A DNA stretch of 64,000 nucleotides, taken from contig NZ_CP128360.1 in NCBI RefSeq assembly GCF_030345095.1, positions 2,480,001-2,544,000 of the forward strand, in the 5' to 3' direction. The notes under the pieces were generated by a model. The model was not told where the DNA came from, searched no databases, and saw nothing but the letters and a program-made list of their open reading frames with translations. The position numbers and the translations under genes were made by a program. Below are positions 1 through 64,000 of the stretch, piece by piece (within the stretch, counting starts at the first letter, position 1; each line of letters starts with the position of its first letter). The DNA comes from Solwaraspora sp. WMMA2056. Its GTDB lineage: Bacteria; Actinomycetota; Actinomycetes; Mycobacteriales; Micromonosporaceae.

Positions 1-281
1 GCGTCGGCGACCGGCTTGCCGCCCTCCCGGTTGATCACCTCGGCGAGCTCGGTCATCCGGTTGGCGATCAGCGACCGCCAGCGCAGCAGCCGGCGGCGCC
101 GCTGCGCGTGGCCGATCCCGACCCACCAGGCGCTCGCGGCGCGGGCGGCGGTGACCGCTGCGGCGACGGCGTCGGCGTCGGCGACCGGGAACCGGCCGAT
201 CTCGGTGCCGGTGGCCGGGTGCGAGGAGACGAGGAACCCGTCGGCGACCTCCGGCTGACCGGGAATGCGTACCGCTGTCAT
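1..281 (-). CDS. Aldehyde dehydrogenase family protein, N-terminal part (gene runs off the window)
   Basis: The reverse strand from 281 reads MTAVRIPGQPEVADGF and continues open to the window edge, giving about 93 residues. The order 'SHPATGTEIGRFPVADADAV' followed by 'RRRLLRWRSLIA' and 'REGGKPVADA' is the usual start of NAD(P)-dependent aldehyde dehydrogenases of the succinate-semialdehyde type: a beta-hairpin oligomerisation segment and then the first cofactor-domain helices. The catalytic Cys and Glu lie outside the window, so substrate cannot be judged. The ATG is preceded by GAGGAG with about 5 bases spacing, which supports this start. The gene diverges from the FHA gene; the shared upstream region (282-569) is the least GC-rich stretch nearby. 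Confidence 0.8.
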   Translation of the reverse strand, partial: MTAVRIPGQPEVADGFLVSSHPATGTEIGRFPVADADAVAAAVTAARAASAWWVGIGHAQRRRRLLRWRSLIANRMTELAEVINREGGKPVAD

Positions 282-569
282 CGTCGCTCCTCGTCGCTCG
301 CCGGCACCGACCCGAAGTGTATTCGTGAAAGATACTCGCAGGTAATCGGACGTTGATTCATGGCAATGTATTGGCATGCCTGACCGGGTGTCGTTGCGTC
401 GAGTGTCCGGTTGTCGCAGGCGGTCGCCGAACCGGTGGCGCGGCGCTGGCCCGCCCGGCGGCCAACACCGGACGAGGGACCGTGGCTACGCGTGGGCGGG
501 ACCTGGCAAGCTGCACCGGGTGACGCGACGTGCGTCGCGATCGAGGGTGGAAGGGCGCCACACCAGCAG

Positions 570-1109
570 ATGTCCGAACATCAGTCGCTGTTACCTCTCC
601 TGCAGATCGTCAACGGCCCGACCCCCGGGGCGAGTTACCGCCTCTCCGCCGGCAACCGGGTGATCGGCCGGGACACCGGCCTGGACATCACGATCGACGA
701 CGTCAAGGTCAGCCGGTGTCACGCCACGATCGAGGTGGGCGGCGGCCGTACCGTCCTCACCGACCAGGCCTCGACCAACGGGACCTGGGTCAACGAGCTG
801 CGGATCGCCCAGCCCACCGAGCTGCGCGACGGCGACCGGATCCGCATCGGTGGGATCGAGTTGCGCTACTACGACCCCGCGTCGGCCCTGACCGACCCGG
901 TCGGTACCAGGCTTTCGCTGCCGACCGCCGTGCCGTCGGGCGTACCGGTCCGGCCGACCACCGGCCTGCGGTCGCCGCTGCACGCCGCGCTCGGCGAACC
1001 CACCCAGGCGATGCGTCCGTCCCGCCGGCCCAGCCTGATGCTGATGGCCGGCCTCGCCGCGGTGTTCCTGGTCGGCTGGGTCACCTGGCTGGTCGTGGTG
1101 ATCACCTGA
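570..1109 (+). CDS. FHA-domain protein with C-terminal membrane anchor
   Basis: A 179-residue protein starting MSEHQSLLPLLQIVNGPTPG. Residues about 10-100 form a forkhead-associated (phosphothreonine-binding) domain: 'VIGRDTGLDITIDDVKVSRCHA' carries the conserved G-R and S-R-x-H pattern, and 'TDQASTNGTWVN' the conserved NGT/N loop. A variable linker follows, then a single hydrophobic segment at the extreme C-terminus ('LMLMAGLAAVFLVGW' onward), so it is probably tail-anchored with the FHA domain in the cytoplasm. FHA domains bind Thr-phosphorylated partners of Ser/Thr kinases; the partner is unknown. The frame is open further upstream (to about 411), but that stretch is not FHA-like, so I prefer the ATG at 570. 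No strong ribosome site is visible. Confidence 0.8.
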   Translation: MSEHQSLLPLLQIVNGPTPGASYRLSAGNRVIGRDTGLDITIDDVKVSRCHATIEVGGGRTVLTDQASTNGTWVNELRIAQPTELRDGDRIRIGGIELRYYDPASALTDPVGTRLSLPTAVPSGVPVRPTTGLRSPLHAALGEPTQAMRPSRRPSLMLMAGLAAVFLVGWVTWLVVVIT

Positions 1110-1150
1110 GCGGTGTCGCGGCCGCAGACATGGCAGACTGCCCGGCAAGG

Positions 1151-1166
1151 CTTAGCTGACGTTAAG
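1151..1166. promoter_or_regulatory. Candidate palindromic operator CTTAGCTGACGTTAAG before the acyl-CoA dehydrogenase gene
   Basis: The 16-mer CTTAGCTGACGTTAAG lies 20 bases before the start codon at 1187. It fits an imperfect palindrome CTTARCGNNCGTTAAG also found at 38526-38541 and 47077-47092, in each case before genes of acyl-CoA metabolism. The size and symmetry suit a TetR- or GntR-type repressor, but no regulator is identified. Confidence 0.4.
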
Positions 1167-1186
1167 GCACGGCGGGTGGAGGTAGC

Positions 1187-2899
1187 ATGGCGCGCGAGTG
1201 CAACACGGTCGGAGTCGTCGGACTCGGCACGATGGGCGCGGGGATCGTGGAGGTCTTCGCCCGCAACGGCGTACCGGTGGTAGCGGTCGAGATCGACCAG
1301 ACGGCGCTGGACCGGGGCCGGGCCAACCTGACCGCCTCCACCGACCGGGCCGTCGCCCGGGGCAAGCTCGACCCGGCCGACCGCGACGCCCTGCACGCGC
1401 GGGTCACCTTCGCCGTGGGGCTGGCCGCGCTGAGCGAGGTCGACCTGGTCGTCGAGGCGGTCCCGGAGCGACTCGACCTCAAACAACGCCTGCTCGCCGC
1501 CCTCGACCAGGCCTGCAAGCCGGACGCGATCCTGGCCACCAACACCTCCTCGCTGAGCGTCACCGAGATCGCGGTCGCCACCAGCCGCCCCGAACGGGTC
1601 GTCGGCCTGCACTTCTTCAACCCGGCACCGGTGATGAAGCTCGTCGAGGTGGTCCGCACGGTGGTCACCGACCCGGCGGTCGTCGCCGACGTCGAAGCGC
1701 TCTGCCGGCGGCTCGGCAAGGTCGGCGTGACGCTCGGCGACCGGGCCGGATTCATCGCCAACTGGCTGCTGTTCGGCTACCTCAACCAGGCGATCGGGAT
1801 GTACGAGTCCCGGTACGCCAGTCGCGAGGACATCGACACGGCGATGCGACTGGGCTGCCGACTGCCGATGGGCCCGCTGGCGCTGCTCGACCTGATCGGC
1901 CTGGACACCGCCTACGAGGTGCTGGACACCATGTACCGCCGGGGTGGCCGGGACCGCCGGCACGCCCCGGCTCCGCTACTGCGCCAGATGGTCACCGCCG
2001 GGCTGCTGGGTCGCAAGTCCGGGCGGGGGTTCTACACCTACGAAGCGCCCGGCTCGTCGCGGCTCGTCGTCGACGACCGGACCCCGTCGGCCGGTCAACC
2101 TGGCCGGGCCGGTCAGCAGCCGGCTGCTCGTGAGTCGGCCGGTGGCGCGGTGCCGGTGCGTACCGTCGGAATCGTCGGCGGCGGACCGACCGCCGACCAC
2201 CTCGCGGCGGCCAGCGTCGCCGCCGGGCACACCGTCGTCGCCGTCGCCTACGACGGCCCCGGCACCGACCTGGCCGGACTCGCCGCCGCCGACCTGGTCG
2301 TCGAGACGATCGCCGGGGACCTGGCGACCACCCGGGCGCTGCTCGCCGCGCTGGACGCCGCCTGCCAGCCGGCCGCCGTCCTGGCCACCACCACCTCGAC
2401 ACTGCCCGTCGTCGACCTGGCGATGGCCACCGGCCGGCCGGAACAGGTCCTCGGCCTGCACCTGCCCGCCCCGGCCCCGCAGGGCGACCTCGTCGAGGTG
2501 GTCCGCACGGTCCGCACCGCCCCGCCGGCCGTCGCCACCGTCGCAGGGTTCTGCACCGGCCTCGGTAGGACCGTGGTGACCTGCGACGACCGGGCCGGGC
2601 AGTTGGTCGGGGCGCTGCTGACGCCGTACCTCAACGACGCCGTCCGGATGCTGGAGGCCGGCTACGCGACGGCCGACGACATCGACGCGGCGATGACCCT
2701 CGGCTGCGGCTACCCGACCGGACCGTTCGCGCTGATCGACACTCTCGGCCTGGACACGGTGCTTGCCGTCCAGGAGGCGCTGTACGACGAGACGCGGGAA
2801 CCGGGTCTCGCCCCGGCGCCGCTGCTACGGCACCTGGTGACCGCCGGCCGGCTCGGCCGGCACGTCGGCCACGGGTTCCGCCCGCACCCGCAGAGCTGA
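1187..2899 (+). CDS. 3-hydroxyacyl-CoA dehydrogenase, tandem fusion with a degenerate second copy
   Basis: 570 residues, about twice the usual 280-290 of a bacterial 3-hydroxybutyryl-CoA dehydrogenase. Copy one (about 1-290) looks functional: Rossmann motif GLGTMG (12-17), NTSSLS (about 118), catalytic-His motif HFFNP (about 141) and DRAGFIANWLL. Copy two (about 324-570) aligns over its whole length but is altered: the glycine motif reads GGGPTA, about 40 residues between the first strand and DLVVE are missing, NTSSLS is TTSTLP, HFFNP is HLPAP, and the Asn of the DRAGFIANW motif is gone. The second copy is therefore unlikely to bind NAD or catalyse, and may be structural. The ATG has a good ribosome site (GGTGGAGG, about 4 bases away). 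It oxidises 3-hydroxyacyl-CoA (beta-oxidation, butyrate/PHB metabolism) in the cytoplasm. Confidence 0.9.
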   Translation: MARECNTVGVVGLGTMGAGIVEVFARNGVPVVAVEIDQTALDRGRANLTASTDRAVARGKLDPADRDALHARVTFAVGLAALSEVDLVVEAVPERLDLKQRLLAALDQACKPDAILATNTSSLSVTEIAVATSRPERVVGLHFFNPAPVMKLVEVVRTVVTDPAVVADVEALCRRLGKVGVTLGDRAGFIANWLLFGYLNQAIGMYESRYASREDIDTAMRLGCRLPMGPLALLDLIGLDTAYEVLDTMYRRGGRDRRHAPAPLLRQMVTAGLLGRKSGRGFYTYEAPGSSRLVVDDRTPSAGQPGRAGQQPAARESAGGAVPVRTVGIVGGGPTADHLAAASVAAGHTVVAVAYDGPGTDLAGLAAADLVVETIAGDLATTRALLAALDAACQPAAVLATTTSTLPVVDLAMATGRPEQVLGLHLPAPAPQGDLVEVVRTVRTAPPAVATVAGFCTGLGRTVVTCDDRAGQLVGALLTPYLNDAVRMLEAGYATADDIDAAMTLGCGYPTGPFALIDTLGLDTVLAVQEALYDETREPGLAPAPLLRHLVTAGRLGRHVGHGFRPHPQS

Positions 2900-2917
2900 C
2901 CGGGCGGTCGACCGACG

Positions 2918-2923
2918 TACCCT
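2918..2923 (+). promoter_or_regulatory. -10 element TACCCT of a leaderless-type promoter
   Basis: TACCCT ends exactly 7 bases before the ATG at 2931 and no Shine-Dalgarno sequence is present, which is the geometry of leaderless actinobacterial transcripts. A weak -35 (CTGACC) lies about 16 bases upstream, just inside the end of the preceding gene. Confidence 0.5.
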
Positions 2924-2930
2924 TGCGACC

Positions 2931-3296
2931 ATGAGTCCGCGCCGCAACCGTCCGGTCCGCCGGACCGGCTCCGGCGGCCGCGCCGGGCCCGGCGCGGCAG
3001 GTCAGCCCGAGCCGATCGACCCGGAGCGGGTACGCCGGGGCGTCGCCGCGGTGCAGTCGTGGTCCGACGGCGACTGGATGGTCCGGTCGGTGCCGGGACC
3101 GGCGGCGACCAAGACGTACCGGTGTCCCGGTTGCGTCCAGGAGATCCGCCCCGGGGTGCCGCACCTGGTCGCCTGGCCGGTGGACGGCCGCGGTGACCTG
3201 GCTGACCGGCGGCACTGGCACACCGGCTGCTGGCGGGCCCGCCAGCAGCGCCAGCCCGGGATCGAGCGCTCCCGGTCCGCACCCCGCTACGGCTGA
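2931..3296 (+). CDS. Conserved hypothetical small protein with a Cys/His cluster
   Basis: 121 residues. The first 30 are basic and disordered (Arg/Gly/Pro rich). The core holds CPGCVQEI at about 65-72 and, 30 residues later, HWHTGCW, so two Cys plus His/Cys could form a zinc site; the trailing part is again basic. Proteins of this form are common next to hydrolases in actinomycetes and have no assigned function that I can name with confidence. The start is set by the leaderless-type -10 seven bases upstream. The stop codon lies within the first copy of a 15-base tandem repeat, so the C-terminus may be evolving by repeat slippage. The alpha/beta hydrolase gene follows after 90 bases on the same strand. 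Confidence 0.7.
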   Translation: MSPRRNRPVRRTGSGGRAGPGAAGQPEPIDPERVRRGVAAVQSWSDGDWMVRSVPGPAATKTYRCPGCVQEIRPGVPHLVAWPVDGRGDLADRRHWHTGCWRARQQRQPGIERSRSAPRYG

Positions 3297-3364
3297 ACCC
3301 GGCACGGCTGAACCCGGCACGGCTGAACCCGGCACGGCCGACCCCCGCCACGGCCGACCCGGTC
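3289..3364. repeat. Tandem repeat, 15-base unit acggctgaacccggc
   Basis: Three perfect copies (3289-3303, 3304-3318, 3319-3333) are followed by two degenerate ones (acggccgaccccc.., acggccgacccgg..). The first copy contains the stop codon of the preceding gene, and the last runs up to the promoter of the following hydrolase gene. It is probably a slippage array. Confidence 0.85.
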
Positions 3365-3386
3365 GCGACGGTGGCAGACTGGTCCG

Positions 3387-4220
3387 GTGAGCGAGCCGAT
3401 CCGGTCCATGTCGATCCTGCCCGCCGAGCGCCGCGACATCGAGTTGCACACCGCCGACGGGCTGACCCTGGTCGGCGAGCTGGCGCTGCCGGTCGACCGC
3501 CCGCCGGTCGCCACGCTGATCTGCCTGCATCCGCTGCCGACCCACGGCGGCATGATGGACAGCCACGTGTTCCGCAAGGCGGCCTGGCGGCTGCCGGCGC
3601 TGGCCGGGCTGGCCGTGCTGCGGTTCAACACCCGGGGTACGGCCAGCGAACGCGGCACCAGCGAGGGCAGCTTCGACAACGCCGAGGGGGAGCGGTACGA
3701 CGTCGCGGCGGCCATCGAGTACGCCGAGTTCGCCGAGCTGCCCCGGATCTGGCTGGTCGGCTGGTCGTTCGGCACCGACCTGGCCCTGCGGTACGGCTGC
3801 GACCCGGCGGTCACCGGGGCCGTCCTGCTGTCCCCGCCGCTGCGCTTCGCCACCGATGCGGACCTGGCCACCTGGTCGGAGTCGGGCAAGCCGGTGACCG
3901 CCCTGGTGCCGGAGCTGGACGACTACCTGCGACCGGCGGCGGCGACCGAACGGTTCGCCGCGATCGGTCAGGCGGAGGTGGTCGGGGTGGCGGGTGCCCG
4001 GCATCTGTGGGTCGGTGACGTCGAACGGGTGCTCGACGAGGTGGTACGGCGGGTCGCGCCGCAGGTGCAGGTGCCGTTGCCGACCAGTTGGGACGGCCCG
4101 ATGGAGGTCGGTGACTCCAGCGCGTACGCCGACCGGACGGTCGCCGCCTTCGCGGACGTGCCGGTCACCGGTCCGGCGCAGCGCGACGCCGACGCCGACG
4201 CCGACGCCGACTCAGCCTGA
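3387..4220 (+). CDS. Alpha/beta hydrolase
   Basis: 277 residues starting GTG. It shows the alpha/beta-hydrolase order: LICLHPLPTHGG (oxyanion-hole strand), FNTRGT, the nucleophile elbow GWSFG at about residue 131-135 (nucleophile Ser), and a late GARHLWVG with the likely catalytic His. The ADGLTLVGELALP start resembles the dienelactone-hydrolase/acyl-peptidase-like branch, but the substrate cannot be read from sequence. There is no signal peptide, so it is cytoplasmic. A CAGACT -10-like hexamer ends 6 bases before the GTG with no Shine-Dalgarno, again suggesting leaderless translation. The C-terminus ends in a low-complexity ADADADADSA tail encoded by a gcc-gac microsatellite (about 4187-4212), which is probably unstable in length. 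Confidence 0.85.
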   Translation: MSEPIRSMSILPAERRDIELHTADGLTLVGELALPVDRPPVATLICLHPLPTHGGMMDSHVFRKAAWRLPALAGLAVLRFNTRGTASERGTSEGSFDNAEGERYDVAAAIEYAEFAELPRIWLVGWSFGTDLALRYGCDPAVTGAVLLSPPLRFATDADLATWSESGKPVTALVPELDDYLRPAAATERFAAIGQAEVVGVAGARHLWVGDVERVLDEVVRRVAPQVQVPLPTSWDGPMEVGDSSAYADRTVAAFADVPVTGPAQRDADADADADSA

Positions 4221-4235
4221 CCGCGCCGGGATCGG

Positions 4236-5267
4236 TCAGCGGGGGAGGCCGGCGAGCCGTTCGGTCGTCGGCCGGTCCTCGTCGACGGGCGGATACCCGG
4301 ATGCCCAGTCGCCCCGGGCCCGCCAGACGTCGACCCAGTCGACCCCTCGGGACCGGTCGCGGCCCAGCAGCGTCCTGCCGAGCGCCCGGAGCCCGACCCC
4401 GGCGGTCAGCAACCCGATCCCCAGCCTGGCGCGCGTCGGCGACCAGTGTTGCCGCAGGTAGGTCGACCGGCCGCGGAGCAGTCGGATGCGCTGCCCCTCG
4501 GAGCTGGACGAGGCGCCGACCAGGTGGACGACCTGCGCGTCCGGGGTGAGCACCGGTCTGGCGCCGAGTGCCCGGGCCCGGGTGCTCAGGTCGATGTCCT
4601 CGCTGTAGAGGAAGTAGCGCGGGTCGAAGCCGCCGAGCCGGCCGAACAGCTCCCGTTCGATCAGCAGCAGGCAGCCGGAGAGCGCCGGCACCTCGCGGAC
4701 GGTCCGCCGGTCGTAGCCCGGCAGCCCCTCCGGATCCGCCCAGGCCCTGCCGCGTAGGACGGTCGACAGCCCGGTGGCGAACCCGACCGTGCTCCACACC
4801 GTCGGCAGACCCCAGCAGGAGTAGTTGTCGTCGGTGCCGTCCGGGCGCAGCGTCCGGCCGGTGTACATGCCGTGGCCGGGGTGCCGGTCGGCGAAGTCGA
4901 CCAGGGTGGCCACCGGGTTGCCGACCGGCTCGGTGTCCGGGTTGAGGCAGAGCAGGTAGCGGCCGGAGCTGGCCAGCGCACCCCGGTTGACGCCCCGGCC
5001 GAACCCGACGTTGTCGGTGAGCCGGACGAGCCTGACCTGGGGGAACCGGTCGGCGACGGCGTCGGCCGACCCGTCGGTGGAAGCGTTGTCGACGACCACC
5101 ACCTCAGCGCTGACCGACCCCGACGGCGTGGTGACCGACCCTGACTGCGTAGTGACCGACTCCGACGGGCCACCGGCGAGGCTGGCGTACAGCTCGGTCA
5201 GACAACGCAGGATCAGCTCGCGGGTGTTGTACGAGACGATGACGACCGAGACGTCCGGGCGGCTCAC
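4236..5267 (-). CDS. Glycosyltransferase family 2 (rhamnosyltransferase-like)
   Basis: 343 residues. SVVIVSYNTRELILRCL opens a GT-A fold; VVVDNASTDGS (about 55-65) is the nucleotide-binding DxD-side strand, and LLCLNPDTEP carries the metal-binding DxD-like motif. 'FLYSEDIDLSTRARALG' is the acceptor/general-base signature typical of WbbL/RfbN-like rhamnosyltransferases. A short insertion near residues 33-50 (repeated SVTT[PQ]SGS units) separates strands one and two and is unusual. The 5' end overlaps the stop of the upstream GT26 gene by 4 bases (ATGA type), so the two are translationally coupled. It probably adds a sugar to the lipid-linked repeat unit of the surface polysaccharide, on the inner membrane face. 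Confidence 0.85.
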   Translation of the reverse strand: MSRPDVSVVIVSYNTRELILRCLTELYASLAGGPSESVTTQSGSVTTPSGSVSAEVVVVDNASTDGSADAVADRFPQVRLVRLTDNVGFGRGVNRGALASSGRYLLCLNPDTEPVGNPVATLVDFADRHPGHGMYTGRTLRPDGTDDNYSCWGLPTVWSTVGFATGLSTVLRGRAWADPEGLPGYDRRTVREVPALSGCLLLIERELFGRLGGFDPRYFLYSEDIDLSTRARALGARPVLTPDAQVVHLVGASSSSEGQRIRLLRGRSTYLRQHWSPTRARLGIGLLTAGVGLRALGRTLLGRDRSRGVDWVDVWRARGDWASGYPPVDEDRPTTERLAGLPR

Positions 5268-6172
5268 CGCTGCCTCCCGGTGCTCACCGCGTCGGGCCGA
5301 CGCTGCCGCCGGCCGGCCCGTGGGGCCGGGATCCGCCGGGTCGGCGCGGCCGCGGCCTCCGTCGGTGCGTCCGCCGGGCGGCCGTGCCGTAACCGGTTCC
5401 GGGCGCTACCGCCGAGCAGCCGCACCGCGAACGGTACGTCGTGCAGCAGGTAGCGGCGCATCAGGCGCTGCGGTTCGCCGAGCAGCCGGTGCACCCATTC
5501 CAGTCCGGTGCGCTGCATCCAGCGCGGGGCACGGCGGTGCACCCCGGCGACGAAGCCGATCGCCGCACCGCAGCCCATGAACCAGGTCCCGGGCAGCAGC
5601 GGGCGGAGCCGGGCGATCAGCCGCTCCTGCTTGGGGAAACCGAGACCGACGTAGACCAGGTCGGGCTTGGCTGCGGTCACCTCGTCGCAGATCGCGGCGA
5701 GCTGCTCCTCGGAGGTGTCGAACCCGAACGGCGGGCTCAGCTCGCCGGCGATCACCAACTGCGGGAACGCGGCGCGCAGCACCTCGGCCGCCCGTACGGC
5801 GGTGCCGGGCTCGCCGCCGAGCAGGTAGACCGACCGGCCCCGGGAGCCGAGGCCTGCCGACAGGCTCCAGATCAGGTCGGAGCCGGGGACCCGGGCCGGC
5901 AGTGGGTCGCCCTGGAGGCGACTGGCCCAGATCAGGGGGGCACCGTCCGCCACCACCAACGTTGATGACTCTACGTGTTGGCGGCACTCCACTTCGCGGC
6001 TCGCACGGCGCAGAATGTCCACGTTCGGAGTGATGATCTGTCCGCCGCGCCCGGCATCGAGTGCGGTGACCACCTCGTCGACCACGTCCTGCTCGCGGAC
6101 GGGGTCGAAACTGACGTTACGCAGAGTAATGCGACGCCTATTTGGGGTGATGGTGTCCTGGTCGTGGGGCAC
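5264..6172 (-). CDS. WecG/TagA/CpsF family glycosyltransferase (GT26)
   Basis: 302 residues with the full GT26 pattern: ITPNVDILRRAS near the start, 'VVADGAPLIWASRLQGDPLP', 'GSDLIW', 'VYLLGGEPGTAVRAAEVL', 'PDLVYVGLGFPKQE' and 'GCGAAIGFVAGVHRRAP'. These enzymes (WecG, TagA) transfer N-acetylmannosaminuronic acid or N-acetylmannosamine to a lipid-linked first sugar, so this is likely an early step of repeat-unit assembly at the membrane. The C-terminal 50 residues are Arg/Pro/Ala-rich and disordered. It overlaps the following GT2 gene by 4 bases. The region upstream (6173-6287) lies between divergent glycosyltransferase genes and must carry their promoters. Confidence 0.9.
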   Translation of the reverse strand: MPHDQDTITPNRRRITLRNVSFDPVREQDVVDEVVTALDAGRGGQIITPNVDILRRASREVECRQHVESSTLVVADGAPLIWASRLQGDPLPARVPGSDLIWSLSAGLGSRGRSVYLLGGEPGTAVRAAEVLRAAFPQLVIAGELSPPFGFDTSEEQLAAICDEVTAAKPDLVYVGLGFPKQERLIARLRPLLPGTWFMGCGAAIGFVAGVHRRAPRWMQRTGLEWVHRLLGEPQRLMRRYLLHDVPFAVRLLGGSARNRLRHGRPADAPTEAAAAPTRRIPAPRAGRRQRRPDAVSTGRQR

Positions 6173-6287
6173 AGCAGCACACGGTACTTGCCGGGATGGT
6201 CCAACGGATGGGCCATACGGTGTCAGCTAGGCGATAGTGAGGTTGCCCATTCGACTGGTTGCCGTATCCCCCACAAATGGAATCATC

Positions 6288-7217
6288 ATGCCTGTGCAGA
6301 TTACTGTCATCATGCCGGCCTTCAACGAGGAAGAGGGGATCGGCGCAGCCTTGCGTGCAATGACCGAATCCCCACACTTTGGGCCGGACATCGACATTAT
6401 CGTGGCCGCGAACGGCTGCAGCGACCGTACGGCGGAGGTCGCCCGCGCCTGTGGCGTCCGGGTCCTGGAGATCACCACTCCGTCCAAAATCGCCGCGCTG
6501 AACGCGGCCGACGCGATCGCCGACGGAGACGTACGGATCTATCTCGATGCCGACATCGCCGCGCCGGTCGAGTTGCTGCGCGCGCTGGCGGCCGCGATCG
6601 CCGAACCCGGCGTGGCGGCGGCGGCCCCCCGGCCGGTGATCGACGCGTCGGGCAGCACGTGGCCGGTGCGTGCCTACTATGCGATCAACTCGCGCCTGCC
6701 GGTCTTCAGTGGCCGTCTGTTCGGCCGGGGTCTGATCGCATTGTCGGCCGAGGCGCGGGCGAGATTCACCAATTTTCCGGACATTATCGCCGACGACATG
6801 TTTCTTGACGCCGTGGTGCATTCGACCGAGAAGCGCGACGTTGACCTGCCCGTACGGGTGGTGGCTCCACGCCGTACCGGCGAACTTGTCCGCCGGGTGG
6901 CCCGCTCCCGGGCGGGCAACGCGGAATTCTGGCATTTCGTCCGGACCGACCCGCGCGGCGCGGATCTTGCGCTCGATCCGGTGCCGGGATCCAGCCCTTG
7001 GTCGTGGTTGCGCCGAGTGGTGCTGACGACTCCCCGCCTTGTTCCTGCGGCATTCTGTTATGTGGCGATCACTGTTGCCGCAGAGTTCATGCGTCGTACT
7101 CCTGGATGGAACGTGCGGTCCGGCTGGGGCCGCCCCGGTGGCACCGGGGCGAATCCCCGTGGCGCCACTGATGATCCACAATCTACGGTCAACAGCTCTG
7201 ACGCCGGTCGGGGATGA
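6288..7217 (+). CDS. Glycosyltransferase family 2
   Basis: About 309 residues from the ATG at 6288 (MPVQITVIMPAFNEEEG); an in-frame start at 6237 would add 17 residues that do not resemble the family. VIMPAFNEEEGIG and VAANGCSDRTAEVAR are the GT-A nucleotide-binding strands, and YLDADIAAP carries the DxD metal site. 'PDIIADDMFLDAVV' supplies the ED/D-D general-base region. A hydrophobic stretch near the C-terminus (VPAAFCYVAITVAAEF) may associate with the membrane. Codon usage is slightly less GC-rich than neighbouring genes. It is an isolated gene facing away from the GT26 gene, and probably acts in the same polysaccharide pathway. Confidence 0.85.
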   Translation: MPVQITVIMPAFNEEEGIGAALRAMTESPHFGPDIDIIVAANGCSDRTAEVARACGVRVLEITTPSKIAALNAADAIADGDVRIYLDADIAAPVELLRALAAAIAEPGVAAAAPRPVIDASGSTWPVRAYYAINSRLPVFSGRLFGRGLIALSAEARARFTNFPDIIADDMFLDAVVHSTEKRDVDLPVRVVAPRRTGELVRRVARSRAGNAEFWHFVRTDPRGADLALDPVPGSSPWSWLRRVVLTTPRLVPAAFCYVAITVAAEFMRRTPGWNVRSGWGRPGGTGANPRGATDDPQSTVNSSDAGRG

Positions 7218-7478
7218 GATCAACGATCTCGATCTGTCGATCATTGCCGCGAAGAAATCTCATCATTCACGATGAACGGGTGAGTGATCTTCGTCCTGCC
7301 GGGTTGCCATAAGAGAGCATTAAGTTCCTTGGGAAGGTCTGTGGGCTGGGCTACCGTCAGCCTCGGCCCTGAACGGGCAGCGTGAGCCGCTGCCACCGCG
7401 TCGGGGTCGGAGTGCCTGGGGGAGATCCACCAAACGCGATACCGACTACGGACCTTTGTCCCGAGAGGTGTACATCTC

Positions 7479-9530
7479 GTGGTGAGCAAGGATTCTTACG
7501 AGACGGGCGGGGGGCGGGACGAATCGTTCCCGGAATCGTCCATGCGCAGTTCGCCCGATTTACCCGGGTCGCCACGCGCCCGTGGAGACGCCCGCCCGGC
7601 GCCCCGCCGCGGCCGGCGCCGGATGTTGCGGCGGCCCACCGGCCGGCGCGGCCGGTTGGTGATGATCGGCGCGGTGGTGCTCAGCTTCCTCGCCACCGCA
7701 ACGGTGGTCACCACGTCCGTCGCGGGTGAGCAGGTCGACGGCTACACCTTGTTCGCCGAGGCCGACGTGTCGAAGGTTCCGGTGGATCCGGACACCCGAC
7801 CCGTGGAACTGGGCCTGCGGTTCACCGCAGACAGCGACGGTGTGGTCACCGCTGTGCGGTTCCTCAAGGCCAAGGGCGACCGCGGCGCGCACCGGGTCAA
7901 CCTGTGGACCGACGCCGGTCAGCGGCTGGCGACCGCCGTGCCGAAGCGGGAGTCCCGCTCCGGCTGGCAGCACGTCGCGCTGCCCGAACCGGTCGAGGTG
8001 CAGGCCGGCGAGGTGTACGTCGTCTCGTACCACACCAGCCGGTACCGGGCGACCCAGAGCTACTTCGACCGGCAGGTGTCCGCCGGCCCGCTGAGTGCCG
8101 TCGGGACCGCCGGCGTCTACGCCTACGGGTCGGGCGGGTTCCCACAGCAGACCTGGAAGGCCAGCAACTACTGGGTCGACCTGGCGTTCGAACCGAACGG
8201 TGCGGGTCGGCCGGAGCCGACCCCGACACCTTCGGCCACGGCCGCGCCGACGCCGACCCCGTCGCCCTCGGCCAGCCCGACCGGCACGCCGACCGCCGGC
8301 CCGACGGCCTCACCGACCGGCGGTACGCCGGCCGTACTCGACCTGCCCCGGGTGCCCTGGGAGGGTGGTCCCGCCTTCTACGCCAACTTCCCGCAGGCGC
8401 GGGCGTCCGGCTGGACCGACCCGTCCTTCTTCCCGATCGGCGTCTGGTACGAGGGCGTGTACACGCAGCAGGACATCGACCGGGACAAGGCAGCCGGCCT
8501 CAACACCTACGTCATGCTGACCGACCAGTCGGACGTTTCGCTGATCAGGCGCAACGACATGTACGCCTTCATCCCGCAGCCGTTCAGCAACCGGGGCAAC
8601 GAAAGCGTCGGCTGGGTGATCGGTGACGAAGCCGACATGTGGGGTGGTCCGGGTAACGGTACGTGGACCGGCAACTACCCCGGCCAGGGCCCGATCTGCA
8701 CCTCCAGCAGGGAAGGCTGCGGGCTCGACGTGATGAAGAAGGAGTCGGCCACCGTCCCGGCCGGCGACCAGGGCCTGCGCTACGCCAACTACGGCAAGGG
8801 CGTGATGTTCTGGCAGTCCGACGCTGACGCGAGCAAGTTCGTCAACGGGTTCAGCTCCGTGGTCTCCAACGACATCTACTGGTACACCGACCCGCACGTC
8901 TGCACCGCCCCGGCGGAAGGCCCGACGTACGGCGTGAACAAGGACAACTGCCGTCGGGCGGCGAACTACGGGCTGACCATGCAGCGGATGCGCGAGCTGG
9001 ACGCGATGGACGGCAAGCGGCAGCCGGTCTGGGCCTTCGTCGAGGTCGGGCACCCGTTCACCGAGGACTGGGCACCGACCATCACCGGGGAGCAGGTCGC
9101 CGGCGCGGTGATGAACTCGCTGATCAACGAGGCGCGGGGCATCCAGTACTTCAACCACAACTTCGGCGGGCCGTGCATCTCACAGCATGTGCTGCGGGAG
9201 CGGTGCGGCGACGCGGTCCGCCCGGCGGTCGCCGAGGTGAACAAGCGGGTCACCAGCCTCGCGCCGGTGCTGAACACCCAGTCGTACGAGTGGGAGTTCA
9301 ACAACGGCCTGGACACGATGCTCAAGGCCCACGACGGATCGTTCTACGTCTTCGCGATGCTCGGCAAGGACACCGCCACCGGTACGCACTCCCTGGCGCT
9401 GCCGCCCGGTGTGACCGGGAGCACCGCCGAAGTGCTGTTCGAGAACCGGTCGGTGCCGATCAGCGCAGGTGCGATCCAGGACAGCTTCGCCCAGGAACAC
9501 ACGTACCACATCTACCGGATCACGCCGTAA
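7479..9530 (+). CDS. Exported protein: N-terminal DUF4082 domain plus putative TIM-barrel glycosidase
   Basis: 683 residues starting GTG (7479 or the adjacent GTG at 7482). A basic cytoplasmic leader of about 60 residues is followed by one hydrophobic segment (LVMIGAVVLSFLATATVV), so it is secreted or anchored type II. Residues about 85-240 form a DUF4082 domain (beta-sandwich, 'VELGLRFTADSDGVVTAVRF' ... 'GWQHVALPEPVEVQAGEVYV' ... 'NYWVDLAFEP'). A Thr/Pro/Ser linker (240-280) leads to a domain of about 400 residues: FFPIGVWYEG, GLNTYVML, VIGDEADMW, FVEVGHPF and ARGIQYFNHNF. The acidic clusters resemble catalytic loops of GH TIM barrels, but I cannot assign a GH family. The same catalytic region recurs in the gene at 22856. 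It ends at a strong terminator (9539-9583) and may trim or modify the surface polysaccharide. Confidence 0.8.
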   Translation: MVSKDSYETGGGRDESFPESSMRSSPDLPGSPRARGDARPAPRRGRRRMLRRPTGRRGRLVMIGAVVLSFLATATVVTTSVAGEQVDGYTLFAEADVSKVPVDPDTRPVELGLRFTADSDGVVTAVRFLKAKGDRGAHRVNLWTDAGQRLATAVPKRESRSGWQHVALPEPVEVQAGEVYVVSYHTSRYRATQSYFDRQVSAGPLSAVGTAGVYAYGSGGFPQQTWKASNYWVDLAFEPNGAGRPEPTPTPSATAAPTPTPSPSASPTGTPTAGPTASPTGGTPAVLDLPRVPWEGGPAFYANFPQARASGWTDPSFFPIGVWYEGVYTQQDIDRDKAAGLNTYVMLTDQSDVSLIRRNDMYAFIPQPFSNRGNESVGWVIGDEADMWGGPGNGTWTGNYPGQGPICTSSREGCGLDVMKKESATVPAGDQGLRYANYGKGVMFWQSDADASKFVNGFSSVVSNDIYWYTDPHVCTAPAEGPTYGVNKDNCRRAANYGLTMQRMRELDAMDGKRQPVWAFVEVGHPFTEDWAPTITGEQVAGAVMNSLINEARGIQYFNHNFGGPCISQHVLRERCGDAVRPAVAEVNKRVTSLAPVLNTQSYEWEFNNGLDTMLKAHDGSFYVFAMLGKDTATGTHSLALPPGVTGSTAEVLFENRSVPISAGAIQDSFAQEHTYHIYRITP

Positions 9531-9538
9531 GGATCGAT

Positions 9539-9583
9539 CCGATGGGCCGGGCGGACGCATCGCGCGTCCACCCGGCCCATCGG
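9539..9583 (+). terminator. Strong stem-loop terminator
   Basis: Arms of 20 bases (9539-9558 and 9564-9583, starting ccgatgggccggg) pair with one mismatch around the loop ATCGC. The stem begins 8 bases after the preceding stop codon. There is no long T-tract, as is usual in actinomycetes. Confidence 0.8.
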
Positions 9584-9835
9584 CCTGTCCCCCCGGTAGC
9601 CGAGGCCCACCTGTCGCGTTGACGACTTTCGGCGTGGCACCGGCGTTCGGCGGGGCGTAAGGGGACATATGTCCGGTACGGGGTGGCCGCTTGAGGCTTG
9701 CGGATGCGCCGCGCCCGGCCGGACACTGGTGCTGCGCTGGCGGCCGCGACCTCGACGTCGCTCCGGCATGCTTCCCGGCTGGCCATACGATGGAAGACGA
9801 GCGCCCCGACCTCGCCACCCGATGGAAGGACAGCA

Positions 9836-11071
9836 GTGGACTTTTGGGATCTCACCAAACTGCTGTTCCGGCGGTGGTACATAGCAGCACCACTTCTGCT
9901 CATTTCGGTCGCAGCGGCCGGTTGGACCAGAACGAGTGTTGATCCGGACTATATCGCCACATCCTACGTTCAGCTGATTCCGCCCACCGCCGCCAACACC
10001 GCTCCCGACGAGGACGCTCCCGCGACACCCCGCAACCCCTGGCTGGAGCTTGGGCTGGGCTCGCTGAGCCGGGCTGCCGCGCTCACCGTGCAGGACCAGG
10101 CCGTCCTGAAGCAGCTCGACGCCGCAGGTCTCAGCGAGAACGTGGCGATCACGCTGGACAACCAGCAGCCGATCATGACGATCCAAGTGGTCGGAGAGTC
10201 CGAGGAGCAGGCCACCGAGACGACCGAGGAGGTCGTCCGCAGGTTGGAGGCGAGCGTGGTGGGCCTGCAGGCCGACTACGGTGCGAGCGAGGACAGCTTC
10301 ATCACCGCTCGTCGGTTGGACCGGGGAGACAACATCCAGGAGGCGAACTCCAAGGTCAACCGCGCGATGATCGCGGTCGCCGGGGTCGGCGTCCTGCTCA
10401 GTGCGGCGCTGACCATCGGGATCGACGGTCTGCTGCGGCGGCGTCGACCCCGGCCAGCCGACCCCGCAGGGGTGCCGGCCGCCGGCTCCGACGAGACGAT
10501 CGCCATGCCGGCGGTGGGCGCGCGCAACCTCTCGGAACCGACGACAGCCGGCTCGTCGCGCAACGGCGTGCCGGTGCGCGACGATGCCGGACAGGCTCCG
10601 CCGCCGAGGGTCACCGCGACCGCGCAACAGGTGCCGCGCCCCCGGCCGGCTGACCGCGAGGGTGCCGGCCCGGGTGGTGGCACCGGCCCGGGTGGCGGCG
10701 TCTACAGCTCCGGCAACGCCGCTGCGATCCGCCAGGAGGGCCGTGGCCAATCCGGTCCGACGTCGCAGGACGCACCGGTGGCGGGCGGCGGGGTGTCCGG
10801 TGGCCCGGTCCGGGCCAGCGGCGTGGTCGACAACGCCTCGTTGACCTATCGGCCGGCCGAGAACCGGGGCACCAACGGCTCCGCCGACCGGCGGGACGCC
10901 GCGCCGCAGCCGGACAAGCCGCCGGCCGACCCGCCGCCCACGGCGAGCGACGACACCGCGGTCATCAGTGTGGTCCGTGACGACGCGACGATCATCCTGC
11001 CCAAGACGGGCACGGGCCGGGAGCAGTGGGCACCCCCGGAGACGTCGGACAACGGTAGCCGGGCCCGATGA
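9836..11071 (+). CDS. Wzz-like polysaccharide chain-length/co-polymerase protein
   Basis: 411 residues from the GTG at 9836, chosen because GGAAGGA sits 5 bases upstream and because DFWDLTKLLFRRWY is the typical Wzz/capsule co-polymerase entry. Transmembrane helix one is at about 16-32 ('YIAAPLLLISVAAAG'), an extracytoplasmic domain follows to about 175, and helix two ('AMIAVAGVGVLLSAALTIG') at about 178-196. The remaining half is a cytoplasmic, Gly/Pro/Arg-rich disordered tail ending in DDTAVISVVRDDATIIL, with no tyrosine-kinase Walker motifs. Wzz proteins set polymer length together with Wzy; here the ligase/polymerase gene follows directly (17 bases). Confidence 0.8.
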   Translation: MDFWDLTKLLFRRWYIAAPLLLISVAAAGWTRTSVDPDYIATSYVQLIPPTAANTAPDEDAPATPRNPWLELGLGSLSRAAALTVQDQAVLKQLDAAGLSENVAITLDNQQPIMTIQVVGESEEQATETTEEVVRRLEASVVGLQADYGASEDSFITARRLDRGDNIQEANSKVNRAMIAVAGVGVLLSAALTIGIDGLLRRRRPRPADPAGVPAAGSDETIAMPAVGARNLSEPTTAGSSRNGVPVRDDAGQAPPPRVTATAQQVPRPRPADREGAGPGGGTGPGGGVYSSGNAAAIRQEGRGQSGPTSQDAPVAGGGVSGGPVRASGVVDNASLTYRPAENRGTNGSADRRDAAPQPDKPPADPPPTASDDTAVISVVRDDATIILPKTGTGREQWAPPETSDNGSRAR

Positions 11072-11087
11072 GCGGGGGCAGGACCTC

Positions 11088-12461
11088 GTGACGTCGTCCG
11101 GGGTGCACCCGGCGGACCTCGAACCAGCGTGGATCGGCGAGCGCACCTATGTGACCCGACGCCGGCTGACCAGGATCGACGCGCCGGTCATGTTGTCGCT
11201 CATGATCTGCCTGCTCACGTTGATCCCGTCGCACCTCATTCTGCCCGGGATGACCGACCTGGGGCGCCCGGCACTGGTCGTGGCCATCCTGATGTGGTTC
11301 TGGTGGATGACCGCCCGGCTCAACTCCCGGCTGGTGCTCACCGGTCCGCAACCGCTGCGTTGGGCGATCCTGGCGTTCCTGTTGTCGATGCTGCTGTCGT
11401 ACGCCATCGGGTTTCTCCGTGGGCTGACGACGATGGAGGCGAACTCGGCGGACCGCTGGATGCTGACCGCTGCGGCGATCTCCGGAGTCATCCTGCTGAC
11501 TGCGGACGGGATGCCCAACTGGGACCGCCTCGACGGCGTACTGCGGGTGTTCGTCTACTGCTGTGCCTTTGTCGCCGTGGTCGGACTGATTCAGGCGTTT
11601 TTGTACTTTGATCTGACCCAGTACATGCGGGTGCCCGGTTTGCAGATGAAAGGCTGGATCGTCGGCCTGGAGATCCGTGGCGGGGGAGTGCGTGTCCCCA
11701 GTACCACGTTCCACTACATCGAGTTCAGTCTCCTGATGGCGATGGCCTTGCCGTTCGCGATCCACTTTGCGCGCTTTTCGAGTACTTCGCTGCAGCGCCA
11801 GTTGTTCAGCTTCATGGCGTTGCTCATCGCTGCGGCGATCCCGGCGACGATGTCCCGTACGGGATTCGTGGCGTTGGCGATCGTGCTGCTCGTCCTGATG
11901 CCGACCTGGGCGTGGCGGATGCGCTACAACATGATGGCGCTGGGTCTGGTCCTGTTCGCCGCAATGGCGGTGGCGAAGCCGTCGCTGGTCACCACGATCA
12001 CCAACATGTTCCTCGGCGCGAGCACCGACCCGAGTATCACCTCGCGCACCGAGCGGTACGAGATGGTGGGCTACTACTTCGCGCAGCGGCCGTGGCTCGG
12101 TCGGGGGACCGGGACCTGGGTCTCACCGCAGTACCAGTACCTCGACAACCAGTGGCTCGCCTTCGCCCTCACCAACGGTGTGGTCGGGGTCGCCGTCCTC
12201 GCTGCGATGCATGTCACGGCGATCGTCGTCGCCCTGCTGGCGCGGAGCAGGTCCCGGTCGGAGCGGGACCGGCACCTCTGCACGATCCTCGTCGCGGTGC
12301 AGCTGGTCGCGATCGCGGCGGGTTTCACCTTCGACTCGCTGAGCTTCAGTACGTACGCCACCGCCATGTCACTCATGGTCGGTATGTGCGGCGCGGTGTG
12401 GCGACTCAGCCACCCGGCGCTGAAGGTGCGTACGTCGACGCCCCGGTGGTTCGGCGCGTAG
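11088..12461 (+). CDS. O-antigen ligase/polymerase-like (Wzy/WaaL) membrane protein
   Basis: 457 residues from the GTG at 11088, supported by an upstream AGGA and by the position right after the Wzz-like gene. About ten to twelve hydrophobic segments are visible (for example 'MLSLMICLLTLIPSHLIL', 'LVVAILMWFWWM', 'FMALLIAAAIPATM'). Between them is a larger extracytoplasmic loop with 'SRTERYEMVGYYFAQRPWLGRGTG', matching the conserved R-x(n)-W-x-G-x-G signature of the O-antigen ligase/polymerase family. It either polymerises flipped repeat units or transfers polymer to an acceptor; in this locus, with a Wzx-type flippase and a Wzz-like protein, the polymerase role is more likely. Confidence 0.8.
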   Translation: MTSSGVHPADLEPAWIGERTYVTRRRLTRIDAPVMLSLMICLLTLIPSHLILPGMTDLGRPALVVAILMWFWWMTARLNSRLVLTGPQPLRWAILAFLLSMLLSYAIGFLRGLTTMEANSADRWMLTAAAISGVILLTADGMPNWDRLDGVLRVFVYCCAFVAVVGLIQAFLYFDLTQYMRVPGLQMKGWIVGLEIRGGGVRVPSTTFHYIEFSLLMAMALPFAIHFARFSSTSLQRQLFSFMALLIAAAIPATMSRTGFVALAIVLLVLMPTWAWRMRYNMMALGLVLFAAMAVAKPSLVTTITNMFLGASTDPSITSRTERYEMVGYYFAQRPWLGRGTGTWVSPQYQYLDNQWLAFALTNGVVGVAVLAAMHVTAIVVALLARSRSRSERDRHLCTILVAVQLVAIAAGFTFDSLSFSTYATAMSLMVGMCGAVWRLSHPALKVRTSTPRWFGA

Positions 12462-12741
12462 CGCCTGCGACGCCACTACCCGTCGTCGACTTCCGGCTGG
12501 TCCGCCGTCGGTCGTCGATCCGACATCTCAAAGATTATCTATCAATTAACTGCTCGAATGCGGGTCATTACATCTTGGCTAAGCCTCGCTGTCCGAATGG
12601 TTGATGGTGGGCCGTCCGGGTCGCGTCGAGGGCCAGATGCACGCCCGGTTGTGAGCTTGACTCGCGCTGGTAACGTCGGCGCTGCCGTAGCTGGGGGAGG
12701 CACGCGGTATCGCGTTGGGCTGGCTCCTGAAGGGATATTCG
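12462..12741 (+). promoter_or_regulatory. Intergenic region with AT-rich patch, probable promoter of the large secreted protein
   Basis: 280 bases without a gene. The segment near 12525-12560 (agattatctatcaattaact) is by far the most AT-rich stretch here and is the likely promoter or an H-NS-like (Lsr2) nucleation site. No clear hairpin or recognised riboswitch was found. Confidence 0.35.
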
Positions 12742-15700
12742 GTGAGGGCGGGCGTGTTTCCATTTATTGATCGCGGCAGTCGGCACATCGTCGTTGTCGC
12801 CACCGTCGTCGCCATGTTGGCGACCCTGATGATTGCGATGCCTGCGGCGTCCGCATCCACCGATCCGTGCGCTCCTCCGGTCAACGTGATCGCCTGCGAG
12901 AACAGCAAACCGGGAACACCGAGCTCGGTGTGGGACATCGACGGGGTCGGCGACCCGACGGTTCAGGGCTTCGCGACCTCGATCAGTGTCGACGTCGGCG
13001 ATCAGATCGGCTTCAAGGTCCGGACCGAGGCGTCCGCCTACACGATCAAGGTCTACCGCCTCGGCTGGTACGGCGGCGACGGTGCCCGGGAATGGGCGAC
13101 GCTGAACCCGACCCTGCCGCTGGCACCCAACGACGACGCGGACTGCGTCCACGCCACCGACAGCCAGATCTTCGACTGCGGTACCTGGCAGGTCGGTGCC
13201 ACCTGGGACGTGCCGGTCGACGCGGTCTCCGGTGTCTACATCGCCCGCGTCATCCGTTCGGACACCGGCGGGGACAGCCACATTCCGTTCATCGTCCGGG
13301 ACGACACCAGCACCTCGGAGCTCGTGTTTCAGACCTCCGACACCACCTGGCAGGCCTACAACCGGTACGGCGGCGCCGATTTCTACTGGGGCGCAGGTGG
13401 CGGTCCGTTGCCCCGCGCCTACAAGCTGAGCTACAACCGGCCGTTCGCCACCCGGGGGGCTCAGCAGGGGCGGGACTTCCTCTTCTCCAACGAGTACCCG
13501 ATGATCCGCTTCCTGGAGCGCAACGGGTACGACGTCAGCTACATCAGCGGGCTCGACGCCGACATCCGTGGCGAGCTGCTGCTCAACCACGAGGTGTACG
13601 TCTCCGTCGGGCACGACGAGTACTGGTCCCCGCAGCAGCGGGCCAACGTCGAGGCGGCCCGCGACGCCGGTGTCCACCTGGCCTTCTTCACCGGCAACGA
13701 GGTCTACTGGAAGGTGCGCTGGGAGGACAGCGTCGACGGTAACGGCACTGCGTACCGCACCCTGGTCTGCTACAAGGAGACCTGGGACAACGCGCGGATC
13801 GACCCCTCGGACGAGTGGACCGGCGTCTGGCGCGATCCGCGGTTCCCGACCGGCGAGACGCGCGAGCCGGAGAACGCGTTGGTCGGCAACCTCTACATGG
13901 CCAACAACACCGACCTGGCCATGCAGGTCCCCGCCGAGCAGGGCAAACTGCGCTTCTGGCGGCACACCGGGGTGGCCGACCTGGCTCCCGGGCAGACCGC
14001 GACCCTGGCTCCGCACACGGTCGGCTACGAGTCCAACGAGGATCTGGACAACGGCTTCCGGCCGGCCGGTACCTTCCGGCTCTCGACGACCACCGGTTTC
14101 ACCCCCGAGTACCTCGTCGGCTACGGCCCCGACAACAAGCCGGGGGACACCACCCATCACATGACGATGTACCGCGCGGCCAGCGGTGCGCTGGTGTTCG
14201 GGGCCGGCACCATCCAGTGGTCGTGGGGCCTCGACGCCTACCACGACGGTGGGTCGGGTGCGCCCGCCGACGAGGCCATCCAGCAGGCGACCGTCAACCT
14301 CTTCGCCGACATGGGTGCCGAGCCGACCACGCCGATGCCCGGCATCATGGTGACGAGTGGGTCCACCGACGTGCTGGCGCCCACCGTCACCATCACCGGG
14401 CCGGCCGACGGGGCCTCCGTCGCGCACGGCGCGCCGATCACGGTCACCGGGACGGCCTCGGACGCCGGTGGCGGTCTGGTCGCCGGCGTCGAGGTCTCCA
14501 CCAATGGTGGCGAGACCTGGCATCCGGCCACGACCGGCACTCACTCCTGGACCTACGAGTTTCTGCCCACCGACACTTCCGCCCAGGTGGTGCTGGCCCG
14601 AGCCGTCGACGACAGCGGCAACCTGGGTGCGCCGTCCGAGCCGGTCACCCTGTCGGTCTCCGGACCGTACTCGCTGTTCGGCCAGGCGGTGCCGGACACC
14701 CCGGCGTTCGTGGAGACGGTGGACGGCTCCCCCAACGGCACCCCGCTGAGCACCCAGCCGGCGGTCGAGGTCGGGGTGCGCTTCACCCCCCAGATCGACG
14801 GACTGATCACCGGTCTGCGGTTCTACAAGGGCGAGGGCAACACCGGCGAGCACCGGGGCACGCTGTGGAGCAACGGCGGTTCGGTGTTGGCCACGGCGGT
14901 GTTCACCGAGGAGACCGACACCGGCTGGCAGCAGGTCAGCCTGCCCGCACCGGTGCCGGTCTCCGCCGGGACCAGCTATGTCGTGTCCTACTTCGCGCCG
15001 AACGGGCGGTACGCCAGCGACGCTGGTTTCTTCCTGACCGACCATGTCTCGGGACCGCTGGTGGCTCCCGGTACCGAGGGCACCGTCGGCAACGGTGTCT
15101 ACCGGGAGGACGAACCCGGCTTCCCGAACGGCTCCTGGGGTTCGACCAACTACTACGCCGACGTGACCTTCGTGACCGCCGCCAACGCGCCGCCGACGGT
15201 GTCGTCGACGGCACCGATCGCCGACGCGGCGAACGTGCCGGCGGAGGTGACCCCGTCGGTGGTGTTCAGCAAGCCGGTCGACGAGTCCACGATCGCCTTC
15301 ACGCTGGTCGACGCGGACGACGACCCGGTGCCGGGCGCGGTCAGCTACGACGAGGAGGCCCGCCGGGCCACCTTCACCCCGGTGGTGCCGCTGGCCGAGC
15401 AGACGACCTACACCGCGACGGTGTCGGCGCGCGACGACGCCGACGTACCGATGAACGCGCCGTACTCCTGGTCGTTCACCTCGACCTTCGCCGCCGACGT
15501 GGTGACCCTGTTCGAGACCGGGGCCACGCCGCAGACCACCGCTTCCGGCGAGAACCTGCCGGTCGAGGTGGGGCTCAAGTTCACGCCGTCGGTGGACGGG
15601 CAGGTCGTGGGGATGCGGTTCTACCGTGGGCCGGGCAACACCGGTAGTCAGGTCGGCCGGTTGTGGCCGGTCGGTGGTGGTGCGCCGTTGGCGGAGGTGA

Positions 15701-17487
15701 CGTTCCCGACCGGTGGCGGTACGGGTTGGCAGGCGGCGGCGTTCGCGGAGCCGGTCACGGTGTCGGCGGGGACGACGTACGTGTTGTCGTACTACGCGCC
15801 GAATGGTAATTATGCGTATGATTCCGGGTTCTTTGTGTCGGGGTACTCGCGGGGTCCGTTGAGTGCGCCGTCGGGGGAGAACGGCATCTACCGCTACGGC
15901 GCCGGTGGCGGCTTCCCGACCGAGACGTACGGCTCGGCGAACTACTGGATCGATCCGTACTTCCTGCCGACCGGCGGCTCGACGTCCCCGACACCGTCAC
16001 CATCGCCCACCAGCGGCGGCGGAGGGGCGGAGGGCACCGCGCCGGCGGTCTCGGCGACCGTACCGACCTCCGACGCCACCGCGGTGGCGGCGCAAGCGGT
16101 CGTCTCCGCACTCCTGGACGCCGACATCGACGTCCCGTCGCTGGAGTTCGAGCTGCGTGACGCGGCGAACGCGCTGGTCGCCGGCACGGTCGCCTACGAC
16201 GAGGCGACGCGGCTGGCGACGTTCACGCCGAGCGCCGCGTTGCAGTCACTGCACACCTACACCGCCTCGGTGTCGGCCAGCAGCGCCGGCACGGCGATGG
16301 CCCAGCCGCACACCTGGTCGTTCACCACCACCTACGGTGACGACGTGGTGAGCCTCTTCCCGCCCGACGCGGTCCCGCAGCAGTCGTCGGTCGGGGAGAG
16401 CGCCGCGGTGGAGCTCGGGGTCAAGTTCACGCCGTCGGTGGACGGGCAGGTCGTGGGGATGCGGTTCTACCGTGGGCCGGGCAACACCGGTAGTCAGGTC
16501 GGCCGGTTGTGGCCGGTCGGTGGTGGTGCGCCGTTGGCGGAGGTGACGTTCCCGACCGGTGGCGGTACGGGTTGGCAGGCGGCGGCGTTCGCGGAGCCGG
16601 TCACGGTGTCGGCGGGGACGACGTACGTGTTGTCGTACTACGCGCCGAATGGTAATTATGCGTATGATTCCGGGTTCTTTGTGTCGGGGTACTCGCGGGG
16701 TCCGTTGAGTGCGCCGTCGGGGGAGAACGGCATCTACCGGTACGGCGCCGGTGGCGGCTTCCCCACCGGAACGTACAACTCGGCGAACTACTGGGTCGAC
16801 CCGTTGTACGTCCCCGACACCGGGGCGGACACCGGCCCTGACCCGTCGCCGACGACGAGCCCGTCGCCCGACGGACCGGGGTCGTCGCCGTCCCCGACGG
16901 TGTCACCGACCGGGTCGCCGACCCCGAGCCCGACCGCGGACCCGTCACCGACCGGGACGCCCTCGCCGAGCCCGGAGCCGACGGTCGGCCCGACCGCTCC
17001 ACCGGCCCCGGCGGTGCACATCTTCGGCCCCGACGACGTGCCGACCGCGGTGAACTGGACCGACGACGACGCCGTCGAGGTGGGTGTCCGGTTCCGGTCC
17101 GACGTCGCCGGGCAGATCACCGGGGTCCGGTTCTACAAGGGCCCGGCCAACACCGGTACGCATCGCGGCTCCCTCTGGTCGGCCGAGGGCGTCCGGTTGG
17201 CGACGGCGGTGTTCGTCGACGAGACGGAATCCGGCTGGCAGACCGTCACCTTCGACCAGCCGGTGCCCATTCTCGCGAACACCACCTATGTGGCCTCCTA
17301 CCACACATCGGTCGGCCAGTACGCGGTCACCGCCAACCAGTTCCAGACGGCCGAACTGGACCGGTCACCGCTGCACGTGCTGGTCGGCGGTGGTGCCTAC
17401 CACTACGACCCGTACGGCTGGGTGTTCCCCGGCCACTCGGTCAACCACAACTACTGGGTGGATGTCGTGTTCACGCCTAACTCTTGA
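12742..17487 (+). CDS. Secreted multidomain protein: N,N-dimethylformamidase-like domain, Ig-like domains and four DUF4082 domains
   Basis: 1581 residues. The GTG at 12742 is preferred (GAAGGGA 6 bases upstream); an in-frame TTG at 12715 would add nine residues. A signal peptide ends near ASASTDP (about 39). Domain order (residues): dimethylformamidase large-subunit-like domain about 40-530; Ig-like about 541-640; DUF4082 about 644-813; Big_5-like about 814-914; DUF4082 about 915-1074; Big_5-like about 1096-1196; DUF4082 about 1200-1356; Pro/Thr/Ser linker; DUF4082 about 1425-1581. In the first domain, VYVSVGHDEYWS and FFTGNEVYWKVRW supply clustered His, Tyr and Glu that could bind a metal; in characterised dimethylformamidases iron is held by Tyr and Glu. 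The substrate is unknown; a carbohydrate amide is possible given the locus. It faces the outside of the cell. Confidence 0.8.
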   Translation: MRAGVFPFIDRGSRHIVVVATVVAMLATLMIAMPAASASTDPCAPPVNVIACENSKPGTPSSVWDIDGVGDPTVQGFATSISVDVGDQIGFKVRTEASAYTIKVYRLGWYGGDGAREWATLNPTLPLAPNDDADCVHATDSQIFDCGTWQVGATWDVPVDAVSGVYIARVIRSDTGGDSHIPFIVRDDTSTSELVFQTSDTTWQAYNRYGGADFYWGAGGGPLPRAYKLSYNRPFATRGAQQGRDFLFSNEYPMIRFLERNGYDVSYISGLDADIRGELLLNHEVYVSVGHDEYWSPQQRANVEAARDAGVHLAFFTGNEVYWKVRWEDSVDGNGTAYRTLVCYKETWDNARIDPSDEWTGVWRDPRFPTGETREPENALVGNLYMANNTDLAMQVPAEQGKLRFWRHTGVADLAPGQTATLAPHTVGYESNEDLDNGFRPAGTFRLSTTTGFTPEYLVGYGPDNKPGDTTHHMTMYRAASGALVFGAGTIQWSWGLDAYHDGGSGAPADEAIQQATVNLFADMGAEPTTPMPGIMVTSGSTDVLAPTVTITGPADGASVAHGAPITVTGTASDAGGGLVAGVEVSTNGGETWHPATTGTHSWTYEFLPTDTSAQVVLARAVDDSGNLGAPSEPVTLSVSGPYSLFGQAVPDTPAFVETVDGSPNGTPLSTQPAVEVGVRFTPQIDGLITGLRFYKGEGNTGEHRGTLWSNGGSVLATAVFTEETDTGWQQVSLPAPVPVSAGTSYVVSYFAPNGRYASDAGFFLTDHVSGPLVAPGTEGTVGNGVYREDEPGFPNGSWGSTNYYADVTFVTAANAPPTVSSTAPIADAANVPAEVTPSVVFSKPVDESTIAFTLVDADDDPVPGAVSYDEEARRATFTPVVPLAEQTTYTATVSARDDADVPMNAPYSWSFTSTFAADVVTLFETGATPQTTASGENLPVEVGLKFTPSVDGQVVGMRFYRGPGNTGSQVGRLWPVGGGAPLAEVTFPTGGGTGWQAAAFAEPVTVSAGTTYVLSYYAPNGNYAYDSGFFVSGYSRGPLSAPSGENGIYRYGAGGGFPTETYGSANYWIDPYFLPTGGSTSPTPSPSPTSGGGGAEGTAPAVSATVPTSDATAVAAQAVVSALLDADIDVPSLEFELRDAANALVAGTVAYDEATRLATFTPSAALQSLHTYTASVSASSAGTAMAQPHTWSFTTTYGDDVVSLFPPDAVPQQSSVGESAAVELGVKFTPSVDGQVVGMRFYRGPGNTGSQVGRLWPVGGGAPLAEVTFPTGGGTGWQAAAFAEPVTVSAGTTYVLSYYAPNGNYAYDSGFFVSGYSRGPLSAPSGENGIYRYGAGGGFPTGTYNSANYWVDPLYVPDTGADTGPDPSPTTSPSPDGPGSSPSPTVSPTGSPTPSPTADPSPTGTPSPSPEPTVGPTAPPAPAVHIFGPDDVPTAVNWTDDDAVEVGVRFRSDVAGQITGVRFYKGPANTGTHRGSLWSAEGVRLATAVFVDETESGWQTVTFDQPVPILANTTYVASYHTSVGQYAVTANQFQTAELDRSPLHVLVGGGAYHYDPYGWVFPGHSVNHNYWVDVVFTPNS
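15575..15893 (+). repeat. Direct repeat copy 1 (319 bases) inside the large secreted protein gene
   Basis: This stretch, covering most of the second DUF4082 domain, is base-for-base the same as 16421-16739 (offset 846). It starts tcaagttcacgccg and ends gggagaacggcatctaccg. Sequence outside the repeat diverges immediately on both sides, including at synonymous positions. Confidence 0.9.
16421..16739 (+). repeat. Direct repeat copy 2 (319 bases)
   Basis: Second copy of the 15575-15893 repeat, covering the third DUF4082 domain. Both copies contain unusually AT-rich codons for this gene (ggt aat tat gcg tat gat), so they come from one recent source by duplication or gene conversion. Confidence 0.9.
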
Positions 17488-17553
17488 GGGCAGTCGCGGC
17501 GACGCCGTTGAATCATCGGCAGGGCGGCTTCGCCGCGACTGAAAGGGACATGG

Positions 17554-18768
17554 GTGCGCATCCTCACTTGCCTGCACACGATGGAGATCGGCGGGAGCCA
17601 GATCAACGCCATCGAGATCGCGGCAACCGTCGCCGGGCTCGGCCACGAGGTGATCGTCTACGGTCCGGACGGCGACCTGCGGAGCATGGTCGACGAGTGG
17701 GGCCTGGAGTTCGTCCAGGCCCCGCCCAAGGGCGAAGCGCCGTCGCCGCGCAACGTCGCGGCCATCGGTGAGGTCGCCCGCCAGCGCGGTGTCGACCTGG
17801 TGCACGCCTACGAGTGGGCCCCCGCCCTGGAGGCCGCGTACGGCGCGTATCTGCGCCGGGGCGTACCGCTGGTGGTCACCGTGCTCTCCATGGAGGTGCC
17901 GGCCTGGGTCCCCCGGCATCTGCCGCTGATCGTCGGCACCGAGCAGATCGCCGCCCAGGAGCGTCCCCACCGGGCCGAGGTGCACGTCATCGAGCCGCCG
18001 ATCGACACCGCCGCGAACGCCCCGGTCGCCGACCCCGGGCCGGCCCGTCGCGCCCTCGGCATCGCCGACGACGAGATCGCCGTCGTCTCGGTCTCCCGAC
18101 TGGTGCCGGAGCTGAAACTCGAAGGGCTGCTCGCCGCGACCCGGGCGATGGCCGGGATCGACCCGGGGCTGCGGATGCGGCTGCTGATCGTCGGCGACGG
18201 CGAGTCCCGCGCTCAGATCCAGCAGGTGGCCGACAAGACCAACGCGGAGGTGGGCGCCGAGGCGGTCACCCTCACCGGTGCCATGCTCGACCCGCGCGAC
18301 GCGTACGCCGCCGCCGACATCGTCATCGGCATGGGGTCGTCGGCGCTGCGGGCGATGGCCTTCGCCAAGCCGGTCGTCGTGCAGGGCGAGCGGGGGTTCT
18401 GGCTGCCGCTCACGCCGCAGACCCTGCCGGTCTTCCTCGATCAGGGGTTCTACGGGCTCGGCGACGGCACCGACGGCACCGATCGGGTCGCCGCAGCCCT
18501 CACCGAACTCGGCACCGCCGACCCGGAGCACCGGGCCGAGCTGGGCGAGTTCGGCCGCCGTACGGTCGTCGACCGGTTCAGCCTGCAGGCCGCCGGACGG
18601 CGCCAGGCGGAGATCTACGAGCAGGCGATCGCCCGCCGGCTGAACCTGGCCCGGCGGGCCGGAGCGTTGGCCCACCCGACCGCGCACCTGGTCAACTTCA
18701 AGGCCAGCCTCGCCCGGCAGCGGTTCGCCGCCGGCCGGCCCACGACCAGGAGCGGCAGTGACAGCTGA
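17554..18768 (+). CDS. Glycosyltransferase family 4 (GT-B)
   Basis: 404 residues starting GTG with GAAAGGGA 6 bases upstream. The N-terminal ILTCLHTMEIGGSQINAIEIA is the acceptor-side glycine loop of GT4 enzymes; 'VVSVSRLVPELKLEGLLAA' and 'LRMRLLIVGDGESRAQI' are the donor-domain strands. The canonical E-x7-E region is replaced by 'IGMGSSALRAMAFAKPVVVQGE', in which the first Glu is Gly/Met and the second is Gln-Gly-Glu, so the donor site is atypical. The gene overlaps the flippase gene by 11 bases (18758-18768) and the two are surely co-expressed. It is a cytoplasmic or membrane-peripheral enzyme of repeat-unit assembly. Confidence 0.8.
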   Translation: MRILTCLHTMEIGGSQINAIEIAATVAGLGHEVIVYGPDGDLRSMVDEWGLEFVQAPPKGEAPSPRNVAAIGEVARQRGVDLVHAYEWAPALEAAYGAYLRRGVPLVVTVLSMEVPAWVPRHLPLIVGTEQIAAQERPHRAEVHVIEPPIDTAANAPVADPGPARRALGIADDEIAVVSVSRLVPELKLEGLLAATRAMAGIDPGLRMRLLIVGDGESRAQIQQVADKTNAEVGAEAVTLTGAMLDPRDAYAAADIVIGMGSSALRAMAFAKPVVVQGERGFWLPLTPQTLPVFLDQGFYGLGDGTDGTDRVAAALTELGTADPEHRAELGEFGRRTVVDRFSLQAAGRRQAEIYEQAIARRLNLARRAGALAHPTAHLVNFKASLARQRFAAGRPTTRSGSDS

Positions 18769-20353
18769 GGCGACGGCACCAGCCCCGCTCGGTGCCCGGG
18801 TCCGCCGCGCCCTCGCGTGGAGCACCCTCAACAGCATCGCGCTGCGGATCGGCAGCCTCGGGGTCGGCGTACTGCTCGCCCGGCTGCTCGCGCCGGAGGA
18901 GTTCGGCGTCTTCGCGGTGGCACTGACCGTGCAGACCATCGTGATGTCCCTGGCCGATCTCGGCATGAGCGCCGACATCATCCGGCACGGGGTGCAGGGC
19001 CGCGCCGGCACCGTCACCACCATCTCGCTGCTGACCAGCATCGGTCTGGCCGGTGCGATGTCGCTGGCCGCCGGCCCGGTGTCGGCGGCGATGGGCAGCC
19101 CACAGGCCACCCCGGTGGTGCAGGTGATGTCGTTGACCCTGGTGCTCAGCGGCCTGTCGGTGGTGCCGTACGCGGTGATGCAGCGGGAGTTCCGCCAACG
19201 CGCCCAGCTCGGCCTCGACGGCGCCAGCCTGGTGCTGAGCACCACGGTCACGGTCGGCCTGGTGCTGCTCGGCTTCGGGGCCATGTCGCTGGCGGTCTCC
19301 CGGGTGGTCGCCCAGTCGATGGTGACCGTGCTGCAGTTCGTCCTCACCCGGTCCCGGCCGGTGTTCGGATTCGACCGGGCCGTCGCCCGCAGCCTGCTGC
19401 GCTTCGGGGTGCCCCTGGCCGGCGCCAACGTGCTGTCCTGGGTCGTGATGAACGTCGGTCACCTGACCGTCGGTGCGACCGCCGGCGCGTTGCTGCTCGG
19501 CCTGTACACGTTGGCGTTCAACATCTCCACCTGGCCGATGAGCGCTCTCGGCGTGGCGATCCGGGCGGTGGCGCTGCCGGCGTTCGCCACCGTGACCGAG
19601 CCACGGCGCAAGGCCGCCGGGTTCGTCTCGGCCGCCGCGCTGACCTGGACGGTGGCGCTGCTCGTCGGGGTGCTGCTGTCCGGGCTGGCCAGCGTCGTGG
19701 TGCCGGTGCTGTACGGGCAGCGCTGGTCGATGGCGGCCGACGCGCTCGCCGGGCTGGCCTTCTTCGGCGCCTTCCGGGTGCTGTTCGACCTGATCGCCAC
19801 CTTCCTCATCGCCGTGGGGGCGAGCCGGGCGTTGTTCGTCGCCCAGGTGGTCTGGCTGGTCGCTCTCTTCCCGGCGGTGATCCTCGGCGTGCGGTGGTAC
19901 GGGCTGGCCGGTGCCGGGGTCGGGCACGCGCTGGTCTGCGCGGTGATCATCCTGCCGATGTACGCGGTCGCCCTGCGCCGCTACGGCGTACGGTTGCGGT
20001 CGTTGACCGGGGCGCTGGTGCTGCCGCTGGTGGTCGCGGTGCCGGCGGTGGCGCTCGGGCTGCTGGTGGTACGCGCGGTGCCGGGTGCTCTGTGGCAGTT
20101 GCTGGCTGGTGGCGCGGTGATGACGGTGACCTTCGTCGGCCCGCTGCTGCCCTGGCTGCGACGTCGACTGCGCGAGCTGAAGGCGGCCGGTGAGGGTGCC
20201 GAGCAGCCCTCGGAGCCGACGACATCCGGTCCGACGACATCCGGTCCGACGACGGCCGACCCGGCGGTGTCCGGTCCGGCGACGTCAGGTCCGCCACCGC
20301 CGACGCCACCCGGCGCGACGACCCCCCTGGCCACGACAGTGGCCGGCCGCTGA
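18758..20353 (+). CDS. Wzx-type polysaccharide flippase (MOP/PST family)
   Basis: 531 residues, GTG start inside the preceding gene. It has about 12-14 hydrophobic helices, with the family opening ALAWSTLNSIALRIGSLGVGVLLARLLAPEEFGVFAVALT split over helices one and two, as in lipopolysaccharide/teichuronic-acid flippases. It would move undecaprenyl-linked repeat units across the membrane. After the last helix (about residue 460) a cytoplasmic tail consists of PTTSGP repeats (three to four units, encoded by a near-perfect 15-base DNA repeat around 20216-20290), a low-complexity feature not needed for transport. Confidence 0.85.
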   Translation: MTAEATAPAPLGARVRRALAWSTLNSIALRIGSLGVGVLLARLLAPEEFGVFAVALTVQTIVMSLADLGMSADIIRHGVQGRAGTVTTISLLTSIGLAGAMSLAAGPVSAAMGSPQATPVVQVMSLTLVLSGLSVVPYAVMQREFRQRAQLGLDGASLVLSTTVTVGLVLLGFGAMSLAVSRVVAQSMVTVLQFVLTRSRPVFGFDRAVARSLLRFGVPLAGANVLSWVVMNVGHLTVGATAGALLLGLYTLAFNISTWPMSALGVAIRAVALPAFATVTEPRRKAAGFVSAAALTWTVALLVGVLLSGLASVVVPVLYGQRWSMAADALAGLAFFGAFRVLFDLIATFLIAVGASRALFVAQVVWLVALFPAVILGVRWYGLAGAGVGHALVCAVIILPMYAVALRRYGVRLRSLTGALVLPLVVAVPAVALGLLVVRAVPGALWQLLAGGAVMTVTFVGPLLPWLRRRLRELKAAGEGAEQPSEPTTSGPTTSGPTTADPAVSGPATSGPPPPTPPGATTPLATTVAGR

Positions 20354-20414
20354 CGGCAGGGGCGGCCAGGCTTGGCCGACAGTGACCGTGCGGTAGATCC
20401 CGAAAGAGGTTGAC

Positions 20415-21530
20415 GTGCCTGTGCCAGCCCACCGCCCGCTGCTGCCCCGTACCCGGGTGCCAGCCCCGGTCCCGGCCGGTGATCCGACCCGCCTCGCGCG
20501 GGTGTCCGTGATCATCCCGAGCTACAACTACGGGCGGTTCCTGCCGTCCAGCGTCGGCAGCGCCCTCACCCAGGCCGGTGTCGAGACCGAGGTCGTCGTC
20601 GTCGACGACCGGTCCACCGACGACACCCGCCAGGTGCTGGCGGCGCTGGCCGTCGACGAGCCACGGCTGGTCGTCGTGCACAACGAGACCAACCATGGGC
20701 CCTGCGTCGCGTTCAACGACGGGCTGGCCGTGGCGACGGGCGAGTTCGTCGTGCGGCTCGACGCCGACGACCTGCTGACCCCGGGGGCGCTGCACCGCGC
20801 GGTGCGGTTGTTCGACGAGTTTCCCGAGGTGGGCCTGGTGTACGGCCACCCGGTGCACTTCCACGGGGAGGTGCCGACCGCCTTCCGGGCCGAGCCGACC
20901 GGCTGGACGATCTGGTCCGGCGAGGACTGGATCGCGCAACGGTGCCGGCTGGGCGTCAACTGCATCACCACCCCGGAGGCGATGGTCCGGGCCAGCGTCT
21001 ACGCCGAGGTCGGTCCGTGGGACAGCCGGATGCGCTACGCCTGCGACATGGAAGCCTGGATGCGCGCGGCGGCGGTCTCCGACGTCGGGCACCTCGACGG
21101 CGCCGACCAGGCCTGGCACCGGGAGCACGCGGCCAGTGTCAGCGTCACCGACGCCTCCGGTCGGCGGACCGACCTGATCGAGCGGCGGACCGCCTTCGAC
21201 GTGCTTTTCGACGGACCCGGCGGAAAACTGCCCCGGGCCGGGCAACTGCACGACCTGGCCCGCCGGGCGTTGGCCACCGAGGCCCTCGAATCGGCCTGCC
21301 ACGCCTACGACCGGCGGCTGACCGACCGTGAACCGGTCGAGTGGTACGTGGAGTTCGCCCTGGCGACGTACCCGCAGGCGCAGCGGTTGCCGCACTGGCG
21401 TGGCCTGCAGCGACGGCGTGCGGTCGGGCCCCGGTTCGCGCCGCTGGTGCCGGGCTTCGCCGCCAGCGTGGTCCGCCGTCGGCTGCGTAACGACGCCCGG
21501 TACCGCACCTGGAGCCGGCACGGCGTCTGA
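20415..21530 (+). CDS. Glycosyltransferase family 2
   Basis: 371 residues starting GTG. After a 30-residue Pro-rich leader, VSVIIPSYNYGRFLPSSV and EVVVVDDRSTDDTRQ form the nucleotide-binding half, and FVVRLDADDLLTPGAL has the DxD metal site. 'RYACDMEAWMRAAAVSDVGHLD' provides the D-x-E acceptor-site region. The last 100 residues are helical with no recognised domain. It lies 61 bases after the flippase on the same strand and probably belongs to the same transcription unit. The sugar donor cannot be deduced. Confidence 0.85.
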   Translation: MPVPAHRPLLPRTRVPAPVPAGDPTRLARVSVIIPSYNYGRFLPSSVGSALTQAGVETEVVVVDDRSTDDTRQVLAALAVDEPRLVVVHNETNHGPCVAFNDGLAVATGEFVVRLDADDLLTPGALHRAVRLFDEFPEVGLVYGHPVHFHGEVPTAFRAEPTGWTIWSGEDWIAQRCRLGVNCITTPEAMVRASVYAEVGPWDSRMRYACDMEAWMRAAAVSDVGHLDGADQAWHREHAASVSVTDASGRRTDLIERRTAFDVLFDGPGGKLPRAGQLHDLARRALATEALESACHAYDRRLTDREPVEWYVEFALATYPQAQRLPHWRGLQRRRAVGPRFAPLVPGFAASVVRRRLRNDARYRTWSRHGV

Positions 21531-21577
21531 GGGCCGGCGGCTGCGCGCGAGTGGTCAGCCGGCGGCCCGGGGGTGGG

Positions 21578-22651
21578 TCAGCCGGCGGCCAGCAGCGGCT
21601 GGTAGAAGGCGGTGAGATCGTCGCGGAGCCCACTGACCGTGTAGCGGTCCCGGATCGCCGACGAGGCGGCCGCGGCCCGCTTGGCGAGCATCTCGGGTTC
21701 GTCTGCCCAGGTGGCGCAGGCCTGCTCCACGGCGCGGGCGAAGGCCAGCAGATCGCCGTCGGGTACCGGCGCGCAGTGGGCCGGGTCGAAGAACTCCCGA
21801 CCGGCCAGGCCCGGGTAGCCGACCACGTACGCGCCGCAGGACATGGCCTCGGCCGGCGGCATGCCGAACCCTTCACGGTCGCTGAAGCTCAGGAACAGGG
21901 CACAGTCGCGCATGATCTGCGCGGTCTGCTCCTCGGTCCGCCCGGCGATCAGCGTGAGCTCCCAACCGTCCAGCACGTTGCGCGACCGCAGGATGTGCAG
22001 CAGTTGGTCGCGTTCGTCGGCCCGGCGGTGCCCGACGTAGGCGATGCGTCGCCGCCGGGGCCAGTCGCCGGGGGCGAACACGTCGGGGTCGACGACGTTG
22101 CGGGTCAGCCGTACCGGGATGTCGGGGAAGGCGTAGCTGAGCAGATCGACGTTGTCCTGCGAGACGGCCAGCAGCGCGGTCATGCCGGGCAGCCCGGCGT
22201 ACGGTGCCCCGGGGCCGGAATCGGCGTACGGAACATGGTCGAAGGTGTCGTAGGCCCGCTGGTTGAAGACCACCACGCGCGGCCCGCGCGGCATCGCGGC
22301 CAGCCCGGGGCCGTACCACTCGGGCACCACGAGTATGTCGGCCGGGCCGAGGGTGGCGGCCGCTGCCGCGATCACCGGCGTGCGGTTGGCGAACCAGGTG
22401 CAGCGGAACCCGGGTTCCTTGTGCATGACGTAGGCCGGGACGCCCAGCTCGGTGAGCAGGTCCACGTGCCGGTAGATGACCCGTACCCCGCCGCTGGGCC
22501 GGGGGTTGTCCGGGGCGAGGTAGTAGACCGTCGGCGTACCGGCGCTGCTGGTGGTGGTCCGGAAGGCGGGCACCTGTCGGCGGTTCAACTCCGCGGCGGC
22601 GAGGCGGGTCCGGACGAAGCCTTTGGTCTGGCCCGCGAGACGGTCGATCAC
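21578..22651 (-). CDS. Glycosyltransferase, group 1 (GT-B, rhamnan-synthesis-like)
   Basis: 357 residues, GTG start. TVYYLAPDNPRPSGGVRVIYRHVD is the N-terminal glycine-rich acceptor loop; 'IAYVGHRRADERDQLLHIL' and 'WELTLIAG' are donor-domain strands, and 'SFSDREGFGMPPAEAMSCGAYVV' is the classic E-x7-E donor-binding motif, intact here. It is convergent with the GT2 gene at 20415 (47-base gap) and divergent from the exported glycosidase-like gene, with about 204 bases between the two starts. Confidence 0.85.
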   Translation of the reverse strand: MIDRLAGQTKGFVRTRLAAAELNRRQVPAFRTTTSSAGTPTVYYLAPDNPRPSGGVRVIYRHVDLLTELGVPAYVMHKEPGFRCTWFANRTPVIAAAAATLGPADILVVPEWYGPGLAAMPRGPRVVVFNQRAYDTFDHVPYADSGPGAPYAGLPGMTALLAVSQDNVDLLSYAFPDIPVRLTRNVVDPDVFAPGDWPRRRRIAYVGHRRADERDQLLHILRSRNVLDGWELTLIAGRTEEQTAQIMRDCALFLSFSDREGFGMPPAEAMSCGAYVVGYPGLAGREFFDPAHCAPVPDGDLLAFARAVEQACATWADEPEMLAKRAAAASSAIRDRYTVSGLRDDLTAFYQPLLAAG

Positions 22652-22855
22652 GTGAGGCTCCGCACAGCGGGGAAACGATTACGGCAGTGATCGTACCTGG
22701 GCTGCAATCATGGCTTCGACTACTGTCCCGGACATTGGTCAACTGAACACGGACCGTAATGGACAATGCGGACGGTCGTGGCGGTGGGCGGTTGTTGGCA
22801 TCGAGTGCTCCGCTCACTGTGGTTGTCCGACTACGTACCGTTCGAGAGGTTGTTC

Positions 22856-24259
22856 ATGGTCGTCGCCCCCGGAACCCGCCGGCCGCGCCGCCGGGGGACC
22901 CTGATCGTCGCCGCGGCCATCGTCGGTGCGCTCGTCGTTGCCGGCACCGCCTGGCTGATCGGCACCTTGACGCGGGGTCCGGTCGCCGCCGGGATCGCGC
23001 CGGGCACCGTCGCCACCGCCGGTGGCGCGGGAGCGACGCTGCGCCCGGTCGACGGCGGCCCGGACTTCTACTCCCGGTTCTCCCCGTCGCTGCCCAGCGA
23101 CCCCGGGTTCTTCCCGATCGGCGTCTGGCTGGAGAGCGTCACCGACCCGGCGGACACCGCCAAGGACATCGAGATCGGCCTCAACACGTACGTCGAACTG
23201 ACCGCGACCACGAACCTCGACCTGGTCCGCGCCGCCGGGATGCACACCGTCACCAGCCCGATCGGTGAGCACGGCGACGAGACCGGTGGCTGGCTCATCT
23301 CCGACGAGGTCGACATGTGGGCCGGGCCGGGCGACGACCCGTGGACCGGCAACTTCCCCGGGCAGGGCGACATCTGCCAACCCGCCGACGGCGAGTGCGG
23401 CTACACCGTGCAGCGGGACATCCTCGCCCGGCTGCCCGCCGACGACCGGCTCCGGATGGCCAACTACGGCAAGGGAATCGCGTTCTGGCAGAGCGACGCC
23501 GACGCCGCCCGCTTCGTCAACGAGTTCGCCGACGTCGTCTCCGTCGACACCTACTGGTTCACCGACCGAGGCATCTGCGGTCACAGCGAGGGCGGCCGGT
23601 TCTTCGACCCCGACCAACTGACCACCGTCGACGGTGCCGAGCGGCTGCCGGCCGAGCTGTGCCACCGGGCCGCCAACTACGGCCGCACCGTCGACCGGGT
23701 CCGTTCGCTGGTCTCCCCGCCCGGCAGCCGACCGGTCTGGAGCTTCGTCGAGGTCGGGCGCCCCTTCAACGAGGAGCACTACCCGACGATCACCCCCGAG
23801 GAGGTCGTCGCGGCGGTCTGGAGCAGCATCATCCACGGCGCCCGTGGCATCGTCTACTTCAACCACAGCTTCAGCGGCCCCTGCCAGAGTCAGCACGCCC
23901 TGCGGGAGCCCTGCTACGCCCCGGTGCGGTCGGCCGTCGCGGCGGTCAACGCCCGGATCACCGGACTCGCGCCGGTGCTCAACGCGCCGTACGCCGACGG
24001 GGTGGCCAGCGTCTCCGCCGGCGTCGACCTCGCCACCAAGTGGTACGACGGCCACTACTACCTGCTGGCGGGCTCGGCCGGTGGCAGCGTCGCCGAGGCG
24101 ACGTTCCAACTGCCGTGCGTGGGTGACGCCCGGATCACCGTCCTCGACGAGGACCGCACCCTGCTCGCCGACGACGGCCGGTTCACCGACTCGTTCATCG
24201 ACGGCAACGCCGTACACATCTACCGGGTCGACGGCGGTTCCAGCTGCGGCGCGTACTGA
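22856..24259 (+). CDS. Exported putative TIM-barrel glycosidase (paralogue of the 7479 protein, lacking DUF4082)
   Basis: 467 residues from the ATG at 22856 (GAGAGG 6 bases upstream; an earlier ATG at 22766 would add a leader unlike a signal peptide). A basic N-terminus RRPRRRGT precedes one transmembrane segment (LIVAAAIVGALVVAGTAWLI). The remaining 420 residues align throughout with the catalytic half of the 7479 protein: FFPIGVWLES, GLNTYVEL, LISDEVDMWAGPG, NYGKGIAFWQSDADAARFVN, FVEVGRPFNEE, ARGIVYFNHSFSGPCQSQHALRE. Conserved acidic residues in DEVDMW and EVG are the best candidates for catalysis. Paired Cys (for example around HALREPC) suggest disulfides, fitting an extracytoplasmic site. 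It probably acts on the polymer made by this locus. Confidence 0.8.
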   Translation: MVVAPGTRRPRRRGTLIVAAAIVGALVVAGTAWLIGTLTRGPVAAGIAPGTVATAGGAGATLRPVDGGPDFYSRFSPSLPSDPGFFPIGVWLESVTDPADTAKDIEIGLNTYVELTATTNLDLVRAAGMHTVTSPIGEHGDETGGWLISDEVDMWAGPGDDPWTGNFPGQGDICQPADGECGYTVQRDILARLPADDRLRMANYGKGIAFWQSDADAARFVNEFADVVSVDTYWFTDRGICGHSEGGRFFDPDQLTTVDGAERLPAELCHRAANYGRTVDRVRSLVSPPGSRPVWSFVEVGRPFNEEHYPTITPEEVVAAVWSSIIHGARGIVYFNHSFSGPCQSQHALREPCYAPVRSAVAAVNARITGLAPVLNAPYADGVASVSAGVDLATKWYDGHYYLLAGSAGGSVAEATFQLPCVGDARITVLDEDRTLLADDGRFTDSFIDGNAVHIYRVDGGSSCGAY

Positions 24260-24270
24260 CCGTCGGCCCC

Positions 24271-24340
24271 AGCCGGTCGGGTCAGCCGGTCGGGTCAGCC
24301 GGTCAGCGCGGCCGGTCGGCTCAGCCGGTCAGCGCGGCGA
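24271..24340. repeat. Short tandem repeat, 13-base unit agccggtcgggtc
   Basis: Two perfect units (24271-24283, 24284-24296) are followed by agccggtcagcgcggc and ccggtcggctc variants up to about 24340. The repeat fills the space between two convergent genes and includes the stop codon region of the DUF6492 gene. Confidence 0.7.
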
Positions 24341-25187
24341 TTGCGGCGCGGCGCACCGCCAGCGGCGTCCGCGACTTCGCCGAGATCATCACGGCCACGT
24401 CGGCCGGGTCGATCCCGGCCACGAACCGGGCCACCGACGCCTCGTCGAGCGGCACCTCGTCCCAGTACGCGTGGCAGCGGGTGTCGGTAGCGGCGAATCC
24501 GGTCGCGGCCCGGCCGCCGAGCACCTCGTCGACGTAGACGCCGTACAGCGTCCACTCGGAGAAGTGCAGCTGAGCGCCGACGGCATCGGCCCACTGCCGG
24601 CCGGTGGCCGACTCGATCCGGTGCAGCAACCCGCGGACGACCGCCGGATCCCAGGCCAGCAGCGACGACACGTAGTCCGGGTAGGGCGGTGGTTGTGCCG
24701 GTAGCCCCAGCAGCTCACGGGCCACCTCGTGCCACCGGACGTGCCGCGGCAGCCGTTGGTCGACCTCACCGGGTTTTCGGTAGAACCGCACCACGTCGTC
24801 ACGCCGGAACGTCGTCGCGTCGAACGGCCGGACGAATTCGATGTCCGAGTCGACCAGCACCACGACGTCCGCCGGGATCCGGGCCGAGGCCGACAGTTTG
24901 ATCATCTGCTGCAGGATCCAGCCGCGCAGCGGTGGGAACGGCCGACGCAGGTTCACCGAGTACTTCGTTCCCGGCACCGACCGGACCGCCGACGGCAGGA
25001 ACTCCGCCTCGTCGTGCAACACCGTACGGTCGCCCCGCAGCGCACCGAAGCGCGGCAGGTCCGCCCGGGGCACGACGATGTGGTGGCGTACCGAGTCGGG
25101 GGAGTGGGCCAGCACCGAACGGTGCAGCGCGGCACACAGGTCGAAGTCCGGGCCGAAGCTCGGAGTGACCACGGCAAGCTCGGTCAA
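24321..25187 (-). CDS. DUF6492-like putative glycosyltransferase
   Basis: 288 residues from a TTG start at 25187, chosen because GAAGGAG lies 6 bases upstream and the protein then begins TELAVVTPSFGPDFDLCAAL, the characteristic DUF6492 opening. 'DVVVLVDSDIEFVRPFD' holds a DSD motif like the DxD of GT-A enzymes, so transferase activity is plausible but unproven for this family. 'HFSEWTLYGVYVDEV' is another conserved-looking block. It is the last gene of the leftward eight-gene operon, 19 bases after the TolB-like gene, in which it would add or process one of the unusual sugars. Confidence 0.7.
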   Translation of the reverse strand: MTELAVVTPSFGPDFDLCAALHRSVLAHSPDSVRHHIVVPRADLPRFGALRGDRTVLHDEAEFLPSAVRSVPGTKYSVNLRRPFPPLRGWILQQMIKLSASARIPADVVVLVDSDIEFVRPFDATTFRRDDVVRFYRKPGEVDQRLPRHVRWHEVARELLGLPAQPPPYPDYVSSLLAWDPAVVRGLLHRIESATGRQWADAVGAQLHFSEWTLYGVYVDEVLGGRAATGFAATDTRCHAYWDEVPLDEASVARFVAGIDPADVAVMISAKSRTPLAVRRAAIAALTG

Positions 25188-25206
25188 GATGGTCTCCTTC
25201 GTCGTG

Positions 25207-26232
25207 TCACCGGACCACCGCCGGGGACCAGGCGTCGTGCACCAGCACCTGCGGCGAGCCCGAGCCGTCGGCCGGAACCCGCCACACGTCACTGGTCGCC
25301 GCGCCAGCGCCACCGCTGCGCGGCAGGCCGTAGACGACCTGGTCGTCGTCGAGCCACTCGACCTGGTCGTCGACGCTGCGGGTCTCGGCCAGCACCGTCT
25401 CCGCGCCGGTCGCCAGGTCGTACACGGCCAGCTGCCACTGGCCCGGCGGCAGGTCGCCGCGCTTCTTGAACGCCACCCGGGTGCCGTCGGGCGACAGCGA
25501 CGGGCATTCTGCGTCGGCGCGCAGCGCGTCCACCCGGCGGCCGCTGGCACTGCCCTCGACCAGCCAGGTCGTGCCACCCGAGGCGGCGGTGGCGTAGAAC
25601 CGGTCGTCGTCGGCGAAGGTGACGCCCCACAGGTTCTTGTCGATCGCGGTGACCAGTTCGCCGTCGACGTAGAGCGGGAACTGCTCGATGTCGCCGACCA
25701 CCGCGCCGCCGGTGCGGCTGATCACCGTACGGGTGGAGAACTCGCCCGGGTTGGCGTAGGAGTCACCGGCGACGAACGACGTGGTGGCGGCGAGGGTGCC
25801 GGCCCGCGACAGTCGGGCCCGCGACGGGATGCCGGTGAACGGCAGATCCTGCGTCGGGGCGAACTCGGCGTCGAGCAACTGTGCCCGGTAGACGGTGAGC
25901 AGTCCGCGTTCGGCGGACAGGCAGATCGACTGGGTGCGGGTCGCGTACACCCGCTCGCAGGATCGGCCGGTCAACGCCCGCGGCCCGTCCGGGTCGCTCA
26001 ACGGGGTCACCGCGACCTCGCCGTAGCCGTCACCCAGCGCCGTGGAGCGGAACACCAGATGCGGCTGGTCCCGGACCGCCGCCAGGTCCGTCCGCACCGG
26101 CACCGGGGTGGCCTGCGCCTGTACCCGGGCCTGTGCCTGCCGGACCTGCCAGACGTAGCCGCCGGCGCCGGCCGCCGCCAGCAGCACGACGGCGACGAGG
26201 ATCGCCAGCCGGGTCCGCAGCCCCATCCCCAT
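25207..26232 (-). CDS. Membrane-anchored TolB-like beta-propeller protein
   Basis: 341 residues. MGMGLRTRLAILVAVVLLAAAGAGGY is a signal anchor. The exported portion has repeated WD40-like strands: 'CPSLSPDGTRVAFKKR' and 'WQLAVYDLATGAETVLAETRSVDDQVEWLDDDQVVY' (split over two blades) are the S-P-D-G-x-R/A and W-L-D-D patterns of TolB/PD40 propellers. These often serve as binding scaffolds and have no assigned enzyme activity. The ATG overlaps the stop of the MFS gene (TGATG), so translation is coupled. The link to the sugar operon is positional; a role in export or polymer recognition is my inference. Confidence 0.75.
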   Translation of the reverse strand: MGMGLRTRLAILVAVVLLAAAGAGGYVWQVRQAQARVQAQATPVPVRTDLAAVRDQPHLVFRSTALGDGYGEVAVTPLSDPDGPRALTGRSCERVYATRTQSICLSAERGLLTVYRAQLLDAEFAPTQDLPFTGIPSRARLSRAGTLAATTSFVAGDSYANPGEFSTRTVISRTGGAVVGDIEQFPLYVDGELVTAIDKNLWGVTFADDDRFYATAASGGTTWLVEGSASGRRVDALRADAECPSLSPDGTRVAFKKRGDLPPGQWQLAVYDLATGAETVLAETRSVDDQVEWLDDDQVVYGLPRSGGAGAATSDVWRVPADGSGSPQVLVHDAWSPAVVR

Positions 26233-27503
26233 CAGGACCCACCCACCGGTACGGCGTCGCCGGCCGCCGGCGCCCGGTCCACGCCGCGCAGCAGCCAACC
26301 GGCGGCCGGGATGGCGACGGTCAACGCCGCCGCGAAGACCAGCACCGCCGTACCCGGCCCGGCGGCCGACCAGAGCAGCCCGAAGGCGACCGAGGCGGCG
26401 AACCGGGTCAGCACCACCACCGTCTGCGCGGCGGCGATCCCGCTGCCCCGCGCCTGGGCCGGCATCAGCTTGGCGACCAGCGCCGCCAGCACCCCGTCGG
26501 TGGCCGCGTAGAAGACCCCGAGCAGCAGCAGGACGGCGACGGTCAGCCCGACACCGCCGGCCGGCGCGGCGGCCAGCAGGTAGCAGGCGAGCAGCGCGCC
26601 GTGCCCGGCGACCATCACCTTCGCCCGGCCCACCCGGTCGGCCAGCCGTCCCATCGGCACCGCCAGCAGCAGGTACGCCACGTTGGTGCCGACGAACAGC
26701 AGCGGGAAGTACAACGCGGCGAACTCGTCGCGGTCCTGCAACGTCAGGTAGAGGAACCCGTCGCCGACGGTAACCAACCCGAGAAGTCCGGCGGCGAGCA
26801 GCGGCCGACGCAGCCGGGCCCCGGTCACCTCGGCCACCATCCGCCGTACGCCGAGCCGTGCCGTCCCGGCGGCCGTGGCCAGGTTCGGCACGAACAGCAC
26901 CAGGACCGCCACACCCACCAGCGCGAACGCGAACGACACCCCGAACACCGAGTCGTAGCTGCCCGGCACCGCGGCGAGCAGGGCGAACGCGACCAGCGGG
27001 CCGAGCGCGGCGCCGAAGGTGTCCAACGCCCGGTGGACGCCGAACGCCCGGCCCAGCGCCGCCGGGTCCGACGACGCGGCGATCAGCGCGTCCCGGGGCG
27101 CGGTCCGCAGCCCCTTGCCGAGCCGGTCCATGGTGATCACCGCGGTGATCGCGGCGAAGCCCTGCGCCGGCAGCATCGCGATCCGGCTCAGAGCCGACGC
27201 CACGTACCCGGCCACCGCCACCCACTTGGGCCGCCCACCCCGGTCCCCGGCGTACCCGCCGGCGATCCGGACCAGGGCACTGACCCCCTGGTAGACGCCG
27301 TCGAGGAAGCCGTACGCCACCGGGCTGAGCCCGACCACCACCGTCAGGTACAGCGGCAGCACCGAGGCGACCATCTCCGAGGAGACGTCGGTGAGCAGGC
27401 TGACCGTGCCGAGCAGCAGTACGGTGCCGGACACCCGCCGACGGACCTGGCGACCCGGGGTGTGTTCGTCCGCGCCGGGACGGTCGCGCAGGGTGACATA
27501 CAC
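26232..27503 (-). CDS. MFS transporter
   Basis: 423 residues from the GTG at 27503, 11 bases after the stop of the upstream aminotransferase gene. Twelve hydrophobic helices can be traced. The loop between helices two and three reads 'GGYAGDRGGRPKW', the MFS signature G-x3-D-R-x-G-R. 'MDRLGKGLRTAPRDALIA' is conserved in a drug/metabolite-exporter branch. Its place inside a nucleotide-sugar operon suggests export of a product or intermediate, but the substrate is unknown. Confidence 0.8.
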   Translation of the reverse strand: MYVTLRDRPGADEHTPGRQVRRRVSGTVLLLGTVSLLTDVSSEMVASVLPLYLTVVVGLSPVAYGFLDGVYQGVSALVRIAGGYAGDRGGRPKWVAVAGYVASALSRIAMLPAQGFAAITAVITMDRLGKGLRTAPRDALIAASSDPAALGRAFGVHRALDTFGAALGPLVAFALLAAVPGSYDSVFGVSFAFALVGVAVLVLFVPNLATAAGTARLGVRRMVAEVTGARLRRPLLAAGLLGLVTVGDGFLYLTLQDRDEFAALYFPLLFVGTNVAYLLLAVPMGRLADRVGRAKVMVAGHGALLACYLLAAAPAGGVGLTVAVLLLLGVFYAATDGVLAALVAKLMPAQARGSGIAAAQTVVVLTRFAASVAFGLLWSAAGPGTAVLVFAAALTVAIPAAGWLLRGVDRAPAAGDAVPVGGS

Positions 27504-27514
27504 GGCCGTACCGC

Positions 27515-28645
27515 TCAGGCTGCCAGCGCGGCGGCCAGCACCTCGACGACGCGGTCCTGCTGCGCCGTGGTCAGCTGCGGGTAGATCGGCAGCGACAGCA
27601 GCTGCGGGGCGGTCGACTCGGCGTGCGGGAACGACCCGGCCGGGTAGCCGAGGTCGGCGAAGGCCGGCGTCAGGTGCACCGGCACCGGGTAGTGGATGGC
27701 GGCACCGATCCCGGCCGCGTTCAACGCGGCCAGGACCGCGTCGCGACGCTGCGCCCCACCGGGCACCCGGACGCAGTAGATGTGCCAGACGTGCACGTTG
27801 CCGGCCAGCGTCACCGGGCGGACCACGTCGAGGTCGGCCAGCAGCGTGTCGTAGCGGGCGGCGATCGCCCGACGCCGGTCGTTGCCGCTGGCCAGCCGGG
27901 CCAGCTTGGCCCGCAGCACCACCGCCTGCAGCCCGTCGAGGCGGCTGTTGAAGCCGACCACCTCGTGGACGTACTTGCGGACACTGCCGTGCGCCGACAT
28001 CCGCCGTACGTCGGCGGCGAGCCCGGCGTCGGCGGTGACCACCGCCCCGGCGTCGCCGTACGCGCCGAGGTTCTTGCCCGGGTAGAAGCTGGTGGCGGCG
28101 ATCCCGTCGGCACCGGCGCCGACGCCGTGGCGGGTGGCGCCCTGGCACTGCGCGGCGTCCTCGACGATCGCGATCTCCTGCCCGGCGGCGGACCCGCCGG
28201 CGAGCCCGGCCCGCAGCCGGGGCACGTCGGCGAGCTGGCCGTACAGGTGCACCGGGGCGATCGCCCGGGTCGCCGGGGTGACCGCGGCCAGCGCGGCGTC
28301 CACGTCGATCAGGTACGTCGCCGGGTCGCAGTCGACCAGCACCACCCGGGCACCGGCCCGGGCGACGGCCTCGGCGGTGGCGATGAACGTGTTGGCCGGC
28401 AGGATCACCTCGCTGCCCGGCCCGACCCCGACCGCCCGCAGGGCCAGCTCCAGCGCGTCGGTGCCGTTGGCCACGCCGACACAGTGCGGTACGCCGCTGA
28501 ACGCGGCGTACTCGGCCTCGAAGGCGGCGACCTCGGCACCGCCGATGAACGCGGTGCCGGCGATGACCCGTTTGAAACCGGCGTCGACCTCCTCGGCCAC
28601 TTCGGCGTGGGCGGCGGCCAGGTCGACGAGGGGGATGCTGCTCAC
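27515..28645 (-). CDS. DegT/DnrJ/EryC1/StrS aminotransferase, probable sugar 3-aminotransferase (WbpE-like)
   Basis: 376 residues, full length for a PLP-dependent nucleotide-sugar aminotransferase. VGVANGTDALELALRA binds the cofactor phosphate, EDAAQCQGA holds the pyridine-binding Asp, and SFYPGKNLGAYGDAGA contains the PLP lysine. The GKNLGA form of the lysine loop is typical of enzymes aminating C3 of a keto-sugar (WbpE, QdtB, DesV types). With the WbpB-like oxidoreductase and WbpD-like acetyltransferase nearby, the likely reaction is UDP-2-acetamido-3-keto-glucuronate to the 3-amino sugar. The start overlaps the PglD-like stop by 4 bases. Confidence 0.85.
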   Translation of the reverse strand: MSSIPLVDLAAAHAEVAEEVDAGFKRVIAGTAFIGGAEVAAFEAEYAAFSGVPHCVGVANGTDALELALRAVGVGPGSEVILPANTFIATAEAVARAGARVVLVDCDPATYLIDVDAALAAVTPATRAIAPVHLYGQLADVPRLRAGLAGGSAAGQEIAIVEDAAQCQGATRHGVGAGADGIAATSFYPGKNLGAYGDAGAVVTADAGLAADVRRMSAHGSVRKYVHEVVGFNSRLDGLQAVVLRAKLARLASGNDRRRAIAARYDTLLADLDVVRPVTLAGNVHVWHIYCVRVPGGAQRRDAVLAALNAAGIGAAIHYPVPVHLTPAFADLGYPAGSFPHAESTAPQLLSLPIYPQLTTAQQDRVVEVLAAALAA

Positions 28646-29337
28646 GCGGGACTCCTCAACTGGGACTCGTTCGTTCGGTCGGCCGGGCCGTGGGCCAGGC
28701 GCAGGAACCGGGCCGGCGCGCCGACCCAGACCTCACCGGTAGGCACGTCGCGCAGCACCACCGCGCCCATGCCCAGCTGTGACCAGGCACCGACGGTGAC
28801 ACCGTCGCGCAGCAGCGCGCCGGCCCCGACGTAGACGCCGTCGCCGAGGCGGACCCCGCCGCCGAGGCGCACCCCGGAGGCGATCGTGGCGTACGACCCG
28901 ATCAGGTTGTCGTGGGTCAGCACCACCTGCGGCATCACCGCGACGTGCGCGCCGACGGCGACGTCGGCGGTCAGGTCCACCCCGGCCAGCAGCACGCTGC
29001 CCGGCCCGACGGTGCAGCCGACGCCGACCCGGGCCGCAGGGTGCACGATGGTGGCGTACCGCTGCTGCGCCAGGCCGAACCGGTCGACCAGCCGCTGCCG
29101 GGACCGGTAGTCGCGGGGGTTGCCGACGCAGACCACCACGGCCGCGTCGGTCAGCTCGGCGACCAGGTCGGTGCCGCCGATCACCGGGACGTCGACCCGC
29201 CGGGTGCCGTGCAGCGCCGGGTCGTCGTCGAGGAAGCCGCGCAGCCGCCAGGTCGGCGTCACCGCGTTGACCGCCGCGACGGCGGCGGCGGTCTCCCGGG
29301 CGAAACCGCCGGCACCGACGATCAGCAGGTCCCTCAT
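28642..29337 (-). CDS. PglD/NeuD-like sugar O/N-acyltransferase
   Basis: 231 residues from the ATG at 29337, which overlaps the stop of the upstream aminotransferase (ATGA). An N-terminal Rossmann-like sugar-nucleotide domain (LLIVGAGGFARETAAAV) precedes a left-handed beta-helix of hexapeptide repeats ('ARVGVGCTVGPGSVLLAGV' ... 'GVRLGDGVYVGAGALLRDGV'), with the catalytic-type His in VVLTHDNLIG and a C-terminal coenzyme-A segment VWVGAPARF. PglD enzymes N-acetylate UDP-4-amino-sugars. Paired with the 4-aminotransferase-like gene just upstream, it probably makes a 4-acetamido sugar. Confidence 0.85.
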   Translation of the reverse strand: MRDLLIVGAGGFARETAAAVAAVNAVTPTWRLRGFLDDDPALHGTRRVDVPVIGGTDLVAELTDAAVVVCVGNPRDYRSRQRLVDRFGLAQQRYATIVHPAARVGVGCTVGPGSVLLAGVDLTADVAVGAHVAVMPQVVLTHDNLIGSYATIASGVRLGGGVRLGDGVYVGAGALLRDGVTVGAWSQLGMGAVVLRDVPTGEVWVGAPARFLRLAHGPADRTNESQLRSPA

Positions 29338-30482
29338 CGGCCGGCCAGTTTGCGCAGCACCGCGACGATGTGGTCCTGGTCGGCCTCGGTGAGCGCGTGG
29401 TGCAGCGGCAGGATCAGCGAGTCGCGGGTCAGCCGCTCGGTCACCGGCAGCGGGGCCGGGGTGACGTGGGCGTACGCCGGCTCCAGGTGGGCGGCCATGA
29501 TGCCGCGCCGCGCGGAGACCCCGGCGTCGGCCAACCCGGCCAGTACGTCGTCGCGGGTCACCCCGTACGCCGGGTCGATGCGCACCCAGAACGACTGGTA
29601 GCTGGTCTCGCCGTACGCCGGGTCGACCACCGGCACCAGCCCGTCGATGTCGGCCAGCAGCGCGTGGTAGCGGGCGGCCAGCGCCCGGCGGCCGGCGATC
29701 AGACCGGGCAGCCGGCCCACCTGGACCAGGCCGACGGCGGCCTGGATGTCGGTCATCCGGTAGTTGAACGCCGGCTCCAGGTACGCCTCCAGCACCGGTT
29801 GGGCGCTGGCGTGCCGGTCGGCGGCGGAGACGTTCATGCCGTGTTCGCGCAGCCGGCGCAGCCGGACGGCGCCGTCGGCGTCGTCCAGCGTCAGCATGCC
29901 GCCCTCCCCGGTGGTGATCACCTTGCGCGGATGGAACGACCAGGCCGAGATCGCCGCGCCGGCACCCACCGGCTGCCCGTACGCGCGGGAACCGGCCGCG
30001 CAGGCGGCGTCCTCGATCAGCGGTACGCCCCAGCCGGCGGCCGCCGTGCGCAGCGCGACCGTGTCGAACGGCACGCCGCCCTGGTGGACCGCGATCACCG
30101 CCCGGGTACGCGGCGTGCGGACCGCCTCGACCGTCTCCACGGTCAGGTTCCCGGTGGCCAGGTCGACGTCGGCGAAGACCGGCTCGGCACCGGCGTGGCG
30201 GACCGCGTTGGCGGTCGCGATGAACGACAGCGACGGCACGACGACCTCGTCGCCGGGGCCGACGCCGTGCAGCACCAGCGCCAGGTGCAGCGCGGTGGTG
30301 CAGGAGCTGACCGCGACCCCGTGGTCGGCACCGACGGCGGCGGCGAACTCGCGTTCGAACTGCGCCACCCGGGGGCCCTGGGCCACCCAGCCGGAGCGGA
30401 TCGCCGCGGCGGCGGCCTGCTCCTCCTCCTCGCCGAGCATCGGCAGCATGACCTGGATGCGGCGCGGACTGGTTTCGCTCAT
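29334..30482 (-). CDS. DegT/DnrJ/EryC1/StrS aminotransferase, probable sugar 4-aminotransferase (PglE-like)
   Basis: 382 residues. VAVSSCTTALHLALVLHG is the phosphate-binding helix, IEDAACAAGS holds the Asp pairing with the pyridine nitrogen, and SFHPRKVITTGEGGML contains the PLP lysine. The RK-ITTGEGG loop is the form seen in 4-aminotransferases such as PglE, ArnB and perosamine synthase, distinct from the GKNLGA loop of the second aminotransferase in this operon. Amino donor is usually glutamate. The start overlaps the epimerase stop by 4 bases, and the stop overlaps the PglD-like start by 4. Having both types side by side suggests a diamino sugar or two different amino sugars. Confidence 0.85.
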   Translation of the reverse strand: MSETSPRRIQVMLPMLGEEEEQAAAAAIRSGWVAQGPRVAQFEREFAAAVGADHGVAVSSCTTALHLALVLHGVGPGDEVVVPSLSFIATANAVRHAGAEPVFADVDLATGNLTVETVEAVRTPRTRAVIAVHQGGVPFDTVALRTAAAGWGVPLIEDAACAAGSRAYGQPVGAGAAISAWSFHPRKVITTGEGGMLTLDDADGAVRLRRLREHGMNVSAADRHASAQPVLEAYLEPAFNYRMTDIQAAVGLVQVGRLPGLIAGRRALAARYHALLADIDGLVPVVDPAYGETSYQSFWVRIDPAYGVTRDDVLAGLADAGVSARRGIMAAHLEPAYAHVTPAPLPVTERLTRDSLILPLHHALTEADQDHIVAVLRKLAGR

Positions 30483-31528
30483 ACCGGCTGGCTCCAGTTC
30501 TTCGTCTGCATCCGCTCCAGCGCGCCGGGCTGCTCACGCAGCAGCCGCTGGAAGTACTCGAGGGTGTGGCCGATCCCCTCGGCCAGCGACACCCGGGGCG
30601 CGAAGTCGATGGTCTTGCGCAGCTTCGAGGTGTCCACCCACAGCCGGGGCACGTCGGCCGGGCGCGGTGCCTCGAAGACCGGTTGCAGGTCGGTACGGCC
30701 GACCGCCTCCAGCACCGTGCGGGCCAGCAGCCCGATGGTCAGCTCCTCGCCGTACCCGAGGTTGACGACCTCGCCGACCAGCTCGGTCGACTCGGCGACC
30801 CGGGCCAGCGTCTCGACGCAGTCCTTCACATAGAGGAAGTCCCGGGTGACGCCGCCGTCGCCGAAGACCACCGGTGGCTGCCCGGCCAGCGCCCGCAGGA
30901 TGAACCGGGGGATCACCTCACCGGAGTCGCCCTCGAAGTGCGAACGCGGCCCGTAGTTGTTGAACGGCCGGACGCAGACCACTGGCAGGCCCCAACACTC
31001 CAGGTACGAGCGGGCGTAGTGCTCACCGGCGAGCTTGCTGCTGCCGTAGACGGTCAACGGCCACGGGGTGGTCTCCTCGGTGATCGGGAACTCCAGCGCC
31101 CGGCCGTAGATCTCCGAGGTCGACACGTACAGCAGCCGGGACACCTGGGCGGCCCGCGCCGCCTCCAGCACGTTGAGCGTGCCGAGGGCGTTGACCTGGT
31201 GGTTCTCCACCGGGCTGTGCAGCGAGTGGCGTACCCCGAGACAGGCCAGGTGGAACACCACGTCGACGCCGGTCATCGCGTCGACGCAGGTCCGCGGGTC
31301 GCAGATGTCGCCCTCGATCACCCGCATCGACTCCGCGCCGGGGAACGCCAGGTTCTCCCGGGTGCCGTTGCGGAAGTTGTCCAGCACCACGACCTGCGCC
31401 CCGAGCGAGACGAGATGCTCGGCCAGGTGCGAGCCGATGAAGCCGGCACCACCGGTCACCAGGACGGTGGCGCTGGCCAGGTCCACGGCCGGGGCGGTGC
31501 CTGCGGCGGGGGAGGATGCGACGGTCAT
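30479..31528 (-). CDS. NAD-dependent epimerase/dehydratase (extended SDR, nucleotide-sugar type)
   Basis: 349 residues. ATVLVTGGAGFIGSHLAEHL is the TGxxGxxG NAD-binding motif; STSEIYGRA gives the catalytic Ser/Thr-Glu region, and YGSSKLAGEHY the YxxxK pair. 'VCVRPFNNYGPR' is the nucleotide-sugar-binding loop. The Ser-Glu before the Tyr (TSEIYG) resembles 4,6-dehydratases and UDP-glucuronate decarboxylases as well as epimerases, so the reaction is not settled; a 4,6-dehydratase would provide the 4-keto substrate for the adjacent PglE-like enzyme. Overlaps of 4 bases at both ends place it in the middle of a tightly coupled operon. Confidence 0.8.
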   Translation of the reverse strand: MTVASSPAAGTAPAVDLASATVLVTGGAGFIGSHLAEHLVSLGAQVVVLDNFRNGTRENLAFPGAESMRVIEGDICDPRTCVDAMTGVDVVFHLACLGVRHSLHSPVENHQVNALGTLNVLEAARAAQVSRLLYVSTSEIYGRALEFPITEETTPWPLTVYGSSKLAGEHYARSYLECWGLPVVCVRPFNNYGPRSHFEGDSGEVIPRFILRALAGQPPVVFGDGGVTRDFLYVKDCVETLARVAESTELVGEVVNLGYGEELTIGLLARTVLEAVGRTDLQPVFEAPRPADVPRLWVDTSKLRKTIDFAPRVSLAEGIGHTLEYFQRLLREQPGALERMQTKNWSQPV

Positions 31529-32598
31529 GCGGCGGACTCCTCGTCCAGCGGGATCATCGTGCCGCCGGCGGCGAGGCTGCGGGTGGCGGCTTCCAGGATG
31601 GCCAGCACCCGCAGGCCGGAGCGGCCGTCGGTGAGGGCGGGGGTGCCGGTACGGATGGCGCGGGCGTACTCCTCGACCATCGTGCGCAGCGCCTCCCGTT
31701 CGGTCAGCGCCGGGGCGACCATGTCGCCGGAGCGGTACGACACCAGCATGTCGCGGCGTGCCTCGGAGCCGAGCTCGTCGGAGGTGGCGACGTCGACGCC
31801 CCGGTCGAACAGGGCCAGCCGCTGGCCCGGGTTCAGGTCGTCCCAGACCAGGGTGCGCTTGGACCCGCCGACGATCGTCGTTCGGATCTTGACCGGGGAG
31901 AGCCAGTTGACGTGCACGTGGGCGATGGCGCCGGTGCTCAGCCGCAGCGTGAGGTACGCCACGCAGGCCCGGCCGGCGCCGATGCCGTCGGCGCCGTGCG
32001 CCGCGACCGCCACCGGGCGTACCCCCGGCGGCAGGATGAAGTCGAGGATCGACAGGTCGTGCGGGGCGAGGTCCCAGATCACGTCGATGTCGCGCTGCAC
32101 CAGGCCCAGGTTGATCCGTACCGAGTCGAGGTAGTGCAGCTCACCCAGCTCACCGGCGTGCAGCATCTCGCGGATCCGCAGCACCGCCGGGGTGTAGCAG
32201 TAGGTGTGGTCGCACATCAGCGTCAGACCACGCCGCTCGGCCTCGGCGACCAGGGTGGCGCCGTCGGCGTGGTTGGCGGCGAGCGGCTTCTCGACCAGCA
32301 CGTGCTTGCCGGCCCGCAGCGCGGCGGACGCGACGTCGAGGTGGGTGCCGGCGGGGGTGGCGATCGCCACGGCCTGCACCGTGTCGTCGGCGAGCACCTG
32401 CGCCAGGTCGTCGGTCGCGCCGATCGTGGAGTAGTCGCCGAGCACCGTACGGGCCCGGCCGAGATCGAGGTCACAGAGCCAGCGCAGCCGGAACGCCGGG
32501 CTGGACATGAAGTTGCGGACCAGGTTAGGGCCCCAGTAGCCGGCGCCGATGACGGCTACGCCGATGGGCTCGTCCGGCGTGGCAGGCGGATGAGTCAC
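31525..32598 (-). CDS. Gfo/Idh/MocA oxidoreductase, probable UDP-GlcNAcA 3-dehydrogenase (WbpB-like)
   Basis: 357 residues from the GTG at 32598. IGVAVIGAGYWGPNLVRNF is the dinucleotide-binding motif with the GYWGPN form of WbpB/WlbA proteins; 'HVLVEKPLAANHADGATLV' holds the EKP motif with the catalytic Lys, and 'DLAPHDLSILDFIL' the conserved D-x3-H active-site pair. WbpB oxidises C3 of UDP-N-acetylglucosaminuronate. The first gene of the leftward operon, it diverges from the WbpD-like acetyltransferase gene (378 bases apart), an arrangement that fits one pathway. The preceding UDP-GlcNAc 6-dehydrogenase (WbpA) is not in the window. Confidence 0.85.
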   Translation of the reverse strand: MTHPPATPDEPIGVAVIGAGYWGPNLVRNFMSSPAFRLRWLCDLDLGRARTVLGDYSTIGATDDLAQVLADDTVQAVAIATPAGTHLDVASAALRAGKHVLVEKPLAANHADGATLVAEAERRGLTLMCDHTYCYTPAVLRIREMLHAGELGELHYLDSVRINLGLVQRDIDVIWDLAPHDLSILDFILPPGVRPVAVAAHGADGIGAGRACVAYLTLRLSTGAIAHVHVNWLSPVKIRTTIVGGSKRTLVWDDLNPGQRLALFDRGVDVATSDELGSEARRDMLVSYRSGDMVAPALTEREALRTMVEEYARAIRTGTPALTDGRSGLRVLAILEAATRSLAAGGTMIPLDEESAA

Positions 32599-32976
32599 GG
32601 ATGTCCATTTCGTCGGGGGGCGTGTGACCCGGACACGGCCGGGAGACCCGGGCCACCGAAGGGCGTGTGCGCAGCCCACCGGCCGGCCCGGCGGAGAGGG
32701 TCCGTCGGCGAAGCTACCGAGCGTTGCCGTCCCGACGCTAGCGCTGTGACGTAAACCCGGCACAACCGCGAGGCCACGAGGTACCTTCGGTGACCCGGGC
32801 CCGCCTGTCGGCCAGTGCCGGCCCGGAGAGTCGGCCGCCTCGTGCTCGGATCCTCGGGCCGTGCCGGGGTGCCGGGTCAGCTTCCCGACATCGGTGCCGG
32901 CGGCGAGCGCCTACCGTGTGCGCCGCACCTCCGGCAGCTCTGACACACTGCCGGTGACCAGGGAGGATCACTGCTG
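32599..32976. promoter_or_regulatory. Divergent intergenic region of the amino-sugar genes
   Basis: 378 bases between the outward-facing oxidoreductase and acetyltransferase genes. It must carry both promoters. Apart from a small AGCGT/ACGCT hairpin near 32719-32738 I see no convincing operator, riboswitch or small gene; several reverse-strand starts extend the oxidoreductase frame here but look unlike the family. Confidence 0.4.
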
Positions 32977-33624
32977 ATGGCCGCCACCACACCAGACCGG
33001 GGCACCGCCGCCGACGCCGGCTCCGGGCCACACCCGGGCGTCACTGTCGCCGGTTCCGCCGACGTGGCCGACGCGGCACGCATCGGCGCCGGCACCCGCG
33101 TCTGGCACCTGGCCCAGGTCCGCGAGGACGCCACGGTCGGCCGTGACTGCATCATCGGCCGAGGGGCGTACGTCGGGCCGGGGGCCCGCCTGGGCGACAA
33201 CGTGAAACTGCAGAACTACGCCCTGGTGTACGAGCCGGCGCAGCTTGACGACGGGGTGTTCGTCGGCCCGGCGGCGGTGCTCACCAACGACGAGTACCCC
33301 CGCGCCGTCACACCGGACGGACGGCTGAAAACCGGCGACGACTGGACCGCGGTCGGCGTCACCGTCGGCACCGGTGCGGCGATCGGTGCCCGGGCCGTCT
33401 GCGTCGCCCCGGTGCGCATCGGCCGCTGGGCGACCGTCGCCGCCGGCGCCGTGGTCACCCGCGACGTACCGGACTTCGCGCTGGTCGTGGGGGTCCCGGC
33501 GCGGCGGGTCGGCTGGGTCGGGCGGGCCGGCGTACCGCTGGCCGCCAACGGTGCCGGCCGGTTCGTCTGCCCCCGGACCGGGCAGCGGTACGTCGAACAC
33601 GACGGGCTGCTCACCGAGGAGTGA
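32977..33624 (+). CDS. Hexapeptide-repeat N-acetyltransferase (WbpD/WlbB-like)
   Basis: 215 residues. A short disordered start is followed by a left-handed beta-helix: 'RIGAGTRVWHLAQVREDATVG', 'CIIGRGAYVGPGARLGDNVK', 'NYALVYEPAQLDDGVFVGPA' and VLTNDEYPRA. The W-H and N-Y-x-x-V-Y-E blocks are characteristic of WbpD/WlbB, which acetylate the 3-amino group of UDP-2-acetamido-3-amino-glucuronate using acetyl-CoA. A C-terminal extension carries 'CPRTGQRYVEHDGLL', a C-x-x-T-G-x-x-Y element also seen in longer family members. An AGGGAGG-like ribosome site lies about 8 bases before the ATG. Divergent from the WbpB-like gene. Confidence 0.9.
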   Translation: MAATTPDRGTAADAGSGPHPGVTVAGSADVADAARIGAGTRVWHLAQVREDATVGRDCIIGRGAYVGPGARLGDNVKLQNYALVYEPAQLDDGVFVGPAAVLTNDEYPRAVTPDGRLKTGDDWTAVGVTVGTGAAIGARAVCVAPVRIGRWATVAAGAVVTRDVPDFALVVGVPARRVGWVGRAGVPLAANGAGRFVCPRTGQRYVEHDGLLTEE

Positions 33625-33652
33625 CCTCGGCCCGCCGCACCGGACGGCGTCG

Positions 33653-34387
33653 TCAAGCTCCGTGGGTGCCGAGGACGTCGAACTCCTCCCACGGCAGGTC
33701 GAGCGGGCGAAGCCGGTCCAACGCCGGCCGGTGGCGGGCACCGACGAACACGTGGTGGTCGCCGTCGGAGTCGGCGGCCGCCACGGCGACCACCAGACCG
33801 GGCCCGGCGTGGAGGCTGACCGGTCCGCCGCGCCAACCGGCCGGGGCGAGCGGCACCGTACGCAGCGCCGAGGTCAACCGGTGAAGCGCGGTCGGTCCGA
33901 GCCAGCCGAACCCGCCGACCGGTGCGCCGACCGCCGCCTCCGAGAGCACGAACTGCAGCAGTACGCCGCTCAGCGGCTCGGCCTCGTCGACTGCCGTACG
34001 TCCGTCGTCGCACCGCACCGGTGGGTCGACCGGCCCTGGCCGGTATCGCAGGGTGAACGCGCCCTGGTTCTCGTCGGCGAAGCCCACCCAGCCGTCGGCG
34101 TCCGGGACCAGCCGGTCGACCGGCCGGATGGCGTTCTGCACCCCGTACACGACCGCCCGCCCGGTGGCGGCCCGGTAGAACTGGCGCAACGGCGGCGGTA
34201 CGGCGACGTCGCCCTGATCGGCGTCACCGGTGGCGGTCGGGTGAGCCGGCACGTCGGCGTACCAGCCCGCGACGAAGTCGCGCAGTGCGGCGACCCGGTC
34301 GGTCGCCACCAGCGTGACCCACTGCGTCGCGGTCGGCTCCGGGTCGTCGACGGGCGGCACCGCAGGATCATAGGCAGTCCGGACCAC
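33653..34387 (-). CDS. SMI1/KNR4 (SUKH)-like protein
   Basis: 244 residues from a GTG. The middle reads 'PPPLRQFYRAATGRA', 'NAIRPVDRLVPDADGWVGFADENQGAF', which is the SUKH pattern (L-x2-FY, a N-x-I/L strand, and F-x-x-E-N-Q-G). SUKH proteins are immunity factors in many polymorphic toxin systems, but no toxin gene is adjacent, and stand-alone members are common in actinomycetes. The second half contains 'VGGFGWLGPTALHRL' and has no named domain. It is convergent with the acetyltransferase gene (28 bases) and lies 18 bases downstream-facing from the coiled-coil gene. Confidence 0.6.
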   Translation of the reverse strand: MVRTAYDPAVPPVDDPEPTATQWVTLVATDRVAALRDFVAGWYADVPAHPTATGDADQGDVAVPPPLRQFYRAATGRAVVYGVQNAIRPVDRLVPDADGWVGFADENQGAFTLRYRPGPVDPPVRCDDGRTAVDEAEPLSGVLLQFVLSEAAVGAPVGGFGWLGPTALHRLTSALRTVPLAPAGWRGGPVSLHAGPGLVVAVAAADSDGDHHVFVGARHRPALDRLRPLDLPWEEFDVLGTHGA

Positions 34388-34410
34388 AGGAAGTCCGGTG
34401 GCCGGCCGGG

Positions 34411-36192
34411 TCAGGCGTGGGTACGGCGTTCCGGTTCGCTGGCACCTGCCGCGACCTTCTCGGCGGTCTGCTCGACCGACACGGCCTCGGCCGGCACCGC
34501 GTCGACCGGCAGCGCGTCCTCCAGCACGGTCTCCTCCTGCACAGGCTCCTTCGGCACGGTCTCCTCCTCGTCCTGACGCATCCCGGCGAGCCGTTGCTGT
34601 TCGGCGGCCAGCTCGGCCTGGACCGCGGTGAGCGTCCGGCGGGCCTCGTCGGACTCCTGCCGGGTCACCACCATCTGGTGCCGCAGGTCGGCCAACGCCT
34701 GCTGGGCCTCGGCGACCTCCTGCAGCACCTCGGTCAACTGCTGGCCAGCGGCGACCACCTCACGCTGCGCCGACGCCACCTGCTGCTGGCTGCTGGCCAG
34801 CTGCCGTTGGGCGATCGCCGCGTGCTCCTCGGAGAGTCGCCGGACGCTGGCCGCGTGCTCGTCGGCGCTGCCCCGGGTGCTCAACGCGTACTCCTCGGCC
34901 TGCTGACGGATGGTCACCGCCTGCTCCTCGGCGCGCGAGCGCAGATGCGTGGCGTACTCCTCGGCCTCACCGCGCTGGTTGGCGATGATCTCCTGCGCGG
35001 CGGTGCGCCACTGCTCCACCTCCTGCTCGGCGGTGCCGCGCAGCTCACCGATCTCCTGCTCCATCGTGGCGCGCCGCTGGTCGACCTCCTGCTGCACCTC
35101 GGCACGCAGCGCGGCCAGTTCCGCTTCGACGGTGTCGCGGCGGGCCGTCACCTCCTGGTCGAGCTCGGAGCGGGTCTGCGCGACCAACGCATCGGTCTCG
35201 GCATGGGTACGGGTGACGTACTCGGTCGCCGATTCGACCGCCTCGGCGGCCTCGCGCCGGGCCGCGTCGGCGGCCGCCTCGGCCTCCGTACGGATGCGTT
35301 CGGCCTCCTGCCGGGCCGCCGCGACCGCTGCCTCGGCGGCGTCCCGCAGGTTGGTGGCCTCTTCCTGGGCGGCGGTGACCATTCGGCTGGCTTCCATCCG
35401 CGCCTGGGTGACCAGGCGTTCCGCCTCGGCGGTGGCGTCGGCCATCGTCCGGTCGGCGCTCTCCTGGGCGGTGGTGACCGTCGTGTCGGCCTGCTCCTGC
35501 GCGGCGGTGACGGTGTCCCGGGCCTGCCGTTGTGCGGCCTTGATCGTCTCGTCGGCCTCCCGTTGCGCCGCGTGGACGGTGTCGGCGGCCTGTTGCCCGG
35601 CGGTGGCGACGACACGGTCGGCCTCCTCGCGGGCGGCGGTCAGGCCGGCCTCGGCCGCGACCCGCAGGTTCTCGGCCTCCTCGCGGGCGGCGGCCACGGT
35701 CGCCTCGGCCTCGGCGCGGCGGGCGGCGTTGGCCTTCTCCTCCTCGGTCCGCCGGGCGGCGAGGGCCAGCTCGAAGTCGCGGATGGCGGTGTCGGCCTGC
35801 TGCCGGGCGTCGGCCAGCACCTGCTCGGCTTCGGCCCGCCGGGCGCTGATCTCCTCGGCTGCGTGGAACCGGATCTCGTCGGCCTGCTCCTCGGCGAGGG
35901 TGAGGATGTGTTCGACCCGGGGACCGAGGTGGCGGAACGACACCTGGCCGATGAAGCTCGCCTCGCGGCGTGACTCGGTCAGCTCGGCCTGGAGCTGCTC
36001 GATCTGCGCGGCCATGGTGTTCAGCTGCACGTACGCCTGTTCGCGCTCGGCACCCAGGGTGGCAAGTTCGTTCTCGGTCCGGGCGATGTACCTGTTGACC
36101 TGGCTTCTGTCGTACCCACGCAGGGCCAGCTCGAAGTCCGGCCCGGACCGGGTGTCGCCGTCGAGCGTGAAGATTTCTTCGCCTTGCGCCAT
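34411..36192 (-). CDS. Long coiled-coil cytoskeletal protein (Scy/DivIVA-like)
   Basis: 593 residues from the ATG at 36192 (MAQGEEIF). Residues about 15-50 (DFELALRGYDRSQVNRYI) form a DivIVA-type polar-targeting N-terminus. From about 80 to 545 the protein is one almost unbroken Ala/Glu/Arg/Gln heptad coiled coil with repeated A-x2-EA-x-R-x-V units (VTAAQEQAD, VTTAQESAD and similar), as in Streptomyces Scy, which organises the growing hyphal tip. The tail is acidic (EEETVPKEPVQEETVLED) and unstructured. A paralogue with the same N-terminal motif lies upstream at 36428. The antisense strand is also open for long stretches, an effect of the biased codons. Confidence 0.75.
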   Translation of the reverse strand: MAQGEEIFTLDGDTRSGPDFELALRGYDRSQVNRYIARTENELATLGAEREQAYVQLNTMAAQIEQLQAELTESRREASFIGQVSFRHLGPRVEHILTLAEEQADEIRFHAAEEISARRAEAEQVLADARQQADTAIRDFELALAARRTEEEKANAARRAEAEATVAAAREEAENLRVAAEAGLTAAREEADRVVATAGQQAADTVHAAQREADETIKAAQRQARDTVTAAQEQADTTVTTAQESADRTMADATAEAERLVTQARMEASRMVTAAQEEATNLRDAAEAAVAAARQEAERIRTEAEAAADAARREAAEAVESATEYVTRTHAETDALVAQTRSELDQEVTARRDTVEAELAALRAEVQQEVDQRRATMEQEIGELRGTAEQEVEQWRTAAQEIIANQRGEAEEYATHLRSRAEEQAVTIRQQAEEYALSTRGSADEHAASVRRLSEEHAAIAQRQLASSQQQVASAQREVVAAGQQLTEVLQEVAEAQQALADLRHQMVVTRQESDEARRTLTAVQAELAAEQQRLAGMRQDEEETVPKEPVQEETVLEDALPVDAVPAEAVSVEQTAEKVAAGASEPERRTHA

Positions 36193-36340
36193 GGCTCCAT
36201 CCTCACACGCAGCGCCCCGTTGCGCGGCGATACCCACGCTCCTGGAAGGACGCGCGTCACTTCGGAGGAATTGTCAGGTGTGAACGGTTCGTCCGGCGGG
36301 TACGCCGGAACGTCGGGCGAACAGCGGACGGGCCGCAGAC

Positions 36341-36382
36341 GTCGGACGGGCCGCGCCGGTGTCCCGGCGCGGCCCGTCCGAC
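36341..36382. terminator. Perfect 19-base-pair stem-loop terminator
   Basis: gtcggacgggccgcgccgg (36341-36359) and its exact complement (36364-36382) enclose the loop TGTC. It lies 45 bases past the stop of the leftward coiled-coil gene at 36428 and upstream of the second one, so it would separate the two transcripts. Confidence 0.85.
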
Positions 36383-36427
36383 CGTCGTGTCGCGTGGTGC
36401 GGTGTGCCTCGTGCGGCTGCGGTCTGC

Positions 36428-37675
36428 TCAGCCTGCCGACTTGGCGTCGACCCGGTCGGCGCTCTCGCCGGCGTCGCCCTTCTTGGCGTCGCCACCGCCC
36501 GGCACGCCCGGAACTATGCCGGCCAGGCCGGAGAGCATCTGCCCGAGCTGCGAGGTGACCGCGTCCTTCTGCCGGGTCAGGTCCTCCACCTCGCGGCGGG
36601 CCGCCTGAGTGGTCAGCTCGGCCTCGGTACGGGCCTCGGTCAGCTGGCGGTTCGCCTCGGCCCGTGCCTCGCTGAGGGTCTTGTCCGCCAACGCCTTGGC
36701 CTTGTCCACGGTCTCCTGGGCGGACCGCTCGGACTCGATGCGGCGTGCCTCGGCCCGCTGCTCGATCTCCTTCGCCCGGTCCTCGGCGGCCCGGGCCCGG
36801 CCCTCGGCCTCGGCGACCAGCCGCTGGGTCTGGGCCACCTGGGCGGCGTGCCGCTCGGACTCCTCCCGCTCGGCCTTCTCCCGCCGCTCGGCCAGCTGCA
36901 GCTCCAGGGCCTGCAGGTCCTTGTCCCGCTTGTCCCGGGCGTCGGTCAGCAGCTTGGTGGCCTCGGCGCGCTTCTCCTCGGCCTCCCGTGCGGCCTTCGC
37001 CCGCAGCTGGGTGATCTCGCGCTCGGCGGTGGCCCGCAGCGTGGCGACCTCGCGCTCCACGGTCGACTTCAGCTCGGCCACCTCGTGGGCGGTGACCGCC
37101 CGCAGCTGCTTGGTCTCCCGCTCCGCGTCGGCCCGTAGCGTGTCCGCCTCCCGGCGGGCCTGCACCCTGACCTCGGCCGCCTCCCGCTCGGCCGCGGTCC
37201 GTACGCTGCCCGCCTCGCGCTCGGCGCCGGCCTTCATGGCCGCCGCCTCCGCCCGCGCCTTGTCGGTGATCTCCCGCGCCTCCAGCCGCGCGCCGGACAG
37301 GATGCCCTCCGACTCCCGCTTCGCCTCACCACGGTGGTCGTTGGCCTGCTCCTCGGCGAGCCGCAGGATCTGCTCGACCCGGGTGCCCAGTCCGGAGAGG
37401 GTAGGTCGGTTGTTCTCCTCGAGCTGCTTGTTGGTGTCGGTGAGCTTCTGCTCGAGGGAGTTGAGGCGCTGCTCGGCCTGGCGGAGCCGGCGCTGCGCGT
37501 CGTTCATCCGCTGCTCGGCCTCAGCTCGAGCCTGCTCCGACTGGGTGAGGGCGGCTACCAGCCGTTGCAGGTGGTCATCCACCTGGCTGCGGTCATAGCC
37601 ACGAAGCACGACGGTGAAGTCGTGCGGAGCGCTGGCGTTATCGAAGAACGCAAGGGAGGACTGCTGCTGGGGCAT
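36428..37675 (-). CDS. Coiled-coil protein, FilP/Scy-like paralogue
   Basis: 415 residues. The N-terminal HDFTVVLRGYDRSQVDDHL matches the equivalent segment of the 34411 protein, as does LGTRVEQILRLAEEQAND at about 97-114, so the two are paralogues. Residues about 50-375 are continuous coiled coil rich in Glu, Arg and Ala (AEREAAEVRVQARREAD and similar). The tail GLAGIVPGVPGGGDAKKGD is flexible. FilP-type proteins form cytoplasmic filaments that give mechanical support to hyphae. The gene ends at a perfect stem-loop (36341-36382) and so is expressed separately from its neighbour. Confidence 0.75.
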   Translation of the reverse strand: MPQQQSSLAFFDNASAPHDFTVVLRGYDRSQVDDHLQRLVAALTQSEQARAEAEQRMNDAQRRLRQAEQRLNSLEQKLTDTNKQLEENNRPTLSGLGTRVEQILRLAEEQANDHRGEAKRESEGILSGARLEAREITDKARAEAAAMKAGAEREAGSVRTAAEREAAEVRVQARREADTLRADAERETKQLRAVTAHEVAELKSTVEREVATLRATAEREITQLRAKAAREAEEKRAEATKLLTDARDKRDKDLQALELQLAERREKAEREESERHAAQVAQTQRLVAEAEGRARAAEDRAKEIEQRAEARRIESERSAQETVDKAKALADKTLSEARAEANRQLTEARTEAELTTQAARREVEDLTRQKDAVTSQLGQMLSGLAGIVPGVPGGGDAKKGDAGESADRVDAKSAG

Positions 37676-38032
37676 TGAGACATAGTGGCAGACACACCAG
37701 GGGGCTTCGCAAGAGCGGACTGCTCGTCACCACGATAGCCGACATGGTCATCTTTCCCTGGCCGTCCGGCGATCGGTGCACAAATTGTAGGCGGTTGCGT
37801 ACGCAGCGGAGTTAGTTGGTGTCGAGGGATGCGGGATGTCGTCGCCATCGACGAGTGTTTACGCAGCTCACGGCGGCTGCCGCCGGCTGCCGACGGGTCA
37901 GGTACCCGAGGGGTGCCGGCGGCGGCGTCGCCGCCGGCCAAAATTGACGCGGCCGCGCCGGTGGTTTTCTTTCGGTATTCACCCCGGACGTGATTCGACA
38001 GCCCGGGCCGGCGGTCCGTCGCCCGACCACGA
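37676..38032. other. Intergenic region with GC hairpin
   Basis: 357 bases without a convincing gene. It contains the promoter of the leftward coiled-coil gene and a hairpin at 37915-37938 (gccggcggcg / cgccgccggc, loop gcgt). The hairpin lies about 95 bases past the stop of the leftward epimerase gene and may terminate it; there is no T-tract on that strand. Confidence 0.5.
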
Positions 38033-38512
38033 CTACGGAATCGGTGGCCCGGCCGGCTGCACCAACTCCACCAGCACCCCGCCGGCGTCCTTGGGGTGCA
38101 CGAAGTTGATCCGGGATCCGGCGGTCCCCGGCCGGGGCGCGTCGTAGAGCAGCCGCAGCCCGCGCTCACGCAGCGCCGCGCACGCCGCGTCGATGTCCAC
38201 CACGGTGTAGGCGACCTGCTGCACCCCGGGGCCCCAGCGGTCCAGGAACCGGGCGATCGTCGAGTCGGCCGACAGTGGGGCGAGCAACTGCACCTGGCCG
38301 CCGTCGGGCGCCGGACCCACGGCGAGCATCGCCTCGCGTACCCCCTGAGCGTGGTTGACCTCGGTGTGCACGCAACGCATGCCGAACGTACGGGTGTAGA
38401 AATCGATCGCGGTGTCCAGATCGGCCACGGCGATGCCGACGTGGTCGATCCGCAGCAGGCCGATGTCTGTGACGTAGTCGGCAGCGGTCTCGGCGGGAGC
38501 ATCTTCGGTCAT
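38033..38512 (-). CDS. mce: Methylmalonyl-CoA epimerase
   Basis: 159 residues, the usual length. Two glyoxalase/VOC modules: LLRIDHVGIAVADLD with the first metal His, QVQLLAPLS with the Gln ligand, VQQVAYTVVDIDAAC and GGVLVELVQP with the Glu ligand. The motif that is HH in the Propionibacterium enzyme reads QQ here, so one classical His ligand appears to be Gln; the rest ('GSRINFVHPKDAGG') is typical of actinobacterial members. It interconverts (R)- and (S)-methylmalonyl-CoA. CAGACT ends 6 bases before the ATG with no Shine-Dalgarno, suggesting a leaderless transcript. It diverges from the thiolase gene, sharing a 79-base promoter region. Confidence 0.9.
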   Translation of the reverse strand: MTEDAPAETAADYVTDIGLLRIDHVGIAVADLDTAIDFYTRTFGMRCVHTEVNHAQGVREAMLAVGPAPDGGQVQLLAPLSADSTIARFLDRWGPGVQQVAYTVVDIDAACAALRERGLRLLYDAPRPGTAGSRINFVHPKDAGGVLVELVQPAGPPIP

Positions 38513-38518
38513 GGCGCT

Positions 38519-38541
38519 AGTCTGACCGAACTATCGTTAAG
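38519..38541. promoter_or_regulatory. Promoter of mce with overlapping operator-like palindrome
   Basis: On the reverse strand CAGACT (38519-38524) is placed as a leaderless -10. Directly upstream is CCGAACTATCGTTAAG (38526-38541), the third and weakest version of the palindrome CTTARCGNNCGTTAAG. A protein bound here would cover the mce spacer/-35 region and sit about 50 bases before the thiolase start. Confidence 0.45.
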
Positions 38542-38591
38542 TTGTCGCCGGCACTCCGGCTTTCCCCACACCGCGCGGAGGCGAAGTTCCC

Positions 38592-39775
<1,184 letters not shown>

Positions 39776-39779
<4 letters not shown>

Positions 39780-40765
39780 CCAGCATCGACCGGACGACCA
39801 GGGCCGGCTCCCCCGACGTACCCGGGCTCGTCCGGCGGGCCCGCGACGGCGACCCCCGGTCGGTCGCCCGGCTGATCACCCTGGTCGAAACGGGCGCGCC
39901 GCAACTACCGCAGGTCGCCGCCGCGCTCGCGCCGTTCACCGGCAACGCCGTGGTGGTCGGCCTGACCGGGGCACCGGGGGTGGGCAAGTCCACCACCACC
40001 AGTGAACTGGTCCGGCGGTTGCGCAGCAGCGGCCAACGGGTCGGCGTCCTCGCCGTCGACCCGTCCAGCCCGTTCAGCGGCGGGGCGATCCTCGGCGACC
40101 GGGTTCGGATGCAGGAACACGCCACCGACCCGGGGGTCTACATCCGGTCGATGTCCAGCCGTGGCCACCTCGGCGGGCTGGCGTCGGCCACCCCGGCGGC
40201 GGTGCGGGTCCTCGACGGCGTCGGCTGCGACGTCGTACTGATCGAAACCGTCGGCGTCGGTCAGGCGGAGGTCGAGGTCGCCGGGCTGGCCGACACCACG
40301 GTGGTCCTGCTCGCCCCCGGCATGGGTGACGCCGTCCAGGCCGTCAAGGCCGGCATCCTGGAGATCGCCGACGTCTTCGTGGTCAACAAGGCCGACCGCG
40401 ACGGCGCGGACGCCACCGTACGGGATCTCAAGGGGATGCTGGCGCTCACCGCGACCGGCCCGGGCGGCTGGCGGCCGCCGGTGGTGCGTGCCGCCGCCGC
40501 CCGCGGCGAGGGCGTCGACGAGCTGGCCGAGGCGATCCGCCGGCACCGGGACTGGCTGACCGGGCGCGGCGAGCTCACCGCCCGTCGGGCCCGGCGGGCC
40601 GCCGCCGAGGTCGAGGCGATCGCGCTGGGCCGGCTGCGGGAACGCATCGGCGCGCTGCGCGACGGTACGCTGCTGACCGGCATCGCCGCCGACGTGCTGG
40701 CCGGTCGACTGGACCCGTACGCCGCCGCCGACCGCCTCCTCGACGACCTGACACGGGGCAGCTGA
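39776..40765 (+). CDS. meaB: MeaB-type G-protein chaperone of a B12-dependent acyl-CoA mutase
   Basis: 329 residues, typical length. [12 protein letters not shown] is the Walker A loop, [22 protein letters not shown] the Walker-like switch I and II region including the G3-type Asp, [11 protein letters not shown] the conserved MeaB/ArgK motif, and VNKAD the guanine-specificity motif. MeaB loads, protects and repairs the adenosylcobalamin of methylmalonyl-CoA mutase. GTG start overlapping the thiolase stop. A mutase large-subunit gene lies 6 kb away (47136); the small B12-binding subunit is not in the window. Confidence 0.93.
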
Positions 40766-40781
40766 CGACGACCGGAAGCGT

Positions 40782-40787
40782 TAGGGT
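40782..40787 (+). promoter_or_regulatory. -10 element TAGGGT of a leaderless-type promoter
   Basis: TAGGGT ends 6 bases before the GTG at 40794 and no ribosome-binding site is present, so the ABC ATPase gene probably has its own leaderless transcript despite lying only 28 bases after meaB. Confidence 0.5.
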
Positions 40788-40793
40788 CACCGG

Positions 40794-41498
40794 GTGCAGA
40801 CCACTGTCGATCACGCGAGCGTCCAACTCGACGCGGTGACCCTCGGCCACGGCGGTGCCGAGCCGGTGCTGCGCGACGTCTCCCTGACCGTGCGGCCGGG
40901 TCGGCTGCTGGCCGTGACCGGCCCGTCCGGTGCCGGCAAGACCACGCTGCTGGCCGCGCTGGCCGGGGCACTGCGCCCGACCGCCGGGACCGTGTCGGTC
41001 GGCGGGGAGCCGCTGCGCGACCGGGACCACGCCGTCGCCCGCAAGGTGGTGCTCGTCCCGCAGGACAACGGGCTGGCCGCCGTCCTGACCGCCAGCGAGA
41101 ACCTGCAGGTCGCGTTGATGGCGGTCGGGCTGAGCCCGGTCGACGCCCGCCGGGCCGCCCACACGGCGCTGGACCGGCTCGGCCTGGCCGGCCAGGCCGA
41201 GCAGCTGGTCGAGGAGCTCTCCGGTGGGCAGCAGCAGCGCACCGCCCTGGCCCGGGCGTTGGCGCTGCGCGGCGACGTGCTGCTCGCCGACGAGGTGACC
41301 AGCGAACTGGACGCGGCCAACCGCCAGCTGGTCCTCGAACTGCTGCGGGCCGAGGCCGACCGGGGTGCCACCGTCGTCTTCGCCACCCACGACCCGGAGG
41401 CGGCGGCCGCCTGCGACGCCGAGCTGCACCTGCTCGACGGCCGCGCGGAGCTGGTCCGGCCCTGGCCCGACCCGGACCAGAGGTCTCCCGACGCCTGA
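40794..41498 (+). CDS. ABC transporter ATP-binding protein (LolD/MacB type), orphan
   Basis: 234 residues, a single nucleotide-binding domain. Walker A is GPSGAGKTT, the Q-loop is VPQDNGLAAVL, the signature is LSGGQQQR, and Walker B is LLADEVTSELD. The H-loop His is in ATHDPEA. The pattern matches the lipoprotein/macrolide exporter group whose partner is an FtsX-like permease. No permease gene is adjacent: upstream is meaB and downstream a convergent gene. The FtsX-like permeases at 49838 and 52966 have another ATPase, but that one has a degenerate signature, so this one could serve them as second subunit (inference only). Confidence 0.88.
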   Translation: MQTTVDHASVQLDAVTLGHGGAEPVLRDVSLTVRPGRLLAVTGPSGAGKTTLLAALAGALRPTAGTVSVGGEPLRDRDHAVARKVVLVPQDNGLAAVLTASENLQVALMAVGLSPVDARRAAHTALDRLGLAGQAEQLVEELSGGQQQRTALARALALRGDVLLADEVTSELDAANRQLVLELLRAEADRGATVVFATHDPEAAAACDAELHLLDGRAELVRPWPDPDQRSPDA

Positions 41499-41517
41499 CC
41501 GGCCCCCGACACCCGGG

Positions 41518-42543
41518 TCAGGAGAACAGGGCGCTGTAGCCGTTGAGCGCCGGCTGGCCGCCGAGGTGGGCGTAGAGCACGGTCGCGTCGCGGTCGATCT
41601 CACCCCGGCCGACCAGGTCGATCAGCGCCGCCATCGACTTGCCCTCGTACACCGGGTCGGTGACCATGCCCTCGGTACGGGCGGCGAGCCGCATCGCGTC
41701 CAGGGTCGCCTCGTCGGGGATGCCGTACGTACCGGCGTGGTAGCGCTCGTCCAACTCGACGTCGTCGGCACCGATCGGCCGGCGTACGCCGATCAGCTCT
41801 GCGGTCTGCCGGGCGATCCGGGTCACCTGCTCACGGGTGCGGTCCGGGGCCGCCGAAGCGTCGACGCCGAGCACCCGCCGGGGCCGCGCCCCGGCGCCGG
41901 CCTCGGCGAGCGCGGCGAACCCGGCGACCATGCCGGCCTGGGTGCTGCCGGTGACCGAGCAGACGACGATGGTGTCGAAGAAGACACCGAGCTGCTGTTC
42001 CTGCTGCGCCACCTCGTACGCCCAGTTGGCGAAGCCGAGGCCGCCGAGGCGGTGGTCGGAGGCCCCGGCCGGGATCGGGTACGGCCGTCCGCCCGCGTCG
42101 GTGATCTCCTGCAGCGCCTGCTCCCAGCTCTCGCGGAAGCCGATGTCGAACCCGGCCCGCACCAGCCGTACGTCCGCTCCGGCGAGCCGGCTGATCAGGA
42201 TGTTGCCGACCTTGTCGTAGACCGCGTCCGGCCAGTCGACCCAGCTCTCCTGCACCAGCACGCACTTCAGCCCGACGTGTGCCGCGACGGCGGCGACCTG
42301 CCGGGTGTGGTTGGACTGCACACCGCCGATCGACACCAGCGTGTCGCAGCCGGTGGCGAGCGCGTCGGCGACCAGGTACTCCAGCTTGCGGGTCTTGTTG
42401 CCGCCGTAGGCGATGCCGGAGTTGCAGTCCTCGCGTTTGGCCCAGACCGCCGCCCCGCCGAGGTGGCGGGTGAGCCGGTCCAGCCGGTGCACCGGCGAGG
42501 GGCCGAACAGCAGCGGGTGGCGCGCGAACGCGGTGATCGACAT
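41518..42543 (-). CDS. acdS: 1-aminocyclopropane-1-carboxylate deaminase
   Basis: 341 residues from the ATG at 42543 (GGGAGA about 5 bases upstream). Key residues of true ACC deaminases are present: AKREDCNSG near 36-43, PLP Lys50 in [38 protein letters not shown] for the phosphate, DPVYEGKSM with the Glu, and YAHLGG with the Leu that separate ACC deaminase from D-cysteine desulfhydrase. It converts ACC, the plant ethylene precursor, to ammonia and 2-oxobutyrate. 2-oxobutyrate can feed propionyl-CoA, matching the methylmalonyl genes nearby. The GntR gene upstream on the same strand is its likely regulator. Confidence 0.93.
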
Positions 42544-42571
42544 GTCGGTCTCCCGGTACGTCAGTGGGTGA

Positions 42572-42637
42572 GTCAGGCGAGGTGGGCAGGTCAGGCGAGG
42601 TGGGCAGGTCAGGTGCGGTGGGCAGGTCAGGTGAGCG
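42572..42637. repeat. Tandem repeat, 18-base unit gtcaggcgaggtgggcag
   Basis: Three units (42572-42589, 42590-42607, and a variant at 42608-42625 with gtgc for cgag), then a partial fourth containing the stop codon of the GntR gene. It fills the gap between gntR and acdS and could form repeated weak stems in the mRNA or shift acdS expression by copy number. Confidence 0.85.
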
Positions 42638-43280
42638 TCGGGTCGGCGGCGAGGGTCACCAGCGACTGCCAGATCAGCGCGGTGATCTCGGTGGCGCGGG
42701 TGGCGTCGCGGTCGGCGCACGCGTCGATCAGCTGCTCGTGCAGGGCGACCGACCGGGTGGCGCCGGCCGGGCTGAACTGGTGCCGCTCCAACCGGCGGAT
42801 CAACGGCGTGTAGCGGGCGATGGTCGCGGCGGCGGCCCGGTTGCCGGCCGCGTCGACCAGGACCTGATGCAGGTCGTCGTCGGCGGCCAACGCGGCGTCG
42901 AGGTCGCCGGTCGCGCAGGCCGCCGCGAACCGGCGGTTCGCGGCCCGCATCGTGGCCACCTGAGCGTCGGTGAGAGCCGGTACGCCGGTGCGGGCGGCGA
43001 GTTCGTGCATGGCGCGCACCACGGCGGCGGCGTCCCGGACCTCGTGCGGCACCAGCGGGGTGACCCGGGTGTGGCTCTGCGGCTTGCGTTCGACGAGCCC
43101 TTCGTCGGCGAGCCGGGCGAGTGCGTCGCGCACCGGTGCCCGGGAGAGCCCGAGCTGCTCGGCGAGGTCCTGATCGCGTACGGCGACCCCGGGCGCGAGG
43201 TCACCGCGCACGACGGCGTCACGGATGGCCGCGTACGCGCTGTCGCGCAGCAGCGTTCGGGGCACAGGCTGCAACGGCAC
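42627..43280 (-). CDS. GntR-family regulator (FadR/FCD type), probable acdS regulator
   Basis: 217 residues. N-terminal winged helix: [16 protein letters not shown], then '[21 protein letters not shown]' as helix-turn-helix and [12 protein letters not shown] as wing. Residues about 85-205 form an all-helical FCD effector domain; D-x3-H in [14 protein letters not shown] and later His residues are the usual metal/carboxylate-binding positions. It is transcribed towards acdS, 83 bases away, through a tandem repeat, so the two probably share a transcript. Ligand is likely a small organic acid. Its own promoter region (43281-43381) holds a large inverted repeat. Confidence 0.85.
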
Positions 43281-43315
43281 ACTGAAATGTTAGATGTTAA
43301 GTCGTCCCGTCGCCA

Positions 43316-43366
43316 GCGATCTAGAAGAATCTGGCCGGTATATCGACCAGAATCCTTCTAGATCGC
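43316..43366. repeat. Large inverted repeat between gntR and the DUF559 pseudogene
   Basis: Arms gcgatctagaag (43316-43327) and cttctagatcgc (43355-43366) pair perfectly, and pairing continues inward with one gap (aatctgg against ccagaat). The AT-rich stem contrasts with the region. It could be the terminator of the leftward gene ending at 43382, or an operator for the GntR protein. Confidence 0.7.
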
Positions 43367-43381
43367 CAGCAGGTAATCGGT

Positions 43382-44337
43382 TCAGCCAGCCCAGCCGGCA
43401 GCCCGTAGCGCACCACGTACCTGGTCGACGACCTCCGCCGGTCGGGAGCGGATCAGAAAGGCAGGAAAGCGCAGGATTCGGTCGCCGGCGATCCACACGT
43501 CGTTCTGCCGCTTCATGTCGGCAGCCCACTCGCGTACGTCCATGTGGTGTGCCCCGTCCACCTCCACCTGCAGCCGCCACTGACGCCAGTACGCGTCGAG
43601 GTAGCGCAGCCGGCCGGACCGGCCACGTCGCCGTTCCTGCAGGTCCGGTAGCGGTAGCCGGTGATGTCGACAAAGTCGGATGAAGTCGATCTCGGACAGC
43701 GCCGTCGCACCACCGTCGGCGTCCACGGCGGTGACGCTGATCAGCTGGCGTCGCCTGGCCCGGGGCATCCGCCGCAGCACGGCGAGGATCTCCGCCGGGG
43801 TGACCCGACGCTGCTGACATCCGGCGGCGACGATCGCCTGTGCCTCATCGTCGGACCGGGCCCAGCCGGCCGCGTCCACCAACGACCGCGCCATGCTGGT
43901 CCGCATCGGGCGCCCGACCTGGCGGTGATCGTCAGGCAGCACGCCGGTCCGGTGCACCACCATCGCCGGCATGTCCAGCGGCAGCCGCCGACGCAGGTCC
44001 GGGTACTGCCGGTCGCTGTCGACGAGGACTCTGATCGGACCGGGGCCGGTGAAGCGCAGACCACCCTCACGGGCGGCGGTCAGTCCGGCAAGCAGTGCGG
44101 TCGGACCGGCCAGCAGCACCGCCACCCAGAGCGCCTGACCAGCGGTCAACGGACCGTTGTGGGTCAGCACCACCCGGAGCAGATCCGCCGCCGCTGACCA
44201 CGGTCCAGCCTGCGCCGCAGCCCCGACCGGCCCAGATGCTCGACGGCCTGCCTCGTGCTGAGCACACCGGACTGCTCGAACACGAGCCAGTCGAGATCTT
44301 CGGCGGAAGGGCCAGGCAAGCGCTGGGACAGCCACAT
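43382..44337 (-). pseudogene. DUF559/AbiEi-like nuclease-fold protein gene, broken by a frameshift
   Basis: The first frame, from the ATG at 44337, encodes 'AEDLDWLVFEQSGVLSTRQA' and 'HLGRSGLRRRLDRGQ', the winged-helix N-terminus of actinobacterial AbiEi/DUF559 proteins, and stops soon after at WC. The rest of the protein continues in another frame as VVLTHNGPLTAGQALW through to the stop at 43382. The junction is CCC at 44173-44175 (GGG on the coding strand); one more G would give S-G-V-V-L-T-H and restore a protein of about 318 residues. The C-terminal part holds 'RLQVEVDGAHHMDVREWAAD', the E-x-D-G-x-x-H motif of the VSR-like nuclease fold. Either a real pseudogene or a sequencing error in a homopolymer. 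Confidence 0.8.
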
Positions 44338-44424
44338 CCATCGATTCTCGCCGCGAGAGTCAACCCGACCGGGACAACCGGGACGCACCAGCGCCCGGTG
44401 ACGGGTCGCCGTCGAGCGCCGCCG

Positions 44425-45366
44425 TCACAGTTGCGGGGCGACCTCGGCGGCGACGAGTTCGAGGTGGTCGAGGTCGGCCAGGTCCAGCACCTGCAGGTAG
44501 ATGCGCTGGGCACCGATCTCGGCGTACCGGCCGATCTTCTCCACGACCTCGGCCGGCGTGCCGGCCAGACCGTTCTCGCGCAGCTCGTCCGGCTCCCGGC
44601 CGATCGCCGCTGCCCGCCGCGCGACCTCGGCGTCGTCGCGTCCGCAGCACAGGATCAGTGCGTTGGACAGCCGGAGGCTGTCCGGGTCGCGGCCGCCGGT
44701 CGCGCACGCGGCGCGGACCTGCGCGAACAGCCGGGCCGACTCGGCGACGCCCTCGAACGGGACATTGAACTCGTCGGCGTAGCGGGCGGTCAGCTGCGGG
44801 GTCCGCTTGCGTCCCTTGCCGCCGATCAGCACCGGCGGTCGGGGCCGCTGGACCGGCTTGGGCAGTGCGGGGGAGTCGGTGACCTGGTAGTACCGGCCCG
44901 AGTAGTCGAACGTGTCGCCGACCGGCGTCTCCCACAGCCCGGTGATGACCGCCAGCTGCTCCGCCAGCCGGTCGAACCGTTCGGCCAGCGGTGGGAACGG
45001 CACGGCGTACGCCGTGTGTTCGGCTTCGAACCAGCCGGCGCCTAGGCCGAACTCGACCCGACCGCCGCTCATCTCGTCGACCTGGGCGACGGTGATCGCC
45101 AGCGGGCCGGGGTAGCGGAACGTGGCGGCGGTCATCAGGGTGCCGAGCCGGATCCGGCTGGTGTCGCGGGCCAGCCCGGCGAGGGTGGTCCAGGCGTCGG
45201 TGGGGCCGGGCAGCCCGTCCGCGTCGCCCATCACCAGGTAGTGGTCGGAGCGGAAGAACGCGTCGTAGCCGGCGTCCTCGGCGCATCGGGCCACCGCCAG
45301 TAGCTGCTGGTAGCTGGCGCCCTGCTGGGGTTCGGTGAAGATCCGCAAGTCCACGTCGTCGAGCAT
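44425..45366 (-). CDS. Luciferase-like (LLM class) F420-dependent oxidoreductase
   Basis: 313 residues, TIM barrel of the bacterial luciferase-like monooxygenase superfamily. 'DVDLRIFTEPQQGASYQQLL', FFRSDHYL, 'RIRLGTLMTAATFRYPGPLAI' and GRVEFGLGAGWFEAEH are the conserved strands; in F420-dependent members the cis-peptide and phosphate-binding segments fall in the T-A-A/F-R-Y-P and G-G-G/K-G regions (VLIGGKGRKRT). The electron carrier is probably coenzyme F420, which actinomycetes make; the substrate is unknown. The start lies 8 bases after the arylsulfotransferase-like gene, so both are in one operon. Confidence 0.85.
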   Translation of the reverse strand: MLDDVDLRIFTEPQQGASYQQLLAVARCAEDAGYDAFFRSDHYLVMGDADGLPGPTDAWTTLAGLARDTSRIRLGTLMTAATFRYPGPLAITVAQVDEMSGGRVEFGLGAGWFEAEHTAYAVPFPPLAERFDRLAEQLAVITGLWETPVGDTFDYSGRYYQVTDSPALPKPVQRPRPPVLIGGKGRKRTPQLTARYADEFNVPFEGVAESARLFAQVRAACATGGRDPDSLRLSNALILCCGRDDAEVARRAAAIGREPDELRENGLAGTPAEVVEKIGRYAEIGAQRIYLQVLDLADLDHLELVAAEVAPQL

Positions 45367-45374
45367 ATGCCTGG

Positions 45375-46922
45375 TCAGGTGCCCTCGGCCGGGGGCACCG
45401 GGACAGTGACCGACGACGCCAGGGTCCGCCGATCGGCGTCGAGCGCGTCGACCACCACGTACGCGACCGGACCGTGCACGGTCACGGTGGTCTCAAAACC
45501 GGTCGGGTCGGCCTCGCCGAGCACGGTCGACCCGTCCGGTTGGGCACCGCCGCGCACCTGCCAGCTGGCCACTTCGGTGGCACCGTTCCAGCTGACCCGC
45601 ACGGTGACCGCGTCGCCGCTGCTGGCCTCGGCGACGACGGCGGGCCGGCCGCTCGGTCGGCCGGTCCAGTCGAACCGGTACGCCCGGTAGGAGCCGTTGT
45701 CCTCGGGCAGGTGACCGGCGAACACCAGGGTGCCGTCCGCGGTGTATTCGGAGAAGTGCGGCTCGGCACCCCAGCCGACGAACGAACGGTTGCCGGGCAG
45801 CTCCTGCACCCCGCCCTGGGTGCGGGCGAGCAGGTTGCCCGGCGGCGGCAGCTCGCGGACCACCGACGCGGTCCGGCCGGTCTCGTCGACGGCGAGGATC
45901 AGCCCGCGTGACTGGTCCGCCTCGTCGCTGATGCCGGCCCGGTTGTCGAAGATCCCGATGGTGCCGTCGGAGCGCCGTCGGGCGTCGTGCTGCCAGGAGA
46001 AGTCGGCGCCCTCGTCGAGGGCGAAGTCGCTGCGTTTGCCGCCGAGTCGCCACAGCACCGCTCCGCTTTCGCGGTCGATCTTGTAGACGGTCCAGGTGTG
46101 CCGGGCCGAGATCAGCAGGTGGCCGTCGTGGTCGACGTCAACCGAGTTGGGGTGGAAGAAGTCGTACGGCGTGCGGGTCCGGTCGTCGGCGGGCGGATCG
46201 GCGTACGACTCGGTGAGCGGTACGTGGTCGCGGGCCTGCCAGCGGCGGACGGTCCGGCCGGTGTCGACCTCCACCTCGTGGACCACCCCGTCGTACAGCG
46301 CGCCGTCGGTGATGCCGCCGACCGTGGACAGGTCGGCGGCGACCAGTTCGTAGACGAAGAACAGCGCCGTACCGTCGTCGGTCAGGATGAAGTCGTGCTG
46401 GTCGGTCGGCAGGTCACCGTCCGCGCGGATTCGGGTGATTTCCCGGTACGCGGTGTCGGCGATGACGAACTCGCCGCCGCCGATGCCGCTGGTGATCGCA
46501 CCCTCCCACCAGGTCAGCACCGGCTCACCGGCGAGCTGCTGGACCCGCAGGTCGACGGCGACATCGGCCGGCCCGGCCACCTGGCGGAACCAGACCGGTT
46601 CACCGTCGCCGTCGACGATCAGTGGGCCCCGGCCGCCGGCACCGGCGGCCGGGGTGAGGAAGATCAACCCGTCGGTCACCGGGCCGTCGACGGTCGTCTC
46701 GACGACCGGAATGCGGAGGTCCGGCCGGGTGACGTAGCTGCGGATCCGGTCCGGCGTGGCCTCGGGTGGTGCCGGTGCGGCCGAAGGTGCCGCCGAGCGT
46801 CGCCCCAGTCCGACCCCGGCGGCCCCGGTCGCTCCGGCGGCGAGCAGGCCGCCGCCGACACCCAGCAGACCACGCCGGCTGAATCGTCGGGTCGAGGAAA
46901 CGTCGTCGCGGTCGGCAAACAT
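45375..46922 (-). CDS. Tat-exported arylsulfotransferase-like protein
   Basis: 515 residues. The N-terminus STRRFSRRGLLGVGGG followed by a hydrophobic Ala/Gly run is a twin-arginine signal, so the protein is exported folded. The body shows the arylsulfotransferase (ASST) six-bladed propeller signature: TDQHDFILTDDG, 'YDFFHPNSVDVDHDGHLLIS' and 'VYKIDRESGAVLWRLGGKRS', with His residues at the positions used for sulfate transfer in ASST (H-D, H-P-N and later WQHDAR). About 90 residues at the C-terminus look like an Ig/FnIII-type module. It could move sulfate between phenolic compounds outside the cell. Divergent from the mutase gene. Confidence 0.8.
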   Translation of the reverse strand: MFADRDDVSSTRRFSRRGLLGVGGGLLAAGATGAAGVGLGRRSAAPSAAPAPPEATPDRIRSYVTRPDLRIPVVETTVDGPVTDGLIFLTPAAGAGGRGPLIVDGDGEPVWFRQVAGPADVAVDLRVQQLAGEPVLTWWEGAITSGIGGGEFVIADTAYREITRIRADGDLPTDQHDFILTDDGTALFFVYELVAADLSTVGGITDGALYDGVVHEVEVDTGRTVRRWQARDHVPLTESYADPPADDRTRTPYDFFHPNSVDVDHDGHLLISARHTWTVYKIDRESGAVLWRLGGKRSDFALDEGADFSWQHDARRRSDGTIGIFDNRAGISDEADQSRGLILAVDETGRTASVVRELPPPGNLLARTQGGVQELPGNRSFVGWGAEPHFSEYTADGTLVFAGHLPEDNGSYRAYRFDWTGRPSGRPAVVAEASSGDAVTVRVSWNGATEVASWQVRGGAQPDGSTVLGEADPTGFETTVTVHGPVAYVVVDALDADRRTLASSVTVPVPPAEGT

Positions 46923-47024
46923 GTCGGGCTACGTTGCCATCGCCAACTGGGCTCAAACTGCATCGACGCTGTGTGGTTCCTGGGTAGGTTGCCGAGCGAT
47001 CGAGAGGCGATCATGCGCGGGTCC

Positions 47025-47054
47025 CGGCTCCGGCCGGTCGACCGGCCGGAGCCG
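47025..47054. promoter_or_regulatory. Perfect 30-base palindrome in a divergent promoter region
   Basis: Centre TCGA, arms cggctccggccgg and complement, no mismatch over 30 bases. It lies between the divergent arylsulfotransferase-like gene and the mutase gene, where no terminator is expected, 23 bases from the CTTAGCGATCGTTCAG motif. It may be a binding site or a cruciform-forming element. Confidence 0.6.
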
Positions 47055-47076
47055 ACGCCGGTTCCCACCCAGTGGG

Positions 47077-47092
47077 CTTAGCGATCGTTCAG
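47077..47092. promoter_or_regulatory. Candidate operator CTTAGCGATCGTTCAG before the mutase gene
   Basis: Near-palindromic (one substitution in each half compared with CTTARCGNNCGTTAAG) and 12 of 16 bases identical to the site at 1151-1166. It is 43 bases before the mutase ATG. Confidence 0.4.
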
Positions 47093-47135
47093 TGTGCCTC
47101 TAGACTCGGAGTCGCCGTACGACGAGGAGGCCCCG

Positions 47136-48824
47136 ATGGACGCCGAACAGATCGCCGCCGGCCGCGCCCGCTGGCAGGCCCGCTACGACGCCGCGAAGAA
47201 GCGGGACGCGGACTTCACCACGCTGTCCGGTACGCCGGTGGACCCGGTCTACGGTCCGCTCGACGGCACCGACCACCCCGGCTTCGAGCGGATCGGCTGG
47301 CCGGGCGAGTACCCGTACACCCGGGGGTTGTATCCGACCGGCTACCGGGGGCGGACCTGGACGATCCGGCAGTTCGCCGGGTTCGGCAACGCCCGGCAGA
47401 CCAACGAGCGGTACAAGATGATCCTCGGTGCCGGCGGCGGTGGGCTGTCGGTGGCGTTCGACATGCCGACGCTGATGGGCCGCGACTCCGACGACCCGCA
47501 GTCGCTCGGCGAGGTCGGCCACTGCGGCGTGGCGATCGACTCCGCCGCCGACATGGACGTGCTCTTCGACGGCATCGACCTGGCGGCGGTCACCACGTCG
47601 ATGACCATCTCCGGTCCGGCGGTGCCGGTGTTCTGCATGTACCTGGTCGCCGCCGAACGCCAGGGCGCCGACCTGGCCACTCTGGACGGTACGCTGCAGA
47701 CCGACATCTTCAAGGAGTACATCGCGCAGAAGGAGTGGCTGTTCGCCCCCGAGCCGCACCTGCGGCTGATCGGCGACCTGATGGAGTTCTGCGCCGAGCG
47801 GATCCCGCGCTACAAGCCGCTGTCGGTCTCCGGCTACCACATCCGGGAGGCCGGCTCCACCGCCGCGCAGGAGCTGGCGTACACCCTGGCCGACGGCTTC
47901 GGCTACGTCGAGCTCGGGCTCTCCCGGGGCCTGGACGTCAATCGCTTCGCCCCCGGGCTGAGCTTCTTCTTCGACGCGCACGTCGACTTCTTCGAGGAGA
48001 TCGCCAAGTTCCGGGCCGCCCGGCGGATCTGGGCCCGCTGGCTGCGCGAGGAGTACGGCGCCACCGACGAACGCGCCCTCTGGCTGCGGTTCCACACCCA
48101 GACCGCCGGGGTGTCGCTGACCGCGCAGCAACCGGTCAACAACGTCGTGCGTACGGCGGTCGAAGCGCTCGCCGCCGTGCTCGGCGGCACCAACTCGTTG
48201 CACACCAACGCCCTCGACGAGACCCTGGCACTGCCCACCGACGAGTCGGCGGAGATCGCCCTGCGGACCCAGCAGGTGCTGATGGATGAGACCGGGGTGG
48301 CCAACGTGGCCGACCCGCTCGGCGGCTCCTGGTACGTCGAGGCGCTCACCGACCGGATCGAGGCCGAGGCGGAGGAGATCTTCGCCCGGATCCGCCAGCT
48401 CGGCGGCGACGGCCCGCACCCGATCGGTCCGATGACCTCCGGCATCCTGCGCGGCATCGAGGACGGCTGGTTCACCGGGCAGATCGCCGAAGCGGCGTTC
48501 GCCTACCAGCAGGCGGTGGAAGCGGGGCACAAGAAGATCGTCGGGGTGAACTGTCACACCGGCACCGTCGCGAAGGAGCTGGAGATCCTGCGCATCTCCC
48601 ACGAGGTGGAGACCGCGCAGCGCCGGCTGCTGGCCACCCGTCGGGCCGACCGCGACGACGCGGCAGTCCGTCGCAGCCTCGACGAGCTGGTCGCGGTCGC
48701 CCGCAGCGGCGACAACATGGTGCCGGTGATGCTCGACGCGGTCCGCGCCGAGGCGACCCTCGGGGAGATCTGCGACGCGTTGCGCGGCGAGTGGGGCGTC
48801 TACCACGAGCCGGCGCGCTTCTGA
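47136..48824 (+). CDS. icmA: Isobutyryl-CoA mutase-type large subunit (acyl-CoA mutase, no B12-binding domain)
   Basis: 562 residues from the ATG at 47136 (GAGGAGG 5 bases before it); a GTG at 47094 is less likely. The protein is a TIM-barrel substrate domain only, ending VYHEPARF, with no DxHxxG B12 motif, so it needs a separate small subunit, as in Streptomyces IcmA/IcmB. The residues that separate mutase types fall at the published IcmA numbers: Phe80 in TIRQFAGFG (Tyr in methylmalonyl-CoA mutase) and Gln198 in KEYIAQKEW (Arg in methylmalonyl-CoA mutase). These indicate isobutyryl-/n-butyryl-CoA interconversion rather than methylmalonyl-CoA. MeaB (39776) is the likely chaperone. Automated pipelines would probably call this methylmalonyl-CoA mutase. 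Confidence 0.85.
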
Positions 48825-48920
48825 CCCTGCCGAGGATCCCCCTGCCCAACCGGGCCGCCGGCCTAGGGTGGACCTCTTCCGGGTCAGCGGGCCCAGCATG
48901 ATCGTGGTAGGCAGTACGCC

Positions 48921-49832
48921 GTGACGGGACTTGCGGTGAGCTGTCGACGGGTGGTGCAGATCTACCGGGGCGAGGCCGGCGACGTGGTGGCGCTCTCCGG
49001 CGTCGATCTGACGATCAATCCGGGCGAGATGCTGGCCCTGGTGGGCCCCTCCGGCTCCGGCAAGTCGACCCTGGTGGCGCTGCTCGCCGGGCTGATGCGC
49101 CCGTCGGCCGGTCGGGTCAGCGTCGGCACGTACGACCTGGGCAAGCTCTCCGACCGGGAGATCTCCCGGATGCGGGGTACGCAGATCGGGGTGGTGCTGC
49201 AGGGCGCGGTGCGCAACCTGCTGCCGTACGCGACGTTGCGGCGCAACGTGTGGCTGGCGCAGCGGCGGGCCGCCGCCACCGCCGGTGTCGATCTGGACGA
49301 TCCCGACCGCATCCTCGACCTGGTCGGGCTGCCCGGTCAGGGCGGTGACCGGATCGCCGAGCTGACGCCCGGTGCCCGGCAGCGGGCCGCCCTCGCCGTC
49401 GGCGTCGCCGCCTCGCCCGGCCTGTTGCTGGTCGACGAACCGACCAGTCAGCTCGACACCCGGGGCCGCGACGAGGTGCTCGACGCGTTGGAGACCGTCA
49501 ACGCCGAGCGGGGCACCACGATCGTGGTGGTCACCCACGACGCCGCCGTCGGTGCCCGGCTCGGCCGGGCGGTGACCATCCGCGACGGCCGGGTCGGTGC
49601 CGAGGGTCGCGACGGTGAGGACTTCGCGGTGGTCGCCGGCGACGGTACGGTGCAGCTGCCGCCGGAGGTGCTCGGCGACTTTCCACCCGGCACGCTGCTG
49701 CGGGTGGCGCAGGTCGACGGCGCGGTGACGCTGGTCGTCGGCGGTGACGCCGCGCCGCCCCACCTGCTGCCCGGCGGTGCCGCCCCGCCCGGCCCGCCGC
49801 CCGGTGCCACCAACAGTGCCACTGTGGACTGA
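48921..49832 (+). CDS. ABC transporter ATP-binding protein with degenerate signature motif
   Basis: 303 residues, GTG start. Walker A GPSGSGKST, Q-loop VLQGAVRNLLPY, Walker B LLLVDEPTSQLD and H-loop VTHDAAV are intact, but the ABC signature LSGGQ is replaced by LTPGARQRAALA. In ABC ATPases a changed signature usually marks one degenerate site. Beyond the nucleotide-binding domain there is a C-terminal extension of about 80 residues (LPPEVLGDFPPGTLLRVAQV and so on), perhaps regulatory, ending in a Pro/Gly tail. Two FtsX-type permease genes follow with 5-base and overlapping junctions, so these three encode one exporter. Confidence 0.88.
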   Translation: MTGLAVSCRRVVQIYRGEAGDVVALSGVDLTINPGEMLALVGPSGSGKSTLVALLAGLMRPSAGRVSVGTYDLGKLSDREISRMRGTQIGVVLQGAVRNLLPYATLRRNVWLAQRRAAATAGVDLDDPDRILDLVGLPGQGGDRIAELTPGARQRAALAVGVAASPGLLLVDEPTSQLDTRGRDEVLDALETVNAERGTTIVVVTHDAAVGARLGRAVTIRDGRVGAEGRDGEDFAVVAGDGTVQLPPEVLGDFPPGTLLRVAQVDGAVTLVVGGDAAPPHLLPGGAAPPGPPPGATNSATVD

Positions 49833-49837
49833 CCGCG

Positions 49838-52800
49838 ATGTTCGCACTGATCGTCGGGGCGCTGCGGTCCCGCGCCGGCCAGACCGTCGCCCTGCTGGTG
49901 CTGACCGCGCTCGCGGTGACCGCGACCACCGCCGCCCCCTGGTACGCCGCCGCGGCCACCCGCACCGTCGCCCAGGCGGCCGTCGCCGACGCCGGGCCGG
50001 GCCAGCTGGCTGCCCGGGCGACCGGGCGGATCGAACGCGACGCCCCGGGCCTGGACCGCGACCAGGTGGTCGACCCCACGACCAGCGACCGGGCCGCCCT
50101 CGACGCGGCCGGCGACGAGCTGCTCGACCAGGCCCGCTACGGTGGCTCCGCGACCATCGGATTCCCGGACGCGCAAACCAGCAGCTCGATGTGGAACACC
50201 GGCACCCTGGCCGCGGGAGAGTTCGGCCTCACCGCCGACCTGGTACACCGGGAGCAGGTCTGCGCGAATCTGACGATCACCGGCAGCTGCCCCCGCGACC
50301 CCGGTGACGTCCTGGTGAGCTCCCGGACGGCCGAGCGGCTCGGCGTCGACGTCGGGGACCGGTTGACCCACCAGGCGAGTCGCCAGGCGGCGATCGCCCT
50401 CACCGTCACCGGGACCTACCAGGTCACCGACCCGCTCTCGCCGTACTGGGCCTTCGGCCTGCTCGGCACCGGAGCCGGCACCGACGACGCGGAAGCCGAG
50501 AGCGGGGATCCGGTTTTCGCCACCGCCGGCACCCTCGCCGCCGCCCCGGCCGCGACGCTCTCCGTCGACCATCACCTGATCCTGCCCGGTGCCGCCTTCG
50601 TCGACGGCGTCGACGTCGCCAGCGAACTGCGCCGATCGGCCGGCGGCGGCAGCGGACGCTGGCTGACCCGTACCGAATCCGCCGTCCTGGTCGACCAGAT
50701 CACCCGGCACCGCCAGTTGGTCAACCTGGGTGTCGGCGTGGCCGCCGGGCAGTTGCTCCTGCTGTCGTGGTTCGCCCTGTTCTTCGCCGTCCAGCACACC
50801 GCCGAGCACCGCCGCCGGGACCTGGGACTGGTCAAACTCCGGGGCGGCGCCCGGTGGCGGGTCTGGCTGCTCACCATCGGGCAGAGCGGGCTGCCGATGC
50901 TCGTCGGCGCACTGGTCGGCCTCGCCGCCGGTCTGCTCTGTGCCCGGCTGCTCGCCGGTGCCGGCCCGGACCCGGACCGGCTGGCCGCCGCCGCCCGACT
51001 TGCCGCCGCAGCGGCCGGTACGGCGGTCGCCGGCGCACTGGTCGCCGCGATCGCCGCCGATCTGCGCAACGGCCGGGCCGGTGTGGTGGACCTGCTCCGG
51101 CACGTCCCCGCCCGGCACCGGGGGTGGCGGGCCGACGCCGTCGACCTGGTCGCCGTCGCGGTGGCGGCAGCCGGGCTGTACCAGGCGTACACCGCCGCCA
51201 CCGAGCCCGGCGAGGTCAGCGGCCTGGTGCTGCTCGCCCCGGCCCTGCTGGCGCTCGCCATCGCGCTGATCGCCGGCCGGCTCGCCACCCCGGGAGCGGC
51301 CCGCGCCGGTGCCGCCCTGCTGCGCCAGGGCCGGCTACCCGCCGCGTTGGCCGCGCTGCATCTGGCCCGCCGCCCGGGCACCGCCCGCCTGGTCGCGTTG
51401 CTCACAGTGGCGGTGGCGCTGTTCGGGTCCGCCATCTCCGGCTGGACCGAGTCGGTCGACGCCCGCACCACCCGGGCGACCCACGCCGTCGGCACCGACC
51501 AGGTCCTGACCGTGCAGGCCCGCAGCCGCACCCATCTGCTCACCGCCGTCCGGGCGGCCGACCCGTCCGGCCGGCAGGCGATGGCGGTGGTGAGCACCGG
51601 TTCGGCCCAGCAGATCCTGGCGGTGGACAGCACACGGCTCGCCGCCGTCGCCGCCTGGCACCCCTGGTACGGGCCGGCGGCGGCCGAGGTGGCCGCCGCG
51701 TTGGCCGCGCCGCTCACCAGCGTCGCCGTGGCCGACGGCGAGCTGCGACTGACCGCGGCCGGGCCGGCCGACGTACCGGTCAGTGTCCTGGCCCACCTGG
51801 TCGACCAGACGGGAGATCCGGTGACGGTCGTCTTCGGCCCGCTCGGGTCCACCCCCGCCGAACACCGTGCGACGGTCGACGGGTGCGGACCGGACGGCTG
51901 CCGCCTCGCCTCACTGGAACTGCGTCAACCGGGCTGGAACGGTCGCCCGGTGCCGGCCGCCGACGGAGTCGCGGTCACCCTGTGGGAACTGGCCGGCGGG
52001 ACCACACCCGCCGTGGACCGCGACTTTTTCACCGATCTGCGCAACTGGCGGGGCCCGGTGACGCCCGGGGCGATCGGGCCCGCGTTGACCGTCGCCGACG
52101 GCAGCCTGACCGTCACCGCGCCCGGGCCGGCTCGGGACCGGTCCACCCACGTCCACGTGATCGAGACACCGGTCCCGTTGCCGGTGGTGCGCTCCGGGCC
52201 GAAGCTCGCTCCGGAGCTGCCCGGTGACCCTCGGCTGGAGGTCTTCGGTGCTGACGCCCTGCCGGTGCGGTACGTGGCGGTGGCCGACGCGCTGCCGCAG
52301 GCCCGGTTCCGGGGCTACCTCGTCGACCTGGAGCTGGCCGACCGGCTGGCCGGCGGTTCCGGCCGGGGCGAAGTACCCCAGGTGTGGCTGGCCCCCGACG
52401 CCCCCGCCGACCTGGTCGACCGGCTCACCGCGCAGGGCCTGACGGTGGTCGGCGTCGAGTCCTACGCCGACATGCTCGGCCAGCTGGGCCGTCAGGGGGC
52501 GCCGTCGGCGCTGCGGTTCCAACTGGCGGCCGGGCTCATCGGTCTGCTGCTGGCGGCCGGCGCGCTGATGGTGGTAGCGGCCGTGGAACGCGGCGACCGG
52601 GCCGCCGAACTGACCGCCCTGCGGACGCAGGGCCTGCCGGCCGCCGCCGTGGCGCGGATCGCCTACGGCGGGTACGTCGTCGCCGGGGCGCTCGCGGTCG
52701 CGGTCGGACTGCTGGTGACCGTCGTCGCCCGGCTGCCGGTGCTGCAGACGATGCCGGTGTTCGTCGACAACTGGGCGGTGCTGCCGCTGCGGATCGGCCC

Positions 52801-52969
52801 GCGACCGGTGCCGCTGCTGATCACCCTGGTCACCGCGACGGTCGTGCTCGGCTGCGCCGCCGTCTTCGCGGGCCACCGGCTGGTCCGCGCCGTCGAATCG
52901 GCTGCCGGTGAATCCGGCACCGCCGGAGCCAGCGCCGAACCCCGACCCGCCGACCGGAGCCACCGATGA
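49838..52969 (+). CDS. FtsX/MacB-type ABC permease (first of a pair)
   Basis: 1043 residues. An N-terminal helix (TVALLVLTALAVTATTAAP) is followed by a large extracytoplasmic region, then helices around 285-300 (GVAAGQLLLLSWFALFF) with the FtsX-domain features 'HRRRDLGLVKLRGGARWRV' and 'LLRQGRLPAALAALHLARRPG'. A second external region of about 300 residues precedes the final FtsX-like block 'VERGDRAAELTALRTQGLP' and two more helices. It is a duplicated-FtsX architecture of about 8-10 helices, typical of actinobacterial exporters of unknown substrate. Ends with a 4-base overlap with the second permease gene. Confidence 0.85.
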   Translation: MFALIVGALRSRAGQTVALLVLTALAVTATTAAPWYAAAATRTVAQAAVADAGPGQLAARATGRIERDAPGLDRDQVVDPTTSDRAALDAAGDELLDQARYGGSATIGFPDAQTSSSMWNTGTLAAGEFGLTADLVHREQVCANLTITGSCPRDPGDVLVSSRTAERLGVDVGDRLTHQASRQAAIALTVTGTYQVTDPLSPYWAFGLLGTGAGTDDAEAESGDPVFATAGTLAAAPAATLSVDHHLILPGAAFVDGVDVASELRRSAGGGSGRWLTRTESAVLVDQITRHRQLVNLGVGVAAGQLLLLSWFALFFAVQHTAEHRRRDLGLVKLRGGARWRVWLLTIGQSGLPMLVGALVGLAAGLLCARLLAGAGPDPDRLAAAARLAAAAAGTAVAGALVAAIAADLRNGRAGVVDLLRHVPARHRGWRADAVDLVAVAVAAAGLYQAYTAATEPGEVSGLVLLAPALLALAIALIAGRLATPGAARAGAALLRQGRLPAALAALHLARRPGTARLVALLTVAVALFGSAISGWTESVDARTTRATHAVGTDQVLTVQARSRTHLLTAVRAADPSGRQAMAVVSTGSAQQILAVDSTRLAAVAAWHPWYGPAAAEVAAALAAPLTSVAVADGELRLTAAGPADVPVSVLAHLVDQTGDPVTVVFGPLGSTPAEHRATVDGCGPDGCRLASLELRQPGWNGRPVPAADGVAVTLWELAGGTTPAVDRDFFTDLRNWRGPVTPGAIGPALTVADGSLTVTAPGPARDRSTHVHVIETPVPLPVVRSGPKLAPELPGDPRLEVFGADALPVRYVAVADALPQARFRGYLVDLELADRLAGGSGRGEVPQVWLAPDAPADLVDRLTAQGLTVVGVESYADMLGQLGRQGAPSALRFQLAAGLIGLLLAAGALMVVAAVERGDRAAELTALRTQGLPAAAVARIAYGGYVVAGALAVAVGLLVTVVARLPVLQTMPVFVDNWAVLPLRIGPRPVPLLITLVTATVVLGCAAVFAGHRLVRAVESAAGESGTAGASAEPRPADRSHR

Positions 52970-55900
52970 TCCCACTGCTGTTGTCGATGGTGGCCGCCCG
53001 GCGAGGTCAGGCGATCGTGGTCTTCGTACTCAGCGTCTTCGCCACGGCGGCGGCGGTGACCGGCCCGGCGTACCTCGCCGCCGCCGACCGGGCCGTGGTG
53101 GCGGCGGAGACGTCGGCCGCCGCCCGGTCGCAGCGCAGCGTCAGCCTGTCGGTCCCCACCCTGCTGCCCGACCAGGAGGGCTCGTTCCGGGCTGTCACGG
53201 CCGCCGTCGGTAACCTGCCCGGCTTCCGCACCGTCTACTCGGTGCAGTCGCCGATCCTCGGAGTCGAACCGGGCCCCACCGACGTGTCGTACCTGGTCTT
53301 CCGTGAGGACGTCTGCGCCAACCTGCGGATGGTCGAGGGCCGCTGCCTGGTCTCGCCGTACGAGGTCGTCCTCGGCGTCGACACGGCCCGCCGGCTGGGG
53401 ATGGTCCCCGGACAGGGGTTGACCGTCACCGTCGCCGAGTACGACGCCGGGCAACGCATCTACCGGCCGGCGGGCGCGCCGGCCGAGGTCACCGTGGTCG
53501 GCCTCTACGCGCCGCTGGATCCGCAGGCGCTCTACTGGGGCCGTACGCCGTACTTCGTCCCGGGCACCCTGGACGCCTACCGTGAGCCGGTCTTCACCGG
53601 TCGGTTCACCGTCGACGACATCGACCGGCCGGGCGACTTCCGTAGCGTCGAGGCGTTGGCCAGCGACGACGCGTTGCGCCCGGAGCGGCTGGCGGCCCTC
53701 GACCGGCAGCTCGTCGACGTCGGTGAGCGGCTCAGCGTCGAGGGCGGTGGGTTCGTCCACCTGGTCGACGGGGTCAGCCCGCTGCTGGACCGGATCGCCG
53801 CAGCCCAGACGCTGACCCGCCAGGTGGTGCCGGTCGCCGCCGTACCGCTGGTGATCCTCTGCCTGTTCGTCGTCTTCATGGCGGTCGCCGCCGGGACCGT
53901 CGCCCGCCGTACCGAACTGGGCCTGCTCGCGCTGCGCGGCACGCCTCGGCGGGCCCGCTGGCTGCTGGCCGCCGGCGAACCGGCGGTCGCGATCGCCCTC
54001 GGCGCACCGGTCGGCTACCTGCTGGGGTCGGTGTTCGTCGGCGTCCTCGCCGGCCTGCGGTTGGAGGAGGGCCGGTTCGCGCCGGTCACCTCCGGTACGG
54101 CCGTGCTGGCCGGGTGCGCCACGCTCGTCGGCGCGCTGGCCGTCGCGGTCCTCGCCCAACGTCGGGAACTGGCCAGCCCGGTGGTCGACCTGCTGCGGCG
54201 GGTGCCGCCCCGGACCCGGCTCTGGGCGTCACTGCTGGCCGAAGCGGTCATGCTCGCCCTGACCGTGGTCGCCGTCGCCCAGCTGCGGCTCTTCGACAGC
54301 GAACTGGTCGGCCTGTCGCTGCTGGTGCCGGCGCTGATCGGGGTGACCGTGGCGCTGGTCGCCGCCCGGCTGGTGGCACCACTGACCGGGCGACTCGGTG
54401 CCGCCGCCCTGCGCCGGGGCCAGCTCGCCGCCGCCCTGGGGCTGCTGCACCTGGCCCGCCAGCCGGCCGGTCAACGCCTGTTCACCCTGCTCACGGTCAC
54501 TGTCGCGGTGACCGGCTACGCGGCCGTCGCGTTCGACGTGGCGGAGCAGTCGCGGTCGGCGCGGGCCGAGGTGCAGGCCGGCGCCGACCGGGCGCTGACC
54601 GTGCTGCCGGTCGACGCCGGGACCCTGCTGACCGCCGTGCGCAGCGTCGACCCCGACGGCAGGTACGCCATGGCCGTCGGACGGACCAGCGCCGACACCG
54701 GAACCGGTACCGACGTCCCGGTGCTGCTGGCCGACACCGCCGCGCTGGCCGCCACCGCCCGCTGGCGGCCGGAGTTCGGCCCCGCCGGTGCGGCCGAGGT
54801 CGCCGACCTGCTACGGACCCCCGCCGCCGCGCCGATCGCCGTCGACGGGACCGAGTTGACCGTCGAGTTGACCGTCGCCGCCCCCGGGCGTCGCGGAGAC
54901 GAACCGCCGGACGGCGACGCCACACCGGTCAGCGACGTGCGGTTCACCGTGCACCTGCGGTCACCGTCGGGACGCCTGGTCACAGCGTCGGTGACCGCCG
55001 GCGAAGGGCAGCGCTTTCATCCGCTGCCCGTCGAGTGCGCCGACGGCTGCCAGCTGGCCGGGTTCTCCGTCCGGCCCGAGCCGGCCGGCGGGGCGACCTC
55101 GCCGGACGGCACCTTCCGGGTGGTCCCGAACGTGACGGTGACCGGGCTGGCCGTCGACGGGACGCCGCTGCTCGACGCTGCCGCGCTGGCTGACGGGTCC
55201 CGCTGGCGCCGGCCCTCCGGCGCCGCCGTCGAGGCCGACCCGGCCGGGCTGCGGGTACGCCCCGGCGACGCCGCCGACCCGTGGACCCTGCCCGCCGACG
55301 TCCCGGTCCCGCTGCCGGCTCTGGTCACCCCGGCCGACGACCGGCCGCAGGGGCTCAAACGCACCACCATCCAGTTGGAGACCGGCGCGCCGGTGGAGTC
55401 GGTGACCGCCGAGCCGGTCGGGATGCTGCCGGCCCTGGGCACCCGTGGCCTGCTGGTCGACCTGGAGTACGCGGTCCGGGCGGTGCCGGAGAACACCGTG
55501 CTCGACGCGGCCCAGGTGTGGCTCGGCGGGGACGCCCCAGCCGACGTCGCCGAGCGGCTCGACGCCGCCGGGCTCACCGTGACCGGCGAGGTCACCCCCG
55601 AGCGGATCCGGCAGCGGCTCGACAGTACGGCGCCAGCCCTGGCGATCTGGTTCCATCTGCTCGCCGCCGGTCTCGCGGTCGTGCTGGCCTGCGCCGGGAT
55701 GGTGCTGCTGGCGGTGGTCGAACGGCGACGTCGGGGCGAGGACCTGACGGCGCTGACCGTCCAGGGGCTGCCGACCCGGATCGCGGTCCGGTCGCTGCAT
55801 TGGAGTGCGCTTCCGGCGGTGGTGCTCGCCGCCGTGGCCGGGCTCGGCGCCGCGCTGTTGGCCTGGTGGGTCACCGGCGACAATCTGCCGGTCGCCACCG

Positions 55901-56031
55901 ACGGCGACGTCGCGCTCGCCCCGGTCGACTGGCCCCGGCCGGCCACCGTACTGGTTCCGGTGATCGGCGTCATGCTGCTGTTCGCAGCGGTGGCGCTGGC
56001 GTTGGGACGTGCGGTTCGCGTGCGAGACTAG
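52966..56031 (+). CDS. FtsX/MacB-type ABC permease (second of a pair)
   Basis: 1021 residues, same architecture as its neighbour: N-terminal helix 'GQAIVVFVLSVFATAAAVTG', a large external domain, then FtsX blocks 'VARRTELGLLALRGTPRRARW' (split around one helix) and 'LRRGQLAAALGLLHLARQPAG', a second external region, and a final 'VERRRRGEDLTALTVQGLPT' with two helices. The pair probably forms the heterodimeric membrane part of the exporter energised by the 48921 ATPase. The external domain sequences of the two differ, so they likely contact different sides of the substrate or partner. Overlaps the preceding gene by ATGA. Confidence 0.85.
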   Translation: MIPLLLSMVAARRGQAIVVFVLSVFATAAAVTGPAYLAAADRAVVAAETSAAARSQRSVSLSVPTLLPDQEGSFRAVTAAVGNLPGFRTVYSVQSPILGVEPGPTDVSYLVFREDVCANLRMVEGRCLVSPYEVVLGVDTARRLGMVPGQGLTVTVAEYDAGQRIYRPAGAPAEVTVVGLYAPLDPQALYWGRTPYFVPGTLDAYREPVFTGRFTVDDIDRPGDFRSVEALASDDALRPERLAALDRQLVDVGERLSVEGGGFVHLVDGVSPLLDRIAAAQTLTRQVVPVAAVPLVILCLFVVFMAVAAGTVARRTELGLLALRGTPRRARWLLAAGEPAVAIALGAPVGYLLGSVFVGVLAGLRLEEGRFAPVTSGTAVLAGCATLVGALAVAVLAQRRELASPVVDLLRRVPPRTRLWASLLAEAVMLALTVVAVAQLRLFDSELVGLSLLVPALIGVTVALVAARLVAPLTGRLGAAALRRGQLAAALGLLHLARQPAGQRLFTLLTVTVAVTGYAAVAFDVAEQSRSARAEVQAGADRALTVLPVDAGTLLTAVRSVDPDGRYAMAVGRTSADTGTGTDVPVLLADTAALAATARWRPEFGPAGAAEVADLLRTPAAAPIAVDGTELTVELTVAAPGRRGDEPPDGDATPVSDVRFTVHLRSPSGRLVTASVTAGEGQRFHPLPVECADGCQLAGFSVRPEPAGGATSPDGTFRVVPNVTVTGLAVDGTPLLDAAALADGSRWRRPSGAAVEADPAGLRVRPGDAADPWTLPADVPVPLPALVTPADDRPQGLKRTTIQLETGAPVESVTAEPVGMLPALGTRGLLVDLEYAVRAVPENTVLDAAQVWLGGDAPADVAERLDAAGLTVTGEVTPERIRQRLDSTAPALAIWFHLLAAGLAVVLACAGMVLLAVVERRRRGEDLTALTVQGLPTRIAVRSLHWSALPAVVLAAVAGLGAALLAWWVTGDNLPVATDGDVALAPVDWPRPATVLVPVIGVMLLFAAVALALGRAVRVRD

Positions 56032-56037
56032 GTAACC

Positions 56038-56979
56038 ATGAGCGACCCACGTACCACCCCGTCGATCTTCACCCGCGGCGCGGTAGACCTGAGCTCCCTG
56101 CGCAGCGCCGCGCCGGCCGCCCCGCGTCCCGGCACAGGGGCCCCGACCAGCGCCGGTGGCGGTCCGGCCGCCGGTCCGAGCGGTCCGACAGATGCGCCGG
56201 CCGGCGGCGGTGTCGCCGTCATCGACGTCACCGAGGCGACGTTTCAGTCGGAGGTCCTGGAACGCTCGATGACCACACCGGTCGTCATCGACTTCTGGGC
56301 CGAGTGGTGCCAACCGTGCAAGCAGCTCTCCCCGGTGCTGGAGAAGCTCGCCGCCGAAGGTGGCGGCGCCTGGGTGCTGGCCAAGGTCGACGTGGACAGC
56401 AACCAGCGGCTGGCCCAGATGTTCCGGGTGCAGTCGATCCCGATGGTGTACGCGGTGGTCGGTGGCCAGCCGGTCGACGCATTCGCCGGTGTGGTCCCGG
56501 AGGCCCAGCTGCGTCAGTGGATCGGCGCGGTGCTCAAGGCCGGTGGCGTCGCCGTCGAGGCACCCGAGGATCCGATGCTCGGTGCGGCCGACGAGGCCCT
56601 GATGATGGGTGACCTGGACGCCGCCGAACAGGCGTACCGGAAGATCCTCAACGAGGCACCGGCCGACGCCGCCGCCGAGGCCGGGCTGGCGCAGGTCGGG
56701 TTGGCCCGGCGGGTGCAGGGGGTGCAGCCGGCGGCGGCGCTCGACGCGGCGCGGACCGCGCCGGACGACGTCGCGGCGCAGTTGCTCGCCGCCGACGTCG
56801 AGGTGCTCAGCGGCCAGGCCGATCAGGCCTACCAACGGCTGATCGACCTGATCCGGCGCAGCGCCGGCGACGACCGGGAGACCATCCGCAAGCACCTGGT
56901 CTCGCTGTTCACCGTGGCCGGCCCGGACGATCCGGCAGTGATCAAGGCTCGCCGCGCGCTGGCCAGCGCGCTGTTCTGA
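56038..56979 (+). CDS. CnoX/YbbN-like thioredoxin with TPR-type C-terminus
   Basis: 313 residues. A 55-residue disordered Pro/Gly/Ala leader is followed by a thioredoxin domain (about 60-165): 'VVIDFWAEWCQPCKQLSPVL' carries the active site C-Q-P-C (normally C-G-P-C) and VQSIPMVYAVVGG the cis-Pro. Residues about 175-313 are TPR-like helices (DEALMMGDLDAAEQAYRKIL, SGQADQAYQRLIDLI) and end in ARRALASALF. This is the CnoX layout, a holdase that hands oxidised proteins to chaperonins. The Gln in the active site would change its redox potential. Starts 6 bases after the second permease, perhaps co-transcribed. Confidence 0.85.
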   Translation: MSDPRTTPSIFTRGAVDLSSLRSAAPAAPRPGTGAPTSAGGGPAAGPSGPTDAPAGGGVAVIDVTEATFQSEVLERSMTTPVVIDFWAEWCQPCKQLSPVLEKLAAEGGGAWVLAKVDVDSNQRLAQMFRVQSIPMVYAVVGGQPVDAFAGVVPEAQLRQWIGAVLKAGGVAVEAPEDPMLGAADEALMMGDLDAAEQAYRKILNEAPADAAAEAGLAQVGLARRVQGVQPAAALDAARTAPDDVAAQLLAADVEVLSGQADQAYQRLIDLIRRSAGDDRETIRKHLVSLFTVAGPDDPAVIKARRALASALF

Positions 56980-56987
56980 GCCGCGCG

Positions 56988-58280
56988 ATGCGCCGGATAG
57001 CCGTTCTTGACGCACCGTCGAATCTCGGTCTGCGCCCGCCGACCGAGACGTCGGTGCCCGGCTGCGCGAAAGCGCCCGGCGCACTGCGTGACCACGCCCT
57101 GGTGGCCCGGCTCGGCGCCCGCGACGCCGGCTGCCTCACTCCACCGAGGTTCGACCCGGCGGACTGGCGCCCCGGTGACGGGGTGTGCCACGCCGGGTCG
57201 ATCTCGGCGTACTCGACGGCGCTCGCCGGCCGGATCGGGGCGATCATCGACGCCGGCGAGTTTCCGGTGGTCCTCGGTGGCGACTGCTCGATCCTGCTGG
57301 GCGCGGCCCTGGCGATGCACCGGCTCGGTGAGTCCGTCGGCGGCCGGATCGGGCTGGTCTTCGTCGACGGGCACTCCGACTTCCGCCACCCCGGCAACGC
57401 CTCCTACGTGGGCGCGGCGGCCGGTGAGGACCTGGCCCTGGTCACCGGCCGGGGCCAGCCGGACCTGGCCGCCATCGAGGGCCGCCGGCCGTACTTCCGC
57501 GACGTCGACGTGGTGGTGCTCGGCATCCGGGCCCAGGACGAGTACCGGCTCGACCTGCAGGCGGCCGGGATCGTCACCCGGCCGGTGCCGGCGCTGCGGG
57601 CCGAGGGCGCGGCGCGCAGCGCCCAGTGGGCCCGGGACCAGCTGGTCGACTGCGCCGGCTACTGGGTGCACGTCGACGTCGACGTGTTGGACCCGGCGGT
57701 GATGCCGGCCGTCGACGCCCCCGACCCGGGTGGCATCGCCTTCGCCGAGCTGGAGCTGCTGCTGGCGGAGCTGGTCGACACGCCGCACTGTCTCGGTGTC
57801 GAGCTGACCGTCTTCGACCCGGACTACGACCCGGACGGCAGCTATGCGGCGGACATCGTCGCCACCCTGGTCGCCGGGCTGCGCCCGGTGCACGGTGACC
57901 GGCCCGCCGGCGACGCGGCCACGGCCTCGCCGTCGCCGGCGCCGGAGACCTCGCCGTCGCCGGCCACGCAGCCGGCGGCCCCGGCTGCGGTCCCGGCGGT
58001 CCCGGCGACAGCTCCGGCCGCCGCCTCGACCGCGACCACCTCGACCGCCGCCGGGTCGGCCGAGCCGGACGCTCCGGCGGTGGCGGCGCTGCGACCTGCG
58101 GTGCCACCGGTCCCGCCGGTGACGTTGACGATCGCCGACCGGATCGCGCCGCGTGGGGCGACCAAGCCGGGACGGCTACGGCGACCGGCGCCGTCCCCAC
58201 GGCCCGCTGTCGCGGATTCCGCCGACCCGACACCGCAGCCGACGCCCGACGAAGTGCCCGCCCCGCCCGCCACGGAGTAG
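56988..58280 (+). CDS. Arginase/agmatinase-family protein with a long Pro/Ala-rich tail
   Basis: 430 residues. Residues 1-305 form a ureohydrolase domain: 'FPVVLGGDCSILLGAALAMH', VFVDGHSDFRH, HVDVDVLDPAVMPAVD and VELTVFDPDYDPDG. These correspond to the manganese-binding motifs GGDHS, DAHxD, SxDxDxxDP and E-x; the first His is Cys and the second motif is DGHSD, so the metal site is altered and the substrate may not be arginine. The family also includes formiminoglutamase and others. The last 125 residues (about 305-430) are Ala/Pro/Ser/Thr repeats and disordered, unusual for a cytoplasmic ureohydrolase. It begins 8 bases after the thioredoxin gene. Confidence 0.8.
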   Translation: MRRIAVLDAPSNLGLRPPTETSVPGCAKAPGALRDHALVARLGARDAGCLTPPRFDPADWRPGDGVCHAGSISAYSTALAGRIGAIIDAGEFPVVLGGDCSILLGAALAMHRLGESVGGRIGLVFVDGHSDFRHPGNASYVGAAAGEDLALVTGRGQPDLAAIEGRRPYFRDVDVVVLGIRAQDEYRLDLQAAGIVTRPVPALRAEGAARSAQWARDQLVDCAGYWVHVDVDVLDPAVMPAVDAPDPGGIAFAELELLLAELVDTPHCLGVELTVFDPDYDPDGSYAADIVATLVAGLRPVHGDRPAGDAATASPSPAPETSPSPATQPAAPAAVPAVPATAPAAASTATTSTAAGSAEPDAPAVAALRPAVPPVPPVTLTIADRIAPRGATKPGRLRRPAPSPRPAVADSADPTPQPTPDEVPAPPATE

Positions 58281-58370
58281 ATCCTGGTCAAAGACGCCGG
58301 GGAGATTTGCGCTGTGCGCTCGGGTGTCCCGAACATCGGGTGTGGGCCGAAGATCGACGTTGCCGCACGG

Positions 58371-58376
58371 TAGTCT
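58371..58376 (+). promoter_or_regulatory. -10 element TAGTCT of a leaderless-type promoter for trpS
   Basis: TAGTCT ends exactly 7 bases before the ATG at 58384, and the preceding 20 bases hold no ribosome-binding site, so the trpS mRNA is likely leaderless. Confidence 0.55.
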
Positions 58377-58383
58377 CCTGTCC

Positions 58384-59403
58384 ATGGTGTCGACGGCGCG
58401 TAAGGTCTCGCTGACTGGTATCAAGCCGACTGGTGAGCCGCACCTGGGCAACTACATCGGCGCGATCCTTCCCGCATTGAGGCTGGCCGACAGCTATGAG
58501 TCTCTGTACTTCATTGCGGACTATCATGCATTGACGACGATCCGTGACCGCGATCTGTTGCGGCACTACACCCGTTCGGTGGCCGCGACGTGGCTCGCGG
58601 CCGGCCTCGACCCGGACCGCACCACTTTCTATCGTCAGTCGGACATCCCGGAGATTTTTGAGCTGTCCTGGGTGCTGTCTTGCCTGACCGGCAAGGGGTT
58701 GATGAACCGGGCGCACGCGTACAAGGCGGCGCGCGACCGTAACCGTGCGGCCGGCAAGGAGGATCTGGACGCGGGTGTGAACATGGGCCTGTTCAACTAC
58801 CCGGTGCTGATGGCGGTTGACATTCTCATCATGGACGCCGATGTGGTGCCGGTTGGCCGTGACCAGGTCCAGCACGTTGAGTACGCAGCTGACATCGCCG
58901 GTGCCTTCAACGCCGTCTACGGCGATCGATTCAGGCTGAAGATCCCAGCTGCCGTCATACCGGATGAGGGCTCGGCGCAGACCCTGCCCGGCGTCGACGG
59001 ACGGAAGATGAGCAAGTCCTACGGCAACACGATTCCGTTGTTCGAGTCCGACGCCGCCCTGCGGAAGATGATCCGGCGGATCCCGACTGACAGCGTGCCG
59101 GTCGAGGAGCCGAAGGACCCTGACTCGGCTGCTGTTTTCACGCTGCTGGAGCGGTTCGGCGAGACGGACGTCGTTGCCGAGACCCGGGCACGGCTGTCGG
59201 CCGGTGGGATGGGCTGGGGCGAGGTGAAGGCCCAGCTGACCGATGCGTTGATCGCCCAGTTCGCGCCGCTGCGGGAGCGCTACGAGGCGCTGATGGCACC
59301 TGGCAGCGAACTGGACGACCTCCTCGCGCACGGCGCGGACAAGGCCCGTAAGCAGACCCGACCGTTGCTGGAGCGGGTGCGCGACGCCGTCGGCATCGGG
59401 TAG
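58384..59403 (+). CDS. trpS: Tryptophanyl-tRNA synthetase
   Basis: 339 residues from the ATG at 58384; the frame is open 230 bases further upstream but that part overlaps the arginase gene and does not resemble the family. SLTGIKPTGEPHLGNYIGAI holds the class I HIGH motif (HLGN), and VDGRKMSKSYGN the KMSKS loop. MDADVVPVGRDQVQHVEYA and 'ADYHALTTIRD' are the tryptophan-pocket and helix blocks of bacterial TrpRS. Codons are clearly less GC-rich than in neighbouring genes (cat, att, gca, ttg), consistent with conserved-essential or transferred origin. It lies beside a locus with TrpRS-like and TrpD-like paralogues; whether it is the main or an auxiliary (antibiotic-resistant) TrpRS cannot be told. 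Confidence 0.92.
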   Translation: MVSTARKVSLTGIKPTGEPHLGNYIGAILPALRLADSYESLYFIADYHALTTIRDRDLLRHYTRSVAATWLAAGLDPDRTTFYRQSDIPEIFELSWVLSCLTGKGLMNRAHAYKAARDRNRAAGKEDLDAGVNMGLFNYPVLMAVDILIMDADVVPVGRDQVQHVEYAADIAGAFNAVYGDRFRLKIPAAVIPDEGSAQTLPGVDGRKMSKSYGNTIPLFESDAALRKMIRRIPTDSVPVEEPKDPDSAAVFTLLERFGETDVVAETRARLSAGGMGWGEVKAQLTDALIAQFAPLRERYEALMAPGSELDDLLAHGADKARKQTRPLLERVRDAVGIG

Positions 59404-59425
59404 GCGCTGACAGCGTGCCTTGCCG

Positions 59426-59977
59426 TCAAACGAGTGCGTCGACTACCTGATCGGCGCAGTGCCAGGCGGTCGTCCATTTGCCGGGCAGCGCGACCAGCAG
59501 GTTGGCCGCTGGGGTCCAGCCGGTTGGTGGTTTCCTGAGATCGACGACCAGGCTCGATGGGTCGGCCTGCGGGCTGGCCGGCTCGCACACGGTGCCCCAC
59601 AGCAGGCTGAGGTCACGGCCGGGCCGTTGAACTCCGCGCAGGTGGAGGGCGGTCTGTAGCCGGGCATGTTCTTCCTCGGCCGGTCCATACTGGCCGTCGA
59701 CTGCGGGCAGGCCAACACGGGTGCCCCCGAGATCTGGACTGAGGGCGAGGAGGTCGCCGTCCAGCCAGTAGGTCAAGCTCCGTACGCGGGTGCCGGCCTG
59801 CCGTCCCCAGGCGATGCGCCGGGTGCGGAGCGTGTGCCGGATCCCGGCTCGGGCCAACAGTCGCGGTGTACCGGCGCCGGCTGCCAGGACCAGCATGCGT
59901 GCCCGTGGGGCGGCACGCGGTGCGTTCTGTGCGATGGAGACGAGGCAACTGGCCGGATCTCGACGTAGGGTGACCTC
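59426..59977 (-). pseudogene. C-terminal fragment, probably of an FAD-dependent oxidoreductase, cut by the IS element
   Basis: The frame is open from the IS boundary (59977, reading VTLRRDPASCLVSIAQNAPR) to the stop at 59426, about 183 residues with no start at the boundary. MLVLAAGAGTPRLLARAGI resembles the conserved VVLAAGAWTPELL strand-helix of DAO-type flavoenzymes, preceded as in that family by a strand-rich substrate segment. The end reads NLLVALPGKWTTAWHCADQVVDAL, which fits the last FAD-binding strand and helix of that fold, though weakly. The N-terminal FAD motif is missing. A second candidate identity is an SDR fragment continuous with 61306-61529; I consider that less likely. Confidence 0.5.
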
Positions 59978-60007
59978 TGAGGTCCCCCCGCTTTCGTGGA
60001 GCGGTGG

Positions 60008-60934
60008 TTACCTGACGCCGGTCGGCGCCGGGATGGTTCCGTTCGAGTCTGGCTGATCGATTCGTGTCGACGCCCAGGCGGTCTCGTACTCGTCCGGGCT
60101 GAGGTAGCCGAGGTCACGCTGGATCCGACGAGGGTTGTACCACCCGTCGATGTAGGTGAAGATCGCGTTCTCGGCCTCGTCGCGGGTCCGCCACGACGTC
60201 CGGTACACCAACTCGGTCTTCAACGTCGAGAAGAAGTTCTCCATCAGAGCGTTGTCATAACTATCCCCAGTGGAACCCATCGACGGCAGAATCCCGTTGT
60301 CCGCCAACCGTTGCCCGAACCGGAACGACGTATAGTTCGACCCCTTGTCGCTGTGGTGGATCAACTCCTGATCCCGCACATCCCGCGACCAGATCCCGTA
60401 CTCCAACGCGCCGAGGATCAGGTCGGTGTCGCACCGATCGGAGGTCTTCCACCCCACGATCCGGTTCGAGAACGCGTCCCGGACCGCCGCCAGCCAGAAC
60501 ACACCCTGACCGCACGGGATCCGGGTCGCGTCGGCAACCCACAACCGGTTCGGCGCCGACGCGGTGAAGTCCCGGTTGACCAGGTCCGGTGCCGGAGTGT
60601 GCCGCGGGTCCTGCTTCGTGGACCCGCCCCGCCAGCCACGTCGCAGGAACGCCCCCTGCCAACCCTGGCCGGCCATCAGCCGCTCCACCCGCTTACGGCC
60701 GACCCGGACACCGTCCCGCGCCAACCGCCGATGCACCCGGTCCGCGCCATAGGTGTGCCCCGACGCGACCCAGATCTCGTGGATGTTGGACAACAACGCC
60801 CGGTCGACCTCAGCCCGATCACACGGCCGGACCGTCTTGTCGCGCCAGCCGTAGTACGTCGACGCGGTGATGTTCAGGACCCGTAGCAGGAGCGCGACCG
60901 CGTAACGGCCACGATGTTCGTCAACGAACCTCAT
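60008..60934 (-). CDS. IS3-family transposase OrfB (DDE catalytic subunit)
   Basis: 308 residues. A helical HTH_21-like start ('YAVALLLRVLNITASTYYGW') is followed by the rve integrase core: WVADATRIP with the first Asp, LIHHSDKGSNY with the second Asp and ALMENFFSTLKTE with the Glu, then the conserved 'YIDGWYNPRRIQRDLGYLSP'. All three catalytic residues are intact. The ATG overlaps the orfA stop (ATGA) in the -1 frame relative to orfA, so expression may be by re-initiation or by a -1 frameshift as in other IS3 elements. Confidence 0.93.
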   Translation of the reverse strand: MRFVDEHRGRYAVALLLRVLNITASTYYGWRDKTVRPCDRAEVDRALLSNIHEIWVASGHTYGADRVHRRLARDGVRVGRKRVERLMAGQGWQGAFLRRGWRGGSTKQDPRHTPAPDLVNRDFTASAPNRLWVADATRIPCGQGVFWLAAVRDAFSNRIVGWKTSDRCDTDLILGALEYGIWSRDVRDQELIHHSDKGSNYTSFRFGQRLADNGILPSMGSTGDSYDNALMENFFSTLKTELVYRTSWRTRDEAENAIFTYIDGWYNPRRIQRDLGYLSPDEYETAWASTRIDQPDSNGTIPAPTGVR

Positions 60935-61242
60935 GACCGACGCCGGGTCGGGTCGAGCTCCTGGGCGAAATACACCGACGCGGCCTTCAAGATCTCGTTC
61001 GCCCTGCGCAACTCGGTGTTCTCCCGCCGCAACCGCCGGTTCTCCTCAACCATGTCCGTCGTCGGCCGATCACCGCGCTGACCCTGGTCGGCCTCGTCCT
61101 GACGGATCCAGTTGCGCAGCGCCTCGTGATGCACGCCGAGCTGGTCAGCCAGCCGACGGATCACCGGCTTCGGATCCGACTCCCGATACAACCGGACAGC
61201 ACGAGCACGCAGCTCATCGGGGTACTTCTTCGGTGCTGGCAC
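60931..61242 (-). CDS. IS3-family transposase OrfA (DNA-binding subunit)
   Basis: 103 residues. 'KKYPDELRARAVRLYRESDP' and LADQLGVHHEALRNWIRQDE form the HTH_Tnp_1 helix-turn-helix that recognises the element's ends, and ENRRLRRENTELRRANEILK is the leucine-zipper that allows OrfA and OrfAB to multimerise. It overlaps orfB by 4 bases. The small distance to the right inverted repeat (61281) leaves room for the element's promoter only. Confidence 0.93.
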   Translation of the reverse strand: MPAPKKYPDELRARAVRLYRESDPKPVIRRLADQLGVHHEALRNWIRQDEADQGQRGDRPTTDMVEENRRLRRENTELRRANEILKAASVYFAQELDPTRRRS

Positions 61243-61305
61243 GAATGCCTCCTCCCATGGCCATCAGACCACGATCAGAAGCTCCGTGAAACCGGGGGGA
61301 CCTCA

Positions 61306-61529
61306 ACCCGACCGCGAGAGGCGGCAAGGATGGCCGTCGTGACGGCAACGCGGGCGCGGTGCTCGGCAACCGTCAGATCCGCGAGAATCCAATGCGCGTC
61401 GGCGGATGCCTGGTCCGCTGGGCGGCTTCGCGCGACGGCGACGACGGTGAAACCGGCTGCGACGGCCAGCGGCGCAATGGCACGACCAAGGCGTCCGGAC
61501 GCGCCGAGCAGGACAAGGAGTGGGCTCAT
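61306..61529 (-). pseudogene. N-terminal fragment of an NAD(P)-binding (SDR-like) protein, truncated by the IS element
   Basis: The ATG at 61529 overlaps the stop of the TrpRS-like gene (ATGA). The fragment reads SPLLVLLGASGRLGRAIAPL, a clear G-x-S-G-x-x-G dinucleotide-binding start, then 'ADLTVAEHRARVAVTTAILAASRGRVE' and runs into the IS after about 75 residues. Only the cofactor-binding first half of the Rossmann fold is left. It was the fourth gene of the coupled operon starting at 63795, and its loss probably removed one enzymatic step. Confidence 0.75.
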
Positions 61530-62518
61530 CGAGTGCACCACTGCCAGGTCTCGGCGAACTGGGTGAAGGAGCGGCAGTACTCTCGGCGTGCCTGGCGCCA
61601 GGGGCCTGGCCGGAGCAGCCGATCGGCGAACGCCTCACGGGCGCGGGTGATGTCCGTGGCGTCCCAGCCGCTGCTCAGCTCGATGGCCGACAGCAGCGGT
61701 GCCTGGCTGGCCTCGTCGTCGCGCATCACCCGGTCGGTGATCTCGGCCGGAGTCATGTTCAGATGGATGCTCGACGCCGGGATGCTCTTGGACATCTTCG
61801 GGTAGCCGGCCAGTCCTTCAAGGACCCGGAAATACAGGGCGCCGATCCCGCCCTGCCAACCGAGACTCAAATCGCCGGCACCGGCCTGCCGGTGCAGCAC
61901 CAGCCGGGCCAGGTCGGTGAAGTAGGACTCTTCCACGCCGGAGACCATGAGGACGTCACCTGCGCCGCCCTCGAAAGGGCCGAGAATGTCGGCGACCGTG
62001 TACAGCGAGTCGACGACCACTCCAGTCTCACTGCCGAGCAGCCCGTGGTCGGCGTACAGCTCCAACAGGCTTTCCCGGTGCTCCTGGAAGTCGGCCCGAG
62101 ACAGGTAACGGGCCACCCTCCCGGCACGGATCAGGTTGGCGTGGTCAAGGTGAGACCGCAGTTCGGCCGCGTCCCGGTCCAGGCCGATCGCGACGAGGAA
62201 CGCGGACATCTGGTCCCTGACCTGGACCAGCGTCTGCCAGGGCACGTTGCGGGAGTTCCACGCGCCGAGGTCCGAGATGACGACGGTCATCGGCGCGCCG
62301 AGTCGGCGTTGCAACTCGACGATGCCGAGCATGACCGACAGGGTGCCTGCGGTCGGTGCGTTCGTCGGACCGAAGCCGGTCACGACAGACATCGACTGGC
62401 GCTTGTATGGGTCCAGGACCGTGAGCGCGTTGTCAGCGTGGGCGAATCGGGCTGCGGTTTGCCCGAGCTCTTCGGCCAAGACCTCGGCCGATCGCAGATC
62501 TATTGACGCTGGTGGCAT
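61526..62518 (-). CDS. Tryptophanyl-tRNA synthetase-like class I synthetase paralogue
   Basis: 330 residues. A helical leader of about 40 residues (SAEVLAEELGQTAARFAHAD) precedes VVTGFGPTNAPTAGTLSVML, where PTAG at 55-58 stands at the HIGH position, and ISDLGAWNSRNVPW follows like the next TrpRS/TyrRS strand. YPKMSKSIPASS (KMSKS 241-245) keeps the second ATP-binding signature. Overall fold and length match TrpRS, but the HIGH motif lacks the His and little of the tRNA-binding tail resembles TrpRS. It might activate an amino acid for a purpose other than translation. It lies between a TrpD paralogue (12-base gap) and the truncated SDR gene (overlap), all translationally coupled. Confidence 0.75.
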   Translation of the reverse strand: MPPASIDLRSAEVLAEELGQTAARFAHADNALTVLDPYKRQSMSVVTGFGPTNAPTAGTLSVMLGIVELQRRLGAPMTVVISDLGAWNSRNVPWQTLVQVRDQMSAFLVAIGLDRDAAELRSHLDHANLIRAGRVARYLSRADFQEHRESLLELYADHGLLGSETGVVVDSLYTVADILGPFEGGAGDVLMVSGVEESYFTDLARLVLHRQAGAGDLSLGWQGGIGALYFRVLEGLAGYPKMSKSIPASSIHLNMTPAEITDRVMRDDEASQAPLLSAIELSSGWDATDITRAREAFADRLLRPGPWRQARREYCRSFTQFAETWQWCTR

Positions 62519-62530
62519 GTCTGGCTTCCT

Positions 62531-63553
62531 CTACCTGAGGTCGGTGAGCATGGTCAGCAGCCGCATGGCGTTACCGGAGCGGCGAGCGTGACGAACCCGG
62601 GCGCTCGCTTCGTCGATGTCGACTCCGCTTGCTCCCACGACGAGCGCGGCGTTCAGCTCGACCAGCATGGTTGCGGCCGTGTCGTCTCCGGGGGCGAGCG
62701 CAGCGGTGACGAGCGCGGCGTTCCCGGCATGTGTGGGTTGGTGCGCGACGGCCTGACGCCATGAGGACGTCGGCTCGGTGCCCTGATGGATGCCGCAGGT
62801 GATTAGCCCGTCGGTGAGACGGGCCAGCCGCGCCTGACCAACGCCGGCGTACTCGTCGACGGTCTCGCCGGGGGAGAGCTCCGTGCAGGTGACGACGCCG
62901 AGGGCGAGTTCTGGCCTGATTCTCTGTAGCGCTGCGGCCGCGAGCGTGACGTCGCGGTGCGCCAGGCCGAGCAGGTAGCTGCTCGCGCGGACGCAGAGAG
63001 CGGCGACTGGCATGAAGAAACTTGCCGGATTCAGGGTGTCGAAGACGTCGTCGTACCGGTCTGCGTAGCGAGGGCAAAAGACTGGGTAGCCGACGAAAGC
63101 AATGCCGTAACGCTCCAGCACTTCAGGAATGCCCGTTGGCTGGCTGACCGGTCGTATGCCGAGGAGATCCAGGACGTCGGCGGCTCCGGAGACCGCGGAT
63201 ACCGATCGCGAGATTCCCTTGACGACGCGGGTCCCGGCGGCGGCGGCGAGGATCCCGGCCGCAGTGCTGACGTTGAAGGTCTTGTACTGCTCCTTTCCGC
63301 TGCCGGCGACGACGACAGTGCCCCCGGGTACGTCGACCGGCTGGCTGGCGTAGTTGGCGAGCACCGGGTCGAACTGTGTGATCACCGTCCACCACTCGGA
63401 CAGTTCCGCCGGGCCGAGGCGGTCGGCGCGGAGCAGGTCGACGCACCACCGCCGCCATTGCATGTTCGCCGATGGTGATTCGTCCCGAAGAAACGCGTAC
63501 AGCTGATCGGGCGACCATCTGTCAGACGGTGCGGCCAGGGACGGGGCGTTCAT
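62531..63553 (-). CDS. TrpD-like protein (anthranilate phosphoribosyltransferase/nucleoside phosphorylase fold)
   Basis: 340 residues from the ATG at 63553, which overlaps the stop of the upstream gene (ATGA). VAGSGKEQYKTFNVSTAAGI (about 83-102) corresponds to the TrpD phosphoribosyl-diphosphate loop V-G-T-G-G-D..K-T-F-N-I-S-T; 'VKGISRSVSAVSGAADVLDL' (111-130) to K-H-G-N-R-S-V-S-S-K-S-G-S-A-D-V-L. The end, 'NAALVTAALAPGD' and 'LVELNAALVVGASGVDIDEA', is the C-terminal helix pair of the fold. The GGD and the N-R of TrpD are replaced (GSGKE, I-S-R), and the D-E metal pair is not obvious, so anthranilate is not a safe substrate. Coupled with a TrpRS paralogue, it may make or modify a tryptophan-related compound. 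Confidence 0.75.
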   Translation of the reverse strand: MNAPSLAAPSDRWSPDQLYAFLRDESPSANMQWRRWCVDLLRADRLGPAELSEWWTVITQFDPVLANYASQPVDVPGGTVVVAGSGKEQYKTFNVSTAAGILAAAAGTRVVKGISRSVSAVSGAADVLDLLGIRPVSQPTGIPEVLERYGIAFVGYPVFCPRYADRYDDVFDTLNPASFFMPVAALCVRASSYLLGLAHRDVTLAAAALQRIRPELALGVVTCTELSPGETVDEYAGVGQARLARLTDGLITCGIHQGTEPTSSWRQAVAHQPTHAGNAALVTAALAPGDDTAATMLVELNAALVVGASGVDIDEASARVRHARRSGNAMRLLTMLTDLR

Positions 63554-63795
63554 TTGGTCCACCACGAGCGCGTCGAGCCAGCCGTGCGGGCACCGGACAG
63601 CTCAGGACGAGACGCTCCAGGCGTACGCCGAGGCAGGTGTGCAGACAGGCTGAACACCCGCGCCGCCCGTTCGTGCGCCGCGCACGGTCCGAGCGTTCCG
63701 CAAGCCAGGCACCTCCCATCGGCGCACGACACCACGTGCTGCGTCAGGACGGCCTGCGCCTCCTCCAGCTGCCCGCCGCCGAGATACGTCGCCAC
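63550..63795 (-). CDS. Small Cys-containing hypothetical protein, first gene of the TrpD/TrpRS-like operon
   Basis: 81 residues, GTG start at 63795 preceded by GGAGGA (63799-63804), a short 3-4 base spacing. The sequence has HVVSCADGRCLACGTLGPCAAHE: four Cys and two His in 23 residues, suitable for a zinc site, followed by FSLSAHLPRRTPGASRPEL, a basic Pro-rich tail. Similar small proteins occur widely in Micromonosporaceae without a known role, so it may be a regulator rather than part of the pathway. The stop overlaps the TrpD-like start by 4 bases. Confidence 0.65.
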   Translation of the reverse strand: MATYLGGGQLEEAQAVLTQHVVSCADGRCLACGTLGPCAAHERAARVFSLSAHLPRRTPGASRPELSGARTAGSTRSWWTK

Positions 63796-64000
63796 GGTTC
63801 CTCCAAGGTCATTTGTTCAATGGGTGGTGTGGCGGGCACGTCGTGCGTGTCGCTTCCATCGACGTCGCCTGCCGTCGCCGTCACCGGGACTCAACGGCTC
63901 GCCGTTCGCATCCCTCGATGAACAGGTTGGTCACGCCGATAGATCAGCTGAAGTGGTTCTCCGTCAGCCGGTGTCAGCCGACACCGGGCAGCCACGACGC
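63796..64000 (-). promoter_or_regulatory. Upstream region of the TrpD/TrpRS-like operon, with a hairpin
   Basis: 205 bases to the window edge with no convincing gene. It must contain the promoter of the leftward operon. A hairpin ccggtgtc-agcc-gacaccgg lies at 63968-63987 (8-base arms, no mismatch) and could be an operator or the terminator of a gene beyond the edge. Confidence 0.4.

What the first reader, a model, noticed from the sequence alone, without database searches (positions are those of the whole stretch)
61306..63795. Coupled operon pairing a TrpD paralogue with a TrpRS-like synthetase paralogue
Four leftward genes are linked by ATGA overlaps or a 12-base gap: a small Cys-rich protein, a TrpD-fold protein with altered phosphoribosyl-diphosphate and anthranilate motifs, a class I synthetase with KMSKS intact but no His in HIGH, and an SDR cut by an IS. 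A real TrpRS gene lies 3 kb away. The mix suggests a pathway that activates or modifies a tryptophan- or anthranilate-like molecule, perhaps a small antibiotic with trpS as a protected target. I know of no described system of this composition. The sequence shows families and coupling; the function is inference.
Basis: partly seen in the sequence, partly recalled or inferred. Interest (0 to 1): 0.82.

Follow-up and report, generated by a model that had tools for sequence, protein, structure and literature searches.

The report
Two-synthetase gene cassette, probable antibiotic pathway
A rare but widely scattered bacterial gene cassette pairs two repurposed enzymes with a spare copy of the enzyme that loads tryptophan (or, in a sister version, tyrosine) onto tRNA, which suggests that it makes an undescribed antibiotic aimed at that enzyme and carries its own protection.

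Summary
The TrpRS-like protein (F1) has a TrpD-like gene, fragment or weak trace beside it in 30 of 30 non-redundant loci, from actinobacteria to Chloroflexi, Bacilli and candidate-phylum (CPR) MAGs. In class W (24 loci, like the window) the cassette also holds an ordinary TrpRS in 22; the other two are cut by contig ends. In sister class Y (6 loci) it holds a TyrRS in 6. TyrRS is duplicated in 6 of 6 class Y genomes and in 0 of 5 class W-only genomes checked. Of 300 family genomes, all 8 with class W F1 carry the cassette-type TrpRS; the 3 others that carry it are relics with intact TrpRS and decayed cassettes. Best reading: a new family of clusters making TrpRS (W) or TyrRS (Y) inhibitors through a phosphoribosyltransferase and a synthetase-like activating enzyme, with the spare synthetase as immunity. 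The window's copy is probably dead: an IS lies where most of an SDR and half of a FAD oxidase should be; the TrpRS is whole. Product, substrates and activities are inferred. SB-219383, a Micromonospora TyrRS inhibitor, is a candidate class Y product.

The parts
63550..63795 (-). small Cys-rich ORF (81 aa) overlapping the start of the TrpD-like gene; lineage-specific, not part of the conserved core
   Evidence: relatives only in L012-L015 and L023, the last the same genome as L015
62531..63565 (-). TrpD-like phosphoribosyltransferase-fold protein (344 aa from GTG; an ATG overlapping the previous stop lies at 63553), GSGK class
61526..62518 (-). F1: TrpRS/TyrRS-related synthetase-like protein (330 aa), TAGT at the HIGH position, KMSKS intact
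61306..61531 (-). N-terminal stub of an SDR/epimerase-type oxidoreductase (called as 303 and 299 aa in L013 and L014), ending at the IS
59978..61305 (.). insertion sequence: 25-base inverted ends, ORFs 60931-61242 (-) and 60008-60934 (-); IS3-like by recall, not searched
59423..59905 (-). C-terminal stub of a DAO-type FAD-dependent oxidoreductase (matches residues 185-346 of the 347-aa L033 homologue)
58384..59403 (+). cassette TrpRS (339 aa), second TrpRS of the genome, intact; proposed immunity copy of the target
   Evidence: (L013 homologue)

Best explanation
The window holds an IS-broken copy of a new family of biosynthetic gene clusters that make small-molecule inhibitors of class Ic aminoacyl-tRNA synthetases. 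Inferred mechanism: the TrpD-like enzyme transfers phosphoribose from PRPP to an acceptor other than anthranilate; where a HAD phosphatase is present it removes the phosphate; the SDR, DAO-type oxidase or other tailoring enzymes adjust the sugar-derived core. F1 activates tryptophan (class W) or tyrosine (class Y) with ATP through its KMSKS loop and joins it to that core, much as the CysRS paralogue MshC joins cysteine to an amino sugar. The product would mimic Trp-AMP or Tyr-AMP and block the matching synthetase, and the extra synthetase in the cassette would protect the producer. Shown: linkage, motif changes, a second synthetase of matching type in the cluster, the class switch, relics with intact TrpRS. 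Inferred: substrates, reaction order, product, inhibition, resistance.
For: 1) F1 has a TrpD-like gene, fragment or trace beside it in 30 of 30 loci; 26 of 30 show an intact (G/S)SGK motif, while 12 of 12 housekeeping TrpD show GTGGD and KHGNR. 2) Class W loci hold a TrpRS in 22 of 24 (partial at a contig end in L041; L029 and L030 cut by contig ends); class Y loci a TyrRS in 6 of 6. 3) In 13 of 13 class W genomes searched (of 24) there are at least two over-cut-off TrpRS. TyrRS: two over-cut-off copies in 6 of 6 genomes with class Y, one in 5 of 5 class W-only genomes searched. G114 and G303 carry both classes and both duplicates. 4) In 300 family genomes the cassette-type TrpRS (E<=1e-90) occurs in 11: all 8 with class W F1 plus 3 (Fisher 1.1e-13, genomes not independent). 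Those 3 keep TrpRS intact beside decayed cassettes. 5) In the tree 26 F1 rows of both classes are one clade (SH-aLRT 99); cassette TrpRS rows fall in separate places (at least two label changes on starred branches, three in the best tree), most simply separate recruitments. 6) The residue before TGFG/TGVG is V/I in 20 of 20 class W and T in 6 of 6 class Y rows; the matching TyrRS residue contacts the tyrosine OH (recalled). 7) F1 model (pLDDT 87.8) matches TrpRS (TMq 0.70-0.76 at ranks 1-9, 14-18% identity); TrpD-like model (88.6) matches anthranilate phosphoribosyltransferase. 8) Precedents: MshC, SbzA, and AcmF with the resistant AlaRS AcmD (passages).
Against: No product, activity or resistance has been shown. 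No exporter was looked for. F1 keeps a C-terminal helical region in the model, so tRNA binding is not excluded. CPR and Bacilli genomes of 0.7-1.6 Mb carry the core, an unusual place for antibiotic making. TrpRS duplication is not unique to the cassette: 4 of the 13 class W genomes have three over-cut-off TrpRS, and class Y-only G539 has two TrpRS-type hits (the other three Y-only genomes show one). L041 (class W) also has a TyrRS-type gene upstream. A second pocket position does not follow a Trp/Tyr rule: LMAAD or LMASD in 5 of 6 class Y rows (L061 unresolved), YTVAD or FTVAD in class W. The TrpD-like tree does not separate the classes: CPR and Bacilli class W rows group with class Y rows L048 and L061. 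The cassette-type TrpRS was surveyed only within one family.
Confidence: 0.62

Rival explanations
1. Same kind of cluster, but F1 is a tRNA-dependent transferase: the cassette TrpRS/TyrRS both resists the product and supplies charged tRNA, from which F1 moves the amino acid to the sugar core, as AcmD/AcmF do in ascamycin.
For: Ascamycin (AcmF with AcmD) and SB-203208 (SbzA) precedents (passages); an extra synthetase in every cluster not cut by contig ends; the F1 model retains a C-terminal helical region.
Against: F1 keeps KMSKS/KFSKS in 26 of 26 tree rows, which a pure acyl-tRNA user should not need; no Trp or Tyr tRNA gene was found in the 30 loci, which are 3 to 21 kb long. Relics that keep TrpRS without F1 suggest that TrpRS is useful alone.
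Confidence: 0.18
2. F1 is a regulatory subunit of the TrpD-like transferase, as HisZ (a HisRS paralogue) is for HisG, sensing Trp or Tyr; the cluster makes a signal or cofactor rather than an antibiotic.
For: HisZ/HisG precedent (passage); tight coupling of F1 and TrpD-like; presence in CPR and Bacilli genomes.
Against: HisZ is described as lacking adenylation activity, whereas F1 conserves KMSKS/KFSKS; the idea does not explain the extra synthetase, its class switch or the TrpRS-only relics.
Confidence: 0.08
3. Stress or regulatory translation module: cassette TrpRS and F1 act on tRNA under stress, like TrpRS II; TrpD-like is a local tryptophan-supply enzyme.
For: Auxiliary TrpRS with stress roles are known (TrpRSII, passage); ordinary trpD copies inside antibiotic clusters are known too (trpD2 of the calcium-dependent antibiotic cluster, passage).
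Against: TrpD-like lacks KHGNR and falls outside the housekeeping clade (support 100); every cassette copy scored is below the trpD cut-off. Class Y uses TyrRS with the same TrpD-like family. ADH, radical SAM, methyltransferase and glycosyltransferase neighbours look like secondary metabolism.
Confidence: 0.06
4. Chance neighbours or genome decay without function; the four genes only happen to lie together.
For: The window copy is IS-broken.
Against: F1 with TrpD-like, and a matching extra synthetase, recur across several phyla.
Confidence: 0.02

Closest known systems
MshC, the CysRS-like ligase of mycothiol biosynthesis
   Same: class I synthetase paralogue in actinobacteria, used outside translation to attach an amino acid to an amino sugar (proposed for F1; passages)
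   Different: F1 derives from the TrpRS/TyrRS branch; its acceptor is unknown; its cassette carries an extra full synthetase
Ascamycin cluster (AcmF AlaRS-like, AcmD resistant AlaRS) and SB-203208 (SbzA IleRS-like)
   Same: a synthetase-like enzyme builds an aminoacyl inhibitor and an extra synthetase gives self-resistance (passages)
   Different: different synthetases; no TrpD-like enzyme is mentioned in the passages I saw
Indolmycin and chuangxinmycin (TrpRS inhibitors)
   Same: TrpRS as target; for indolmycin a second resistant TrpRS is described (passages)
   Different: both are described as tryptophan analogues; as I recall their pathways need no TrpRS-like or TrpD-like enzyme of this kind
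SB-219383, TyrRS inhibitor from Micromonospora
   Same: dipeptide, tyrosine analogue, selective for bacterial TyrRS (passages); what a class Y cluster would be expected to make
   Different: no gene cluster seen in the passages read; the link is inference
Anthranilate phosphoribosyltransferase (TrpD)
   Same: fold and overall sequence
   Different: GTGGD>(G/S)SGK, KHGNR>KxxSx, separate clade
Cyclodipeptide synthases (AlbC family)
   Same: Rossmann fold related to TyrRS/TrpRS catalytic domains, natural-product role (passages)
   Different: CDPS use charged tRNA and, as I recall, lack the ATP-binding KMSKS motif; F1 keeps it

Membership tests
Tryptophanyl-tRNA synthetase (F1 as a true TrpRS) | score over the curated trpS cut-off | tested here: not met
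   best model 49 bits against 451; TIGR00233 30 against 176.75
Tryptophanyl-tRNA synthetase (F1 as a true TrpRS) | class Ic fold with a KMSKS loop | tested here: met
   fold match to TrpRS, KMSKSI
Tryptophanyl-tRNA synthetase (F1 as a true TrpRS) | groups with TrpRS rather than in its own clade | tested here: not met
   26 F1 rows (of 30 loci) form one clade, support 99, apart from 35 TrpRS/TyrRS rows; quick tree, long branches flagged
Tryptophanyl-tRNA synthetase (F1 as a true TrpRS) | charges tRNA-Trp | not testable with these tools
   needs a biochemical assay
Anthranilate phosphoribosyltransferase TrpD | score over the TIGR01245 cut-off | tested here: not met
   90 bits against 199.05; cassette copies all below the cut-off
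Anthranilate phosphoribosyltransferase TrpD | GTGGD and KHGNR motifs | tested here: not met
   SGK and KxxS invariant in the 15 rows; neither standard motif in the 11 cassette rows printed; both present in 12 of 12 housekeeping TrpD
Anthranilate phosphoribosyltransferase TrpD | TrpD fold | tested here: met
   pLDDT 88.6, AnPRT in all 50 listed hits, TMq 0.65-0.76
Biosynthetic cluster with target-duplicate immunity | second copy of an essential target inside the cluster, another copy elsewhere | tested here: met
Biosynthetic cluster with target-duplicate immunity | the second copy resists the product | not testable with these tools
   product unknown
Biosynthetic cluster with target-duplicate immunity | the target copy can be retained after loss of biosynthesis genes | tested here: met
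   3 of 3 family genomes with the TrpRS but no F1 hold decayed cassettes with intact TrpRS
MshC-type amide ligase | ATP-dependent amide bond between amino acid and amine without tRNA | not testable with these tools
   inference from conserved KMSKS/KFSKS

The most novel reading that the evidence does not exclude
Two primary-metabolism enzymes, TrpD and a TrpRS/TyrRS ancestor, were recruited together into a previously undescribed antibiotic pathway whose amino-acid choice (Trp or Tyr) can be read from the spare synthetase in the cluster, and which is spread from actinobacteria to candidate-phylum (CPR) bacteria with tiny genomes. The class Y version would be the biosynthetic route to SB-219383-type TyrRS inhibitors, and the class W version an unknown tryptophan counterpart that attacks TrpRS.
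Probability: 0.4. Interest if true: 0.9.

Novelty: new variant of a known kind. Interest (0 to 1): 0.82.

Why it matters
If right, this is a genome-minable family of clusters for inhibitors of two essential synthetases, with a built-in reading of the target. It would give the TrpRS/TyrRS branch a synthetase-paralogue function: Table 1 of a 2022 review, seen as a passage, lists none for either (PMC9437257; the same review treats cyclodipeptide synthases separately). Ordinary trpD copies inside antibiotic clusters are known (PMC5270213, passage); a TrpD-derived enzyme with a new active-site motif would be another matter. The presence in CPR and Bacilli genomes raises the question of whether very small bacteria use such compounds against hosts or neighbours.

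Tried and rejected
Considered and set aside. Housekeeping or stress TrpRS for F1: separate clade and far under the cut-offs. Tryptophan biosynthesis for the TrpD-like gene: motifs lost; an over-cut-off trpD lies elsewhere in 12 of 16 genomes checked, and the four CPR/Bacilli genomes have none. Phage or plasmid origin: no tblastn match in the phage or plasmid collections and no confirmed relative among 15 pattern matches in viral contigs. Cys-rich protein as a core part: not conserved. F4, F13 and F44 as one family: hhalign found no relation; F4 is DAO-type. F13 is called a glycosyltransferase and F44 HprK-like by eye only; Pfam gave no match for the members tried. Known indolmycin-resistance change in the cassette TrpRS: the DxHA motif is kept in the 13 actinobacterial copies aligned (the role of that His is recalled). 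Its VPVG(R/K)DQ motif differs from the E of the four actinobacterial housekeeping TrpRS aligned, but the nearest solved TrpRS (5tev) also has R, so I draw nothing from it. The archaeal-type TrpRS-A-like genes reported in CPR and archaea (PMC5370408, passages) were not compared with F1.

Literature. Searches returned 0, 7, 64 (20 listed), 5, 6, 5, 4, 11 (10 listed) and 26 (15 listed) papers; no listed title or abstract start points to this combination. Papers not listed were not seen, and the library lacks most subscription journals. Seen: passages of PMC9054317, PMC7916415, PMC12945691, PMC9437257, PMC5370408 and PMC5270213; abstract, outline and passages of PMC2922099; part 1 of 2 of PMC3089240; the rest as listings.

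Limits. The genome-contig scan needs exact 8-residue patterns, so class W is undercounted. Class Y was sought with its own query only in 394 genomes of the class (3 matched: 2 class Y, and the window's own class W F1); the other class Y loci came. My gene caller missed or truncated genes (it called none in L020), so presence was checked by tblastn. Trees used the quick method without bootstraps and 26 of 30 F1 and 21 of 30 TrpD-like rows.
Full report
WHAT IS IN THE WINDOW. Four leftward ORFs lie between 61306 and 63795 as described. The second is a TrpD-fold protein (PF00591 2e-19; TIGR01245 90 bits against a cut-off of 199). The third is a class Ic synthetase-like protein, here called F1 (PF00579 4e-8; best NCBIfam score 49 bits against 451). 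The SDR stub ends at an IS with 25-base inverted ends, 59978-61305. Past the IS lies the C-terminal half of a DAO-type FAD oxidase (59423-59905), then a convergent, intact TrpRS (58384-59403). In near relatives (L013, L014) the unbroken order is TrpD-like, F1, SDR, DAO oxidase, with convergent TrpRS and a HAD phosphatase behind it, and a divergent Nudix gene and an NsdA-family regulator in front. The HAD gene was not found in the window. The window strain thus lacks most of the SDR and half of the oxidase, and its pathway is probably dead, while the TrpRS is whole.

CONSERVATION. F1 at 62-98% identity was found in 7 other genomes among 300 of the same family. A pattern-based scan of genomes of 84,980 species found 21 F1 loci. 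These include Salinispora, Micromonospora, Streptomyces, Kitasatospora and Saccharopolyspora, and, at 31-41% identity, a Chloroflexi MAG, a Parcubacteria and a Berkelbacteria MAG, and two Bacilli MAGs. After merging duplicates I hold 24 class W loci. A more distant form, here class Y, is in six loci (L020, L021, L022, L047, L048, L061). In 30 of 30 loci a TrpD-like gene, fragment or trace lies beside F1. In 26 the diagnostic motif is intact; L024 has a C-terminal fragment, L029 and L030 are cut by contig ends, and L039 has a weak trace of 20.6 bits. In L028 the TrpD-like gene is split by a transposase-like gene. The SDR is found in 19 of 19 actinobacterial class W loci, with the window's stub counted. 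The DAO oxidase is in 15 of 24 class W loci, stub included. The Cys-rich ORF is in 4 of 24.

THE SPARE SYNTHETASE. Class W loci carry a TrpRS in 22 of 24 (partial at the contig end in L041); L029 and L030 are cut by contig ends. Class Y loci carry a TyrRS in 6 of 6. L041 also has a TyrRS-type gene upstream of its TrpD-like gene. The cassette TrpRS is additional: 13 of 13 class W genomes searched (of 24) hold at least two over-cut-off TrpRS, and 4 of them hold three. The window's other copy is at G000:C1:6877798. By the broader family PF00579, the seven other class W genomes searched (Chloroflexi, CPR, Bacilli, G041, G033) also hold further class Ic synthetases outside the cassette. For TyrRS, all 6 genomes with a class Y cluster have two over-cut-off copies, and all 5 class W-only genomes searched have one. 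G114 and G303 (S. tateyamensis) carry both classes and both duplicates. Against perfect specificity, G539 (class Y only) shows two TrpRS-type hits, while the other three class Y-only genomes show one. L048 also has a SerRS next to its TyrRS; the other loci searched do not.

RELICS. In the same 300 family genomes the cassette-type TrpRS occurs in 11: all 8 with class W F1 and 3 without. I fetched those three. All keep the TrpRS intact (84-90% identity) beside decayed cassettes: in L076 and L077 the HAD gene (two overlapping pieces in L076) and a 63- or 44-residue stub of the oxidase; in L075 the HAD gene, the oxidase and the C-terminal part of the SDR. Fisher's test gives 1.1e-13, but the genomes are related, so it overstates independence. 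Loss of biosynthesis genes with retention of the TrpRS is what an immunity gene would show.

PHYLOGENY. In a tree of 61 class Ic proteins (26 of the 30 F1, 18 of the 22 cassette TrpRS), the F1 rows form one clade (SH-aLRT 99), with W (98) and Y (91) each on one side of a branch. The cassette TrpRS label needs at least two changes on starred branches and three in the best tree: an actinobacterial/Chloroflexi clade, and the CPR and Bacilli copies elsewhere, the Bacilli pair next to a TrpRS from one of those Bacilli genomes. Separate recruitment of the same synthetase type is the simplest reading and suggests that TrpRS is tied to the product. The TrpD-like rows (21) separate from 12 housekeeping TrpD with support 100, but do not split by class: CPR and Bacilli rows group with class Y rows L048 and L061. 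All trees are quick searches, and long branches were flagged.

ENZYME CHEMISTRY READ FROM SEQUENCE. TrpD-like: (G/S)SGK replaces GTGGD and KxxSx replaces KHGNR (SGK, K and S invariant in 15 rows; 11 cassette rows printed), with the NxST element nearly kept; 12 of 12 housekeeping TrpD carry the standard motifs. From knowledge of TrpD (recalled), NxST binds the PRPP pyrophosphate and the KHGNR His and Asn lie at the anthranilate site, so PRPP use with a different acceptor is the simplest reading. F1: TAGT at the HIGH position in class W (TGGT in L041); KMSKS in the 20 class W rows, KFSKS or KMSKS in the 6 class Y rows. The residue before TGFG/TGVG is V or I in 20 of 20 class W and T in 6 of 6 class Y rows. 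That position corresponds to Tyr34/Phe5 of B. stearothermophilus TyrRS/TrpRS (recalled). A second position does not follow a Trp/Tyr rule. Models are good (F1 pLDDT 87.8; TrpD-like 88.6), with TrpRS and AnPRT as top structural neighbours.

TAILORING. HAD phosphatases occur in seven Micromonosporaceae class W loci (L013-L018, L024), in six Streptomyces/Kitasatospora loci (F9), in both Bacilli loci and in four of six class Y loci, which suits removal of a ribose phosphate. ADH-type genes are in six of six class Y loci; methyltransferase, radical SAM and APH-type genes are in some. F13, a glycosyltransferase by eye only (no Pfam match), is in six of six class Y loci and beside class W in L019, L028 and L038. 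NsdA-type regulators flank seven class W and two class Y loci by BLAST. No Trp or Tyr tRNA gene lies in the 30 loci, 3 to 21 kb each.

MECHANISM PROPOSED. PRPP + acceptor -> phosphoribosyl intermediate (TrpD-like) -> dephosphorylation and oxidation/reduction -> amide with Trp or Tyr activated by F1 -> mimic of the aminoacyl adenylate -> inhibition of TrpRS or TyrRS in competitors; the cassette synthetase protects the producer. Each chemical step is inference. Precedents seen as passages: MshC, AcmF with the resistant AlaRS AcmD and SbzA, extra resistant synthetases in albomycin, mupirocin and indolmycin producers. The HisZ-HisG pair is the best precedent for a regulatory alternative. SB-219383 is described as a unique dipeptide TyrRS inhibitor from a Micromonospora strain and a tyrosine analogue, which is what a class Y cluster would be expected to make. 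The search for its name listed five papers; I read passages or part of three and saw no gene cluster for it.

NOVELTY. Target-duplicate immunity and synthetase-like enzymes in natural products are known kinds. The TrpRS/TyrRS-derived F1 with a TrpD-derived partner is not described in anything listed by the searches; the library is partial and long result lists were cut. A 2022 review's table lists no paralogue function for TrpRS or TyrRS (PMC9437257, passage). I therefore rate it a new variant of a known kind, with high interest and moderate confidence in the mechanism.

Noticed in passing
L048:13923-15212: A full SerRS gene follows the duplicate TyrRS of this class Y cluster; whether it belongs to the cluster is unclear, as no other locus searched has it.
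   Followed up: partly
L040 and L041 (Parcubacteria, Berkelbacteria): Genomes of 0.7-0.8 Mb with no over-cut-off trpD carry the F1/TrpD-like/NAD-epimerase core and an extra TrpRS; L041 also has a TyrRS-type gene upstream.
   Followed up: partly
L042 and L043 (Bacilli MAGs): The F1 cluster follows a RelA/SpoT-type gene and includes an NTP_transf_5 protein (Pfam run on L043) and an unassigned protein with a P-loop-like motif (HprK-like by eye).
   Followed up: partly
L028:8401-9306: A transposase-like gene (by eye) splits the TrpD-like gene in Saccharopolyspora rosea; with the window and Salinispora L024, several class W copies appear broken.
   Followed up: partly
L020:10096-11016: A radical SAM protein that looks like RlmN/Cfr by eye lies between F1 and the duplicate TyrRS.
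   Followed up: no
window 56988-58280 +: An arginase/agmatinase-like gene (by eye) with a long low-complexity tail sits directly upstream of the cassette TrpRS, where relatives have a HAD phosphatase.
   Followed up: no
L033:7093-8681 and homologues in L031, L032, L034-L036: Streptomyces/Kitasatospora class W clusters carry an AAA_33 kinase-like protein and a second one with only sub-cut-off AAA_33 and chloramphenicol-phosphotransferase matches; they might serve as a second protection mechanism.
   Followed up: no
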